Assembly (NCBI GenBank): GCA_900315195.1
Contig: OMYD01000010.1
Span: 1 to 49,666 of the forward strand
Direction of reading: 5' to 3'
Origin: an uncultured Eubacteriales bacterium
GTDB taxonomy: Bacteria > Bacillota > Clostridia > Oscillospirales > Acutalibacteraceae
Length of the DNA: 49,666 nucleotides
Shown here: positions 1 through 49,666 of the stretch, piece after piece
How the letters are laid out: every line of letters begins with the position of its first letter
Position numbering within the stretch: position 1 is the stretch's first letter
Notes under the pieces: generated by a model
Told to the model about the DNA's origin: nothing
The model's input: the letters and a program-made list of their open reading frames with translations, nothing else
Databases searched by the model: none
Translations under genes and position numbers: made by a program

Positions 1-2405
1 TCCGCCAAGGCATTCACCGCCGTCATTCCAAGCGTAGCAGTATACTGTACCCCAGTTCTGATTGTCAGAGAACAGAACTGTCTTTGTTCCGGGATCGGGA
101 GATGTTGTAGGCTCTGTTGAGGGATCGGTGGGATATGTTACGGGATCGGGCTGTGTGGGAACTGTGGGATCTGTAGGAGTTGTGCCGTCAGTGTAGGTTC
201 CGCACTTGTTGCCGGAATCATTGAACTTAGCAAGATAACGCTGGATAGATGTTACATCCTTAATAGTAACGCTCTTATCGCGGTTTGTATCAGCAGCTTC
301 CAAAGCGTTGCCTGTAAGTGTAATCTTATCTACAAGATAGAGCTGAATCATGGTAGCATCCTTAATGGATACTCTGCCGTTCTGGTCTACGTCACCGATA
401 AGAACCTTGGGAACAGGAGATGTGGTGGGCTGTGTAGTACCGTAGTTCTCCCATGAACCGTTCTTATAAATCTTGCCGCCGCCGGGATAGTTCAGGTCAG
501 TGGTTTGCTTTGTGGTATCGCCTGTCATATCGCCTGCGTTGAAGATAACCATGTCGTATCCGCCGTCGGGAACATCGTAGCTATAGATGTTGTTTCCTTC
601 GCTTTTCATCAGTTCGCCGGGCCATTGTTTATACGCGCTGTTTTCAACACCGTTTTTCCACATGTAGCAGTATACGGGCGACCAGTTTGTAGAAGAATTA
701 TCGTAATAGATTGTTTCTGTTGCGTTGGGATCTACCTTAGTATAAGTGTAGGTCTGAGAAGCGGTTTTGGTGCCGTCGGTAGCTGTAACCTTAATAGTTG
801 TAACTGTGCCGATTGCAAGACCTGAACCGATTGTGATAGTCTTGCTGCCGGTAAAGGATGTTGCTGTGCCGTTGTCGATTGTGTAAGTACCCGAGGTAGC
901 GTCGATGTAGCTCAGGGTAACGTTGAGTGTATCGGTCTTGTAGTTCTGGCTGCCGGGATTAGCGTTTACACTGGGGCCTGTTTCGGCATTGTAAACAACC
1001 GCAATACCGGTAGAACCGATCTGACCTTTGATCTGACCGCCGCTTACGGTAAAGGAGTTGCCGGAAACCTGATCTTTATAGGTACCGGCTGCCATTTTAT
1101 GAGCCGCAACATTTACGGACTGAGATGTGCCGTTGCAGTTTACAAGAACAACGCCGCTTGTGCCGCGCTCGTTGTAAGCAATGTTGCCGCTGGAAGCGAG
1201 GTATTCGCTCTGGCCGTGGAAGTAGTTGTGGAACTTGTTAACTTCTACAACCTCTTTGTTGAAGCAGCTTGTGTTGTCTACATCACCGATATTACCGGTT
1301 CTGTAGCCCTTAGTACGGGCAAAGTACAGCGCGGTAGCTTGATTTCTTGAGCCAACAAGCGCCCATGTCTTGTTGATGTCAGACTGCGAAACACCCGTGG
1401 ATTCTTTTTTGTCGCCTGCATATGTATCATGCGATTCTGCCCAAAGAACAGACTTGGATGCACCTGCGCCGAGCTTATAGTTGCTTGCAGCAGCTCCGCT
1501 GGCATTGTGACGGACATGTACTGTGTGTACTGTGAGATAGAAGGTCCGCCTGTACCCCAGAGGATTTCACCATAGCTGTACAGACCGCCGGATGATTTGA
1601 AGTAACCCTTTGTGTTATAGTAAGAGTTAGCGTCGTTGAGTACGGTCGGCCAAAAGTTACTGTTGCAACCTGCTGAGTCGTTGGGAACACCGATGTGCTT
1701 AGCCGCGTCAAAACGGAAACCGTCGGCGCCGCAGTCGATACATTCTCTGAGGAATGTCTTTACAAAGCCCTGAACATCGCCGTTCTCTGTATTGAGGTCA
1801 GGCAAACCGCCCATACTGCCGTGAGTGATGCTGTAACGGTTGTCGTAGTTGATCTCAATGTTCCACTGATCATGCCAGTAATTGCTGTTATTTCTGATAT
1901 TGCTGGGAATAGCGTTAGACTTATCATAACCGGTGTTATTGCCGAGGTGGTTTGCAACAACGTCAACGATTACATGGATACCGTACTTATGAGCTTCTGT
2001 ACACATAGCGGTGAACTCTGCCTTTGTACCGAGAGCCGAATTGCCGGTGTTGTCGATTACGAAGTTACAAGGCTGATAATAGAGCCACCAAACGTTGTTT
2101 GTTTTGCCCTTTGTGCCTTCCTTTGACTGCTGGATAACGGATGTCTGAACAGACGTATATCCGGAATCAGCGATTTGCTTCATTCTGCTTTTGATGTTGT
2201 TGAACGACCAATCCCACGCATGCAGGATAACGCCATCCTGAGGTTTGGACATCAACCCGGTGCTTGCAGCAACGGTTGCCGATTCTACGGGCGCAGAAAC
2301 GGAGCTGTCCGATGTACTTGCGGCTGTAGCAGAAACACTGCCGACAACTACGCAGGAGACAACCATGCATAGAGCAAGTACAATGCTGATGATTTTCTTG
2401 TTCAT
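1..2405 (-). CDS. Secreted dockerin-bearing alpha-amylase (GH13_28-like, CBM26), frameshifted and cut by window edge
   Basis: Extracellular starch-degrading enzyme; the 3' end lies outside the window. The start is the ATG at 2405 behind AGGAG, followed by a Lys-Lys signal peptide. The catalytic domain resembles Bacillus AmyE: HAWDWSFNNIK, then GFRFDAAKH (nucleophile Asp), YGEIL (acid/base Glu) and, in the shifted frame, WAESHDTYAGD (third catalytic Asp). The frame breaks near 1500-1508. Upstream reads ...QYMSVT, and the homologous continuation (ASGAAASNYKLGAG) lies in another frame. If the ancestral text was VTDNASG, the simplest explanation is loss of 4 nt between two ACA copies. After the catalytic domain come a CBM26 starch-binding module (about 420-740), a type I dockerin with two Ca-binding repeats (DVDQNGRVSIKD, DTNRDKSVTIKD; about 220-410), a Thr/Pro linker (about 95-215) and a second CBM26 running off the edge. 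The dockerin suggests a cell-surface amylosome or cellulosome partner. The uninterrupted upstream frame stops near 1278 and lacks the third catalytic Asp. Confidence 0.9.
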
Positions 2406-2612
2406 TTCTCTCACTCCTAAATAAAATTACCGTATCAAGCATATAGGCGCTTGTTTACTCTTTAATAATAACAAAAAATTGCCATTTATTCAATCTGCTA
2501 TATGCACAATAAAGCACATTTCTTTTTGTTAATTATGCCAAATAAGTGTTGTTAGGCTCAAAGCAAAGTCAATGCTCTTAAAAAGCCTTTGTTTATTTTT
2601 CTTTTATCATAT

Positions 2613-2645
2613 AAAAACCCGAAATCCGCATAAACGAATTTCGGG
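2613..2645 (-). terminator. Intrinsic terminator after the CotH-type gene
   Basis: On the minus strand an 11-bp imperfect stem (CCCGAAATTCG with CGGATTTCGGG) is followed by TTTTTA. It sits about 30 bp past the stop codon of the CotH-type lipoprotein and separates it from the amylase. Confidence 0.85.
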
Positions 2646-2675
2646 CTTTATCTTATTCACGGTAGTGCCAAGTAT

Positions 2676-4355
2676 TCAAGTTGACGGCTGTTTTGAAGAA
2701 GGAGCGTTTTCCCCGCCGTTTGGCGGTTCGGGCGCCATACCGCCGGGAGGATTGCCGTCTTTTCCTCCGCCCTGGGTACCCATTGAGCTGATATTCAGTG
2801 AGGAAGCGTCTACCATTGCGTCTTTATTCTGCTTGTCAGATGTACTTGCAAGATCTCCGCTGAGCTGTTTGTTTATGCTTTCGCTTCGGAGCTTGCAAAA
2901 CTCTTTAAGAGTCTTTACGGCTGTATCGAATTCATCAAGGGTGTAGAACGCGGTCGGGTCGTCCTTAACATATGGATGTATCATCTGATACACGCGTTCA
3001 ATCTCCTTCTCACACTCGCCGCTGTCAAAAAAGCTCTTCATCAGCTCACCGAAGTATTTATGGTACAGCGAAAGGTATTTTTCGTTTGACACAATGCATT
3101 TCCACAGCGGTCTGCTCTCTTCGGCTGCGCCTGAAAGCGGAGAATCAATTGCCCAATTCACCGCGGACGTTGCGTCGCTGCCGCCCATGAAGCCGCCGAA
3201 CGCGAGATTGTAGTCCCACGGGAACACGCTCACCTTGCTGTCCTTTTCATATAAATAGTAGTTATGGAGCATGTTGCCGGTATAGCTGTCGTAGTTGAGG
3301 ACAAAGTTATGAGCGACAAAATAACGTACAAGCTGATCCATATCCCAGTACTTCTCAATGTTTTCGCCGCTGTTAAGAGCTTTTATTGCCGTAATAAGCT
3401 CCTTTTTGTCATCGTCTGTGACGTCGTTCTCGGCATTGTCGAAAATATCGGAATAGCTTTCGGTCTTGTCGTCTTTATATACCAGGTCTGCTCCCTTGCT
3501 GTCGTCCATTCCTCCGGGGCCTCTCTGTCCCCCGGGTCCGCCCTGCGGTATTCCCTGTGATTTTCCGTTCTCATCGACGGGCATCTGTCTGTCGCCGCCA
3601 AAGCCATCGGGCGGCTGCATATTTCCGCCCTGAGGGGGTTCCATATTTCCGTCCTGTGGCGGCTGCATATTCCAGTCGGGTTGTTTGCCGTTGGCGTTAT
3701 CCAGGCGCTCGGTCTCGGGCTTATAGAGAGCGCCGTCATCATTGCCGGTGTTGCGCTTGAGGAATGAATCGGAAACATCCTCGATCATAATATACAATCC
3801 GTGAACTTTACCGTTTACCGAAAGCTGAGCATAGCTTGTAAGCGAAGCGCTTACCCCTGCCTTGCGCATAATAAGATACGAAAGATAGTCCTTCATATAG
3901 GTAGCGTCGGACATTATATTGTTAAGATTCAGTTTGTCGAGTCCCTGATACTTCTGCCCCTTATCAAACTTTCCGAAGTTGATTTTAAAGCTGTAGCGAT
4001 CGGAATCGGAGGACGCGACCTGTGACAGCGAGGTGTTGCCCTTTGTTGCGAAAGACACGTTCTCAACCTTGTTGCCGTCAATTGTAACCGTTGCTGAATA
4101 CTTTGTCTTATTAAGCGGGTTCGCCTTTAAATCCTTCCAGTTGTCGTCCGAAAGCTCGACATTTATTTTATGGATATATCCCGTATCAAACAGGCTGTCC
4201 GCATAATTTGCGGAATTTGCCGAAGCCGCTTCATCTTTTGACGCTGCGGTTTCGGATGAAGCAGAAGATGACGAGGATTCGCTATCCCCTTTACACGCGC
4301 CGAAGCATCCTAAAAGCATAGCGGTGGACAAGCCGATTGCAAGTATTCTTTTCAA
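2676..4355 (-). CDS. CotH-family lipoprotein
   Basis: Predicted extracytoplasmic lipoprotein of the CotH (spore coat protein H) family, some members of which are atypical protein kinases; the substrate here is unknown. The best start is the TTG at 4355, because AGGGG lies 8 nt upstream and gives a normal MKRILAIGLS signal peptide. A GTG at 4364 overlaps that Shine-Dalgarno site. The lipobox is LLGC, and a Ser/Ala-rich tether follows. The CotH core begins around IHKINVELSDDNWKDL and contains SFKINF, the LNNIMSD region, LYIMIEDV and, after an insertion, FPWDYNLAFGG, a likely metal-binding Asp segment. About 90 residues rich in Gly, Pro, Met and Gln (PPQDGNM/PPQGGNM-like repeats) interrupt the core, and the C-terminus is also Gly/Pro-rich. 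The gene stands alone with its own terminator. Confidence 0.85.
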   Translation of the reverse strand: MKRILAIGLSTAMLLGCFGACKGDSESSSSSASSETAASKDEAASANSANYADSLFDTGYIHKINVELSDDNWKDLKANPLNKTKYSATVTIDGNKVENVSFATKGNTSLSQVASSDSDRYSFKINFGKFDKGQKYQGLDKLNLNNIMSDATYMKDYLSYLIMRKAGVSASLTSYAQLSVNGKVHGLYIMIEDVSDSFLKRNTGNDDGALYKPETERLDNANGKQPDWNMQPPQDGNMEPPQGGNMQPPDGFGGDRQMPVDENGKSQGIPQGGPGGQRGPGGMDDSKGADLVYKDDKTESYSDIFDNAENDVTDDDKKELITAIKALNSGENIEKYWDMDQLVRYFVAHNFVLNYDSYTGNMLHNYYLYEKDSKVSVFPWDYNLAFGGFMGGSDATSAVNWAIDSPLSGAAEESRPLWKCIVSNEKYLSLYHKYFGELMKSFFDSGECEKEIERVYQMIHPYVKDDPTAFYTLDEFDTAVKTLKEFCKLRSESINKQLSGDLASTSDKQNKDAMVDASSLNISSMGTQGGGKDGNPPGGMAPEPPNGGENAPSSKQPST

Positions 4356-4364
4356 CAAAAACAC

Positions 4365-4720
4365 CCCTGTTCATTTTAATTATACTAATAATAATCCCAT
4401 AAATTGACAGAATTATGAACGCTGCGTGATTATTGCGCGGTTTTACACTGTCATCAGATAATAAATTATAATTATTATATTGTTTTTTAAGCCGCCTGAC
4501 TTTTAGCTCGAAAATCAGATTAATCGGCAATCTAATCTTTGGAAATCAGGTCATAATCAATCATAACCTCTGAATGATTGTCGGGCACCGAATTGTTGTC
4601 AATGTCATAATCACTCCGCGACAACCCCTGCTATACCTTATTAAATAATTATATCATAAATTGTTATAACGAGCAACCGAGGTTTTTGAGTATTGTTTCT
4701 AATCAAATAAATAAAAAGTA
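4365..4720. other. Intergenic stretch without a gene
   Basis: About 355 AT-rich bases between the divergent CotH-type gene and the antiporter. The 10-mer GTCATAATCA occurs twice (about 4550 and 4605), and a small AATCAT/ATGATT inverted repeat lies near 4558-4578. I see no convincing gene or RNA here. Confidence 0.5.
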
Positions 4721-4749
4721 TTGACGAACCGTGTCGCATTTTGTATAAT
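4721..4749 (+). promoter_or_regulatory. Sigma-A promoter of the NhaC-type gene
   Basis: TTGACG (4721-4726), a 17-bp spacer and a perfect TATAAT (4744-4749), about 40 bp upstream of the ATG at 4791. Confidence 0.85.
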
Positions 4750-4790
4750 TTATTTATGCTTATGCAAAAAATGATTACGGAGGAACAACA

Positions 4791-6746
4791 ATGACAAAAC
4801 CAAAGAAAATTGTGCTTGCCGTAGCCTCGCTCATCATTGTGGGACTGCTGATCTACGTCGGCGTTTCGGGCGGAGCTCTTGGTAAAGTAAAGTGCCTTGA
4901 CTGCGACGGCACCGGCATTATATCGCATGCCGATTGCAAACTATGCAAAGTGCATGAGGATGAAGAAAAAGCTATAGACTGCCCCGAATGCGAGGGCGCT
5001 AAAACCGTTGACGGTGAGGACTGCGGCACCTGCGGCGGCGAGGGCGAGGTCACTCCTCACTACGTCACCTGCCCCGACTGCAACGGAACATCGGCAATTG
5101 ACGGCAAGGACTGCAAGACCTGCGGCAAAACAGGCGAAATTCTTTGTCCAAACTGCCACGGCAGCGGCAAACTGCTCTCTGCTCCCTGCTCCGAATGCAG
5201 CGGCGAGGGCGAGGTTCAGGGCTCCGCTTGGGCTCTGCTTCCGCCGATTATAGCAATCGGACTGGCGCTTATCACAAAAGAGGTTTACTCTTCTCTGTTT
5301 GTCGGAATTATCGCGGGCGGACTTATGTACTCAAACTTTAACGTTCTTAAAACCGTTGACGCTGTGGCTAATGACGGTTTGATTAAGGCGGTAACCGCGA
5401 CGGCGGGCATATTTATTTTCCTGATTGAGCTCGGAATAATTGTCGCCCTTGTCAACAAGTCGGGCGCCTCAGCGGCATTCGGAAAATGGGCGGCGCAGCA
5501 CATCAAAACAAGAACTGGCGCAATGCTTGCAACCTTTGTGCTCGGCGTGCTGATTTTCATAGACGACTATTTCAACTGTCTTACAGTCGGCTCGGTAATG
5601 CGTCCCGTAACCGACGGACACAAGGTGTCGCGTTCAAAGCTTGCGTATCTTATTGACGCCACGGCGGCTCCCGTATGCATGATTGCTCCCATTTCATCCT
5701 GGGCGGCGGCTGTTGCGGCTTACGCTGAAGACGGTCAGGGAATAAATCTGTTCATCACAGCTATTCCGTTCAACTTCTACTCACTGCTTACATTTGTATT
5801 CATAATCGCCCTGTGCGTAATGAACTTCGACTACGGCTCAATGGCTCTGCACGAGTACAACGCCATGTATAAAAACGACCTCTACACCACAGGCGACAGA
5901 GTTGACACTGAAGAAGAAGCTCCCAATCCGAGAGGCAGAGTTTTCGACCTGCTGCTTCCCGTTATTATCCTGATTTGTATTTCGGTATTCGCGCTTGTTT
6001 ACAACGGCGGAATCCTTGACGGCGTTCCGTTCATTACGGCGTTCTCGGACACCGACGCAACAGTCGGCTTGCCATGGGGCGGTCTGATTGCTCTTATTTT
6101 CACAATCATTTACCTCAACCTGAGAAAGATTGTTACCTTCAAAGAGGCAATGGAGGCGGTTCCAAAGGGCTTCTTCGCGATGGTTCCCGCTATCCTCATT
6201 CTCACATTCGCAACCGCACTCAAGAATATGACAAGCCTGCTCGGCGCAAAGTATTATGTAGCGGTTCTTATGAACGACGCTGCCGGCTCATTGCAGAACT
6301 TCCTGCCGGCTATTATCTTTGTTGTGGCGTGCGTTCTGGCGTTTGCTACGGGAACATCATGGGGCACCTTTGGAATCCTTATCCCGATTGTTATTACGCT
6401 GTTTGACCAGAATCCCGACTCGACGATCAAGATCATTTCCATCTCGGCTTGTCTTGCGGGCGCTGTTTGCGGCGACCACTGCTCCCCTATCTCGGACACC
6501 ACTATCATGTCCTCGGCGGGCGCGCAGTGCAACCACATAAATCATGTTCAGACGCAGATACCTTACGCGCTTACCGTTGCGGGAATCTCGTTTGTAACAT
6601 ACATAATCGCGGGATTCGTTCAGCAATGGTACATTGCGCTGCCGATAGGAATCGCGCTTACGATCGGTACGCTGATCATAATTAAATACACTCGCAAAAA
6701 CGAACACCTTGAAAAGATGTACGAACCGACCGAAGAAAGCAAATAA
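4791..6746 (+). CDS. NhaC-type Na+/H+ antiporter with N-terminal DnaJ-like cysteine-rich domain
   Basis: Membrane antiporter of the NhaC family (Na_H_antiporter) with an unusual N-terminal addition. The ATG follows GGAGG (ACGGAGGAACAACA). Residues about 7-29 form a membrane helix. Residues 35-136 hold eight CxxC pairs (C35/38, 49/52, 64/67, 78/81, 94/97, 108/111, 119/122, 133/136), many in the CxxCxGxG form of the DnaJ zinc-binding region, enough for about four zinc sites. From about 147 a polytopic carrier follows, with IFIDDYFNCLTVGSVMRPV, ISSWAAAVAAY, GTSWGTFGILIPI and GDHCSPISDTTI, all typical of the family. Lys/Pro/Lys/Lys before the first helix predicts, by the positive-inside rule, that the Cys domain faces outward; this is an inference. 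NhaC relatives usually lack this domain. The ion or substrate exchanged cannot be told from sequence. Confidence 0.88.
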   Translation: MTKPKKIVLAVASLIIVGLLIYVGVSGGALGKVKCLDCDGTGIISHADCKLCKVHEDEEKAIDCPECEGAKTVDGEDCGTCGGEGEVTPHYVTCPDCNGTSAIDGKDCKTCGKTGEILCPNCHGSGKLLSAPCSECSGEGEVQGSAWALLPPIIAIGLALITKEVYSSLFVGIIAGGLMYSNFNVLKTVDAVANDGLIKAVTATAGIFIFLIELGIIVALVNKSGASAAFGKWAAQHIKTRTGAMLATFVLGVLIFIDDYFNCLTVGSVMRPVTDGHKVSRSKLAYLIDATAAPVCMIAPISSWAAAVAAYAEDGQGINLFITAIPFNFYSLLTFVFIIALCVMNFDYGSMALHEYNAMYKNDLYTTGDRVDTEEEAPNPRGRVFDLLLPVIILICISVFALVYNGGILDGVPFITAFSDTDATVGLPWGGLIALIFTIIYLNLRKIVTFKEAMEAVPKGFFAMVPAILILTFATALKNMTSLLGAKYYVAVLMNDAAGSLQNFLPAIIFVVACVLAFATGTSWGTFGILIPIVITLFDQNPDSTIKIISISACLAGAVCGDHCSPISDTTIMSSAGAQCNHINHVQTQIPYALTVAGISFVTYIIAGFVQQWYIALPIGIALTIGTLIIIKYTRKNEHLEKMYEPTEESK

Positions 6747-6761
6747 TAAATAATAAGGAAG

Positions 6762-6793
6762 ACCGCACTGCCGGCAAACGCTGACAGTGCGGT
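6762..6793 (+). terminator. Stem-loop between the antiporter and TraX genes
   Basis: A 9-bp perfect stem (ACCGCACTG with CAGTGCGGT) follows the antiporter stop but has only a weak T tract (TTATT). The next gene starts 17 bp later, so this may be a partial terminator allowing read-through. Confidence 0.6.
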
Positions 6794-6810
6794 TTATTGA
6801 GGATATAGAA

Positions 6811-7527
6811 ATGAGAAAACAAAAGCTGATTCCGGATAAATACAGGTTTTTAAGCGGAAGCACTATAAAGCTGATTGCAGTCCTTACGATGCTTATTGAC
6901 CACACGGCAGGATACTTTGTACCCGGAGGCTATGTGCTGTTTTCAATAGGCAGCCATAATTTTATGCTATATAGCATAATGCGCATGATAGGAAGAATAG
7001 CCTTTCCCCTATTCGCTTTTTTGCTTGTTGAGGGTTTTCTTCACACCCGCAGCCGAATTCGTTACGGCGCAAGCCTGTTAATCTGCGCCTTTATTTCCGA
7101 AATACCGTGGGACCTGGTTCACAGCGGCAAACTGATGAGTTCGGGGCAAAATGTATTTTTTACGCTGACGATCGGCTTTTTGGGAATGTGCGCGGTTGAA
7201 TACCTTAAAGACCATCCGTTTTTCCAGCTAATTGCTTTGGCAGCTTTAGCGATTGTTTCGGTGTTTATAAAATCAGACTATTCTATTCGTGGATTCATTT
7301 TTATAATTCTTCTCTACGCGCTTAGAGAGCATGAGGTTCTTCGAATATTGCCCTCATTTATTCTGAATAATTGTATTTACACTATTGCGGCGTTTGTTCC
7401 GATCTCTTTCTACAACGGAAAACGCGGGTTTATTAAAGGCCCTGTGCTTAAATACGCATTTTACGCGTTTTATCCGGTTCATCTGCTTGTGTTTTATTTT
7501 ATAAGACTTGTAAACGGATATTATTAA
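6811..7527 (+). CDS. TraX-family integral membrane protein
   Basis: Multi-spanning protein of about 238 residues resembling the TraX family (related to acyltransferase-type membrane proteins; TraX acetylates F-pilin). The recognisable segments are LIAVLTMLIDHTAGYF near the N-terminus, IGRIAFPLFAFLLVEGFLHT, and FISEIPWDLV. The start is the ATG at 6811 behind GAGG; an upstream GTG at 6787 lies inside the preceding hairpin and is unlikely. In Firmicutes these genes are chromosomal and are not evidence of conjugation; the substrate is unknown. The 3' end overlaps the convergent deoxyribosyltransferase gene by 4 bp. Confidence 0.8.
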   Translation: MRKQKLIPDKYRFLSGSTIKLIAVLTMLIDHTAGYFVPGGYVLFSIGSHNFMLYSIMRMIGRIAFPLFAFLLVEGFLHTRSRIRYGASLLICAFISEIPWDLVHSGKLMSSGQNVFFTLTIGFLGMCAVEYLKDHPFFQLIALAALAIVSVFIKSDYSIRGFIFIILLYALREHEVLRILPSFILNNCIYTIAAFVPISFYNGKRGFIKGPVLKYAFYAFYPVHLLVFYFIRLVNGYY

Positions 7528-7973
7528 ATCATTTTGCCCTTGTAGGGTTTATAAGGAAGCGTTTTGAAATCATAGGTTTCAAGCTCTTCAAGCGTAATAT
7601 TAGAGCACGCGCTTTCGTGAACCATTAAATTTGACGATTCGCCTACAGCATGCACAGCGACAACGGGCTTGCCCTTACCGCAGGCGTAACCCGCCTCCCA
7701 CGCGGTTCCGCTGTCGCTGCAGGCTCCGTGATACAGCATTACAACAACGTCTGCCCAGTCTATATATTTTTTGTCGTTGAGGAAGGTTTCGCGCGACCAC
7801 TCGGCCATGCCGACAACCTCCTTATCGCGCACCTCATGCAGCCTGGGGCTGAAAAGCTCAAAGCCGCGCGACAGCAAAAGCTCTTCGGCACGCTTAACGC
7901 ACGAGAGCTCATACTCATTGAAAAACGGACTTGCAAGATATATTTTCACGGGATTAACCTTCATTTCATTCAT
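7524..7973 (-). CDS. Nucleoside 2-deoxyribosyltransferase family protein
   Basis: Cytosolic enzyme family that moves deoxyribose between bases in nucleoside salvage, or hydrolyses (deoxy)nucleotides in related members. The Rossmann-like family features are visible: KIYLASPFFN at the N-terminus, IDWADVVVMLYHG, and the active-site stretch DSGTAWEAGYACGKGKPV with the conserved Glu. The length, about 149 residues, is normal. The start is uncertain: ATG at 7973 or 7964, neither with a clear Shine-Dalgarno. The gene begins only about 12 bp past the terminator of the upstream tRNA-Cys, so it may be expressed by read-through from the tRNA promoter. Confidence 0.82.
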   Translation of the reverse strand: MNEMKVNPVKIYLASPFFNEYELSCVKRAEELLLSRGFELFSPRLHEVRDKEVVGMAEWSRETFLNDKKYIDWADVVVMLYHGACSDSGTAWEAGYACGKGKPVVAVHAVGESSNLMVHESACSNITLEELETYDFKTLPYKPYKGKMI

Positions 7974-7984
7974 TTTAGGATCAT

Positions 7985-8012
7985 AAAAAACAAACCCCCT
8001 CAACTGAGGGGG
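7985..8012 (-). terminator. Terminator of tRNA-Cys
   Basis: On the minus strand CCCCCTC-AGTT-GAGGGGG is followed by TTTGTTTTTT, immediately downstream of the tRNA gene. Confidence 0.9.
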
Positions 8013-8018
8013 CGTTTC

Positions 8019-8093
8019 TGGAGGCGACAGGCGGATTTGAACCGCCGCATCAGAGTTTTGCAGACTCGTGCCTTACCACTTGGCTATGTCGCC
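8019..8093 (-). tRNA. tRNA-Cys (GCA)
   Basis: A 75-nt cloverleaf on the minus strand. The acceptor stem pairs GGCGACA with TGTCGCC, the anticodon loop reads CTGCAAA (anticodon GCA), the T-arm contains GGTTCAAATCC, and U73 with an encoded CCA is present. U73 is the usual discriminator for tRNA-Cys. Confidence 0.97.
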
Positions 8094-8193
8094 GTTTCAC
8101 AACAATAGGTATTATACCATTTGTAAGCATAGTTGTCAAGAGAAAATCATAGATTTTTCAGACACTCTATTTTATTCACGGGAGATTAATAAT

Positions 8194-8676
8194 ATGCGCG
8201 ATTTAAACATTTACGCGAGAATATGCATGTTTGAACTGGACTGCCTGAAAATCAAGTACGCCAAGAACCTCACTCTCAAGGTAAACACAAGAGCAAAAAC
8301 ACGGCTGGGAGTATGCAAAAAATCAGGCGACTGCTACGAAATCGAAATAGCGGCTATTCTTCTTGACGAGCGGACTCCCGAGGAATATCTAAAAAACACT
8401 ATCATGCACGAGCTTCTTCACACCTGCTACGGCTGCATGAATCATACCGGAAGATGGAAAAAACTTGCCGAGCGGGTTAACTCTGCCTACGGATATAATG
8501 TAAAGCGCGCCGCCGCACCTGATGAAGAACTGATTCCCGACGGGCTAACGGATAAGCCTAAATACAAAGTTGTCTGCCCTGTGTGCGGAACGGAATATGA
8601 AAGATACAGAAAATCAGCCCTTATTCAGCACCCCGAACGCTACCGGTGCGGCAGGTGCAAAGCGAATCTGGGATAA
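8194..8676 (+). CDS. SprT-like zinc metalloprotease-family protein
   Basis: About 160 residues with the SprT-like/SprT-N hallmark HELLHTCYG followed by a further His (NHTGRWKKL), predicted to bind zinc. The C-terminal zinc ribbon has CPVCG and CGRCK. The start is the ATG at 8194, behind GGGAG. Bacterial SprT-like proteins are poorly understood; the eukaryotic relatives (Spartan) degrade DNA-protein crosslinks. The gene ends one base before the stop of the convergent XRE gene. Confidence 0.85.
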   Translation: MRDLNIYARICMFELDCLKIKYAKNLTLKVNTRAKTRLGVCKKSGDCYEIEIAAILLDERTPEEYLKNTIMHELLHTCYGCMNHTGRWKKLAERVNSAYGYNVKRAAAPDEELIPDGLTDKPKYKVVCPVCGTEYERYRKSALIQHPERYRCGRCKANLG

Positions 8677-9105
8677 TCACTCAAGAGGAGGCAGCGCGTA
8701 TTCGCTGAGCTTAATATTTGTTTTTATAACGGAAATACGGTTGGCGATTGAAAAGATAATAATTGAATCGCGGGTATCTCTGGCGTACAGCGGAGCGTAC
8801 CCGCTTTTTTTCAATACCTGCTGACACTCCTCAACGCTCAGGTTCAGCCCGAAGCAAAGCATAATCACCTTATCGCGCGACGGTGATTTTGCGTTGTCAC
8901 CGCGCAGCAGCTCGTAACAATACTCGCGCTTTATTCCCGAACCGCGGGCGACATCTGCTTTTGAAAGCTGATTGCGAAGGCGGTAAAACTCAAGCATCTC
9001 CTGCAGCGTACCGAAAAACATTTCGGAATCGTTTTCAGCGAAGTAATCGTCAACACTGTGCTTATTTTTTAGAATCTTCATAAGTTCGTCGGTAGACTTT
9101 TTCAT
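8677..9105 (-). CDS. XRE-type helix-turn-helix regulator
   Basis: A 142-residue protein with a helix-turn-helix in the middle (LQEMLEFYRLRNQLSKADVA, then GSGIKREYCYELLRG), and a conserved tail (LSVEECQQVLKKSGYAPLY) typical of XRE relatives in Clostridia. Good Shine-Dalgarno (AAGGAAG) before the ATG. It is transcribed divergently from the kinase gene at 9187 across an 81-bp gap, so it may control that gene or be a target of the kinase; this is inferred only from position. Confidence 0.75.
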   Translation of the reverse strand: MKKSTDELMKILKNKHSVDDYFAENDSEMFFGTLQEMLEFYRLRNQLSKADVARGSGIKREYCYELLRGDNAKSPSRDKVIMLCFGLNLSVEECQQVLKKSGYAPLYARDTRDSIIIFSIANRISVIKTNIKLSEYALPPLE

Positions 9106-9186
9106 TTTAATCTTCCTTTTTTCTGATATTATGGTACAATATATTTAAATAATAATCTCTTTTCTTTTTAAATTCAAGGGGCAGCT

Positions 9187-10242
9187 ATGCAAAACGTCGG
9201 ATTTTGGAATATAACTTTTTTAGCATCAATAAACTCATATACTGACATTGTGCGCGATAACAACACCGGGCAGATTATGCTCCGCCGTGAAAGCGCCGCG
9301 GAAACATATCCGGTTATGCGCACTATGACTCAAGTCAGACACCGTAATCTTATGACGGTATTTGACGCCATAACAGTAAACGGAAAATGCATAAGCCTTT
9401 GCGAGTTTATAAACGGCACAACTCTTGAGGGATGTGTTGAGCGGTTCGGTACTTATCCCGAAGCAGGAGCAAAGAATATAATATGTCAGATTTGCGACGG
9501 ACTTACGGAGCTTCACGCTAACGGTATTGTTCACCGCGACATAAAGCCGTCAAATGTGATGATTGAAAATAACGGCACCGTAAAGATAATTGATTACGAC
9601 ATTTCGAGAACCGTTAAACAGGCTCAGCCAAAGGACACGAGGATTCTCGGCACAGCCGGCTATGCTTCGCCCGAACAATTCGGGTTCAGTCAGACAAACG
9701 CCAAAGCGGACATATACGCCTGCGGCGTTCTTCTGAATTATTTGCTGACAGGCAGACTTCCGAACGAACAGCTTTACGGGGGTTACCTGGCGGAAATAAT
9801 ACGCGAATGCACTCAAATGGATGAATCGAAGCGGTTTGACAGCGCCGATGAGCTTAAAATGGTACTTTTGGGCAAAAAGCGGAGCAAGCACAAAAAAAGA
9901 CGCGCCCTGCCGGGGTATCGCGGAGGCGTTCCGCTAATGGTATTCACCACGATTATTCTCTTAATATGGGCATTTTTAGTATATTCCTTTGGTGTGTTTT
10001 TAGCAAAAAACGCCGTCGAGCACCCCGATCTTTTTTGGGGACAGCTTGTCATCTGCGCGGATGTTTTGATTTTCTGGTCGTTTCTCCCCTACTTATTCTT
10101 TGGAGACGCCTTCACGCTCTCAAATATCATCAACCGCAAAAACCCGCAAAAAGGATTATTTATAATGCGAATGCTCGGCGTTGCAAGCATTGCCATCGGT
10201 TTTGTACTTTTGATTATCGCTCTGAATATAAGTGTATCATAA
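9187..10242 (+). CDS. Membrane-anchored Ser/Thr kinase-like protein with atypical ATP-binding lobe
   Basis: Hanks-type kinase domain (residues about 10-230), then a basic linker (KKRSKHKKRR) and about three membrane helices (about 246-272, 282-305, 322-348). The catalytic loop is intact, HRDIKPSN at 116-123 (Asp118, Lys120, Asn123), and the Mg-binding Asp136 is present but the DFG is DYD. The N-lobe is odd. The glycine-rich loop region (ASINSY) has no Gly, the beta-3 Lys position reads LRR, and no Glu sits where the alpha-C Glu is expected. It may be a divergent active kinase or a pseudokinase. There are no PASTA domains. Start ATG behind AGGGG. Divergent XRE neighbour. Confidence 0.8.
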   Translation: MQNVGFWNITFLASINSYTDIVRDNNTGQIMLRRESAAETYPVMRTMTQVRHRNLMTVFDAITVNGKCISLCEFINGTTLEGCVERFGTYPEAGAKNIICQICDGLTELHANGIVHRDIKPSNVMIENNGTVKIIDYDISRTVKQAQPKDTRILGTAGYASPEQFGFSQTNAKADIYACGVLLNYLLTGRLPNEQLYGGYLAEIIRECTQMDESKRFDSADELKMVLLGKKRSKHKKRRALPGYRGGVPLMVFTTIILLIWAFLVYSFGVFLAKNAVEHPDLFWGQLVICADVLIFWSFLPYLFFGDAFTLSNIINRKNPQKGLFIMRMLGVASIAIGFVLLIIALNISVS

Positions 10243-10281
10243 AAAAAGAATTATTTGTATGCTGACGGCATACCAAAACAA

Positions 10282-10325
10282 ACGGGTAACCCTGTATTAT
10301 TAGTACATGGGGTTACCCGTTTTTG
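10282..10325. terminator. Bidirectional terminator between kinase and small XRE gene
   Basis: An 11-bp perfect stem (ACGGGTAACCC with GGGTTACCCGT, 10282-10320) is flanked by a T tract on the plus side and an A-rich tract (TTTGTTTTGG on the minus strand). It serves the two convergent genes. Confidence 0.9.
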
Positions 10326-10330
10326 ACGGA

Positions 10331-10573
10331 CTATTTTATTTCCTGCTCCAAAGCGTCAAATTCCGGAGTTGAGAAAAACTCGCCTAAGGTCATTTCCAAA
10401 CCGTCGCAGAACTTTTTTACGGTGATCACGGAAATGTCTCTGCGGTTCTTGTCCATCATACTGTACGCGGTTGAGGGGGTCACGCCCGAAAGCGTCGCAA
10501 GCTCATTAAGGGTAATGCCCCTCTCGCCGCAAATCTCTTTGAAGCGCTGCGCTGTCATATCCTTTACGCCCAT
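10331..10573 (-). CDS. Small XRE-family repressor-like protein
   Basis: An 80-residue single-domain Cro/C1-type helix-turn-helix: ITLNELATLSGVTPSTAYSM is the DNA-reading segment. The ATG at 10573 follows GAGGTGAT. It is divergent from the lipoprotein at 10685, and the shared 110-bp region carries a palindromic operator over the lipoprotein -35 box, so auto-repression and repression of the lipoprotein are likely. The first 36 codons, the operator and the promoter are copied at 11653-11885. Confidence 0.85.
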   Translation of the reverse strand: MGVKDMTAQRFKEICGERGITLNELATLSGVTPSTAYSMMDKNRRDISVITVKKFCDGLEMTLGEFFSTPEFDALEQEIK

Positions 10574-10603
10574 AGCATCACCTCAAAAATATTGTACAAA
10601 AAT

Positions 10604-10654
10604 TTACGCTTTTGCGTATACGCACTTGCGTAATATGTAGAAGTGTGTTATAAT
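10604..10654 (+). promoter_or_regulatory. Lipoprotein promoter overlapped by a palindromic operator (copy 1)
   Basis: Promoter: TTGCGT (10626-10631), 17-bp spacer, TATAAT (10649-10654). Operator: a 30-bp dyad at 10604-10633 with half-sites TTACGC, GCGTATACGC and GCGTAA separated by 4-nt gaps. Its right arm covers the -35 box, a classical repressor position. The adjacent XRE protein is the obvious candidate ligand. Confidence 0.8.
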
Positions 10655-10684
10655 ATTCTTATCAATTTTTTAGGAGTGATTTAT

Positions 10685-11203
10685 ATGAAAAAACAAAAAC
10701 TATTGGCAATTCTATTCGCAGTCATCTTGACATTATCGTCATTTACGATGGCAGGCTGTGGGTCAAAAGCAAAAGAATCATTGACTGAGTTCTGCTTCGA
10801 TATCACCATAGACCAGACCGTTCTCTATGATGAAAACGATATAAGAATCACCGCAAACAGACTTGCAAGAAAAGGCGACAGTGGCATGTTGCTTTTCCTC
10901 AAATGTGAAAACAATACAAAAGAAAAAATAAAAATCTATGCAGGAAGTGTATCTGACAATGATGGTCGAGTTGCTTTAACAGTAAACGGGCAAGATTTTA
11001 ACAACTCTACAGCCGCTGAAGGATACACAAAGCTTAAAGCAGGAAACAGTGACGAAATGAGAGTTTTTATCAGCAAGAAAGAAGCGGAAGAAAAAGGTAT
11101 TTATCTTATTGAGACAATTGATTTAGGAATATCAATTAGAACAGATACCAATGGTATAGGCGATTACATTTATCCTCTAACGCTTGAAGTAAAGGAAAAA
11201 TAA
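10685..11203 (+). CDS. Small putative lipoprotein, function unknown
   Basis: 172 residues from the ATG at 10685 behind TAGGAGTGA. The signal peptide begins MKKQKLLAILFAVILTL and ends in lipobox MAGC. The rest (ITIDQTVLYDENDIRITANRLARK, MLLFLKCENNT, ISIRTDTNG) looks like a single beta-sandwich domain of the DUF4352/DUF5067-like kind seen in Firmicutes lipoproteins; I cannot assign a role. It is divergent from, and probably repressed by, the XRE gene at 10331. Base composition is clearly more AT-rich than the flanking core genes. Confidence 0.7.
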   Translation: MKKQKLLAILFAVILTLSSFTMAGCGSKAKESLTEFCFDITIDQTVLYDENDIRITANRLARKGDSGMLLFLKCENNTKEKIKIYAGSVSDNDGRVALTVNGQDFNNSTAAEGYTKLKAGNSDEMRVFISKKEAEEKGIYLIETIDLGISIRTDTNGIGDYIYPLTLEVKEK

Positions 11204-11283
11204 TTTCAAAAAAGAGTTTATATGATTTTTTAAAATGTAAACTATGTCCATTCACCCAGTAATGATAACAAAAGGAGGATTCT

Positions 11284-11601
11284 ATGCCAATCTGTGAAGA
11301 CTGTGGTGTTAGATTTAATAAAGATGAAGCAGAAGAGTATTTTGAAATCAACACTCATTTGTTATGCTATGATAATTTAAATAAATGCCTATGTGGTGAA
11401 TGTGCAGTTAATGCAATAAATATGAATCTAGAAGATACCTATTTCGAAGTATGTGAAAAATGTGGCAAAAAATTTGATTTAATTGAAGAAGAAAGTAATT
11501 CTAGTTCTCATTTTCCATGGTATAATGGTACAGATTTACGCGATTATTGGATCAGCCAGATTCTTTGTGCAAATTGCGCAATTGAAGAGAATAATTTTTA
11601 A
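11284..11601 (+). CDS. Small cysteine-rich hypothetical protein (two treble-clef-like units)
   Basis: 105 residues, ATG behind a strong AAAGGAGG. Nine cysteines fall in pairs (CEDC, CLCGEC, CEKC, CANC) suggestive of two zinc-binding units, each of the form CxxC...CxxC. There is no signal peptide or membrane segment, so it is probably cytosolic. It lies 80 bp downstream of the lipoprotein and upstream of a terminator, so the two may be co-transcribed. Function not recognised. AT-rich like the rest of this accessory stretch. Confidence 0.7.
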   Translation: MPICEDCGVRFNKDEAEEYFEINTHLLCYDNLNKCLCGECAVNAINMNLEDTYFEVCEKCGKKFDLIEEESNSSSHFPWYNGTDLRDYWISQILCANCAIEENNF

Positions 11602-11612
11602 TTATTCTTTAT

Positions 11613-11655
11613 CAAAAAACCGGACAGACTCAAAAACTGAGCCTGTCCGGTTTAC
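11613..11655 (+). terminator. Terminator, copy 1 of a duplicated 40-bp hairpin
   Basis: ACCGGACAG (11619-11627) pairs with CTGTCCGGT (11643-11651), with an inner CTC/GAG extension. About 40 bp including this hairpin recur exactly at 13131-13170. The repeat's end fuses directly to the truncated XRE copy. Confidence 0.85.
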
Positions 11656-11762
11656 GCGGTTGAGGGGGTCACGCCCGAAAGCGTCGCAAGCTCATTAAGG
11701 GTAATGCCTCTCTCACCGCAAATCTCTTTGAAGCGCTGCGCTATCATATCCTTTACGCTCAT
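11652..11762 (-). pseudogene. Truncated copy of the XRE repressor gene
   Basis: ATG at 11762, then 36 codons nearly identical to the intact 80-residue XRE gene (starts MSVKDMIAQRFKEICGERG, ends VTPSTA). The frame ends at a TAA formed exactly where the copy joins the terminator hairpin. The recognition helix is cut, so no functional repressor is expected. The intact gene 1.2 kb away could still act on the operator retained here. Confidence 0.85.
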
Positions 11763-11792
11763 AGCATCACCTTAATAATATTGTACAAAAAT

Positions 11793-11843
11793 TTACGCTT
11801 TTGCGTATACGCACTTGCGTAGTCTGTAGAAGTGTGCTATAAT
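11793..11843 (+). promoter_or_regulatory. Lipoprotein promoter and operator (copy 2)
   Basis: Copy of 10604-10654, with TTGCGT (11815-11820), a 17-bp spacer and TATAAT (11838-11843). The dyad operator is retained with one outer change (GCGTAA to GCGTAG). The two copied segments are each 233 bp and differ at about 11 positions. Confidence 0.8.
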
Positions 11844-11873
11844 ACTCTTATCAATTTTTTAGGAGTTATTTAT

Positions 11874-13100
11874 ATGAAAAAACAAGGAATACTATTCTTA
11901 ATTTTTGCACTTATAATCTCTTTATTCATCTTGACTCTAAATGGATGTGATATCAATAGTTCAAGCAGTGAAAGTCAAAATAATAGTTACGAATCAGATA
12001 AATTTTCCACAATAAAATGGCCTGACAGCCATGTAGCTAAAATGCTGCCTACGCCGGAATCAACAATAGGAAGAATTGACACAGACCGTGATGATTATCT
12101 TTGGGCATACATAGGAAACACCTCACTAGATGATTATGAAAACTATGTTGAAAACTGTAAAACTAAGGGATTCGTTGAAAATTATGATAAAGGAAGTTAT
12201 TCAGATGATTCAACATATTATTACCGAGCAGATCACGTCGATGGGTATCACCTTTCCTTAGAGTATCATGTAAAGGATAAATTAGATTCATACAAGCCAT
12301 TGAAAGAGACTTTGGAAATATATATAAAAAAGGGCAACACTGAATCCACTGAAGATACTACGGAGTTTTCACAAGAAAGCACAAAAGAAGTTGAAACAAC
12401 TACAATCGAACCGACAACAAAGAAAACTGATATTTTCCCTTTGGAAAATGCAAAAAGAGCCGCAATTGTAACACTAACAAATGGAATTGCTTCTGATGTA
12501 TATGCAGAAGACGGCTTTTCAATTGACAAATCAAAACTTCATAGTTATTCAGACTTATCAGGTGATTATATAGTGGTTGATGATTGGGGTGAATGGAAAG
12601 AAAAAGACAATAACACGTGGCATGTCGAGAATCTTAAAGGAACAACAAACTATAATAATATAGTAAATGCTTCTTTAGATGTAAAATACAATAATAAGTT
12701 TTACACTGTCTTTAATATAAACGGGACACATGGAAATAATAATTTAAAAGATATTGAAGAAACGAAGTCAACAAAAGATGATATTATTAATGTTGACCCT
12801 AAACTGATAAAAGATAATCGAAGTAATACATCCAGTGAAGAAAAATCAGCAAATACTATCTCTCATTATTATGCCAAAAGGGCATTCGAAAAATACGGGA
12901 ATAAGCAATTTCCAAATGGTTTCAAATGTCATTGGATTCTCAAGCTTTATAATGATGAACACTCTTCAGATGGATCCTATATATTCAAAGTCGGCGTAAC
13001 AGTAACTAATAGTAATAACAAGTCACAAAAAATGATAGCAGAAGGTATTGTATCAGGAACAGATGAAGATCCTAATGTAACAAACTTTTTCGTGTACTAG
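11874..13100 (+). CDS. Putative lipoprotein with DUF6591-like domain
   Basis: 408 residues from the ATG at 11874 behind AGGAG. The signal peptide ends in lipobox LNGC and a Ser/Asn-rich tether follows. Residues about 40-150 (IGRIDTDRDDYLWAYIGNTS, DDYENYVENCKTKGF, YYYRADHVDGYHLSLEY) resemble the DUF6591-type domain common in Oscillospiraceae lipoproteins; this is by recall, not search. A Thr/Glu-rich linker follows, then two further segments, the last (YYAKRAFEKYGNKQFPNGFK...) near the C-terminus. Its first four codons and whole upstream region are a copy of those of the lipoprotein at 10685, but the rest is unrelated. Strongly AT-rich. Function unknown. Confidence 0.75.
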   Translation: MKKQGILFLIFALIISLFILTLNGCDINSSSSESQNNSYESDKFSTIKWPDSHVAKMLPTPESTIGRIDTDRDDYLWAYIGNTSLDDYENYVENCKTKGFVENYDKGSYSDDSTYYYRADHVDGYHLSLEYHVKDKLDSYKPLKETLEIYIKKGNTESTEDTTEFSQESTKEVETTTIEPTTKKTDIFPLENAKRAAIVTLTNGIASDVYAEDGFSIDKSKLHSYSDLSGDYIVVDDWGEWKEKDNNTWHVENLKGTTNYNNIVNASLDVKYNNKFYTVFNINGTHGNNNLKDIEETKSTKDDIINVDPKLIKDNRSNTSSEEKSANTISHYYAKRAFEKYGNKQFPNGFKCHWILKLYNDEHSSDGSYIFKVGVTVTNSNNKSQKMIAEGIVSGTDEDPNVTNFFVY

Positions 13101-13127
13101 AACTAAATATTCAACAAAAACATTGAT

Positions 13128-13171
13128 TAAAAAAACCGGACAGACTCAAAAACTGAGCCTGTCCGGTTTAA
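13128..13171 (+). terminator. Terminator, copy 2 of the duplicated hairpin
   Basis: Same hairpin as at 11613, with ACCGGACAG (13136-13144) pairing with CTGTCCGGT (13159-13167). The second lipoprotein unit is thus bracketed by two 40-bp direct repeats. Confidence 0.85.
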
Positions 13172-13182
13172 GTTCATATATA

Positions 13183-13343
13183 AGATTTGACGCGCCTGTC
13201 GCGTAACGCGACAGGCAGTACGCGAATCAAACAATGAATTTTAAAATTCCATTCAATTCCTGCGAGATATGACGCGCCGTTATAACGAGTTTTCCAAATA
13301 AACCGACTTCAAAATAGGCGCGCCGGATGGAACGTCACGTTCC
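13183..13343. repeat. Hairpin-rich repeat region downstream of the M23 peptidase gene
   Basis: A 14-mer AGATnTGACGCGCC occurs at 13183-13196 and 13265-13278. A stem-loop CCTGTCGCG-TAA-CGCGACAGG lies at 13195-13215, GTTATAAC at about 13279, a GGCGCGCC site near 13317, and GGAACGTCACGTTCC directly after the peptidase stop. A related stretch (GCGAGTTATAATGCGCC) lies at 20485-20501, downstream of hydA. No coding potential seen. Confidence 0.55.
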
Positions 13344-14696
13344 CTAAAATTCTGTCATCGGGTTGTATTTAACGCCGTTGTAGCGGCACTCAAAGTGGAG
13401 GTGCGGACCTGTTGAGTAGCCGGTTGAGCCAACATAGCCGATTACCTGTCCCTTAGTTACATACTGTCCGGGATCAACAGTAACGCTTGTAAGGTGTGCG
13501 TAGATTGTCTCTTTGCCATTTCCGTGATCCATCCAGACGTAGTTGCCGTAGCCGCCGCCGCAGCCGCAGCTTCCGCTCTTACCCCAGTTATGAGTGCAGT
13601 ATGTGCAGGTGTACGAAACCGTACCGCTGTCAGCTGCTACTACCGGAGCGCCCAAAATACCTGCGCCCGCGATATCAATAGCACCGTGGTTATATGTAGT
13701 TCTGTCCTCAGCCCAAAGTGATGACAGGTAATAGAATCCCGGGCAAGGCCATGTGTAACCGCTGCTTGCGGGTGTAGGCGTAACATAATCGTCGTCATAT
13801 GACGGCTCGGTTACGGGCTCATCATCGTCATCGTCGTCAGCCGGCTGTGTTTCAACCGTGCTTGACTTTTTAGCAGTCGAGCTTGAGCTTGAGCTCTTCT
13901 TTGATGATGACTGCTTCTGCTGCTGGGCAGCCGCCTTTCTGGCAGCCTCTTCCTGCTCGGCAAAATACTTGGCTATCTGAGCCTCAAGCTGAGAACTCTC
14001 GCTGTTGTTGTTCATCAGCGCGGCTCTTGCCTCCTCGCTCTTTTGGGTGAGCTCCGCAAGAACAGCCTCGTTTTCTTTGACAAGCTTATTGAGGTCTTCA
14101 ATATCCTTATTCAACGAAGCTTCCTGAGCCTCTTTTTCTGATTTATCAGATTCAAGATTCTTTTTCTCTGCCTCAATAACTTCAAGCTTATCATTGATAG
14201 CGTCTATCATCTCTTTATCATAATCTGAAAGGGTTTTTACAAGCGACAGCTTATCTATGAAATCACCGAAGTTCTTGGCTCCGAGAAGTATTTCAAGATT
14301 ACTTGCGCTACCCGCCATATAGATTATGCTAAGACGCTCACAAAGCGCTTTAATCTGTACGTCGATATCAGCGTTATCCTTGTCAATTTCCTTTTGCTTA
14401 ACCGCGATATCCGCTTCAAGATTGGTAATAGCTTCTCTTGTAAGAATTACCTTTTGGTTCATTACTGAAATTTTGTTAACAAGCGCCTCACCGTATGCTT
14501 CCTTTTCACTGATGTCGGTCTCTGTCTGATCAAGAATACTCTGATACTCATCGCCTTTTTTGTCTAGTTCATCGATTCTGTCCTGAAGAGATTTAACATC
14601 TTCCGCTCCGGCGCTGAAAACGACCGACGAAGCAATCGGTACGGAAATTATGCATACGCTCAGAATCGCGCATAAAATCGCTTTAAATTTATTCAT
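13344..14696 (-). CDS. Secreted M23 peptidase with coiled coil, FtsEX-linked
   Basis: Peptidoglycan hydrolase of 450 residues. Signal peptide at 1-32, coiled coil at about 33-265 (alternating Lys/Glu-rich heptads, with an AGSASNLEILLGAKNFGDF break typical of PcsB/EnvC-like coiled coils), a Ser/Lys/Asp-rich linker, and a C-terminal LytM domain. Zinc residues look complete: NHGAIDIA (His, Asp) and GPHLHFE (HxH). An insertion in the LytM domain contains CTYC and CGC cysteines, an uncommon feature that may bind metal or form disulfides. It is last in an ftsE-ftsX-peptidase operon, 21 bp after ftsX, so FtsEX probably activates it at the septum, as for EnvC or PcsB. ATG behind GGAAGGAG. Confidence 0.88.
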   Translation of the reverse strand: MNKFKAILCAILSVCIISVPIASSVVFSAGAEDVKSLQDRIDELDKKGDEYQSILDQTETDISEKEAYGEALVNKISVMNQKVILTREAITNLEADIAVKQKEIDKDNADIDVQIKALCERLSIIYMAGSASNLEILLGAKNFGDFIDKLSLVKTLSDYDKEMIDAINDKLEVIEAEKKNLESDKSEKEAQEASLNKDIEDLNKLVKENEAVLAELTQKSEEARAALMNNNSESSQLEAQIAKYFAEQEEAARKAAAQQQKQSSSKKSSSSSSTAKKSSTVETQPADDDDDDEPVTEPSYDDDYVTPTPASSGYTWPCPGFYYLSSLWAEDRTTYNHGAIDIAGAGILGAPVVAADSGTVSYTCTYCTHNWGKSGSCGCGGGYGNYVWMDHGNGKETIYAHLTSVTVDPGQYVTKGQVIGYVGSTGYSTGPHLHFECRYNGVKYNPMTEF

Positions 14697-14717
14697 ATCT
14701 TTGCTCCTTCCTGTTTT

Positions 14718-15530
14718 TTACCAGCCGAGAATTTCGTTGCCTTCCTTTTTAAGATACTTGCGAATGGAGATAAATCCGCCGAAGAAACCGACCATCACGC
14801 CAACAACAATAAACGCGAGCACCAGCAGCACAAGCACGCTTGTAAACGGAATAGCGGTAATGCCGAGATCGATCCTCTCTACCATGCCGCTTGCCGCCTG
14901 ATAAAGCAGCGCGATAACGCCTGTGGCAAGCGCGGCGGAAATGAAGCCGAGCACCATACCCTCTCGGATTGTGTTTGCGATGATAAACAGCGAAATAACA
15001 ATCAACGCGGCAACAATACATACCGCTACTATTGTAACAAGATTACTGACTTTTGTCAACTTTCTGGCAAAATCACGTCTGTCGGTAACCGACTGCACGC
15101 CGTCAATTTCTTTTATCTTATCAACAGTCTGCTCGTATTTATCGGTATCCTTAAACGAAACAATATACTTGTCGTTTAAAGGATCCTCGTCCTTGATTCT
15201 GTCAAACAGCTGATCGCCCAAAGTGCTTCTGAACTGCTCAACAGCTTCGTGCTTGGAAACGAACGTCGCTTTTTCGACGTTTTCTATTTCCTCAATTTTC
15301 ATTCCTATTTGCTTGGCTTCAATTTCGTTTTTTTCCTTCAGAATGTAAACCGAGGTTTCGTTGTTCTTTTCAACCTCATCAACAATGTTGAGTACATTCA
15401 GCGAGAACAGCGCCGCGGCGCCTGTCATTACAAGACAGCTTACAAGCACGCATACCGACGCGATACTCATAATTCTGTTGGAATAAACGTTCTTAAAGCC
15501 CTCTTTTACAAGATAGCCAAAGCCTTTCAT
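14718..15530 (-). CDS. ftsX: Cell division protein FtsX
   Basis: Permease half of the FtsEX complex, which passes the ATPase cycle to murein hydrolases outside the cell. 270 residues from the ATG at 15530 (AAAGGATAATGAT upstream). One helix at about 20-45, an extracellular domain of about 115 residues (VYILKEKNEIEAKQIG..., DKYIVSFKDTDKYEQTVDKIKEIDGVQSV), then three helices; the usual FtsX plan. It lies 19 bp downstream of ftsE, and the M23 peptidase follows. Confidence 0.93.
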   Translation of the reverse strand: MKGFGYLVKEGFKNVYSNRIMSIASVCVLVSCLVMTGAAALFSLNVLNIVDEVEKNNETSVYILKEKNEIEAKQIGMKIEEIENVEKATFVSKHEAVEQFRSTLGDQLFDRIKDEDPLNDKYIVSFKDTDKYEQTVDKIKEIDGVQSVTDRRDFARKLTKVSNLVTIVAVCIVAALIVISLFIIANTIREGMVLGFISAALATGVIALLYQAASGMVERIDLGITAIPFTSVLVLLVLAFIVVGVMVGFFGGFISIRKYLKKEGNEILGW

Positions 15531-15549
15531 ATCATTATCCTTTCGGGGG

Positions 15550-16518
15550 TTAGTCGGGTGTAATAACCACATTGTCGGGGTACTGCGGCGCGTCGTCATC
15601 ATAGTCTTCGTCGTCATCGTCCTCGGCATAGTGCGCGCCTATATAGGCGCTTTCATCGTCGCTTTCAACAGCATAGAGGTTAATATCGGTTTCCTCATCA
15701 TCCTCATCATACTGCGGTACCTCAGGAATAGGTTCTTCATAAGCGGCGACAGTTTCGCTGTCAGCTTCGGGAGCTGTTAATTCTTCAAAAACCGCTTCAG
15801 GTTCTTCCGGCTCCTCTTTGTCATAGCTGTCCAGAATAGCGGAAGCACGGGACACTCCCGCGGAATCACCGACAACTCTGCCCTTGTCGATGCTGATTAC
15901 ACGCTGATTGAACTCGCGTACAAGGTCGTGTTCATGAGTAACAACCAACACAGTAGTGCCCATCGAGTTAATGCGGGTCAAAAGCTCAATAATCTCATGT
16001 GAAAGCTCGGGGTCGATGTTACCCGTAGGCTCGTCGGCAACGATGATCTCGGGGTTATTTACAAGCGCGCGCGCAAGGCTTACACGCTGCTGCTCACCGC
16101 CGGAAAGCTCTGAGGGCTTGTCCTTCATTTTTCCTTTAAGGCCTACCAGGTCAAGCACATACGGAACGCGCTTTTTAACCGTTGCGGTGCTCTCGCCTAC
16201 CGCGCGCATCGCGAACGCCACGTTATCAAAGACATTCATCTTGTCGATAAGGCGGAAGTCTTGGAAAACGATTCCCATATGGCGGCGCAAATAAGGAACA
16301 TCTCGCTTTTTTAGGCGCGACAGCTTGTTACCGTTGATGGTAATCTCGCCCGATGTGGGAATTTCTTCTCGCATAATCAGCTTGAGAAATGTACTTTTAC
16401 CCGCGCCCGAAGCACCCACGATAAACACAAACTCGCCCTTGTCAATGTGAAGGCTTACGTTGTGAAGCGCATGGGTACCGTTGGGATAGGTTTTGGATAC
16501 GTTTTCAAAATCAATCAT
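15550..16518 (-). CDS. ftsE: Cell division ATPase FtsE with a 100-residue acidic tail
   Basis: ABC ATPase partner of FtsX. Walker A GASGAGKS (35-42), signature LSGGEQQRV, Walker B IIVADEPT, H-loop VVTHEHD. Residues 1-222 match normal FtsE. Residues 223-322 are an added tail very rich in Asp and Glu (for example EEPEEPEAVFEE, DEDDEETD, AEDDDDEDYDDD), ending in PDNVVITPD. Typical FtsE proteins are about 220-230 residues, so the tail is unusual; it is probably disordered and cytoplasmic. ATG behind AAAGGTGA; first gene of the operon. Confidence 0.93.
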   Translation of the reverse strand: MIDFENVSKTYPNGTHALHNVSLHIDKGEFVFIVGASGAGKSTFLKLIMREEIPTSGEITINGNKLSRLKKRDVPYLRRHMGIVFQDFRLIDKMNVFDNVAFAMRAVGESTATVKKRVPYVLDLVGLKGKMKDKPSELSGGEQQRVSLARALVNNPEIIVADEPTGNIDPELSHEIIELLTRINSMGTTVLVVTHEHDLVREFNQRVISIDKGRVVGDSAGVSRASAILDSYDKEEPEEPEAVFEELTAPEADSETVAAYEEPIPEVPQYDEDDEETDINLYAVESDDESAYIGAHYAEDDDDEDYDDDAPQYPDNVVITPD

Positions 16519-16591
16519 ACAATTAAGTCACCTTTTTTTATTTTTGCACATAATTCAGCACTAAACTTCAAGTACTGAAAAAATGCCAACG

Positions 16592-16620
16592 TCCTGAACG
16601 CAGTTTTGCCGCGTTCAGGA
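16592..16620 (-). terminator. Stem-loop between the PucR-type gene and ftsE
   Basis: A 10-bp perfect stem (TCCTGAACGC with GCGTTCAGGA). On the minus strand a TTTTTT tract comes only 8 nt later, so terminator activity is plausible but not certain. Confidence 0.6.
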
Positions 16621-16640
16621 ACGAAAAACACTGTTTAAAT

Positions 16641-17726
16641 TTAGTATTTTGTGGGGCTTGCGTTGAGGTATTTCTTAACCATCAGCGCTACCTTAAATAC
16701 AATCGCGTCCTCAAATTCGCGGAGGTCGAGACCTGTGAGCTTCTTGATTTTCTCAAGACGGTAAACAAGCGTGTTGCGGTGTACAAACAGCTTGCGTGAA
16801 GTCTCGCTTACGTTGAGGTTGTTTTCAAAGAAACGCTGAATGGTAAACAGAGTTTCCTGATCCAGGCTCTCAATTGAACCGCGCTTAAAAACTTCCTTAA
16901 GGAACATCTTGCACAGGGTTGTGGGCAGCTGATAAATCAAACGCGCTATACCGAGGTTGTCATAGCTGACAATTGTGCGCTCCGTGTCAAATACCTTAGC
17001 AACCTCAAGAGCCGACTGAGCCTCTTTAAATGAACGGGCAAGGTCCTTAATACCTGTAACTGTTGTACCGATACCTACAACGCAGTGGGTGTAGAACTCA
17101 CTTGAGAGGGTGTCGGAAATCGAGTTTGCAAGCTTTTCAAGGTCGCGGCCGTCGATGTCGGGCTTAACCTCTTTAACAAGGGCAATTTCCTCCTCGTTAA
17201 TGTTGATAACAAAGTCCTTTGACTTGTCGGGGAAAAGGTTCTGTACGATGTCGTAAGCGGAAACATCAGTACGCGAAACAATCTTAATAAGCAGGCAAAC
17301 GCGTGAAACTTCGGAGTTGAAGTGGAGCTCTCTCGCCTTTAGGTAAATATCGCCGGGGAGAATGTTGTCCATGATAACATTCTTGATAAAGTTTGAGCGA
17401 TCATACTTTTCGTCATAATACTGCTTAATGCTTGCAAAGCTTACCGATAAAAGCTGGGCGTACTTCTGAGCGTACTCGTCTGTGCCCTGCACAAAAACAG
17501 CATAGTCATATTTTGCGCTGCTGCCAAATGACTTGTAGGTAAAGCCGTTGATGACAAAAGGAGCGGTAGAGCTGAGAGTTTCGGAATTTATGCTCTCGTT
17601 GACCTCGCCGATTTTTCCGAGTTCCGAGCATGCGATTACTACGGAAGTTTCATCAATAACGCCGATTGTTCTGTCGATTGCATCTTTCATTTGATGCACG
17701 ATACCCTGAAATAACCTATTTGACAT
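16641..17726 (-). CDS. PucR/CdaR-family transcriptional regulator
   Basis: 361 residues from the ATG at 17726 behind AGAGGT. The N-terminal part is a sensing domain of unknown ligand, a GGDEF-like middle region follows (VGIGTTVTGIKDLARSFKEAQSALEVA), and the C-terminal PucR-type helix-turn-helix reads FFENNLNVSETSRKLFVHRNTLVYRLEKI. Family members respond to small metabolites (sugar acids, purines, amino acids). It lies upstream of the ftsEX operon but is separated by a hairpin, so no functional link is implied. Confidence 0.88.
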   Translation of the reverse strand: MSNRLFQGIVHQMKDAIDRTIGVIDETSVVIACSELGKIGEVNESINSETLSSTAPFVINGFTYKSFGSSAKYDYAVFVQGTDEYAQKYAQLLSVSFASIKQYYDEKYDRSNFIKNVIMDNILPGDIYLKARELHFNSEVSRVCLLIKIVSRTDVSAYDIVQNLFPDKSKDFVININEEEIALVKEVKPDIDGRDLEKLANSISDTLSSEFYTHCVVGIGTTVTGIKDLARSFKEAQSALEVAKVFDTERTIVSYDNLGIARLIYQLPTTLCKMFLKEVFKRGSIESLDQETLFTIQRFFENNLNVSETSRKLFVHRNTLVYRLEKIKKLTGLDLREFEDAIVFKVALMVKKYLNASPTKY

Positions 17727-18054
17727 AGTTCTTACCTCTTTTTCCTGCAATTTTGTTATAACAATGTAAAAGATACATTTCTTCTCATATACATATTACA
17801 CAAAATCGAGAAAAAAATCAACCTCTATCAACAAATTTTTTTGAAAATTTTTAGATATTTTCACGATTATAGGGTTAGTGTTTTTCAATTTGAGATTATC
17901 ATAACACATTAATGTGACGGAAGTGTGACAGATTCGCTGCCGCTTCGCTTTTTATTCTTTTTTATATTTTCTGTTGAAATCACATAAAGCTTATTTTATC
18001 GGAAATCACAGACTGTGTCAGTGAATTAAACTCGGAGTAAATATATCGGGCGTC
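17727..18054. other. Intergenic stretch between divergent genes
   Basis: AT-rich region of about 330 bases between the PucR-type gene and the PASTA protein gene. TGTGA occurs twice in direct orientation (about 17912 and 17923). I see no gene, RNA or convincing promoter for the minus side. Confidence 0.4.
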
Positions 18055-18083
18055 TTGACATCGATTTTTCTTCCGTCTATAAT
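18055..18083 (+). promoter_or_regulatory. Sigma-A promoter of the PASTA/zinc-ribbon gene
   Basis: Consensus TTGACA (18055-18060), 17-bp spacer, consensus TATAAT (18078-18083), 25 bp upstream of the ATG at 18109. Confidence 0.9.
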
Positions 18084-18108
18084 TATTTTATAAAAGAGGT
18101 GAGCGTAA

Positions 18109-18888
18109 ATGATATGTCCTAATTGCAAAGAGAACTATCCCAATCAATTTAATACATGTCCTAATTGCGGCATGCCTTCCCCGCCGCCCGACAATAACAA
18201 CGGCCGCTCAAACAGAATTATGCTTGTATTGGTATGCATTCTGGCAGGTCTGCTCATTGCAGGCGCGGTTGTAACTCTTATTGTATTCAGCCTTTCGAGG
18301 GGCAAAAGCGGCGAAGATACCGACTCATCAACCGTTCAAAGCACTGCCGCAGACACAAAAGCAGCTGCGACAACAGCCGCCGCGACAGAGGATAATAAGG
18401 TATTGCTGCCCGATTTATCGGGATTATCCGAGGACAAGGCAATAGAGTATCTCGATAAGCTGGGGCTTAAATATGACATTCTTCTCGCGGAAAACGACGC
18501 CGCCGCAGGCACTGTATTTAAGCAATCCCCTTCAGCCAACGATAGTGTTGAAAAAGGCAGTAAGGTTAGACTTTATATAGCTAAGCCAAAACCGGTTAAA
18601 CCGACTGCGGAGGCAACGAAAGCTCCTACAGCATCTCCGGAAACCAAGGCTCCTGGAGCCGACACTCAAAAAAACTCGGTACCATATCTGATAAAGGTAT
18701 TCCCCCCTGTTTACATCTACGCCTCCCCCGCAGCTTCCTCTGAGATTGCTATGACGCTCGACGGCGAAGGCGTCTACACCATAGTAGAGGAAAAGCGCGC
18801 CTCGTCCGAGTGGTGGGGCAAGCTGAAATCGGGCGCGGGCTGGGTTAATATGAACGACATAATCGCAAACGGCGGATATGTTATGTAA
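18109..18888 (+). CDS. Membrane protein with zinc ribbon, PASTA domain and SH3-like C-terminus
   Basis: 259 residues: N-terminal zinc ribbon (CPNCKENY...CPNCG), one membrane helix (about 37-60), an Ala/Thr linker, one PASTA domain (LPDLSGLSEDKAIEYLDKLG to KGSKVRLYIAKP), a Pro/Thr/Lys linker, and an SH3b-like end (YIYASPAASSEIAMTL...EWWGKLKSGAGWVNM). PASTA and SH3b modules usually bind peptidoglycan, so an inside zinc ribbon plus outside wall-binding part suggests a wall-sensing or anchoring protein. No kinase domain is attached. Its role is not known. ATG behind AGAGGTGAG. Confidence 0.85.
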   Translation: MICPNCKENYPNQFNTCPNCGMPSPPPDNNNGRSNRIMLVLVCILAGLLIAGAVVTLIVFSLSRGKSGEDTDSSTVQSTAADTKAAATTAAATEDNKVLLPDLSGLSEDKAIEYLDKLGLKYDILLAENDAAAGTVFKQSPSANDSVEKGSKVRLYIAKPKPVKPTAEATKAPTASPETKAPGADTQKNSVPYLIKVFPPVYIYASPAASSEIAMTLDGEGVYTIVEEKRASSEWWGKLKSGAGWVNMNDIIANGGYVM

Positions 18889-18930
18889 ACATTAATTCAT
18901 TATGTGTAATTAACGTCGTACTGAAACAGA

Positions 18931-18965
18931 AAAAGCCATCGATGATAATTTCACCGATGGCTTTT
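18931..18965. terminator. Bidirectional terminator
   Basis: AAAAGCCATCG pairs with CGATGGCTTTTT, with A and T tracts on either side, between the convergent PASTA and DUF5050-like genes. Confidence 0.92.
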
Positions 18966-18978
18966 TGTTTATTTAGTT

Positions 18979-20328
18979 TTATTCACTTTGCCACCAGCCC
19001 TCACGGCAGCCTTCGTCGGTTTTGTAAGCATAGAAGTATTCGGGCTTGTAGTTTTCGCTTATTTTATATCGGACTGAGTATTTGTCGGGATAATTCGGGT
19101 CGGTTGAGCTTATCACTTTTGACGCGCCCTTAAAAGGCTTTAATAATAAAGTGCTTGTCACATAGAGATAACCGTCAATTACGTCAATATACTCCGCCGC
19201 CGCGAAATCCTTCACCAGGTTTTCCTGCTTTTCAAGATTTTCCGTATTAAGCGTGTTCAATTTATTCACACCGTTATCTTTTGTAACATAGTAAAGCACA
19301 CTACCGTCATAATTAATTGTTGTAATAGTTTCAGAACCGTTAAGCTCGATAAGCTTTTCAAAGCCGCTGCCGTCGGTCTTAACGCGATTGAGAGATGATT
19401 TTTTCTCAACAATATTATTTTCAAAATAGTACAAATAATCGCCGATCACCAAAATCTGCTGTGTGCCATATTCTCTCTTCAAATCCTCACGGTGTAAAAG
19501 TGTCTTTTCCGAACCGTCGGTTTTCATTTTATAAACTCCCGCTTTATCCCCTTTCTTTTCCATATCGTTATCGAGATAATAAATCCAGCCGTTACAGATT
19601 GTATAGCTATACGCGGTAATGTCAGCGTCACCGACGCGCTCGATCTTTCCGCTAGTTTTGTTGACTTTACATATACGTCCCATCGGCTCTTTGGATTTGC
19701 TTAACTCCGGCACAATCAAACAATAAACACTGTCATCGTAAGCTATGGGAAAACGAATGTAACTTATGCAGTCCGAAAAGTATTCGTCAACATCATTGAA
19801 ATCCAAGAAGCGCGTTGGATAGTATTTACCGTCTTTATAATCAAAGCGATATAACCCGTCATCATATAATTCATACACCGCTTCATTGTCGAAACACGAG
19901 TACCGGGGATTTAGAGAAAAATACTTATCTTCCTCGCCTGCGATTTCTTTCACATCATGGTAATCTTTTCCGTCCTCTGTATAGAACGGCAAGCGAATGT
20001 TAATAAACTGCTTGCCGTCATTTTTAAAGCTTAGCGAGGGCTTGAAGTTGAAAGACGAGCCTTCCGACGCGCTTTTATCAAAAGGCTTCAAAACAAGAAA
20101 CACTCCGGCTGCGACTGCCGCGGCAAGCACTACTGCCACGGCAGCGATTATAACTGCCTTTTTACTTTTCTTCTTTTTTGGCGCGGGCGGCTCTAAGGAT
20201 ATTTCAGGCATAGTTTTGCCTGCAGGCTCGACTTTCGGCTCAGCAGCCTTTACCCGCAAGTCAGCGCCGCATTTTCCGCAAAATTTAGCAATGTCCAGAT
20301 TTTGGGCTCCGCAATTCGGACAAATCAT
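18979..20328 (-). CDS. Zinc-ribbon membrane protein with DUF5050-like beta-propeller
   Basis: 449 residues: zinc ribbon (CPNCGAQN...CGKCGADL), a Pro/Lys-rich linker, one membrane helix (about 58-80), and a long extracytoplasmic part built of repeats of the type ...GWIYYLDND...GVYKMKTDGSEKTLL, GDYLYYFENN...LNRVKTDGSGFEKLI and GSVLYYVTKD, which is the DUF5050 propeller pattern. The function is not established. The same zinc ribbon-helix-outer domain plan is used by the convergent PASTA protein, so the two may share a theme. ATG behind GGAGGCGAT. Confidence 0.82.
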   Translation of the reverse strand: MICPNCGAQNLDIAKFCGKCGADLRVKAAEPKVEPAGKTMPEISLEPPAPKKKKSKKAVIIAAVAVVLAAAVAAGVFLVLKPFDKSASEGSSFNFKPSLSFKNDGKQFINIRLPFYTEDGKDYHDVKEIAGEEDKYFSLNPRYSCFDNEAVYELYDDGLYRFDYKDGKYYPTRFLDFNDVDEYFSDCISYIRFPIAYDDSVYCLIVPELSKSKEPMGRICKVNKTSGKIERVGDADITAYSYTICNGWIYYLDNDMEKKGDKAGVYKMKTDGSEKTLLHREDLKREYGTQQILVIGDYLYYFENNIVEKKSSLNRVKTDGSGFEKLIELNGSETITTINYDGSVLYYVTKDNGVNKLNTLNTENLEKQENLVKDFAAAEYIDVIDGYLYVTSTLLLKPFKGASKVISSTDPNYPDKYSVRYKISENYKPEYFYAYKTDEGCREGWWQSE

Positions 20329-20404
20329 ACTATCGCCTCCGTTTTGTGATACTTTAATTATAGCAAGCTATGAGAAGTATTTCAATAAAAATAAAAGAAT
20401 TACG

Positions 20405-20440
20405 CAAAAAAGCGGCAGCCTTTTCAGACTGTCGCTTTTT
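20405..20440 (-). terminator. Terminator of the hydrogenase operon
   Basis: On the minus strand GCGACAG pairs with CTGCCGC, followed by TTTTTT, about 130 bp past the hydA stop. Confidence 0.88.
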
Positions 20441-20567
20441 AGTACGCAATTATTATGCTGATATGACAGAAGACTTCTGTTCCCGCGAGTTATAATGCGC
20501 CATTGCAGAAACGTATTGATTACATCAACACTATCCAAAGGCGCGCTTCCAACCGGTGTGACCGGAA

Positions 20568-22310
20568 TCAGATGCCCTTTTCTCTCTTAACGTAAGAGGT
20601 ATGGAGCAGCTCGTGAGCGAGGTGTGAGCCGGGCTCGCCGAGGTATTCCTCATAGATAGCCTTGATTTCGGGGTTATCGTGAGACTTTCTGTAAGGCAGA
20701 TTTACATCGTCCTCATAGAGAGCCTTAGCGCGCAGAGCCTTGAGGTCTGTAAAGTTCCTTACATGACCGGGCTGAATGGGCTGTCCGCCGCCGTTTACAC
20801 AGCCGCCGGGGCAGCACATGATTTCAACGAACTGATAATCAGCCTCGCCCGCGCGGATCTTGTCAAGGACAACAGCCGCGTTCTTGAGTCCCGAAACAAC
20901 TGCAACCTTAACAGTCATGCCTGCAACCTCGTAGGTAGCTTCCTTGATGTCGTCGGTGCCGCGAACTTCGTTGTAGTCGATCTGCTTGAGGTCCTCGCCT
21001 GTCAGAACATCGGCTACGGTTCTGAGAGCCGCTTCCATAACGCCGCCTGTTGCGCCGAAGATGGTGCCCGCGCCTGTACCGATACCCATGATGGGATCGA
21101 ACTGAGCGTCCTCAAGAGATGTGAACTGAATGCCGGCTCTCTTGATCATCTTTGCAAGCTCACGGGTTGTGATTGAGATATCGTTATCCTGCATACCGTC
21201 GCGTCCCTGGTCGTCGCGCTTGATTTCAAACTTCTTGGCTACGCAGGGCATTACCGATACAACAACGATGTCCTTGGGATCGATGCCTGCCTTCTGAGCG
21301 TAGTAGGACTTGATCATAGCGCCCTGCATCTGCTGGGGTGACTTACAGGTTGAAAGGTGCGGAATAAGGTCGGGATAGTAGTGCTCGCAGAACTTAATCC
21401 AGCCGGGCGAGCAGGATGTGATCATCGGCAGAACGCCGCCGTTCTGAACACGGTGAATGAACTCTGTGCCCTCCTCCATAATGGTAAGGTCGGCGCCGAA
21501 GTTGGTATCGAACACCTTGTCAAAGCCGAGAAGTTTAAGAGCTGCAACCATTTTGCCTGTTACATTTGTGCCGATAGGCATATCGAAGCACTCGCCCAGT
21601 GTCGCGCGGATCGAAGGAGCGGTGTGTACAACAACGTGCTTGGTCGGGTCTGCGATAGCCTCAAAGACCTTGTCGGTGTCGTCGCGCTCAACAAGCGCGC
21701 CTGTGGGACATACAACGGTGCACTGACCGCAGCTTACGCATGAAACGTCGCCAAGATCCTGCTCGAACGCGCATGTAATAGCGGTGTCAAATCCGCGGTT
21801 ATTAGCGCCGATTACGGATACATACTGGTTTTTACAAGCTGCTACGCAGCGGCGGCAGAGAATGCACTTGTTGTTGTTGCGAACGAGGTGCAGAGTGGAG
21901 TGATCCTCCTCATAGTGAGTCTCCTCGCCCTCAAACGCCTTTTCGTCAACGCCGTACTCCAGGCAGAGCTGCTGAAGCTCGCAGTTGTTGCTTCTGGGGC
22001 ATGACAGACATTTTTTGTCGTGGTTTGAAAGAAGAAGCTCGAGGTTCATCTTTCTGTATTTCTGGATTTGCGGAGTATTTGTAAAGATTTCGGTGCCCTC
22101 TCTGTCAATGGGATATACGCAGGCAGCAACCAGGCTGCGCGCGCCCTTGACCTCGCAAAGGCACATACGGCAAGCGCCGATCTCGTTGATTTCTTTCAGA
22201 AAGCATAAGGTCGGGATTTTAATGCCGAATTTGTGGCAGGCTTCCAGGATTGTTGTGTTCTTTTCAACCTGATAGTCTTTGCCGTTGATTTTGATATTCA
22301 ACATTTCCAT
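20568..22310 (-). CDS. hydA: [FeFe]-hydrogenase catalytic subunit HydA (electron-bifurcating type)
   Basis: Reduces protons to H2 in the cytosolic HydABC complex, using NADH and reduced ferredoxin together. 580 residues: N-terminal [2Fe-2S] domain (CHKFGIKIPTLC...CRMC), the His-ligated cluster (HDKKCLSCPRSNNCELQQLC), two [4Fe-4S] sets (CILCRRCVAAC, CVSCGQCTVVCP) and the H-cluster domain. L1 reads TSCSPGW rather than TSCCPGW, L2 MPCVAKKFE, L3 EIMCCPGGCVNGGGQP (Cys in place of the usual Ala of MAC). The L1 Ser and extra L3 Cys occur together and deserve a check. Last gene of the hyd operon; ATG behind GGAGAG. Confidence 0.95.
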   Translation of the reverse strand: MEMLNIKINGKDYQVEKNTTILEACHKFGIKIPTLCFLKEINEIGACRMCLCEVKGARSLVAACVYPIDREGTEIFTNTPQIQKYRKMNLELLLSNHDKKCLSCPRSNNCELQQLCLEYGVDEKAFEGEETHYEEDHSTLHLVRNNNKCILCRRCVAACKNQYVSVIGANNRGFDTAITCAFEQDLGDVSCVSCGQCTVVCPTGALVERDDTDKVFEAIADPTKHVVVHTAPSIRATLGECFDMPIGTNVTGKMVAALKLLGFDKVFDTNFGADLTIMEEGTEFIHRVQNGGVLPMITSCSPGWIKFCEHYYPDLIPHLSTCKSPQQMQGAMIKSYYAQKAGIDPKDIVVVSVMPCVAKKFEIKRDDQGRDGMQDNDISITTRELAKMIKRAGIQFTSLEDAQFDPIMGIGTGAGTIFGATGGVMEAALRTVADVLTGEDLKQIDYNEVRGTDDIKEATYEVAGMTVKVAVVSGLKNAAVVLDKIRAGEADYQFVEIMCCPGGCVNGGGQPIQPGHVRNFTDLKALRAKALYEDDVNLPYRKSHDNPEIKAIYEEYLGEPGSHLAHELLHTSYVKREKGI

Positions 22311-22327
22311 TATATTCTCTCCTTTCC

Positions 22328-24136
22328 TTAAGCCTTATAAATAGCGTTAAACTTACATGTAGCCATACAAGCGCCGCACTTGATACACTTCTTGGCGTCG
22401 ATTTCCAGAGCCGGACGTCTCTTTCCGGGAGCGGTGTAATCGGTGACGGAAATAGCCTGAACGGGGCACTTTCTTGAGCAGAGACCGCAGCCGGCGCACT
22501 TCTCTTTGTCGATTGTGTACTCGAGCAGGTCTTTACAAACGCCCGCGGGACACTTTTTGTCCTGAATATGAGCGATATACTCGTTCCTGAAATAGCGCAG
22601 GGTTGAAAGAACGGGGTTGGGAGCGGTTTGTCCCAGACCGCACAGGGAGTTCGCCTTGATGAATTCGCACAGCTCCTCCATCTCGTCGAGCATTTCCATT
22701 GTGCCCTGGCCCTTTGTGATTTTGTCGAGCATTTCAAGCAGACGCTTTGTACCGATACGGCAGGGAGTACATTTACCGCAGCTCTCGTCAACGGTAAACT
22801 CGAGGAAGAACTTGGCAACGTCTACCATACAGTTGTCCTCATCCATAACGATCAGACCGCCCGAGCCCATCATTGAGCCGATAGCGAGCAGGTTGTCGTA
22901 GTCGATCGGAACGTCGAGATGCTCCTCGGGGATACATCCGCCGGAGGGGCCGCCTGTCTGAGCAGCCTTGAACTTTTTGCCGTTGGGGATGCCGCCGCCG
23001 ATCTCAAATACGATCTCACGAAGGGTCGTGCCCATCGGGATCTCAACAAGGCCTGTGTGGTTGATCTTGCCGCCGAGCGCGAATACCTTAGTACCCTTGC
23101 TCTTCTCGGTACCCATTGAAGCAAACCACTCAGGACCGTTGAGGATTATCTGCGCGATGTTCGCGTAGGTTTCAACATTGTTGAGGATGGTGGGCTTCTG
23201 ATAAAGTCCCTTTACAGCCGGGAACGGAGGACGCGGACGGGGCTCGCCGCGCTTGCCTTCGATTGAAGTCATAAGAGCTGTTTCCTCGCCGCATACGAAC
23301 GCGCCCGCGCCGAGACGGAGCTCCATGTCAAAGTTAAAGCCTGTGCCGAAGATGTCCTCGCCGAGCAGACCGTACTCGCGAGCCTGGTCGATAGCGATCT
23401 GCAGACGCTTAACGGCGATAGGATACTCGGCGCGTACATATACGCGGCCCTTTGAAGCGCCGATAGCGTAGCCCGCGATTGCCATAGCCTCGATCAGTGA
23501 GTGCGGGTCGCCCTCAAGAACGGAACGATCCATGAATGCGCCGGGGTCGCCCTCGTCGGCGTTACAGCAGACGTACTTCTGATCAGCCTGGTTGCCCGCG
23601 GCGAATTTCCACTTTAAGCCTGTGGGGAAGCCCGCGCCGCCTCTGCCGCGCAGACCTGAGTCGAGGATTGTCTGAATAACTTCCTCGGGAGTCATTTCGG
23701 TGAGAACCTTGCCCAGAGCGGCATAACCGTCACGGGCGATGTAGTCGTCGATCTTCTCGGGATCGATAACGCCGCAGTTACGCAGCGCAACACGCTTTTG
23801 CTTAGCGTAGAAAGCGGTTTTGTTAAGGGATTTGATTGTGTCGTCAACAACTGTCTCCTGATAAAGCAGACGGGTAACGATTCTTCCCTTTAAGAGGTGC
23901 TCCTCGACGATTTCGGGGATATCCTCGATTTTAACCATGGAATAGAAGCTGCCCTCGGGATAAACAACCATGATGGGGCCGAGCGCGCACAGACCGAAGC
24001 AGCCTGTGGTGATGACGTTAACTTCTTTTTCCAGACCGTTTTTCTTGATTTCTTCCTTCAGCTTTTCAGCAATCTGTAAGCTGTTTGAGGAGGTACATCC
24101 GGTACCGCCGCAAACAAGCACATTAGAACGATACAT
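22328..24136 (-). CDS. hydB: Hydrogenase flavoprotein subunit HydB (NuoF-like)
   Basis: NADH-binding, FMN-containing subunit of the bifurcating hydrogenase. 602 residues: thioredoxin-like [2Fe-2S] region at the N-terminus (GGTGCTSSN, TTGCFGLC), the NuoF core with GRGGAGFPTGLKWKF, GEETALMTSIEG and the cluster motif ESCGKCTPCRIGT, then two ferredoxin-type [4Fe-4S] sets at the C-terminus (CAGCGLCSRKCP, CIKCGACMATCK). This domain order is the HydB/HndC pattern rather than plain NuoF. ATG behind AAAGGAGG; 17 bp upstream of hydA. Confidence 0.95.
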   Translation of the reverse strand: MYRSNVLVCGGTGCTSSNSLQIAEKLKEEIKKNGLEKEVNVITTGCFGLCALGPIMVVYPEGSFYSMVKIEDIPEIVEEHLLKGRIVTRLLYQETVVDDTIKSLNKTAFYAKQKRVALRNCGVIDPEKIDDYIARDGYAALGKVLTEMTPEEVIQTILDSGLRGRGGAGFPTGLKWKFAAGNQADQKYVCCNADEGDPGAFMDRSVLEGDPHSLIEAMAIAGYAIGASKGRVYVRAEYPIAVKRLQIAIDQAREYGLLGEDIFGTGFNFDMELRLGAGAFVCGEETALMTSIEGKRGEPRPRPPFPAVKGLYQKPTILNNVETYANIAQIILNGPEWFASMGTEKSKGTKVFALGGKINHTGLVEIPMGTTLREIVFEIGGGIPNGKKFKAAQTGGPSGGCIPEEHLDVPIDYDNLLAIGSMMGSGGLIVMDEDNCMVDVAKFFLEFTVDESCGKCTPCRIGTKRLLEMLDKITKGQGTMEMLDEMEELCEFIKANSLCGLGQTAPNPVLSTLRYFRNEYIAHIQDKKCPAGVCKDLLEYTIDKEKCAGCGLCSRKCPVQAISVTDYTAPGKRRPALEIDAKKCIKCGACMATCKFNAIYKA

Positions 24137-24149
24137 TCATTGACCTCCT

Positions 24150-24524
24150 TTAGTTTTCCATCGCTCCGATTGTAAACTCGGTAACAACGTTTTTATTTAC
24201 AAGATGATCGTTTACGATTCTCGCTACCTTTTCGGGCGTCATCTTAACGTAGGTAACTTTTTCCTGACCGGGAATTTCAACCTCGACAACCGGCTCGTAC
24301 TGGCAGATGCCGATGCAGCCTGTCTGGGTAACTACGATATCGTCCTGCAAACCGCGCTTTGCGATTTCCTCGGTAAACGCGTTGAGAACTGGTCTTGCGC
24401 CCGCCGCAATACCGCAGGTAGCCATACCTACCAGAACGCGCGCGGCGTTGGGATTCTCTTTTCTTAAAGCGACATTAGCTTTCGCTCTGTCTCTGATAGC
24501 CTGTAATTCGGCTAAAGATTTCAT
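24150..24524 (-). CDS. Thioredoxin-like [2Fe-2S] ferredoxin of the hydrogenase operon (HndB-like)
   Basis: 124 residues with four cluster-binding cysteines: MATCGIAAGA (first) and QTGCIGICQYEP (later pair), in a thioredoxin-like fold. Equivalent to the small HndB-type protein coded between the NuoE- and NuoF-like genes of many clostridial hydrogenases. Start ATG at 24524 behind GGAGGTG; it overlaps the stop of the preceding ATPase gene (ATGA), implying translational coupling. Confidence 0.88.
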   Translation of the reverse strand: MKSLAELQAIRDRAKANVALRKENPNAARVLVGMATCGIAAGARPVLNAFTEEIAKRGLQDDIVVTQTGCIGICQYEPVVEVEIPGQEKVTYVKMTPEKVARIVNDHLVNKNVVTEFTIGAMEN

Positions 24525-25075
24525 AATTCTGCACCTCCGCAAATATTTTCAGTTTGTTCCTTTAAAAATTCTTCAATCCATTCCACCACATCGGGGGTGT
24601 CAAGGCTTACGCCCTGCAAAACCTCCCTGAGCTCGCGCGTATCAAGCGTGAACGAGCCCGAGTCGGTGCTGTGCGTAAAGACAAAGTCTATGTCCGGGTT
24701 GCACCGAATAAGAATGGAAACCGTGGAATTTATATCCCCCAGAGGAGTCATATCCACATGACTTTTAACGTAGCCCGCCGTGGTGACAGTGCCTTCGCCT
24801 AACTTTGACCGAATGTCAAAGCTGCCGCCTGTCTGCTCTGCCGACATCTTGAACAGCGGAACGCCCAGCCCCACCTTTCGGGTGGTTCGGGTTGTAAAGA
24901 ACGGGTCTATTACCTGCTTTACCTGCTCCTCAGTCATGCCGCAGCCATTATCTTTGATGGTGATTTTAAGGAAATCGCTCTTGTCGCTCTCCTCCACCGT
25001 GATAAAAACAAGTGTTGCTTCGGCCCTTACGGAATTTTGGGCAACGTCCATTACGTTAAGCGACAGCTCACGCAT
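24521..25075 (-). CDS. Histidine-kinase-like ATPase of the hydrogenase operon
   Basis: 184 residues from the ATG at 25075, overlapping the hydC stop by 8 bp. GHKL ATPase boxes are present: NSVRAEAT (N box), IKDNGCGM (G1), then FFTTRTTRKVGLGVPLF (F/G2 region). There is no dimerisation/His-phosphoacceptor region, transmembrane part or receiver domain, so it is not a standard sensor kinase. The C-terminal about 60 residues are specific to this family. It is found inside hyd operons of several Clostridia; its role (regulation of the complex or of transcription) is not known to me. Confidence 0.85.
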   Translation of the reverse strand: MRELSLNVMDVAQNSVRAEATLVFITVEESDKSDFLKITIKDNGCGMTEEQVKQVIDPFFTTRTTRKVGLGVPLFKMSAEQTGGSFDIRSKLGEGTVTTAGYVKSHVDMTPLGDINSTVSILIRCNPDIDFVFTHSTDSGSFTLDTRELREVLQGVSLDTPDVVEWIEEFLKEQTENICGGAEL

Positions 25076-25568
25076 CCTTATACTTTTCAAGAATGCCGGG
25101 AACGTCGGCAACAGTCAGTCTGCCGTAAACCTCATCGTTGACGGTGAGTACGGGCGCAAGACCGCAGGCGCCGATGCAGCGGCACGCTGTCAGCGAGAAC
25201 TTGCCGTCGGGGGTGCATTCCTCCGCCTCGATGCCGAGCAGCTCGGAAAGCTTGTTGAGAATGTCGCCTGAGCCCTTAACATAGCAAGCTGTACCAAGGC
25301 AAACCGAAATGTTGTATTTGCCCTTTGGTGACAGAGCGAACTGTGAATAGAAGGTTGATACTCCGTATACCTCCTCAAGCGGAACACCCAAGCCCTCTGC
25401 AACCATTTTCTGAACCTCGATAGGCAGGTATCCGTAGATTTCCTGCGCCTCCTGAAGCACGGGCATTACAGCGCCGGGATCATCGATGTTCTTCGCGATG
25501 ACCTCCTTCAGCTTTGCCTCCTGCTCAGGTGTGCCTGAAAACGGAATTGTGCTGATTTTTTTTTGCAT
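25068..25568 (-). CDS. hydC: Hydrogenase subunit HydC (NuoE-like)
   Basis: 166-residue thioredoxin-like [2Fe-2S] subunit. The cluster cysteines are in CLGTACYVKGSGD and CRCIGACGLAP, and the N-terminal helical part (VMPVLQEAQEIYGYLP) is the usual NuoE start. It passes electrons between HydB and HydA. First gene of the operon: ATG behind GGAGGAAAAACT, with a promoter about 80 bp upstream. Confidence 0.95.
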   Translation of the reverse strand: MQKKISTIPFSGTPEQEAKLKEVIAKNIDDPGAVMPVLQEAQEIYGYLPIEVQKMVAEGLGVPLEEVYGVSTFYSQFALSPKGKYNISVCLGTACYVKGSGDILNKLSELLGIEAEECTPDGKFSLTACRCIGACGLAPVLTVNDEVYGRLTVADVPGILEKYKDA

Positions 25569-25648
25569 AGTTTTTCCTCCCTGAATATAATTGTCATTAC
25601 CGATAAAAAAACATTACATTTAAGTAACGTTATATTTACTCACTTGAT

Positions 25649-25677
25649 ATTATAACATAGATAAAACAAAAAGTCTA
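25649..25677 (-). promoter_or_regulatory. Likely promoter of the hydC-hydA operon
   Basis: Minus strand: weak -35 TAGACT (25672-25677), 17-bp spacer, consensus TATAAT (25649-25654). A dyad TTAC-ATTTAA-GTAA lies at 25614-25627, about 15-30 nt inside the transcript, and could be an operator; the regulator is unknown. Confidence 0.65.
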
Positions 25678-25770
25678 CAAAAGTTTTTTCCTTATTTGTC
25701 AAAAATCGCAAAAATTTTTCAAAAATGCCGAAGATGTCAACAAATATCAGATTTTTCGCAAGTTTTCAAA

Positions 25771-26490
25771 TTAATTAATATTATTATCCAGCGCCGCGAG
25801 CACGCTTTCGGGTGACAGCTCGTAAAGCGACAGAAAATTTTCCGCTTCCCTCATGTTCTCAAGATAGTGCGCGTCAGAGCACGACACAACGTTCATGCCG
25901 CCGAGTATCGGGTGCTGCTCCTTTAAAGGCGTCAGCCTGCTTTTGTCGGCGAGCTCAAAGGTCTTAAAGCCGCATGATGAGTCAATCTCGCCGAGCACCG
26001 AAAGTATTGAAAGGCTGTCGCGGTCGATGTGGGCGGGATAGCAGATTCCGCCGAACTCACCTACCTTTTTATAGGCGCTCATAATGCTGATTTCGGTGGC
26101 GGGCAGAAGCAGGTGCTCAACCTCCCCTATCTCCTCATCAAAGCGGTTCATAATAACTTGCCTTCCGTATATTTCGGGGCGGTTGCGGATTTTAATGCGG
26201 TGCGCGTCAACATACTCGTTCCAGCAAAGCGCCTTTTCAAGCGTCGGGAACAGACACACCGCGTGGATATCCTCGCTTGTAGTCAGCTCCATGCCGGGAA
26301 TAACCGTCAGCCCTATTTCCCTGCCGACTTCAATAGCGGCCTCGCAGTTGAGCGAGCTGTTGTGGTCGGTCAGGGCAATAACGTCAAGCCCGAGCAGCTT
26401 TGCCATGTTGACAAGGTTGTTGGGCGTCATATCCATATCGCCGCACGGTGACAGACACGAGTGGATATGAAGGTCGTAAAAGTAATTCAT
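25771..26490 (-). CDS. PHP-domain phosphoesterase-like protein
   Basis: 239 residues with the metal-binding signature of PHP proteins: DLHIHSCLSPCGD at the start, ALTDHNS, PGMELTTSED, CYPAHIDRDS and CSDAHYLENM. Probably a di/tri-metal phosphoesterase; the substrate is unknown. It overlaps the upstream DRTGG gene by one base (TGATG), so the two are co-translated. PHP/DRTGG pairs recur beside [FeFe]-hydrogenase genes in Clostridia, from memory; a signalling or nucleotide role is inference. Confidence 0.85.
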   Translation of the reverse strand: MNYFYDLHIHSCLSPCGDMDMTPNNLVNMAKLLGLDVIALTDHNSSLNCEAAIEVGREIGLTVIPGMELTTSEDIHAVCLFPTLEKALCWNEYVDAHRIKIRNRPEIYGRQVIMNRFDEEIGEVEHLLLPATEISIMSAYKKVGEFGGICYPAHIDRDSLSILSVLGEIDSSCGFKTFELADKSRLTPLKEQHPILGGMNVVSCSDAHYLENMREAENFLSLYELSPESVLAALDNNIN

Positions 26491-26816
26491 CAGAGCAGCT
26501 TGCTGATTTTAACCGCCGTGTTATAGCTGTTTTCTTCTGTAAGCAGAATGGTGACGTCCATCATCTCCGCCTTTTTCTTGGCGTCGGCGTCCAAAGCGGC
26601 ATTTTCGACAAGGATAATGCAGCTGACGTCCGCAAGTGTAGCCACGGCTATGGAGTTGATGTTGCCTATAACGGTAAGCCAGGCGGAATCGGCGGGCGCT
26701 CTGCCCATAACCCAGCTCAGCAGATCGCCTATGTAGCAGTCGGTAACCTCGCGGTCAAGGTCGCCCTCAACAAGAATTTTTAAGTTTAGCTGTTCAATTA
26801 AATTTTGTACGGTCAT
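26490..26816 (-). CDS. DRTGG-domain protein
   Basis: 108 residues matching a stand-alone DRTGG domain (LEGDLDREVTDCYIGDLLSWVMGRA..., WLTVIGNINSIAVATLADVSCIILVENA). DRTGG domains occur in phosphotransacetylase-like and CBS-containing regulatory proteins; ligand unknown. ATG behind AAAGGTG. Co-directional with the PHP gene. A second DRTGG gene lies at 28885, and both show the same order EGDL...GDLLS/SDMMS. Confidence 0.82.
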   Translation of the reverse strand: MTVQNLIEQLNLKILVEGDLDREVTDCYIGDLLSWVMGRAPADSAWLTVIGNINSIAVATLADVSCIILVENAALDADAKKKAEMMDVTILLTEENSYNTAVKISKLL

Positions 26817-26868
26817 AATATAACACCTTTGTCAGAAAATTGAATGCACGCTCGGCATAACATAAGGT

Positions 26869-26964
26869 CACAGATAAATCACGGATAAAACGTTGAAAGA
26901 CGGATTAGTTCTCACTCGGCACAACGGATAAGCACAGATAAAGCACACATAAATCACACATAAG
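26869..26964. repeat. 11-bp repeats upstream of the DRTGG-PHP pair
   Basis: Within the roughly 300-bp gap 26817-27121, units of the form CACAnATAAAn recur with 11-bp spacing: 26869-26879, 26880-26890, then (from a shortened unit at 26924) 26933-26943, 26944-26954 and 26955-26964. The rest of the gap is AT-rich with no gene. The one-helical-turn spacing suggests a regulator binding array. Confidence 0.6.
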
Positions 26965-27121
26965 AATGCTGAAAAACGGCTTAGATAAGCCATAAACACA
27001 CTAAACACACTTATCACATTATATATTAATAATATGTTTCTTCAGTGTATATATTTTATCTGATAAATTATATATATAATTAAAAACAACCGTGCTGTGT
27101 GTGTTTATGTGTGGCAACGAC

Positions 27122-28396
27122 CTAAATGGTATTTTTAAGCTGGTCGTAAACGTTCTGGATTTTGGCGCGGAGCTTAAAAATGCAGTCGGTTTCCTTTGCC
27201 TTTCCGCGGACAATGTCCTCGGCGAGAGCTCGGCAGGTAGGCGCTCCGCAGGAGCCGCAGTCGAGATGAGGCAGCCCGTCGAAAATCTCCTCCATGCGCG
27301 ACATCATTTCCATTGCCTTGGAAATATCCTTGTCAAGGCGGAAGATATCGGCGTCGTAGGCAAGCTCGTTTTCCCAGAGCATGCCTTCAAGCTCGCCGTC
27401 CTCAAGGTGGTTGAGCGACACTGGCAAAAACTTGCGCAGGTTCTGGATCCTCGCCTGAGCCACATACGGGTTCTCGACATTAAGCACGCCGCCCACGCAG
27501 CCGCCCGAGCAGGCGTTAAGCTCAATGAAATCCACTCCTCTTATATGTTCGTCCTCAAGCTCCTCAAGCACGCGTGTGACGTTTTCGATTCCGTCGGCGG
27601 CAAGGTACTTGTCGCCCAGCATTGCGGCGGCCTCGCCGCCCGAGGTCGCCCAGCCTATGCCCATCAAGCCCGACTGACCGAGCGGCTCAACCTCGGTGAG
27701 ATGATCCATAACCTGAGTCAGCTCGGGGTAAATTTTGGACACGGCAATAGCGCCGTCGCACTCGGAGCGCTCGGTGTAATTGGGAGAATGAATTTCCGTA
27801 ACCTTAGCGGGACACGGCGTGATGAAGAATACGCCGATTTTTTCCTTAGGCAGTTCCGTTTTTTCCATAGCCTCGCGTTTTGCGATACGCGCGGCAATCT
27901 CAATAGGAGCCAAAAGCGGCATTACGTTGTCGCAAAGCTCGGGAAAGCGGATTTTGATAAGCCGCACAACCGCGGGACAGGCGGAGCTGATAATCGGTTT
28001 TTTAAGTTTGTTTTCTTTAATCATTTTGCGCGTAGCCTCGCTTACCAGTTCGGCGGCGCGGCTTACCTCGAAAACATCGTTAAAGCCCAGCTTTTTAAGG
28101 CCAGTGAGCACTATGTCAATGCTGTCGAGATTATTGAACTGTCCGAAAAGCGCGGGAGCGGGTATGGCTACGGTATATTCAAAGCCTTTTATCTCGTCCA
28201 GTTTTGAGCTGTTTGCCTTTTTTGCGTGATGCGGACAAATGCGTATGCACTCGCCGCAGTCAATACAGCGTTCGGAAAGTATTTTTGCCTTGCCGTTATG
28301 CACGCGGATCGCCTCGGTGGGACAGCGCTTCAGACAGTTGGTACAGCCGCAGCAGCGGTCGGCGTCAAGCTGCACCGAGTGAAAATATTTGCTCAT
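27122..28396 (-). CDS. Sensory-type [FeFe]-hydrogenase (H-cluster protein with Fes-type domain)
   Basis: 424 residues from the ATG at 28396 (GGAG 7 nt upstream). Two ferredoxin [4Fe-4S] sets (CCGCTNCLKRCP, CIDCGECIRICP), then an H-cluster domain of the group C/D kind: L1 SSACPAVV (Ala where catalytic enzymes carry the proton-relay Cys), L2 TPCPAKVTEIH, L3 ELNACSGGCVGG. At the C-terminus is an Fes-type cluster motif, CGSCGAPTCRALAEDI with a later Cys (KETDCIF). Ala at the relay position fits a slow, sensing hydrogenase such as Thermotoga HydS rather than a main H2 producer. It lacks the PAS domain that many sensory hydrogenases carry, so the output is probably passed to the co-encoded ATPase. 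Confidence 0.88.
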   Translation of the reverse strand: MSKYFHSVQLDADRCCGCTNCLKRCPTEAIRVHNGKAKILSERCIDCGECIRICPHHAKKANSSKLDEIKGFEYTVAIPAPALFGQFNNLDSIDIVLTGLKKLGFNDVFEVSRAAELVSEATRKMIKENKLKKPIISSACPAVVRLIKIRFPELCDNVMPLLAPIEIAARIAKREAMEKTELPKEKIGVFFITPCPAKVTEIHSPNYTERSECDGAIAVSKIYPELTQVMDHLTEVEPLGQSGLMGIGWATSGGEAAAMLGDKYLAADGIENVTRVLEELEDEHIRGVDFIELNACSGGCVGGVLNVENPYVAQARIQNLRKFLPVSLNHLEDGELEGMLWENELAYDADIFRLDKDISKAMEMMSRMEEIFDGLPHLDCGSCGAPTCRALAEDIVRGKAKETDCIFKLRAKIQNVYDQLKNTI

Positions 28397-28459
28397 AATG
28401 TACTCCAAGTTATAAGTAATAAGTCAAAAGCAATAAGATATAGTAAGTCACGCGCATTA

Positions 28460-28888
28460 TCAGGAGTTGACTCTTACGGTCAGATACAGATTCGTTCCGA
28501 CTCCTATGGTGGTTTCAATGCGCATTTCATCGCTGTATTTTTTTATGTTCGGAAGTCCCATGCCCGCGCCGAAGCCTAAGCTGCGAACATTGTCGGGCGC
28601 AGTTGAATAGCCCTCCTGCATAGCTTTTTCAACGTCGGGAATACCCGGGCCGTGGTCAGCAAGAAGGATTTCGATTCTGTCGGGGTAAATATCGACGTCG
28701 CAGTAACCGCCGTCGGCGTGAATAACCATATTGATTTCCGCCTCATACATCGCGATTGCGGTACGCCTTATGGCGTCGGGGTTGTAACCGAGGGATTTCA
28801 GGCGCTTTTTAACCGAGCCGCTTGCCTCGCCCGCGCGCGTGAAATCCTCGCCCGATACCTCGTAGTGAAGATGAATAGCGTTGCTCAT
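28460..28888 (-). CDS. Anti-sigma-factor-like serine-kinase ATPase (RsbW/SpoIIAB type fold)
   Basis: 142-residue GHKL ATPase: MYEAEINMVIHA (N box), LLADHGPGIPD (G1), GFGAGMGLPNIKKYSDEM (G2). The size and motifs fit the RsbW/SpoIIAB class, which either phosphorylates an antagonist or sequesters a sigma factor; no sigma factor or antagonist gene is adjacent. ATG at 28888 overlaps the stop of the DRTGG gene, and the sensory hydrogenase follows after about 60 bp, so a DRTGG-ATPase-hydrogenase signalling unit is likely. Confidence 0.85.
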   Translation of the reverse strand: MSNAIHLHYEVSGEDFTRAGEASGSVKKRLKSLGYNPDAIRRTAIAMYEAEINMVIHADGGYCDVDIYPDRIEILLADHGPGIPDVEKAMQEGYSTAPDNVRSLGFGAGMGLPNIKKYSDEMRIETTIGVGTNLYLTVRVNS

Positions 28889-29232
28889 ACCTTTGTTCCT
28901 CCCGAGAGGCCGTTGGCGTAAAGAAGTCCGCAGGCGGTAAACATTCTGAAACGGGTTTTAAGCAGGGTTATACCCCGCTGCTCGGCAAGGCGGATTATAG
29001 AGTCGTCGGGCACTTTTCCTCGCACAAAAACAATGCACGCCATGTCCATCATTTCGGCTGTGCGCACAACCTGCGGGTTTACAAGTCCCGTAAGCAGAAC
29101 CGACTGGTCCTTTACAAACGCCAGCACGTCGCTCATCATATCGGAGCCGCACGCGGTTTTGATTTCCTGATTGAGGTCGCCCTCACAGATAATTTCGCCC
29201 TCAAGTATGTCGATGATATCTTTTACAATCAT
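28885..29232 (-). CDS. DRTGG-domain protein, first gene of the sensory hydrogenase operon
   Basis: 115 residues from the ATG at 29232 behind AAAGGGGTG (an in-frame upstream start at 29298 would give an unlikely leader across the -10 box). DRTGG domain: CEGDLNQEIKTACGSDMMSDVLAFV..., LTGLVNPQVVRTAEMMDMACIVFV. Paralogous to the DRTGG gene at 26490. Overlaps the next gene by 4 bp. Confidence 0.83.
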   Translation of the reverse strand: MIVKDIIDILEGEIICEGDLNQEIKTACGSDMMSDVLAFVKDQSVLLTGLVNPQVVRTAEMMDMACIVFVRGKVPDDSIIRLAEQRGITLLKTRFRMFTACGLLYANGLSGGTKV

Positions 29233-29269
29233 TAAATAATACACCCCTTTGATATATATAGTCATTGTT

Positions 29270-29298
29270 ATTATAGCATATATAAAGCGGCTATTCAA
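29270..29298 (-). promoter_or_regulatory. Promoter of the DRTGG-ATPase-sensory hydrogenase operon
   Basis: Minus strand: TTGAAT (29293-29298), 17-bp spacer, TATAAT (29270-29275), about 40 bp upstream of the ATG at 29232. Confidence 0.85.
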
Positions 29299-29393
29299 TA
29301 TTGATTTCTGTACAATATTTTTCCATTCTTTTTAGTTATTACTTATATCACACAATACTGCGCAGAAGATATGCAAATGTTTGACATATTATG

Positions 29394-29421
29394 TTGAAAT
29401 TGCAGATTTTTACAATATAAT
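29394..29421 (+). promoter_or_regulatory. Promoter of glgX
   Basis: TTGAAA (29394-29399), 16-bp spacer, TATAAT (29416-29421), divergent from the DRTGG operon promoter. Confidence 0.75.
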
Positions 29422-29530
29422 GTGCGTTTCGCAAGATATTAACGGAGAGAACAACTATTGATTGTTGAAACTTGCGGCAAAAGGTGATAGAATGATTTTG
29501 TATGAAAATATCCTTGGAGGGGATTATTAT

Positions 29531-31621
29531 ATGTTACGGGACTTAAAGCCCACAGACATAATTTGCGGTTATAGTGTTCGCCCCGGATACTATGACATGG
29601 AGGGCGCTACACCTGTTCGCGGCGGAGTTAATTTTACAATCAGCTCGGTTTACGCGACTTCCTGCACGCTTTTACTCTTTGCTCCGGAAGCCAGAACCCC
29701 TTATGTAAGGCTTCCTTTTCCCGATTCCTACCGGATAGGAAATACTTACTCGATGATTGTTTTCGGTCTGGAAATCGACAAATTTGAGTACGCTTATTCC
29801 ATTGACGGTCCGCACGACCCAAAAAAAGGCCTGATCTTTGACAAAACAAAATATATCCTCGACCCTTACGCAAAGGCGGTTACGGGTCAGAGCAAGTGGG
29901 GCAAGCCTCAGCGCGACCAGTGCGTTTACAAGGCGAGAGTAGTTTTTAACGACTACGACTGGGGCAATTTTAAGACCACACCCATTCCGCTTGAGGATCT
30001 TATTATTTATGAGCTGCACGTCAGAGGCTTTACCAAAGACGAAAGCTCGGGCGTTGAAAACCGCGGAACCTTTGCGGGTATCCGTGAAAAAATCCCGTAT
30101 CTCAAGGAGCTTGGCATAAACGCCGTAGAGCTTATGCCTATCTTTGAGTTCGACGAAATCGGCGCCCACCGCTATTTTGAGGGCGAACAGCTCTTTGATT
30201 ACTGGGGCTACAACACGGTTGGATTTTTTGCCCCCAACACAAGCTACGAGTCTGAGCGCGGCCACAAGCATCACCGCGAGGGCACCGAGCTGAAAGAGCT
30301 TATCCGCGACCTTAAATCAAACGGCATTGAGGTTATCCTTGACGTTGTGTTCAACCACACCGCAGAAGGCAACGAGCTGGGGCCGTTCTTCTCGTTTAAG
30401 GGAATCGACAACAATATATACTATATGCTGACTCCCGACGGAAAGTACTACAACTTCAGCGGCTGCGGCAACGTGCTTAACTGCAACCACCCCATTGTGC
30501 GCACATTCATCAAATCGTGTCTGCGCTACTGGGTTACCGAGTATAAAATCGACGGTTTCCGCTTCGACCTCGCCTCAATTCTGGGACGCAACGAGGACGG
30601 CACCCCGATGGACCAGCCTCCCCTGCTTAAAAGCCTGGCGTTTGACCCGATTCTCGGTCACACAAAGCTTATTGCCGAGGCATGGGACGCGGGCGGACTT
30701 TATCAGGTAGGCAGCTTCCCGTCATGGAACCGCTGGGCTGAGTGGAACGGCAAATACCGCGACGATATGCGCCGATTCCTTAAAGGCGACAGCGACCTTG
30801 CGTGGGCGGCTACTCACCGTCTTACAGGCTCCAAAGACCTTTACGACCCGTCGTACCGCGGAAACTGCGCCAGCGTAAACTTTATTACATGTCACGACGG
30901 CTTTACAATGTGGGATATGTATTCCTACAATGAAAAGCACAACTATAAAAACGGCTGGTACAACACCGACGGCTCCGACGACAACAACAGCTGGAACTGC
31001 GGCGCTGAGGGCGATACCGACGACCCGCAGGTCAACGCGCTGAGAAAAAAGCTTGTTAAAAACGCCTTTGCCTCACTTATGTGCAGCCGAGGCGCTGCCC
31101 TGTTCCTTGCGGGCGATGAGTTCTGCAACACTCAGTTCGGCAACAACAACGCCTACTGTCAGGACAACATCACTTCATGGCTTGACTGGTCACGAAAAGA
31201 GCAATACAGCGATGTATTTGAATTTTTCAAGTACATGATTGCTTTCCGCAAGCGCTTTAAGGTTATTACCAAAAACAGACGCGAAAGCGACTGCACACTG
31301 CCGCCTGAGAGCCTTCATTCACAGAAGCCGTGGCAAACCGACTTCAACCCCGAGTCGCGCTATGTCGCCGTAATGTACGCGGGCGCTTCAAGCATTCCGC
31401 TTGTAGATGAAATCGTTTACTTCGGCATTAACGCTCACTGGGAGGCGACCGATGTTGAGCTTCCGGGACTTCCCGCGGGCTATGTCTGGAAAGTTTATGT
31501 AGATACGGGCAGAGAAGCAGACCGTGTTATCTGTGAGAATGATAACATCATGCTTTACGACCGCCGCATTAAAATGCAGGGCAGAACGGTTATGGTTGCC
31601 GTTGCTCACCGCGTTTCTTAA
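29531..31621 (+). CDS. glgX: Glycogen debranching enzyme / isoamylase-type GH13
   Basis: Cytosolic alpha-1,6-glucosidase of the GlgX/isoamylase group, about 696 residues. The N-terminal CBM48-like part starts GYSVRPGYYDMEGATPVRGGVNF, and the barrel has VELMPIFEFDE, VILDVVFNHTAEG, the nucleophile in DGFRFDLASIL, the acid/base Glu in IAEAWDAGG and the third Asp in CHDGFTMWD. I prefer the ATG at 29531, which follows TTGGAGGGG; an in-frame ATG at 29492 with GGTGA is the alternative. Its role would be trimming stored glucan or imported maltodextrin, complementing the secreted amylase. It has its own promoter and terminator. Confidence 0.93.
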   Translation: MLRDLKPTDIICGYSVRPGYYDMEGATPVRGGVNFTISSVYATSCTLLLFAPEARTPYVRLPFPDSYRIGNTYSMIVFGLEIDKFEYAYSIDGPHDPKKGLIFDKTKYILDPYAKAVTGQSKWGKPQRDQCVYKARVVFNDYDWGNFKTTPIPLEDLIIYELHVRGFTKDESSGVENRGTFAGIREKIPYLKELGINAVELMPIFEFDEIGAHRYFEGEQLFDYWGYNTVGFFAPNTSYESERGHKHHREGTELKELIRDLKSNGIEVILDVVFNHTAEGNELGPFFSFKGIDNNIYYMLTPDGKYYNFSGCGNVLNCNHPIVRTFIKSCLRYWVTEYKIDGFRFDLASILGRNEDGTPMDQPPLLKSLAFDPILGHTKLIAEAWDAGGLYQVGSFPSWNRWAEWNGKYRDDMRRFLKGDSDLAWAATHRLTGSKDLYDPSYRGNCASVNFITCHDGFTMWDMYSYNEKHNYKNGWYNTDGSDDNNSWNCGAEGDTDDPQVNALRKKLVKNAFASLMCSRGAALFLAGDEFCNTQFGNNNAYCQDNITSWLDWSRKEQYSDVFEFFKYMIAFRKRFKVITKNRRESDCTLPPESLHSQKPWQTDFNPESRYVAVMYAGASSIPLVDEIVYFGINAHWEATDVELPGLPAGYVWKVYVDTGREADRVICENDNIMLYDRRIKMQGRTVMVAVAHRVS

Positions 31622-31643
31622 ATTTCAATTAACGGTTTTTAAA

Positions 31644-31685
31644 ATCGGGCAAAGAGGACTAATGTTCTTTTTGCCCGATGTTTTC
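31644..31685 (+). terminator. Terminator of glgX
   Basis: ATCGGGCAAA (31644-31653) pairs with TTTGCCCGAT (31670-31679), followed by GTTTTC. Confidence 0.85.
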
Positions 31686-31878
31686 ATATAGTTTTCATAA
31701 ACCGTCAATAAACCGTGTTATTTTTCACAAACGGAAATAACAGCGATTGTGCAGTTTTGACAAAGTTTTAAAAAACGATAAAAAAATGTAGATTTTTTCA
31801 AATTTTGTGTTATTATATATTTACACAAGAGAATTATTTTGAGGAATTATTATCATGTGAGAATACTGAGGTGCTACT

Positions 31879-32508
31879 ATGAGTCGCGGTAAAATCATTA
31901 CAATTACAAGACAATACGGATCGGGCGGACATGATATCGGTAAGTTACTCGCCGAAAAGCTCGGTATAAAGTTTTATGATAAGGAACTGATTACAATCGC
32001 GGCAAAAGAAAGCGGCGTCAGCCCCGAGGTATTCGCGCAGGCTGATGAAAAGATGTCAAACAGTCTGCTTTATGCGCTGTCGACGGGACTTTATAATTAC
32101 GGCAACGGTTTTTCCGCTATGGGCGATTTGCCTATGAATGACCAGCTTTATATTTTGCAGCACAGAATTATTAAGGAAAAGGCGGAAAAAGAAGCGTTTG
32201 TTGTTGTGGGAAGATGCGCGGACTATATTCTCAGAGAATACGACAACGTTGTAAAGGTATTTATATACGCAGATTTGGAAGTCAGAGCTAAACGCGCCGT
32301 TAAACGACATGAAATCGAACCGTCAAGAGCCCGTCAGGCGGTATCAAAGGCTGACAAAAACAGAGCCAACTACTACAGTTTTTATTCAGGACAAAAGTGG
32401 GGATCACCCGAAAACTATGATTTGTGCATAAACAGCACAAATCTAACCATCGGGCAGGCCGCAGAGCTTATTGAGGATTACTTGAAAATTCTTGACAATA
32501 AGTCATAA
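31879..32508 (+). CDS. Cytidylate-kinase-like family protein
   Basis: 209 residues of the cytidylate kinase-like family (Cytidylate_kin2). P-loop-like start ITITRQYGSGGHDIGKLLAEKLG, then FYDKELI, VVGRCADYILRE and an arginine-rich lid region (KRAVKRHEIEPSRARQAV). Common in Clostridia next to unrelated genes; true substrate untested, and CMP kinase proper (Cmk) is usually a separate gene. ATG behind GAGGTG. Stands alone. Confidence 0.85.
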   Translation: MSRGKIITITRQYGSGGHDIGKLLAEKLGIKFYDKELITIAAKESGVSPEVFAQADEKMSNSLLYALSTGLYNYGNGFSAMGDLPMNDQLYILQHRIIKEKAEKEAFVVVGRCADYILREYDNVVKVFIYADLEVRAKRAVKRHEIEPSRARQAVSKADKNRANYYSFYSGQKWGSPENYDLCINSTNLTIGQAAELIEDYLKILDNKS

Positions 32509-32517
32509 CTGCACCCT

Positions 32518-32550
32518 CTCCTGAATATACTGATATTATGAATTCAGGAG
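32518..32550 (+). promoter_or_regulatory. Hairpin masking the ribosome-binding site of a 23-codon ORF
   Basis: CTCCTGAAT (32518-32526) pairs perfectly with ATTCAGGAG (32542-32550), a 9-bp stem with a 15-nt loop. The 3' arm includes most of the AGGAGG Shine-Dalgarno site of the ORF at 32560. No T tract follows, so it is not a terminator. It could gate translation. Confidence 0.55.
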
Positions 32551-32559
32551 GTGTTAAGT

Positions 32560-32631
32560 ATGAAATTCGTAGTTATGGATCTTGATGACTTCATTTTCGG
32601 CAACGAAGAATGGCATCCCAGCGAAAGGTAA
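32560..32631 (+). CDS. Possible 23-residue peptide
   Basis: ATG at 32560 preceded by a near-perfect AGGAGGTG with good spacing, then 23 codons (begins MKFVVMDLDDFIFGN, ends EWHPSER) and a TAA. Acidic and with two Trp/Phe-containing segments; no signal peptide. It follows the kinase-like gene by about 50 bp and is followed by a strong terminator about 90 bp on. It may be a genuine small protein, a leader peptide, or the relic of a longer gene. No family recognised. Confidence 0.4.
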   Translation: MKFVVMDLDDFIFGNEEWHPSER

Positions 32632-32721
32632 GCCGCAATTATTCTGCATTTAACGCGCCTAAAGTACGGCGCCACTTAACTTCGCTGAATAAAGTTATTT
32701 TTAACTTTTATAATAAAATTT

Positions 32722-32750
32722 GGGACGTGTTTAAACACGTCCCATTTTTG
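32722..32750. terminator. Terminator between the kinase-like gene and spoIIQ
   Basis: A perfect dyad GGGACGTGTTT/AAACACGTCCC (32722-32743) with ATTTTTG on the plus side and AAATTTTATT on the minus side. Probably serves both convergent transcripts. Confidence 0.88.
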
Positions 32751-32763
32751 TTGTACTTATTAT

Positions 32764-33513
32764 TTAATTGTTATTCCCGATAAAGCTCAGCGGGTCAGCG
32801 TAGTCATTGTTTACACGGACATATACATGAATATGGCTTTTATCGGAAGCCTCCGAAGGCACAACCCCTATCGCTCCGATTTGGTCTCCCTTTTCAACCT
32901 TATCACCGGGCTTAACCTTTACACCACTAATTCCGCCGTAGCCTACCGTGACATTGTTTACCGTGATTTCAACGGTTTTGCCGTACATTTTATCATCGGT
33001 GACCTTTGTAACCTCGCCGCCCAGCATTGCCAGAACATCCTCACCAAGCTCGCCGTCAAAATCCGCCCCGGTATGAGGCTTCCATGTGTTGAGCGTCTTG
33101 TAATATACGCTGTCGCGGCTGAACGGGCGAAGAACATGACCTGACTTTGTAGGCATTGAAAGGCTTACATCGGCAGCAAGCATTGTTTCAAGCGCGTCGC
33201 CACGTCCTTTTGTTTCGTCCTCTAAAGCCTCAGTCGGATGGGTGTCCGGTTCGGCTGTTTCGGTGGGAACAGTTACTTCACTATCCGATTTCATCCCCAG
33301 CGTAGGCACCGGGACAGTTACGTTGCTTACAGGTTCATTAACTACTACAACGCCCGTTTCGGCGGTTGAAACTGTCTTTGCTTTGTTGTCGGACACTGTG
33401 TTGTATGTGGAATATACCGCCATGCAAACCGCTATAAGGCAAATGGCAAAAGCCGTGTAAAAACCGATTCTCTCACGGCGGCTTTTGGCGTTTTTACTGT
33501 AATATCTGCTCAT
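32764..33513 (-). CDS. SpoIIQ-like membrane-anchored M23 peptidase
   Basis: 249 residues: basic N-terminus, one membrane helix (about 17-40), a Thr/Val/Pro-rich stalk, and a C-terminal LytM domain (LRPFSRDSVYYKTLNTWKPHTGADFDG...SHIHVYV). The zinc residues HTGAD and HIH appear intact. In Clostridia SpoIIQ on the forespore side pairs with SpoIIIAH in the engulfment channel, and its zinc site is often kept. This suggests a spore former. ATG behind GGAGGTG. Could also be a general M23 hydrolase; no other sporulation gene is next to it. Confidence 0.75.
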   Translation of the reverse strand: MSRYYSKNAKSRRERIGFYTAFAICLIAVCMAVYSTYNTVSDNKAKTVSTAETGVVVVNEPVSNVTVPVPTLGMKSDSEVTVPTETAEPDTHPTEALEDETKGRGDALETMLAADVSLSMPTKSGHVLRPFSRDSVYYKTLNTWKPHTGADFDGELGEDVLAMLGGEVTKVTDDKMYGKTVEITVNNVTVGYGGISGVKVKPGDKVEKGDQIGAIGVVPSEASDKSHIHVYVRVNNDYADPLSFIGNNN

Positions 33514-33564
33514 AAAAAAGCACCTCCGATTCTAGTATGAACCGAAGGCGCATTAATTATACAT

Positions 33565-33789
33565 GATTTGCAGCAGAAATCTATTCATTTGCCAAAGGCA
33601 AGATTCATGTTCCGCGGAACAATTCATGAACCTGATGGTTCAATTCATTCCCGACAAAAACGCGGCTGATACGAAAAACGCTTTTGTCGCAACAAAAGAA
33701 ATACTCAGAAATAAATTGTTGCTGACGCAACATGAATTGGCTGAGCCATGAATTGTTTTTGCAAAACATGAATTGACGGCTTTGCCGTC
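33565..33789. repeat. Mirror-symmetric multi-hairpin element, copy 1
   Basis: Four short hairpins separated by ATTCAT boxes: GATTT/AAATC (33565-33581), TTGCC/GGCAA (33589-33601), GTTCCGCGGAAC (33609-33620), GAACC/GGTTC (33628-33641). A 62-nt centre (33649-33710) follows, itself containing CGACAAAA/TTTTGTCG. Then four hairpins separated by ATGAATT boxes: GTTGC/GCAAC (33718-33731), GGCT/AGCC (33739-33747), GTTTT/AAAAC (33755-33767), GACGGC/GCCGTC (33775-33789). The separators are inverted between halves, so the element looks alike on both strands. The copA stop codon lies inside the last hairpin. Confidence 0.85.
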
Positions 33790-33991
33790 ATTCTTCAACA
33801 GTGTAATCCTGAGCCTCAACCGCGGCTTTAAGCACGCTGAACGGGACCTCCTCTTTAAGGGTTACCACGGCGCGGTTCTCGGAATGGCTTACCTCTGCCC
33901 TTTCGACCTGCGGAATTGCCTCCAGGGTTTTCTTAACGCGCGCCTCGCAGTGCTCGCACATCATGCCTTTGATATTCATTGTTACTGTCAT
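33788..33991 (-). CDS. CopZ-like copper chaperone nested in frame at the 3' end of copA
   Basis: In-frame ATG at 33991 preceded by AAAGGAGA with 8-9 nt spacing would give a 67-residue protein, almost the length of a free CopZ chaperone, with the metal site GMMCEHC. Two explanations fit: an internal start that yields a separate chaperone, or a past fusion of copA with a downstream copZ that kept its ribosome-binding site. Both products might be made. Confidence 0.55.
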   Translation of the reverse strand: MTVTMNIKGMMCEHCEARVKKTLEAIPQVERAEVSHSENRAVVTLKEEVPFSVLKAAVEAQDYTVEE

Positions 33992-36262
33992 TTCGGTTTT
34001 CTCCTTTACATTATTGATTTGTTTATAGTCTTCCGTTTTGGAGCGGATTTTCACTAAATTCAGGCGCAGAGCGTTTGTCACAACGCAAAAGCTCGAAAGC
34101 GACATAGCCGCCGCGCCGAACATAGGATTGAGCTTCCAGCCGAGCGCGAAGATGAACACGCCCGCCGCAAGCGGAATACCTATTACATTGTAAATAAACG
34201 CCCAAAACAGATTTTCGTGAATATTGCGCAGGGTTGCTCTGCCAAGCTTAATAGCCGCGGTGACGTCGCTAAGGCGGCTGTTCATAAGCACCACGTCGGC
34301 GGCGTCGATCGCAACGTCGGTGCCGGCGCCTATGGCAACTCCCAAATCGGCGGCGGTAAGCGCGGGAGCGTCGTTTATACCGTCGCCCACCATGGCGGTT
34401 CTCCCCTCTTTTTTAAGCCGCTCAATCCGAGAAGCCTTTGCGTCGGGAAGCACCCCCGCGATAACCTCGTCAACGCCCGCCTGCGCTCCTATTGCCTCGG
34501 CTGTTTTTTTATTGTCGCCCGTGAGCATTACAACGCGAAGTCCCAGTGATTTCAACTCAGCAATCGCCGTGGGGCTGTCGGGCTTTATTGTATCTGCTAC
34601 GGCGATTACACCCAAAAGTTTATTTTCTTTACAGAAATATAATGGCGTCTTTCCCTCATCCGAAAAAGCTTCTGCCTGCTGCCTGGCTGAATATGGAACA
34701 TCACAGAATTTCTCAATAAAAACAGCGTTTCCGCCGACCAACAATTCTCCGTCAAACATACCCGACAGACCGTTGCCTATCTCGGTTTTATATTCTGTAA
34801 TTTCCTTTTTAGAAATATGATTCTCCTCGGCATAGCTTACAATCGCCTTTGCCAAGGGGTGTTCGCTGAGAGATTCAAGCGAATACGCCGCCTCAATCAG
34901 CCCTGATTTGCTGTCACATGCGATTACGTCGGTAACTGCGGGCTTTCCGCTTGTAATAGTGCCCGTTTTGTCGAGCACAACTGTCTTTATCCTGCCTGCG
35001 GATTCAAGCGCGACGGCATTTTTATAGAGGATTCCGTTGCGCGCGCCCACTCCGCTGCCAACCATAATCGCTACGGGAGTGGCAAGCCCAAGAGCACACG
35101 GGCAGCTGATAACGAGCACTGAAACAGCCCTTGTCAGCGCGAAGCCCGCCGACTGACCGAGCAGAATCCAGACCGCGGCAGTTATTACTGCAATTAAAAT
35201 CACAGCCGGAACAAAGATTCCGGAAACCCTGTCCGCGATTTTGGCGATAGGAGCCTTTGTTGCCGCCGCCTCACTGACCATCTTAATAACCTGAGAAAGC
35301 GTTGTGTCCTCGCCGACCTCGGTTGCGCGGCAGCGAAGATATCCCGAGCGATTTATTGTAGCCGCCGAAACCCTGTCGCCCGCGATTTTATCGACAGGCA
35401 CGCTTTCGCCTGTAAGCGTGGATTCATCAACAGCGCCGCTGCCCTCGATAATCACTCCGTCAACGGGCACGCTGTCCCCGGCGCGAACTATGAAAATATC
35501 TCCAACGCTCACCTTCTCAACAGCGATTTCTTTCTGAACGCCTTTTTGCTCAACAACAGCTGTTTTCGGCGCGAGGTTCATAAGGCTTTTTAAAGCGTTT
35601 GTGGTGCGTCCCTTTGACTTTGCTTCGAGAAGCTTTCCGACGGTTATAAGTGTCAGAATCATTGCGGCAGACTCAAAATAAAACTCATGCATATACTCCG
35701 AGGAGGCAGCCGTATTCTCTGTCATCATAAAGAGCGCGTATGTGCTGTAAACAAACGCCGTGCCCGATCCAAGAGCCACCAGCGTATCCATATTAGGGGC
35801 GCGGTGAATAAGCCCCTTGAAGCCGCTGATAAAGAACTTTTGATTGATTACCATTACGATTGCCGCAAGTAAAAGCTGTACAAGCCCCACAGCAGCATGG
35901 TTCCCCTCGAAAAACGGCGGCAGAGGCAGTCCGACCATATGCCCCATTGAAAAGTACATAAGTGCTGTAAGGAAAACAACCGAGGCTATGAGCCTTTTCA
36001 GGATTTTTAGGGATTCGTTATCTTTAAGCGCCTCGGCGGCTTCGGTTTGCTTTTGCGTTTTTTCACCCTTAACCGACGCCGAATAGCCCGCGTCCTCAAC
36101 CGCTTTTATTATTTGCGCGGGGTCTGCGCTGCCCTCAACGCCCATTGAGTTTGTCAGGAGGCTGACCGAGCATGAAGTAACGCCGGCGACCTTTGACACC
36201 GCCTTTTCAACCCTGGCGCTGCACGCCGCGCATGACATTCCGTTTACATTATATTGCCGCAT
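33788..36262 (-). CDS. copA: Copper-exporting P1B-type ATPase with N- and C-terminal HMA domains
   Basis: Membrane copper(I) efflux pump, 824 residues. N-terminal heavy-metal domain (NVNGMSCAAC), the transport motif SCPCALG, phosphorylation site DKTGT, the HP dipeptide (SEHPLAKA), hinge GDGINDAPAL, and TGES. After the last membrane helix a short linker leads to a second heavy-metal domain with GMMCEHC, an uncommon position; it begins at an internal Shine-Dalgarno and ATG (see nested entry). csoR lies 36 bp upstream and the copper operator beyond it, so this is a csoR-copA operon. ATG behind AGAGGTGA. Confidence 0.95.
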   Translation of the reverse strand: MRQYNVNGMSCAACSARVEKAVSKVAGVTSCSVSLLTNSMGVEGSADPAQIIKAVEDAGYSASVKGEKTQKQTEAAEALKDNESLKILKRLIASVVFLTALMYFSMGHMVGLPLPPFFEGNHAAVGLVQLLLAAIVMVINQKFFISGFKGLIHRAPNMDTLVALGSGTAFVYSTYALFMMTENTAASSEYMHEFYFESAAMILTLITVGKLLEAKSKGRTTNALKSLMNLAPKTAVVEQKGVQKEIAVEKVSVGDIFIVRAGDSVPVDGVIIEGSGAVDESTLTGESVPVDKIAGDRVSAATINRSGYLRCRATEVGEDTTLSQVIKMVSEAAATKAPIAKIADRVSGIFVPAVILIAVITAAVWILLGQSAGFALTRAVSVLVISCPCALGLATPVAIMVGSGVGARNGILYKNAVALESAGRIKTVVLDKTGTITSGKPAVTDVIACDSKSGLIEAAYSLESLSEHPLAKAIVSYAEENHISKKEITEYKTEIGNGLSGMFDGELLVGGNAVFIEKFCDVPYSARQQAEAFSDEGKTPLYFCKENKLLGVIAVADTIKPDSPTAIAELKSLGLRVVMLTGDNKKTAEAIGAQAGVDEVIAGVLPDAKASRIERLKKEGRTAMVGDGINDAPALTAADLGVAIGAGTDVAIDAADVVLMNSRLSDVTAAIKLGRATLRNIHENLFWAFIYNVIGIPLAAGVFIFALGWKLNPMFGAAAMSLSSFCVVTNALRLNLVKIRSKTEDYKQINNVKEKTEMTVTMNIKGMMCEHCEARVKKTLEAIPQVERAEVSHSENRAVVTLKEEVPFSVLKAAVEAQDYTVEE

Positions 36263-36298
36263 TGAATCACCTCTTTTTCAGTGCCATAGTTATAATTC

Positions 36299-36598
36299 TT
36301 ACTTCATCAGCTTTTTAAGTGTTTCGCAAAGCTCGTCAATCGTTTCGTCCTTGCCCTCTCTGATATCATTCGCAACGCAGGTGTGAATATGATTGGAAAG
36401 AAGCTCTTTATTAAAGGCGTTAAGCGCGGCGGAAACAGCCGACACCTGAATCAGAATATCGGTGCAGTAGGCATCGCTCTCAACCATTTTGCGGATTCCG
36501 CGAATCTGCCCTTCAATCCGGCTGAGCCTGTTTAAAAGCTTTTTATACTCGTCGTCATCGCGGTGCTTTTTCTTTTGAGCGCAGTGCTCACACGGCAT
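36299..36598 (-). CDS. csoR: Copper-sensing repressor CsoR
   Basis: 99 residues from the ATG at 36598, which follows GGAG with 8-nt spacing (a GTG at 36607 overlaps that site). All-helical CsoR/RcnR family; the Cu(I) ligands fit the Cys-x24-His-x3-Cys pattern (Cys45, His70, Cys74). The N-terminus adds CEHC, a small extra Cys pair. When copper binds, CsoR leaves the operator at 36634-36650 and csoR-copA is expressed. Confidence 0.93.
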   Translation of the reverse strand: MPCEHCAQKKKHRDDDEYKKLLNRLSRIEGQIRGIRKMVESDAYCTDILIQVSAVSAALNAFNKELLSNHIHTCVANDIREGKDETIDELCETLKKLMK

Positions 36599-36628
36599 GT
36601 CATTCACTCCTTCTTTTTATTTGCTTTC

Positions 36629-36657
36629 ATTATATACCCCCTAGGGGTATTTGTCAA
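36629..36657 (-). promoter_or_regulatory. csoR-copA promoter with CsoR operator filling the spacer
   Basis: Minus strand: consensus TTGACA (36652-36657), 17-bp spacer, consensus TATAAT (36629-36634). The G/C dyad ATACCCCCTAGGGGTAT (36634-36650 on the plus strand), a typical CsoR box, occupies the spacer almost exactly. Confidence 0.93.
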
Positions 36658-36766
36658 CTAATAATTAAATTACTCGGAAGCAAAGCATCTGCGAACGCGA
36701 AAATATAATTAATATCTTAAAATCGTACTCTAATAATCATGTACATTAAAAAAACTCGCTGCAAGT

Positions 36767-36882
36767 ATTGGCATCTCCCTATTTTCACGCCCCGTAGCCG
36801 GAGCACTATTTTCGACATCACAGAGCTTAACTTACGTGTTCGGCATGGGAACGGGTGTACCCTCTGCGTCATCGACACCAAT
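36767..36882 (-). rRNA. 5S ribosomal RNA, isolated
   Basis: On the minus strand the conserved 5S core (CCCGTTCCCATGCCGAACA, then GTTAAGCTC) lies between terminal helix arms TTGGTGTC and GATGCCAA, about 116 nt. A T-rich tract follows the 3' end. No 16S, 23S or tRNA gene is near. Upstream TACAAT (36902-36907) with TTCATT 17 bp before (36925-36930) could be its own promoter. Ends are approximate. Confidence 0.92.
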
Positions 36883-36901
36883 TATCTGGGGAGTGTTCAG
36901 A

Positions 36902-36930
36902 ATTGTACCATAATCGGGACGCGCAATGAA
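36902..36930 (-). promoter_or_regulatory. Candidate promoter of the lone 5S gene
   Basis: TTCATT (weak -35), 17-bp spacer, TACAAT, placing a start about 13 nt before the mature 5S end. Confidence 0.5.
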
Positions 36931-37157
36931 CACGCCGCACAATTCACTGCTTTATGCGACAAACCGCTCGCAGGAGCCGTTCATCAAAATTTCAATTTCA
37001 TATTCCCTGCCGACATTCCCCCCTCAAAAATAACTATTCCCATATCGCTTTTTGCTGTTTTTTCAACAAGAGTAACGATAGCAAATCTTAGTTGATTAAT
37101 TTGTCAAAACCTGTTGTCAAAAAAATGCACAAACAGTGTTGAATTGTCCTCAACACG
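36931..37157. other. Intergenic stretch without a gene
   Basis: Between the 5S promoter and the dapL terminator. AT-rich in its second half; no gene or RNA seen. Confidence 0.4.
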
Positions 37158-37199
37158 AAAAAGCAGAAGAAAAACGAAATTTTTTCGCTCTTCTTCTGC
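37158..37199 (-). terminator. Terminator downstream of dapL
   Basis: On the minus strand GCAGAAGAA pairs with TTCTTCTGC, followed by TTTTT, about 120 bp past the dapL stop. Confidence 0.8.
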
Positions 37200-37319
37200 C
37201 GGAATAGGATTAGATATGCAGAAAACGCGCTTTAGAGGTCAGCGGTTTTCGTTGAGATAGTGTCTAATTTGGTATTATAGTTAAACTGATATAAGAAAAT
37301 AGTTGCAATAAATGTAATG

Positions 37320-38498
37320 TCAACTTAACAATTTTTGGAGCCGTTGCACCGCCTCAACGGTTTTATCTCTGTCACCGAAGGACGTCAGGCGGAAGTAACC
37401 TTTTCCGTTTTTGCCGAAACCCTCGCCCGGGGTTCCGACGACGGCGGCGTTTTCGAGCAGAAAGTTAAAGAACTCCCATCCGCTCATATTGTTCGGGCAT
37501 TTCAGCCAGATGTAAGGGGCGTTTTTTCCACCCGTGTAGTAGATACCAAGCTCGTCGAGCGCGTTTGATATAATGGCGGCGTTTTGATTGTAGTAATCAA
37601 GGTTTTCCTGAATTTGCCGCAAACCCTCGTTACTGAACACCTCGGCGGCGGCGCACTGGACAGGCCATGACACACCGTTGAATTTGGTAGCCTGGCGGCG
37701 ATACCACATCGCGTGCAGGCTGTGACCGTCGCGCTTTAATTCCTTTGGGATCACCGTGTAGCCGCAGCGCGTGCCCGTGAAGCCGGCGGTTTTTGAGAAC
37801 GAACAAAGCTCGATTGCGCACTCTCTCGCACCCTCAATAGAGAAGATTGAACGCGGACTGTCGTCCTTTATGAACGCCTCATACGCTGCGTCGTAGATTA
37901 ATATTGCGTCGTTTTCAATCGCGTATTCTACCCACTCCTCAAGCTGCGAGGCGCTGTAGACCGCGCCCGTGGGATTGTTCGGCGAGCAGAGGTAGATAAT
38001 GTCCGCCTTTACACTCTTGTCGGGCATGGCAAGGAAGTGATTGTCGCGGTTAGAGGAGGCAAAAATGATTTTTCTGCCTGCCATGAGGTTCGCGTCCACA
38101 TAGACGGGATATACGGGGTCGGTGACGAGTACCGTGTTGTCCCGGGAAAAGATGTCTGGCAGGTTGCCGCAGTCGGACTTTGCGCCGTCAGACACAAAGA
38201 TTTCGTCGGGAGCAACGGTAACGCCGAAGCGCTTGTAATAGCCTGCAATTGCTTCCCTGACAAAGTCGTAGCCCTCGTATTCGGGGTAGCCCTTAAATGT
38301 CTCCTTGTATTTTAAGTCCTCGCAGCCCTTTCTCATCGCCTCAACAACAATCGGAGCAAGAGGAAGAGTGACGTCGCCGATTCCCAGCTTGATTATCTCT
38401 TTTTCGGGGTGTGCGGCGGCAAACTCGTTTGTCTTGCGCGCTACGTCGGCGAACAGGTAGTTCTGAACTAAGTTGTCAAAATTTCTGTTGATTTTCAT
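37320..38498 (-). CDS. dapL: LL-diaminopimelate aminotransferase
   Basis: PLP enzyme converting tetrahydrodipicolinate and glutamate to LL-diaminopimelate in one step (lysine and peptidoglycan synthesis). 392 residues, the normal length. [11 protein letters not shown] and [18 protein letters not shown] are typical of DapL; the PLP lysine is in [24 protein letters not shown] binds cofactor and substrate. ATG behind GGAAGGAG, overlapping the pyrG stop by 4 bp, so the two are co-translated. Glutamate needed as amino donor comes from the neighbouring GltBD. Confidence 0.95.
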
Positions 38499-40087
38499 TG
38501 CGTTGCTCCTTCCAAAGCGGCTTTAATAAATGACGAAAACAGCGGGTGCGGCTTGTTGGGACGGCTCTTGAATTCGGGGTGATACTGCACACCGATGTAA
38601 AAATCACGGTCACTCAGCTCCACAGTTTCCACCAGACTTCCGTCGGGTGACAAGCCCGAAAGCGTTAAGCCTGCGCTTTGCAGGACTTCTCGATAGTCGT
38701 TGTTAAATTCATAGCGGTGGCGGTGGCGTTCGCTGATTTGGGTCTTTCCGTAAGCCGCTTTTATCACGGTGTTATCCTGCAACACGCATGGATACGCGCC
38801 CAAGCGCAGCGTACCGCCCTTGTCGGTGTCGCTGTTTTGGTCGGGCAGAAAGTCAATCACCTTCGGCACGTTCTGAGCAAACTCGCCGGAATCAGCGTTT
38901 TCTATCAGAGCGACATTGCGCGCAAACTCAATCACAGCAACTTGCATGCCAAGACAAATTCCAAAGTAAGGAACGCGGTTTTCTCTGGCGTATTTCGCGG
39001 CTGTTATCATTCCCTCGATGCCGCGCTTGCCGAAGCCGCCGGGAACAATAATGCCGTCAAGCTCTTTCAGCCTATCTTCGGTAACGGTTTCGGAATCGAG
39101 CCATTTAATATTTATTTCGGCGTTTTGGTAATAGCCCGCGTGACGCAGCGCTTCAGCTACGGAGAGATATGCGTCGTGCAGCTCGACATACTTGCCGACC
39201 AGACCAATGGCAACTGCTTTTTTGCAGCTTTTAATACGCCCGATCGTCTGCTCCCAATCGGAGAGGTCAGGCTTTTTGCTGTGTATTTTCAGCTCACGGC
39301 AAACAATGTCCGAAAAGCCCGCTTTTTCAAGCATAAGCGGCGCTTCATAGAGCACCGGCAGAGTGAGGTTCTCGATAACACAGTCGCGCTGAACGTTGCA
39401 GAAATGCGCGATTTTGTCAAAGATATTAGCGTCGGTAATCGGCTCGTCAACGCGCAGGATGATCACATCGGGCGAGATACCGAAGCTCTGCATTTCCTTA
39501 ACGGAGTGCTGGGTGGGCTTTGACTTGTGTTCGCCTGAGGCTTTCAGGTACGGCACAAGCGTTACATGGATGTAGAGGCGGTTATCCTGTCCTACCTCCT
39601 GCCCCACCTGGCGGATAGCCTCCAAAAACGGCTGGCTCTCGATATCGCCGATAGTACCGCCAATTTCGGTTATTACAATGTCAGCGTCGGTCTTTTTGCC
39701 GACGGAGTAGATAAAGCGCTTGATTTCATCTGTGACGTGCGGAATTACCTGAACCGTCTTGCCGAGGTATTCGCCGCGTCGCTCCTTTGCGAGCACATTT
39801 GAGTAGACCTTGCCAGTGGTGAGATTGGAATATTTGTTCAAATCCTCGTCGATAAAGCGCTCGTAGTGCCCCAAATCAAGGTCGGTTTCAGCACCGTCCT
39901 CGGTGACGTAAACCTCGCCGTGCTGATAAGGGCTCATAGTACCGGGATCGACGTTAATGTACGGATCAAGCTTCTGCGCCGCAACCTTTAGACCTCTCGC
40001 TTTTAATAATCTGCCGAGTGACGCGGCGGTTATTCCCTTGCCGAGTCCCGACACAACGCCGCCGGTTACGAAAATATACTTTGTCAT
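38495..40087 (-). CDS. pyrG: CTP synthase
   Basis: Makes CTP from UTP, ATP and glutamine. 530 residues from the ATG at 40087 behind GGAG. Synthetase part begins [23 protein letters not shown] and includes [32 protein letters not shown]; the amidotransferase has the nucleophile in [10 protein letters not shown] and the C-terminal GVQYHPEF His/Glu. A longer frame back to 40186 runs through an AATTGAAA repeat and is not the start. Confidence 0.97.
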
Positions 40088-40116
40088 AGTGTGCTCCTTG
40101 CGTTTTTTTAATTGAA

Positions 40117-40258
40117 AATTGAAAATTGAAAGTTGAAAATTAAGGGTCGCTTCGCTCCGATTTATATTTAATGGGTTAGGGCACAAAAGGTTGTCTGTTT
40201 AGTTTTCTATTTGCCTGACCATATTTTTACAATTTTCATTATCCGTTTTCAATTCAAT
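40117..40258. repeat. AATTGAAA repeats and hairpin between gltD and pyrG
   Basis: Four 8-bp units AATTGAAA/AGTTGAAA in tandem at about 40117-40141, then GGGTCGCTTCGCTCCGAT, and near gltD the opposite orientation (AATTTTCATT, TTTTCAATTCAAT). The outer boxes are thus inverted, recalling the mirror plan of the larger hairpin elements. No gene. Confidence 0.6.
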
Positions 40259-41721
40259 CAAAGATTGGTATATCCCATCAGGTCCTCGTCAACTTCTCTC
40301 GCGCAGTCAATTCCCTCTCTGATTGCGCGTACAACAAGCGACTGACCGATGTGCATATCGCCTGCTGTGTAGACGTTTGGGACGTTGGTGCGGTGTCCCG
40401 TCGCGGCAACGTTGGAACGCGCGTCGGTTTCAACGCCAAAGGCTTGCGTTACATAGTTTTCGCTGCCGAGGAAGCCAGCAGCAATCAGCACCAGCTCCGT
40501 CTTGACCTCATATTCCGAGCCTTCAACGGGAGTCATTCTGCCGTTTCCGTCACGTTCAAGCTTAACAAGAACCGCGCCGCGGAGTTTTCCTTTTTCGTCC
40601 TTCAAAAACTCCTTTACGGTTGTCTGATATACTCTTGGATCTGCGCCGAATACTGCCGCAGCTTCCTCCTGGCCGTAGTCGGTCTTGGAGATTTTAGGCC
40701 ACTCCGGCCATGGATTGTCATCTGTCCTTTGGTCGGGCAGCTTAGGCATCATTTCCAACTGCAAAACACTTTTCGCCCCGTGGCGCACACAGGTGCCCAC
40801 ACAGTCGTTGCCCGTATCGCCGCCGCCGATAACAATTACGCTTTTACCCTTAGCCGATACAAAGGTTCCTTCTTTTAACCCGTTGTCAAGCAGAGCTTTG
40901 GTGGTCGACTTTAAGAAATCGACCGCAAAGTATACCCCTTCTGCTTCTCGTCCGTTTACCTTTATATCTCGCGGATTTGACGCTCCGCAGGCAAGAATTA
41001 TGCTGTCAAAGTTCTCTTTTAGTTCTTTTACAGAAATATCCTTGCCGACGTCGGTATTGGTAACAAAGGTCACGCCTTCCTCGCTCATAATATTTAGCTT
41101 GCGCTCAATAATCTGCTTTTCGAGCTTCATGTTCGGGATTCCGTACATCAGCAGTCCGCCCGGACGGTCGCTGCGCTCAAAGACCGTCACGCTGTGACCT
41201 CGCCTGTTGAGCATTTGCGTTGCCGCAAGTCCCGAAGGACCCGAACCAATAATCGCGACACGCTTGCCTGTGCGCACCTTGGGCAGATTCGGTCGGGCGT
41301 ACCCTTCAAGATAAGCATTTTCGATAATACTGTATTCGTTAGCCCTGACGGTGACTGCCTCACCGTTTGCCCCGCAGGTGCACGCCTTTTCGCACAGTGC
41401 GGGACAAACACGCGAGGTGAATTCAGGGAAGGGATTGGTTAAGGATAATCTCTTATAAGCCTGCTTCCACGCGCCTAGGCTGATAAGATAATTCCATTCG
41501 GGAATTAAATTATTAAGCGGACAGCCTGAAATCATGCCGCTCAGCTTCATTCCCGACTGGCAGAACGGCACGCCGCAGTGCATACACCGTTCGCCCTGTT
41601 TCTTCTGCTCTTGATCGGAGAGCGGTGTGTGGAATTCGTTGTAGTTTTTGATTCGCTCTAATGCGGAAGCGGCAGGCGCATTCTGCCTTTCCACTTCCAT
41701 AAATCCAAAGGGGTTGCTCAT
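40258..41721 (-). CDS. gltD: Glutamate synthase small (beta) subunit
   Basis: NADPH-oxidising subunit that feeds electrons to GltB. 487 residues: N-terminal cysteines for [4Fe-4S] clusters (CMHCGVPFC, CPALCEKACTCG), FAD-binding GSGPSGLAATQML, NADPH-binding GGGDTGNDC and the C-terminal TAGDMHIGQSLVVRAI. The start overlaps the gltB stop by one base (TAATG), a coupled operon. Confidence 0.96.
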   Translation of the reverse strand: MSNPFGFMEVERQNAPAASALERIKNYNEFHTPLSDQEQKKQGERCMHCGVPFCQSGMKLSGMISGCPLNNLIPEWNYLISLGAWKQAYKRLSLTNPFPEFTSRVCPALCEKACTCGANGEAVTVRANEYSIIENAYLEGYARPNLPKVRTGKRVAIIGSGPSGLAATQMLNRRGHSVTVFERSDRPGGLLMYGIPNMKLEKQIIERKLNIMSEEGVTFVTNTDVGKDISVKELKENFDSIILACGASNPRDIKVNGREAEGVYFAVDFLKSTTKALLDNGLKEGTFVSAKGKSVIVIGGGDTGNDCVGTCVRHGAKSVLQLEMMPKLPDQRTDDNPWPEWPKISKTDYGQEEAAAVFGADPRVYQTTVKEFLKDEKGKLRGAVLVKLERDGNGRMTPVEGSEYEVKTELVLIAAGFLGSENYVTQAFGVETDARSNVAATGHRTNVPNVYTAGDMHIGQSLVVRAIREGIDCAREVDEDLMGYTNL

Positions 41722-44700
41722 TATCTCATTTCCTCCTTTGTATGAATCAACTGATAAAACGCTTCGATTCTCGATTTTTCTTTATCCATGCCTTTATTCT
41801 CATTTTCCTCAATAGCTTCGGTTATGAGCTTATAATCGTGCGGAATTACCTTTTTGAACAGGGGCATATATTCTTCAAAATTGCTCAGAACCTTTTTGCC
41901 TTTTTCGCTGTTTGTTGCAGAAACGTGCTCTTCAATCAAAGCTTTTAATTCGTCGATATCGCGCTGCTCTGTCACCTCTGTGCACTCTACCAATTCTTTG
42001 TTTAATCGTTTGTAGAGGTGATGGTGCTCGTCGAGGACATACGCAACGCCGCCCGACATACCGGCGGCAAAGTTTTTGCCCGTTCTGCCTAAAATTACGA
42101 CCTTGCCGCCTGTCATATACTCACAGCCGTGCTCACCCACGCCCTCGACAACCGCCGTGGCTCCCGAGTTGCGCACACAAAAGCGCTCACCCGCAACGCC
42201 GTTTATAAAGGCCTTGCCGCTTGTCGCGCCGTAGAGCGCGACGTTGCCGATAATGATATTTTCATCGGCTTTAAACTTTGAGCCTTTCGGCGGATAAACA
42301 ATCAGCTTTCCGCCCGAAAGTCCCTTGCCGAAGTAGTCGTTTGAGTCGCCGCGCAGTTCCATAGTCAAGCCGTTTGGAATAAACGCGCCGAAGCTTTGTC
42401 CGCCCGAGCCGTTGCAAACCACTCTGTAAGTATCGTCAGAAAGGGTATCACCGAACTTTTTGGTGATTTCGGAGCCGAATGCGGTGCCGAGTGAGCGGTC
42501 GGTATTCTTGATTTCGATTTCAATTGCTTTAGACCTTTTGAGCTTCTTTTCGATGACCTTCTCGTCGAGGGTTTCGCTGAGCTTGAAATCAAATTTATTT
42601 TTATTGGTATAAGAAATCTTATTACCTGCAAAGTCGGTGTTAAGCAGGAGCGACAAATCAATCTTGCTTTCCTTATCGTTGCGCCTTAGCAAATCGGTTC
42701 TGCCGACAAGCTCATCGACCGTGCGCACGCCGAGCATTGACATGTATTCTCTGAGCTCCTGCGCGATAAACAGCATAAAATTCATAACATATTCGGGCTT
42801 GCCCTTGAAGCGCTTTCTGAGCTCGGGGTTCTGAGTTGCCACGCCGAAGGGGCAGGAATCAAGATTGCATACGCGCATCATGGCGCAGCCGAGAGTCACA
42901 AGCGGAGCGGTGGCAAAGCCGAATTCCTCCGCGCCGAGAATCGCGGCAATGGCAACATCTCTGCCTGTCATAAGCTTGCCGTCGGTTTCGATAACCACCT
43001 TATCGCGCAAGCCGTTGAGAATCAAGGTCTGGTGCGCCTCTGCAAGTCCGAGCTCCCACGGAAGTCCCGCGTTGTATATAGAGCTTCTCGGAGCCGCGCC
43101 CGTACCGCCGTCATAGCCCGAAATTAAGATAACCTCCGCGCCTGCCTTGGCAACGCCTGCGGCTACTGTTCCGACGCCCGCTTCAGAAACAAGCTTTACT
43201 GAAATACGCGCCCTTTTGTTTGCGTTTTTCAAATCGTAAATGAGCTGTGCCAGGTCCTCGATTGAGTAGATGTCGTGGTGCGGCGGCGGTGAAATAAGCG
43301 ATACGCCGGGTGTGGAATGTCTTGTTTTAGCGATCCACGGATAGACCTTTTGACCGGGCAGGTGTCCGCCCTCGCCGGGCTTTGCGCCCTGAGCCATCTT
43401 GATTTGGATTTCGTCCGCTGAATTGAGATACGCCGAGGTAACGCCGAAGCGGCCTGAGGCTACCTGCTTAATCGCCGAGCAGCGGTTTTCGGCGGCGCCC
43501 TTTGTAGCGATTCGCTCATCGCTTTCGCCGCCCTCGCCCGAATTCGACTTGCCGCCGAGCTTATTCATGGCGATAGCCAGCGCCTCGTGAGCCTCCTGAG
43601 AAATTGAGCCGTAGCTCATAGCGCCGCTCTTAAATCTTTTTACAATGCTGTCTACGCCCTCAACCTCGTCGAGCGGAACAGGCTTGTCGGCGTAGTTGAA
43701 ATCTAAAAGACCGCGCACACTGACGGGATCCATTTCTTCGGTCAGCATTTTGGAATATTCCTTGTAGCGTTCGTAGTTGTTGAATTTTGTCGCGTATTGA
43801 AGGGCATGGATTGTCTGCGGATTGTAGAGGTGTTCCTCCTTGCCGCTGCGGCTCTTGTGCCCTCCGCGCGACGGTAAATCAGCATTTACAGAGAGTCCGA
43901 GCGGGTCAAAGGCGGCGGTGTGAAGTGAATCGACGGTGTTTTCGATGTCCTCAAGCATAATTCCGCCGATACGGCTGACAGTACCTGTGAAGTACTCGTC
44001 AACAAGCTCCTTGCCCAGACCGATCGCTTCAAATATCTTGGAGCCTTGATAGGACTGAAGCGTTGAAATACCCATCTTCGACGCGATTTTTACAATGCCG
44101 TGGAGCACCGCGTCGTTGTAGTCGTTTACAGCAGCGTAGTAGTCCTTGTCAAGCAAATCGTCGTGAATCAGCTCGTGAATCGTTTCATGAACAAGATACG
44201 GGTTGATTGCGCTTGCGCCGTAGGCAAGAAGCGTTGCGAAGTGATGTACCTCGCGCGGCTCGCCGCTTTCAAGCACAATTGAAAGAGCGGTTCTTTTCTT
44301 TGTTGCGACCAAATGCTGGTGCAGCGCTGAAACCGCCAGCAGCGACGGAATTGCCAGACGGTTTTCGTCAACGCCCCTGTCGGACAGAATCAGGATATTC
44401 GCACCGTCCGCGCAAGCTTTGTCCGCTTCGACAAACAGCCGTTTGATAGCCTTTGAGAGGCGCGTGTTTTTATAGTAAAGCATGGGAATAACGGCTACCT
44501 TAAAGCCCGAGAGCTTCATCTTTTTCAGCTTTAAAAGGCCTGTCGAGGTTAGGATCGGGTTGACAACCTTAATTACCTTGCAGTTGTCGGGCTTTTCCTC
44601 CAACAGATTGCCGTCTTTGCCGATATAAATGGTGGTGGAAGTGACAATTTCCTCGCGGATTGCGTCAATCGGCGGATTTGTGACCTGAGCAAAAACCTGC

Positions 44701-46265
44701 TTGAAGTAGTCGAAAAGCGGCAGCGGCTGCTTGGAAAGCACAGCAAGCGGCTTGTCGCAGCCCATTGCAGCAATCGGCTCCGCGCCGTTCTGCGCCATCG
44801 GCAGAATAGAGGTCATTACATCCTCGTAGGTATAGCCGAACGCTTTTTGCAGCCTGCGCTTTTCGGCGCGCGGGTGCTCCTCAACCTTGGCGTTGGGCAC
44901 TTTTAAGTATTTTAAGCGCGTTAGATTTGCGTCAAGCCATTCACCGTAGGGCTGGCGTGAAGCATAGCGCAATTTGATTTCCTCGTCGTCAATAAGCCTG
45001 CCCTGAACGGTGTCTGCAAGCAGCATCTTGCCGGGGTGCAGGCGTTCTTTTTTGACAATCTTCTCAACGGGAACGGGCAGCGCGCCGACCTCGGATGACA
45101 GAATAAGGTTGTCGTCGTCGGTAATATAATAGCGCGAAGGGCGTAAACCGTTGCGGTCAAGCACCGCTCCCATCACGTCGCCGTCGGAGAACAGAATTGA
45201 CGCGGGACCGTCCCACGGCTCCATCATCGTGGCGTAATACTGGTAAAAGTCGCGCTCCTTCTGCGGCATGGCGTGGTTGTTGTCCCACGGCTCGGGAATG
45301 GTAATCATAACCGCAAGCGGCAAATCCATTCCGCTCATCACCAAAAATTCGAGCGTATTGTCAAGCCTTGCGGAATCGCTGCCCTCGGGATTGACAACAG
45401 GCAGCACCTTGTCAAAATCGCCCATAAGGTGCTCGCTCTGCATGGTTTCCTCACGCGCGAGCATTTTATCGGCGTTGCCGCGAATGGTGTTGATTTCGCC
45501 GTTGTGCACCATCATGCGGTTGGGGTGCGCCTTCTGCCAGCTCGGGAAAGTGTTTGTCGAAAAGCGCGAGTGAACCAAAGCGATGGCTGATTCATAGTCG
45601 TTGTCCTGCAAGTCGGTGAAGAAGCGGCGCAAATCGCCCACCAAAAACATTCCCTTATATACAATAGTGCGGCTTGAAAGCGAAACAACGTAGGTGTCCT
45701 CATTGCTCTGCTCAAAAAATCTTCTCACTACATAGAGTCTGCGGTCAAAGTCGATACCGCGCTTTACTCCCTCGGGACGGTCGATAAAGCATTGCTGAAT
45801 ATTCGGCATGCACTCAAGCGCTTTTGCGCCGAGTACCGACGGATTTGACGGCACCTCGCGCCAGCCGAGAACCTTTAAGCCTTCTTTTTCGGCGATGATT
45901 TCAAACATCTTCCGCGCCTGGTTGCGCCTAAGCTCATTTTGCGGAAAGAAAAACATTCCCACAGCGTAGTCTCGCTCGGAACGAATAGGAATATCAAGCG
46001 TTTTTGCAACTTTTGAAAAGAATTTATGCGAAATTTGAAGAAGAATGCCAACGCCGTCGCCTGTTTTTCCCTCGGCGTCCTTACCCGCGCGGTGCTCTAG
46101 CGTTTCAACTATAGTCAGCGCGTTTTCAACCGTGGCGTGTGACTTAAAACCCTTGATATTTACTACCGCTCCGATTCCGCAGTTGTCGTGTTCAAAAGCG
46201 GGTGAATAAAGAGAGTTTTTTATCAGAGCTTCTCTTTTTACCTGGTCTTCATCTGCGTGGGACAT
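41721..46265 (-). CDS. gltB: Glutamate synthase large (alpha) subunit
   Basis: Converts glutamine plus 2-oxoglutarate to two glutamates. 1514 residues from the ATG at 46265 (AAAGGA upstream). Class II amidotransferase at the start, with catalytic Cys29 in HDNCGIG (a propeptide of 28 residues is implied); central domain; FMN barrel (GEGGESDERI, PGEGGHLPGQKVYPWIA, SGYDGGTGAAPRSS); [3Fe-4S] cysteines in CNLDSCPFG; C-terminal beta-helix (GLTMELRGDSNDYFGKGLSGG). Promoter at 46331-46359. Confidence 0.97.
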   Translation of the reverse strand: MSHADEDQVKREALIKNSLYSPAFEHDNCGIGAVVNIKGFKSHATVENALTIVETLEHRAGKDAEGKTGDGVGILLQISHKFFSKVAKTLDIPIRSERDYAVGMFFFPQNELRRNQARKMFEIIAEKEGLKVLGWREVPSNPSVLGAKALECMPNIQQCFIDRPEGVKRGIDFDRRLYVVRRFFEQSNEDTYVVSLSSRTIVYKGMFLVGDLRRFFTDLQDNDYESAIALVHSRFSTNTFPSWQKAHPNRMMVHNGEINTIRGNADKMLAREETMQSEHLMGDFDKVLPVVNPEGSDSARLDNTLEFLVMSGMDLPLAVMITIPEPWDNNHAMPQKERDFYQYYATMMEPWDGPASILFSDGDVMGAVLDRNGLRPSRYYITDDDNLILSSEVGALPVPVEKIVKKERLHPGKMLLADTVQGRLIDDEEIKLRYASRQPYGEWLDANLTRLKYLKVPNAKVEEHPRAEKRRLQKAFGYTYEDVMTSILPMAQNGAEPIAAMGCDKPLAVLSKQPLPLFDYFKQVFAQVTNPPIDAIREEIVTSTTIYIGKDGNLLEEKPDNCKVIKVVNPILTSTGLLKLKKMKLSGFKVAVIPMLYYKNTRLSKAIKRLFVEADKACADGANILILSDRGVDENRLAIPSLLAVSALHQHLVATKKRTALSIVLESGEPREVHHFATLLAYGASAINPYLVHETIHELIHDDLLDKDYYAAVNDYNDAVLHGIVKIASKMGISTLQSYQGSKIFEAIGLGKELVDEYFTGTVSRIGGIMLEDIENTVDSLHTAAFDPLGLSVNADLPSRGGHKSRSGKEEHLYNPQTIHALQYATKFNNYERYKEYSKMLTEEMDPVSVRGLLDFNYADKPVPLDEVEGVDSIVKRFKSGAMSYGSISQEAHEALAIAMNKLGGKSNSGEGGESDERIATKGAAENRCSAIKQVASGRFGVTSAYLNSADEIQIKMAQGAKPGEGGHLPGQKVYPWIAKTRHSTPGVSLISPPPHHDIYSIEDLAQLIYDLKNANKRARISVKLVSEAGVGTVAAGVAKAGAEVILISGYDGGTGAAPRSSIYNAGLPWELGLAEAHQTLILNGLRDKVVIETDGKLMTGRDVAIAAILGAEEFGFATAPLVTLGCAMMRVCNLDSCPFGVATQNPELRKRFKGKPEYVMNFMLFIAQELREYMSMLGVRTVDELVGRTDLLRRNDKESKIDLSLLLNTDFAGNKISYTNKNKFDFKLSETLDEKVIEKKLKRSKAIEIEIKNTDRSLGTAFGSEITKKFGDTLSDDTYRVVCNGSGGQSFGAFIPNGLTMELRGDSNDYFGKGLSGGKLIVYPPKGSKFKADENIIIGNVALYGATSGKAFINGVAGERFCVRNSGATAVVEGVGEHGCEYMTGGKVVILGRTGKNFAAGMSGGVAYVLDEHHHLYKRLNKELVECTEVTEQRDIDELKALIEEHVSATNSEKGKKVLSNFEEYMPLFKKVIPHDYKLITEAIEENENKGMDKEKSRIEAFYQLIHTKEEMR

Positions 46266-46330
46266 AAAATCAATCCTTTCATATTTTGCAAGTATTGTGC
46301 TTGTTTCCTGCAAAATCAATTACGGTTACC

Positions 46331-46359
46331 ATTATATTACGCCGCTTATCGGTTGTCAA
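46331..46359 (-). promoter_or_regulatory. gltBD promoter
   Basis: Minus strand: TTGACA (46354-46359), 17-bp spacer, TATAAT (46331-46336), about 65 bp upstream of the gltB start. Confidence 0.9.
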
Positions 46360-46474
46360 TAGCAAATTTGCAACTTTTTAATCATCTCAATTCAAAAGAA
46401 CGGCAAATATTTTTCATTTTCAAGCTATTTTATTGTTAATTATGCAAGAATAAGAAAAAATATTGCAAAACCAC

Positions 46475-46503
46475 TTGACAAACTATTAACGAGGCGCTAT
46501 AAT
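46475..46503 (+). promoter_or_regulatory. glnA promoter
   Basis: TTGACA (46475-46480), 17-bp spacer, TATAAT (46498-46503). The start point should fall near 46510, giving a leader of about 80 nt that contains the hairpin at 46527. Confidence 0.92.
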
Positions 46504-46526
46504 AACGGCAATGACACAGCAAGGAC

Positions 46527-46560
46527 GCTGATGGCACAAAAGCCATCGGCGCCTTTTGTT
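46527..46560 (+). terminator. Leader hairpin with T tract before glnA (possible attenuator)
   Basis: GCTGATGGC (46527-46535) pairs with GCCATCGGC (46542-46550) around the loop ACAAAA, followed by GCC and then TTTTGTTTTTG. It has intrinsic-terminator form but lies between the promoter and the glnA start, so it should limit transcription unless an antiterminator acts. TGTTTT/AAAACA just after could form a small alternative hairpin. Confidence 0.7.
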
Positions 46561-46590
46561 TTTGCCAAAACACTTAGAGGAGAGATAAAT

Positions 46591-48678
46591 ATGACAAAGG
46601 TTCCCGAAATGTTCGGCAGCATGGTATTCAACGACAAGGTTATGCAGGAGCGCCTTCCAAAGGCTACCTACAAGGCTTTGAAAAAAACCGTTGAAAACGG
46701 CGAGCCCCTCGATGAAGGCGTTGCTAACGTAGTTGCCAACGCAATGAAGGATTGGGCGGTTGAGCTTGGCTGCACCCACTTTACTCACTGGTTCCAGCCC
46801 ATGACAGGCGTTACCGCTGAAAAGCACGACAGTTTTATTCAGCCCTTCGGCGACAGCGTTATTATGGAGTTCTCGGGCAAAGAGCTGATTAAGGGCGAAC
46901 CCGACGCTTCCTCATTCCCCAGCGGCGGAATCCGCGCTACATTTGAAGCGCGCGGCTACACAACATGGGATCCCACCTCGCCCGCATTTGTGCGCGACGG
47001 CTCATTATATATCCCCACGGCGTTCTGCTCATACACAGGAGAGGTTCTCGACAAAAAGACGCCTCTGCTCCGCTCAATGGAACGCCTGAGCGGCGAAGCT
47101 GTCAAGGTTCTTCACCTGCTCGGCAAAACCGACGTAAAACGCGTAGCCACAACCGTAGGCCCCGAACAGGAATACTTTTTAGTTGACAAGGACTTATATG
47201 ATCAGCGAGTAGATCTGAAGCTCTGCGGCAGAACACTGTTCGGCGCGATGGCTCCAAAAGGTCAGGAGCTTGAGGATCACTACTTCGGCTCAATCAAAAC
47301 CAGAGTAGCGGCGTATATGAAGGAGCTTGACGAGGAGCTTTGGAAGCTCGGCATTCTGGCCAAGACAAAGCACAATGAGGTTGCTCCCGCGCAGCACGAG
47401 CTTGCGCCGATTTTCTCGACCTCAAATATTGCTACAGACCACAACGAGCTTACAATGGAAATTATGCAGAAGGTTGCCGAAAGGCATAATCTTGTTTGCC
47501 TGCTGCACGAAAAGCCCTTCAAGGGCGTAAACGGATCAGGCAAACACAACAACTGGTCTATTTCCACCAACACGGGCGAAAATCTGCTCTCCCCCGGCAA
47601 GCACCCCGAAACAAACTATCAGTTCCAGCTTTTCCTGGCGGCAATCGTAAAGGCGGTTGACGAATATCAGGATCTATTGAGAATTACCGTTGCTTCTGCG
47701 GGCAACGACCACAGACTGGGAGCTAACGAGGCTCCGCCCGCGATTATCTCGATGTATCTCGGCGACGATCTGGACGCTCTGGTACGCTCCATCATCAACG
47801 GAAACGACTACGAGAGTCACGGCAAAGAGCGCATGCATACGGGCGTTGACGTGCTGGCGGATTTCAAAAAAGACAATTCCGACCGCAACCGCACCTCACC
47901 TTTTGCCTTTACGGGCAACAAGTTTGAGTTCCGCGCGCTCGGTTCCGCGCTGAATATCGCCTGCCCCAACTACATGCTCAACACCATGGTTGCCGAGGAA
48001 CTCAGCCAATTCTATGAAGCGCTGAAAGGCGCCGATAACATGGAAGCGGCGGTCAAGGCGCTTGTCAGGGAAACTCTTACCGCGCACCAAAGAATCATTT
48101 TCAACGGCGACAACTACTCAGACGAGTGGGTTGAGGAAGCCGAGCGCAGAGGTCTTTATAATCTGAAATCCCTGCCCGAGGCGCTCAGCCACTTTATGGA
48201 CGAAAAGAACGTCAACCTGTTTGTAAAGAACAATATCATCTCAGAAGACGAGCTTCACGCGCGCTATGAGATTGACCTTGAAACCTACTGCAAGCAGCTA
48301 AACATTGAGGCGCTTACCATGGTAGACATGGCGCGCAAGAACATCACCCCCGCTGTATCATTATTTGTACGCGAACTCACGGACACTGCTCTGTCTAAAA
48401 AGGCGCTGTCAGACTCTATTTCCGTTAATGTTGAGCTTAACCTCATCAACAGCCTGACTGTTCAGCTTGAACAGTTCGCGGCTCTGACAGACGAGCTTGA
48501 GAGTGAAATCCGCGCGGCTGCGGCGATTGATGATAATCAGGAAAAGGCTTTTGCCTACCGCAACAAGGTATTCGCCAAGATGGAAGCTCTGCGCGAGGTC
48601 GGCGACGAAATGGAAACACACACCGCTGCTGACTACTGGCCGTATCCGAGCTACACCGAGCTTTTGTTCGGAGTATGA
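46591..48678 (+). CDS. glnN: Glutamine synthetase type III
   Basis: ATP-dependent ammonium assimilation into glutamine. 695 residues from the ATG at 46591 behind GAGGAGAG, the size of GSIII (types I and II are much shorter). Characteristic segments are HWFQPMTG, EKHDSFI, FSGKELIKGEPDASSFPSGG, GPEQEYFLVD, KTKHNEVAPAQHELAP, NNWSISTNTG and RTSPFAFTGNKFEFRALGS. An in-frame upstream start at 46531 lies within the leader hairpin and is unlikely. The companions amt (downstream) and gltBD (upstream, divergent) make this a nitrogen-assimilation cluster. The symbol glnA is also used. Confidence 0.96.
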   Translation: MTKVPEMFGSMVFNDKVMQERLPKATYKALKKTVENGEPLDEGVANVVANAMKDWAVELGCTHFTHWFQPMTGVTAEKHDSFIQPFGDSVIMEFSGKELIKGEPDASSFPSGGIRATFEARGYTTWDPTSPAFVRDGSLYIPTAFCSYTGEVLDKKTPLLRSMERLSGEAVKVLHLLGKTDVKRVATTVGPEQEYFLVDKDLYDQRVDLKLCGRTLFGAMAPKGQELEDHYFGSIKTRVAAYMKELDEELWKLGILAKTKHNEVAPAQHELAPIFSTSNIATDHNELTMEIMQKVAERHNLVCLLHEKPFKGVNGSGKHNNWSISTNTGENLLSPGKHPETNYQFQLFLAAIVKAVDEYQDLLRITVASAGNDHRLGANEAPPAIISMYLGDDLDALVRSIINGNDYESHGKERMHTGVDVLADFKKDNSDRNRTSPFAFTGNKFEFRALGSALNIACPNYMLNTMVAEELSQFYEALKGADNMEAAVKALVRETLTAHQRIIFNGDNYSDEWVEEAERRGLYNLKSLPEALSHFMDEKNVNLFVKNNIISEDELHARYEIDLETYCKQLNIEALTMVDMARKNITPAVSLFVRELTDTALSKKALSDSISVNVELNLINSLTVQLEQFAALTDELESEIRAAAAIDDNQEKAFAYRNKVFAKMEALREVGDEMETHTAADYWPYPSYTELLFGV

Positions 48679-48681
48679 CAT

Positions 48682-48894
48682 GCAGCTTTGCTGCTATTCA
48701 TGTGCCGAGGCACAATTCATTACGCAGTAAATTCATGTTGCGCTGCAACAATTCATCCACAATTAAGAGGTTTGGATGATTGCATAGTTTATTGTTCCCG
48801 CAATACCTCGGAGCAGAAATGAATTGACCTTCGGTCATGAATTGGCTTTGCCGTGAATTGCCGCCGTGCGGCATGAATTGAGTGCTTTGCACTC
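48682..48894. repeat. Mirror-symmetric multi-hairpin element, copy 2
   Basis: Begins 3 nt after the glutamine synthetase stop. Four hairpins separated by ATTCAT boxes: GCAGC/GCTGC (48682-48694), GTGCC/GGCAC (48702-48713), TTAC/GTAA (48720-48730), GTTGC/GCAAC (48737-48749). A 62-nt centre (48757-48818) contains GAGGT/ACCTC and ATTGC/GCAAT. Then four hairpins separated by ATGAATT or GTGAATT: GACC/GGTC (48826-48836), GGC/GCC (48844-48852), GCCGC/GCGGC (48860-48872), GAGTGC/GCACTC (48880-48894). Same plan as 33565-33789 but with different hairpin and centre sequences. Confidence 0.85.
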
Positions 48895-48937
48895 ATGCAA
48901 CGACGCTATCATCCGATAGGCTAACATATGACAACGC

Positions 48938-48975
48938 AACGGCGCGTTTTCCCTGTTTTTGGGAGACGCGCCGTT
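48938..48975 (+). promoter_or_regulatory. Long hairpin upstream of amt
   Basis: AACGGCGCG (48938-48946) pairs with CGCGCCGTT (48967-48975), and the inner TTTCCC/GGGAGA extends the stem to about 15 bp. No T tract directly follows; TTTTTT appears 15 nt later, just before the amt ribosome-binding site. Either a terminator of the glutamine synthetase transcript or a leader structure of amt. Confidence 0.55.
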
Positions 48976-49008
48976 GTGTCATGTACATTATTTTTTGGAG
49001 TGATCAAT

Positions 49009-49666
49009 ATGAGTGAATCTGTAAAAAACCTTGTTTCACAAATGACAAATGAACAGCTGTTTGCCGTGTGGTTCTTAATCGGCGCGGCGCTGGTATTCTG
49101 GATGCAGGCGGGCTTCGCTATGGTCGAGGCAGGCTTTACCAGAGCCGGGCTTCGCTATGGTCGAGGCAGGCTTTACCAGAGCAAAAAACACAGGCAACAT
49201 TATAATGAAAAACCTGATGGACTTCTGCATAGGCACCGTCACCTTTATTTTGATCGGTTTCGGTCTGCTGATGGGCGAAGATGTTGTCGGCTTGATCGGT
49301 CAGCCCGGCTTTGATATTTTCACAGCCTACTCCGATTTCAATTTTTCAAACTTTGTATTTAACCTTGTGTTCTGCGCAACCACGGCTACCATCGTTTCGG
49401 GCGCGATGGCTGAACGCACCAAATTCCTTTCCTATTGCGTATATTCAGGCATTATATCCGCTGTAATTTATCCGATTGAAGCGCACTGGATTTGGGGCGG
49501 CGGCTGGCTGAGCGGACTTGGCTTCCACGATTTTGCGGGTTCCTGCGCGATTCACATGGTCGGCGGTATCTCCGCTCTTATCGGCGCGAAGATCCTCGGA
49601 GCGCGTATCGGCAAGTTCAAGAAACAGAAGGACGGCAGCGTGAAGGTAGGTGCGTTCCCCGGTCAC
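49009..49666 (+). CDS. amt: Ammonium transporter Amt, frameshifted by a 37-bp duplication and cut by the window edge
   Basis: Start ATG at 49009 behind TTGGAG. The N-terminal helix is FAVWFLIGAALVFWMQAGFAMVEAGFTRA, typical Amt; the family continuation KNTGNIIMKNLMDFCIGTV lies in another frame because 37 bp are repeated in tandem at 49109-49182. With one copy removed the frame stays open to the window end and shows family motifs (AMAERTKF, YPIEAHWIWGGGWLS, DFAGSCAIHMVGG). As given, translation ends at 49314. The location after glutamine synthetase fits ammonium supply. Confidence 0.9.
49109..49182 (+). repeat. Exact 37-bp tandem duplication inside amt
   Basis: The unit beginning CGGGCTTCGCTATGGTCGAG and ending TTTACCAGAGC occurs at 49109-49145 and again at 49146-49182 with no mismatch. 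37 is not a multiple of 3, so it shifts the frame. Confidence 0.95.

Follow-up and report, generated by a model that had tools for sequence, protein, structure and literature searches.

How is a run of eight short hairpins, all different in sequence and joined by a seven-base box that reads AATTCAT in one half and ATGAATT in the other, to be explained when it stands between a gene for an M23 peptidase and a copA-like gene of an uncultured Clostridia bacterium? The window, i.e., the whole stretch of DNA analyzed (49,666 nt), carries two such arrays (Table 1). At copy 1, direct reading of the sequence yields the hairpins, boxes and centre of the preliminary description. The separators are near-constant, five of the eight being exact AATTCAT or ATGAATT and three carrying a single base change, and the 62-nt centre (33649-33710) holds the expected inverted repeat, 11 nt long and 91% complementary. 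Its weakest hairpin is the first (5 bp, 7-nt loop), and the stop codon of copA (33788-33790, minus strand) does overlap the end of the last. Over positions 33565-33795, the predicted fold beats 200 of 200 shuffles on both strands (z of -4.82 and -4.92), and left boxes pair with right boxes in the predicted folds of both strands, so that one big branched cruciform may form; the opposite order of the halves in other genomes makes this pairing doubtful as a general feature. An Rfam search of the window matched only tRNA and 5S rRNA and nothing on the array, and the architecture is undescribed in the open-licence PubMed Central literature among the matches listed, in agreement with the earlier impression that no named repeat family looks like this.

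Table 1. Coordinates of the two arrays, of their neighbouring genes (window positions) and of the RAYT-like Y1 genes (positions within their own loci).
Feature	Position	Strand	Basis or remark
Copy 1, whole element ATG...CAT	33563-33791	none	sequence; covariance model matches both halves
Copy 1, AATTCAT-polarity half-array	33565-33648	+	model match 33562-33652, E 1.3e-7
Copy 1, AATTCAT-half hairpins (n=4)	33565-33581, 33589-33601, 33609-33620, 33628-33641	+	sequence
Copy 1, AATTCAT-half linkers	33582-33588, 33602-33608, 33621-33627, 33642-33648	+	TATTCAT, GATTCAT, AATTCAT, AATTCAT
Copy 1, centre (62 nt)	33649-33710	none	inverted repeat 33652-33662 / 33679-33689
Copy 1, ATGAATT-polarity half-array	33711-33789	-	model match 33707-33795 minus, E 4.2e-11
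Copy 1, ATGAATT-half linkers	33711-33717, 33732-33738, 33748-33754, 33768-33774	-	ATAAATT, ATGAATT, ATGAATT, ATGAATT
Copy 1, ATGAATT-half hairpins (n=4)	33718-33731, 33739-33747, 33755-33767, 33775-33789	-	sequence
Copy 2, whole element	48680-48896	none	model matches 48676-48760 plus, E 7.2e-10; 48815-48900 minus, E 3.0e-9
Copy 2, first-half hairpins (n=4)	48682-48694, 48702-48713, 48721-48729, 48737-48749		sequence
Copy 2, centre (62 nt, as in copy 1)	48757-48818		sequence
Copy 2, second-half hairpins (n=4)	48826-48836, 48844-48852, 48860-48872, 48880-48894		sequence
copA-like heavy-metal P-type ATPase, upstream neighbour of copy 1	33788-36262	-	E1-E2_ATPase, HMA
Codirectional gene for an M23 peptidase, downstream neighbour of copy 1	32764-33513	-	domain match
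Type III glutamine synthetase	46531-48678	+	one nucleotide lies between its stop codon and copy 2
ORF, 128 aa, downstream of copy 2	48928-49314	+	no Pfam match; start codon uncertain
RAYT-like Y1 gene, L217	736-1347		
RAYT-like Y1 gene, L217	~3932-4333		
RAYT-like Y1 gene, L219	912-1409		
RAYT-like Y1 gene, L221	725-1204	-	
RAYT-like Y1 gene, L222	741-1214		
RAYT-like Y1 gene, L223			

These two copies belong to a large set. DNA comparison matched 46 places in the host genome (G000, 2.1 Mb), and a half-array covariance model, built from an alignment of 33 half-arrays, found 35 half-arrays there, all spanning the whole model and the weakest with an E value of 1.6e-5. By position they form 19 elements, 3 of them single halves and 16 with two inverted halves, so that the four-plus-four plan recurs. 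Hairpin types also recur by position, such as GGCGAAGCC about midway along a half and GAACCGTCAGGTTC adjoining the centre. Chance or local decay is ruled out by the shuffle test, by the 35 half-arrays of the host and by the copies in its relatives. On sequence evidence, the arrays are a dispersed DNA element family made of two polar half-arrays, each with four short hairpins joined by AATTCAT; this family of dispersed DNA hairpin arrays is real, widespread and, in open-licence PubMed Central, undescribed.

The elements sit in a particular kind of place. In the host, 16 of the 19 lie between codirectional genes (two neighbours were assigned by eye), and 13 start within 5 nt of the upstream stop codon, both being raw counts for the array-bearing gaps. 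Among 30 purH-purD loci counted by eye, the gap is about 30 nt or less in 20, contains an array in 2 (G000 and G013) and is longer or different in 8. Other, unrelated repetitive-looking DNA occupies the purH-purD gap of L136 (G006), L141 (G066) and L163, and a palindromic repeat of another sort (GGGCGCAC...GTGCGC) directly adjoins arrays in L030 (~1258-1300) and L027 (~1760-1830). The arrays mark operon gaps as landing sites in little-studied gut bacteria; operon gaps may perhaps be the sole harmless landing place, and other repeats occur there too.

What the elements preserve can be read from 65 half-arrays of G000 and G013, in an alignment that was itself fitted to the covariance model: pairing is found in 88.3% of cells versus 54.0% in shuffles, two-sided changes in 349 cells versus 101, with one-sided changes confined to 11 of 1112. 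Two of the five covariation measures did not rise above shuffles (pairs with a two-sided change, 17 versus 16.0; pair types, 53 versus 53.7), and the lowest pairing, in 69.9% of cells, is that of the outer helix. The loops are strongly polarized. Among 220 unique hairpins, there are 112 triloops, which on the AATTCAT strand read GNA in 52 cases versus TNC in 2, and 79 tetraloops, which read GNNA in 37 versus TNNC in none; in 78 of 89 a C-G pair closes the loop. This bias repeats on 114 further loci of the named scan (GNA 79 versus 8, GNNA 73 versus 2) over a symmetric background (485 versus 470). Roughly half of all loops belong neither to the GNA/GNNA class nor to its reverse, and segments without a stem made up 77 of 391 in one loop run and 126 of 711 in the 114-locus run. 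Stem mismatches are neutral as to strand or nucleic acid (14 A-C versus 15 G-T). Loops of the GNA and GNNA types are described as very stable DNA mini-hairpins in PMC4686876.

A comparison of the same gaps in two species gives a measure of age and constraint. Eight gaps, recognized by their flanking proteins (one flank of the accB-fabZ gap by eye), carry arrays in both G000 (19 elements) and G013 (16). Between the two, six flanking genes agree at 54% of their four-fold sites (580/1076), after removal of the metA and accB/fabZ rows (79% and 87%), in which the aligned frames exceeded the genes; with these rows retained, identity is 65%. The arrays were compared in six common gaps, leaving out ftsK-YgiQ (a half array in G000) and 26/109a (partial), with hairpin limits set by eye and 1 of 48 linker slots having no readable linker. 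There, linkers are 91% identical (300/329 positions), a value that leans upwards because the linker search tolerated two to three mismatches, the 5' hairpin arms are 53% identical (114/216), 428 of 449 hairpin pairs are Watson-Crick, and a single hairpin of 48 is identical between the species. Hairpin letters thus change at about the pace of four-fold sites, whereas pairing and loop type do not. The common-gap copies were either inherited and constrained in place, or refilling or conversion took place in these gaps: by eye, purD and glnS copies from one species look more alike than same-gap copies, and a decayed array in the ftsK-YgiQ gap of G035 (E 0.0042) favours inheritance.

Two explanations would do without selection on DNA folding. 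The arrays could be RNA elements between cistrons, which once transcribed stabilize, terminate or process the mRNA, as their position between stop codon and ribosome site and their stable predicted RNA folds would suit. On the gene-sense strand of 24 elements, a subset of those in G000 and G013, the AATTCAT half nevertheless shows 28 GNA/GNNA loops, 0 TNC and 40 that are neither, and the opposite half 25 TNC/TNNC, 0 GNA and 32 that are neither; no single RNA explains the loops, because the preference flips with the linker between halves. Moreover, GNRA is not preferred over GNYA (19 and 18 among unique hairpins, 32 and 41 in the 114 loci), one-sided changes are rare, and the AATTCAT strand is the favoured one in 57 of 65 half-arrays by DNA energies but in only 20 of them by RNA energies. 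The structured RNA considered in the preliminary description, whose loops would have to follow the transcript and not the polarity of the linker, was rejected as the main object of selection on its loops, one-sided changes, strand energies and polarity flip, and an RNA element between cistrons is in our view quite unlikely. Alternatively, no selection on hairpins would be needed if template switching during replication re-copied one arm onto the other and kept old palindromes perfect, a mechanism described in PMC8794818 and consistent with the large excess of two-sided over one-sided changes. Such copying would not keep the linkers 91% identical, and loop inversion would yield TNC besides GNA (2 versus 52 observed). 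We therefore find this account very improbable as a whole; template switching may still supply the mutations in the arrays.

Together, the pairing, the loop bias, its flip and the DNA-versus-RNA energies indicate that DNA foldable on one strand of each half is what is kept, and they point, as far as comparison of sequences goes, to such folding as the target of selection. The data support a view in which the linker and the ability of the AATTCAT strand to fold into GNA/GNNA mini-hairpins are kept and the hairpin letters drift. The earlier suggestion of selection on hairpin form and box, not on hairpin letters, is thus upheld by the two-sided changes and the same-gap comparison. The arrays record selection on DNA form with unusual clarity, and a conserved linker with conserved foldability and free hairpin letters suggests a mobile or regulatory DNA element not described before.

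The distribution of the arrays bears on which of these it is. The search of related genomes proposed at the outset found arrays in relatives from 11 families of the order: they occur in 8 of 59 genomes (host counted), at least 7 of 60 genomes of the genus and at least 23 of 295 genomes of the order (18 of 148 genera), the counts of the larger surveys being lower bounds owing to strict filters and a limited number of candidates. G000, G013 and G055 hold at least 30 half-arrays each; the nearest relative of the host by protein, G006, has no array match even at an E value of 2. In the named scan, 70 of 80 titles among the matches listed are Clostridia or subgroups, many from ruminant gut. In other families the halves may stand in reverse order, flanking two additional hairpins in G055 and a short AATTGC centre in G051 and G054. 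Of ten viral contigs with candidate arrays, eight carry true arrays; L453 and L458 are simple repeats. A test of ten proteins, drawn from four or five of the contigs, identified a portal protein (L451, L455), a major head protein (L459) and a terminase large subunit (L460), and the genes tested in L457 gave no phage-protein match. The array of L455 begins at the end of the portal gene. Provided that the viral contigs are sound, the arrays reach phage genomes.

Among known systems, REP, BIME and REPIN sequences with their RAYT enzymes come closest, as dispersed extragenic palindromes in inverted pairs and folded single-stranded DNA; the inverted pair is the unit in 16 of the 19 host elements, and a candidate Y1 enzyme exists in some array-bearing genomes. 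A REP hairpin bears a GT[AG]G tag at its 5' foot, according to PMC6006769, whereas the foot of the array hairpins is the linker end TTCAT(G) (33 half-arrays). REP-type repeats conserve the palindrome; the arrays conserve the linker and, of the hairpins, only the shape, with eight hairpins in two polar halves. In the genus loci read, arrays flank no RAYT gene, and just 3 of 7 array-positive congeners have a RAYT. We have not filed the arrays as REPINs because they have no such tag, do not conserve the palindrome and are not seen around a RAYT gene in those loci. Integron attC sites also keep a folded single-stranded shape on the one strand that matters while letters vary, but they are defined by R and L boxes inside a stem and by the integron integrase, and the array linkers stand between serial hairpins. 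In IS200/IS605, a Y1 transposase likewise recognizes hairpins on one DNA strand, a single hairpin lying near either end and both on the same strand; the arrays are two inverted sets of four. MITEs resemble the arrays in being short, non-coding and dispersed with inverted ends, but the arrays have serial hairpins with polar loops, and for them a target duplication and a parent element would both be putative.

The Y1-like proteins of these bacteria match PF01797 weakly, carry the motifs NHVH, WQ and YIENNP, and are nearest to subclass 2.4 as tabulated in PMC6006769; up to eight matches occur in one congener. Their genes occupy the same kind of gap as the arrays (argH-argC, argJ-argB, gltX-glnS). 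The argH-argC gap is empty in G006, has a Y1 gene in G000, G035, G066 and G346 and an array in G013 and G345, the inserts of G035 and G013 both starting at the same ATG after TTATA. The gltX-glnS gap has arrays in G000, G013 and G067 and a Y1 gene in G006 and G035. RAYT-like Y1 genes fit tightly into operons for biosynthesis, at argH-argC and argJ-argB, ahead of glnS and behind an era-like gene, and in some cases overlap the stop codon upstream of them. Co-occurrence by genome is at chance (of 60 congeners, RAYT-like genes in 24, arrays in at least 7, both in 3); RAYT profile matches in 3 of 119 array-bearing named-scan loci, one of them 199 nt away, are about as many as expected; no array stood beside a RAYT gene within ~1.5 kb on each side, where the contig allows, in the genus; and the Y1 search gave no match in G054 and only a weak one in G055. 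With co-occurrence at chance level and proximity not raised, Y1/RAYT was rejected as a proven mobilizer and stays a candidate, weakly supported.

The reading that we place first, at slightly short of an even chance, is that of a mobile element resembling REPINs, made of folded single-stranded DNA, which takes up a place between a stop codon and the following ribosome site and is subsequently maintained there. The arrays point to a putative protein that would read linker and hairpin, as folded DNA, on one strand, a RAYT-type Y1 (HUH) transposase being the candidate enzyme of movement. The element would move, or have moved, as folded single-stranded DNA, as is proposed for REPINs in PMC3116915. 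It would settle in the gap with neither gene broken, and would stay constrained there through use by the host or continued action of the same protein. Patchy spread, occupied versus short gaps and the phage contigs support the mobile-element option raised initially; no transposition event was seen, and the edges of only some copies fit a target duplication. That the arrays are a kind of their own has a fair chance. The fuller version is possible but tentative: a folded single-stranded scaffold with a conserved seven-base linker, interchangeable mini-hairpins and halves of opposite polarity, read by a putative one-strand DNA-binding enzyme, spreading via gut Clostridia and phages into operon gaps and kept for a function.

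If movement mattered little, the arrays could be BIME-like host sites that form cruciforms between co-transcribed genes under negative supercoiling and bind gyrase or a nucleoid protein. Their retention in the same gaps of two species despite near-saturated synonymous sites, their codirectional neighbours and folding at the DNA level (loop bias, DNA energies) all suit this idea, but it fits poorly with the patchiness in the genus, the absence from the close relative G006 and the occurrence in phage clusters, and loop polarity demands unequal strands; we consider it rather unlikely. Improbable, too, is a MITE derived from a transposon of the ordinary double-strand DNA type, with a TA target and ATG...CAT ends, its hairpins a by-product of serial transposase sites. 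The inverted halves, the frequent TAATG...CATTA ends and the G013 purH-purD edges, which are consistent with insertion at TA, speak for it. Some copies fit TA/ATG...CAT/TA and others do not, however, an exact empty/filled pair is absent, the search for an autonomous parent covered Y1 transposases, the halves are reversed in other genomes, and loop polarity and kept pairing are left unexplained.

Several loci widen the picture. An eye check of 15 of the 119 named-scan array loci exposed five simple repeats (L239, L268, L272, L295 and L300), whose exclusion left the 114 loci of the loop count. True arrays also occur in MAGs labelled as other phyla, L238 (Synergistes) and L261 (planctomycete), where binning error, naming error or transfer could account for the labels. 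A sister array in G032 (L367, L371, L373) has the linker ACTTCAT and GAA-type hairpin loops, and beyond ~850 in L253 hairpins are joined by GTGAAGTT, perhaps another sister family. Finally, near-identical arrays at contig ends in G215 (L347-L353) lie inside a longer repeat with an outer hairpin ATGGGCACG... and a terminator-like stem, and their near-identity there suggests recent copying.
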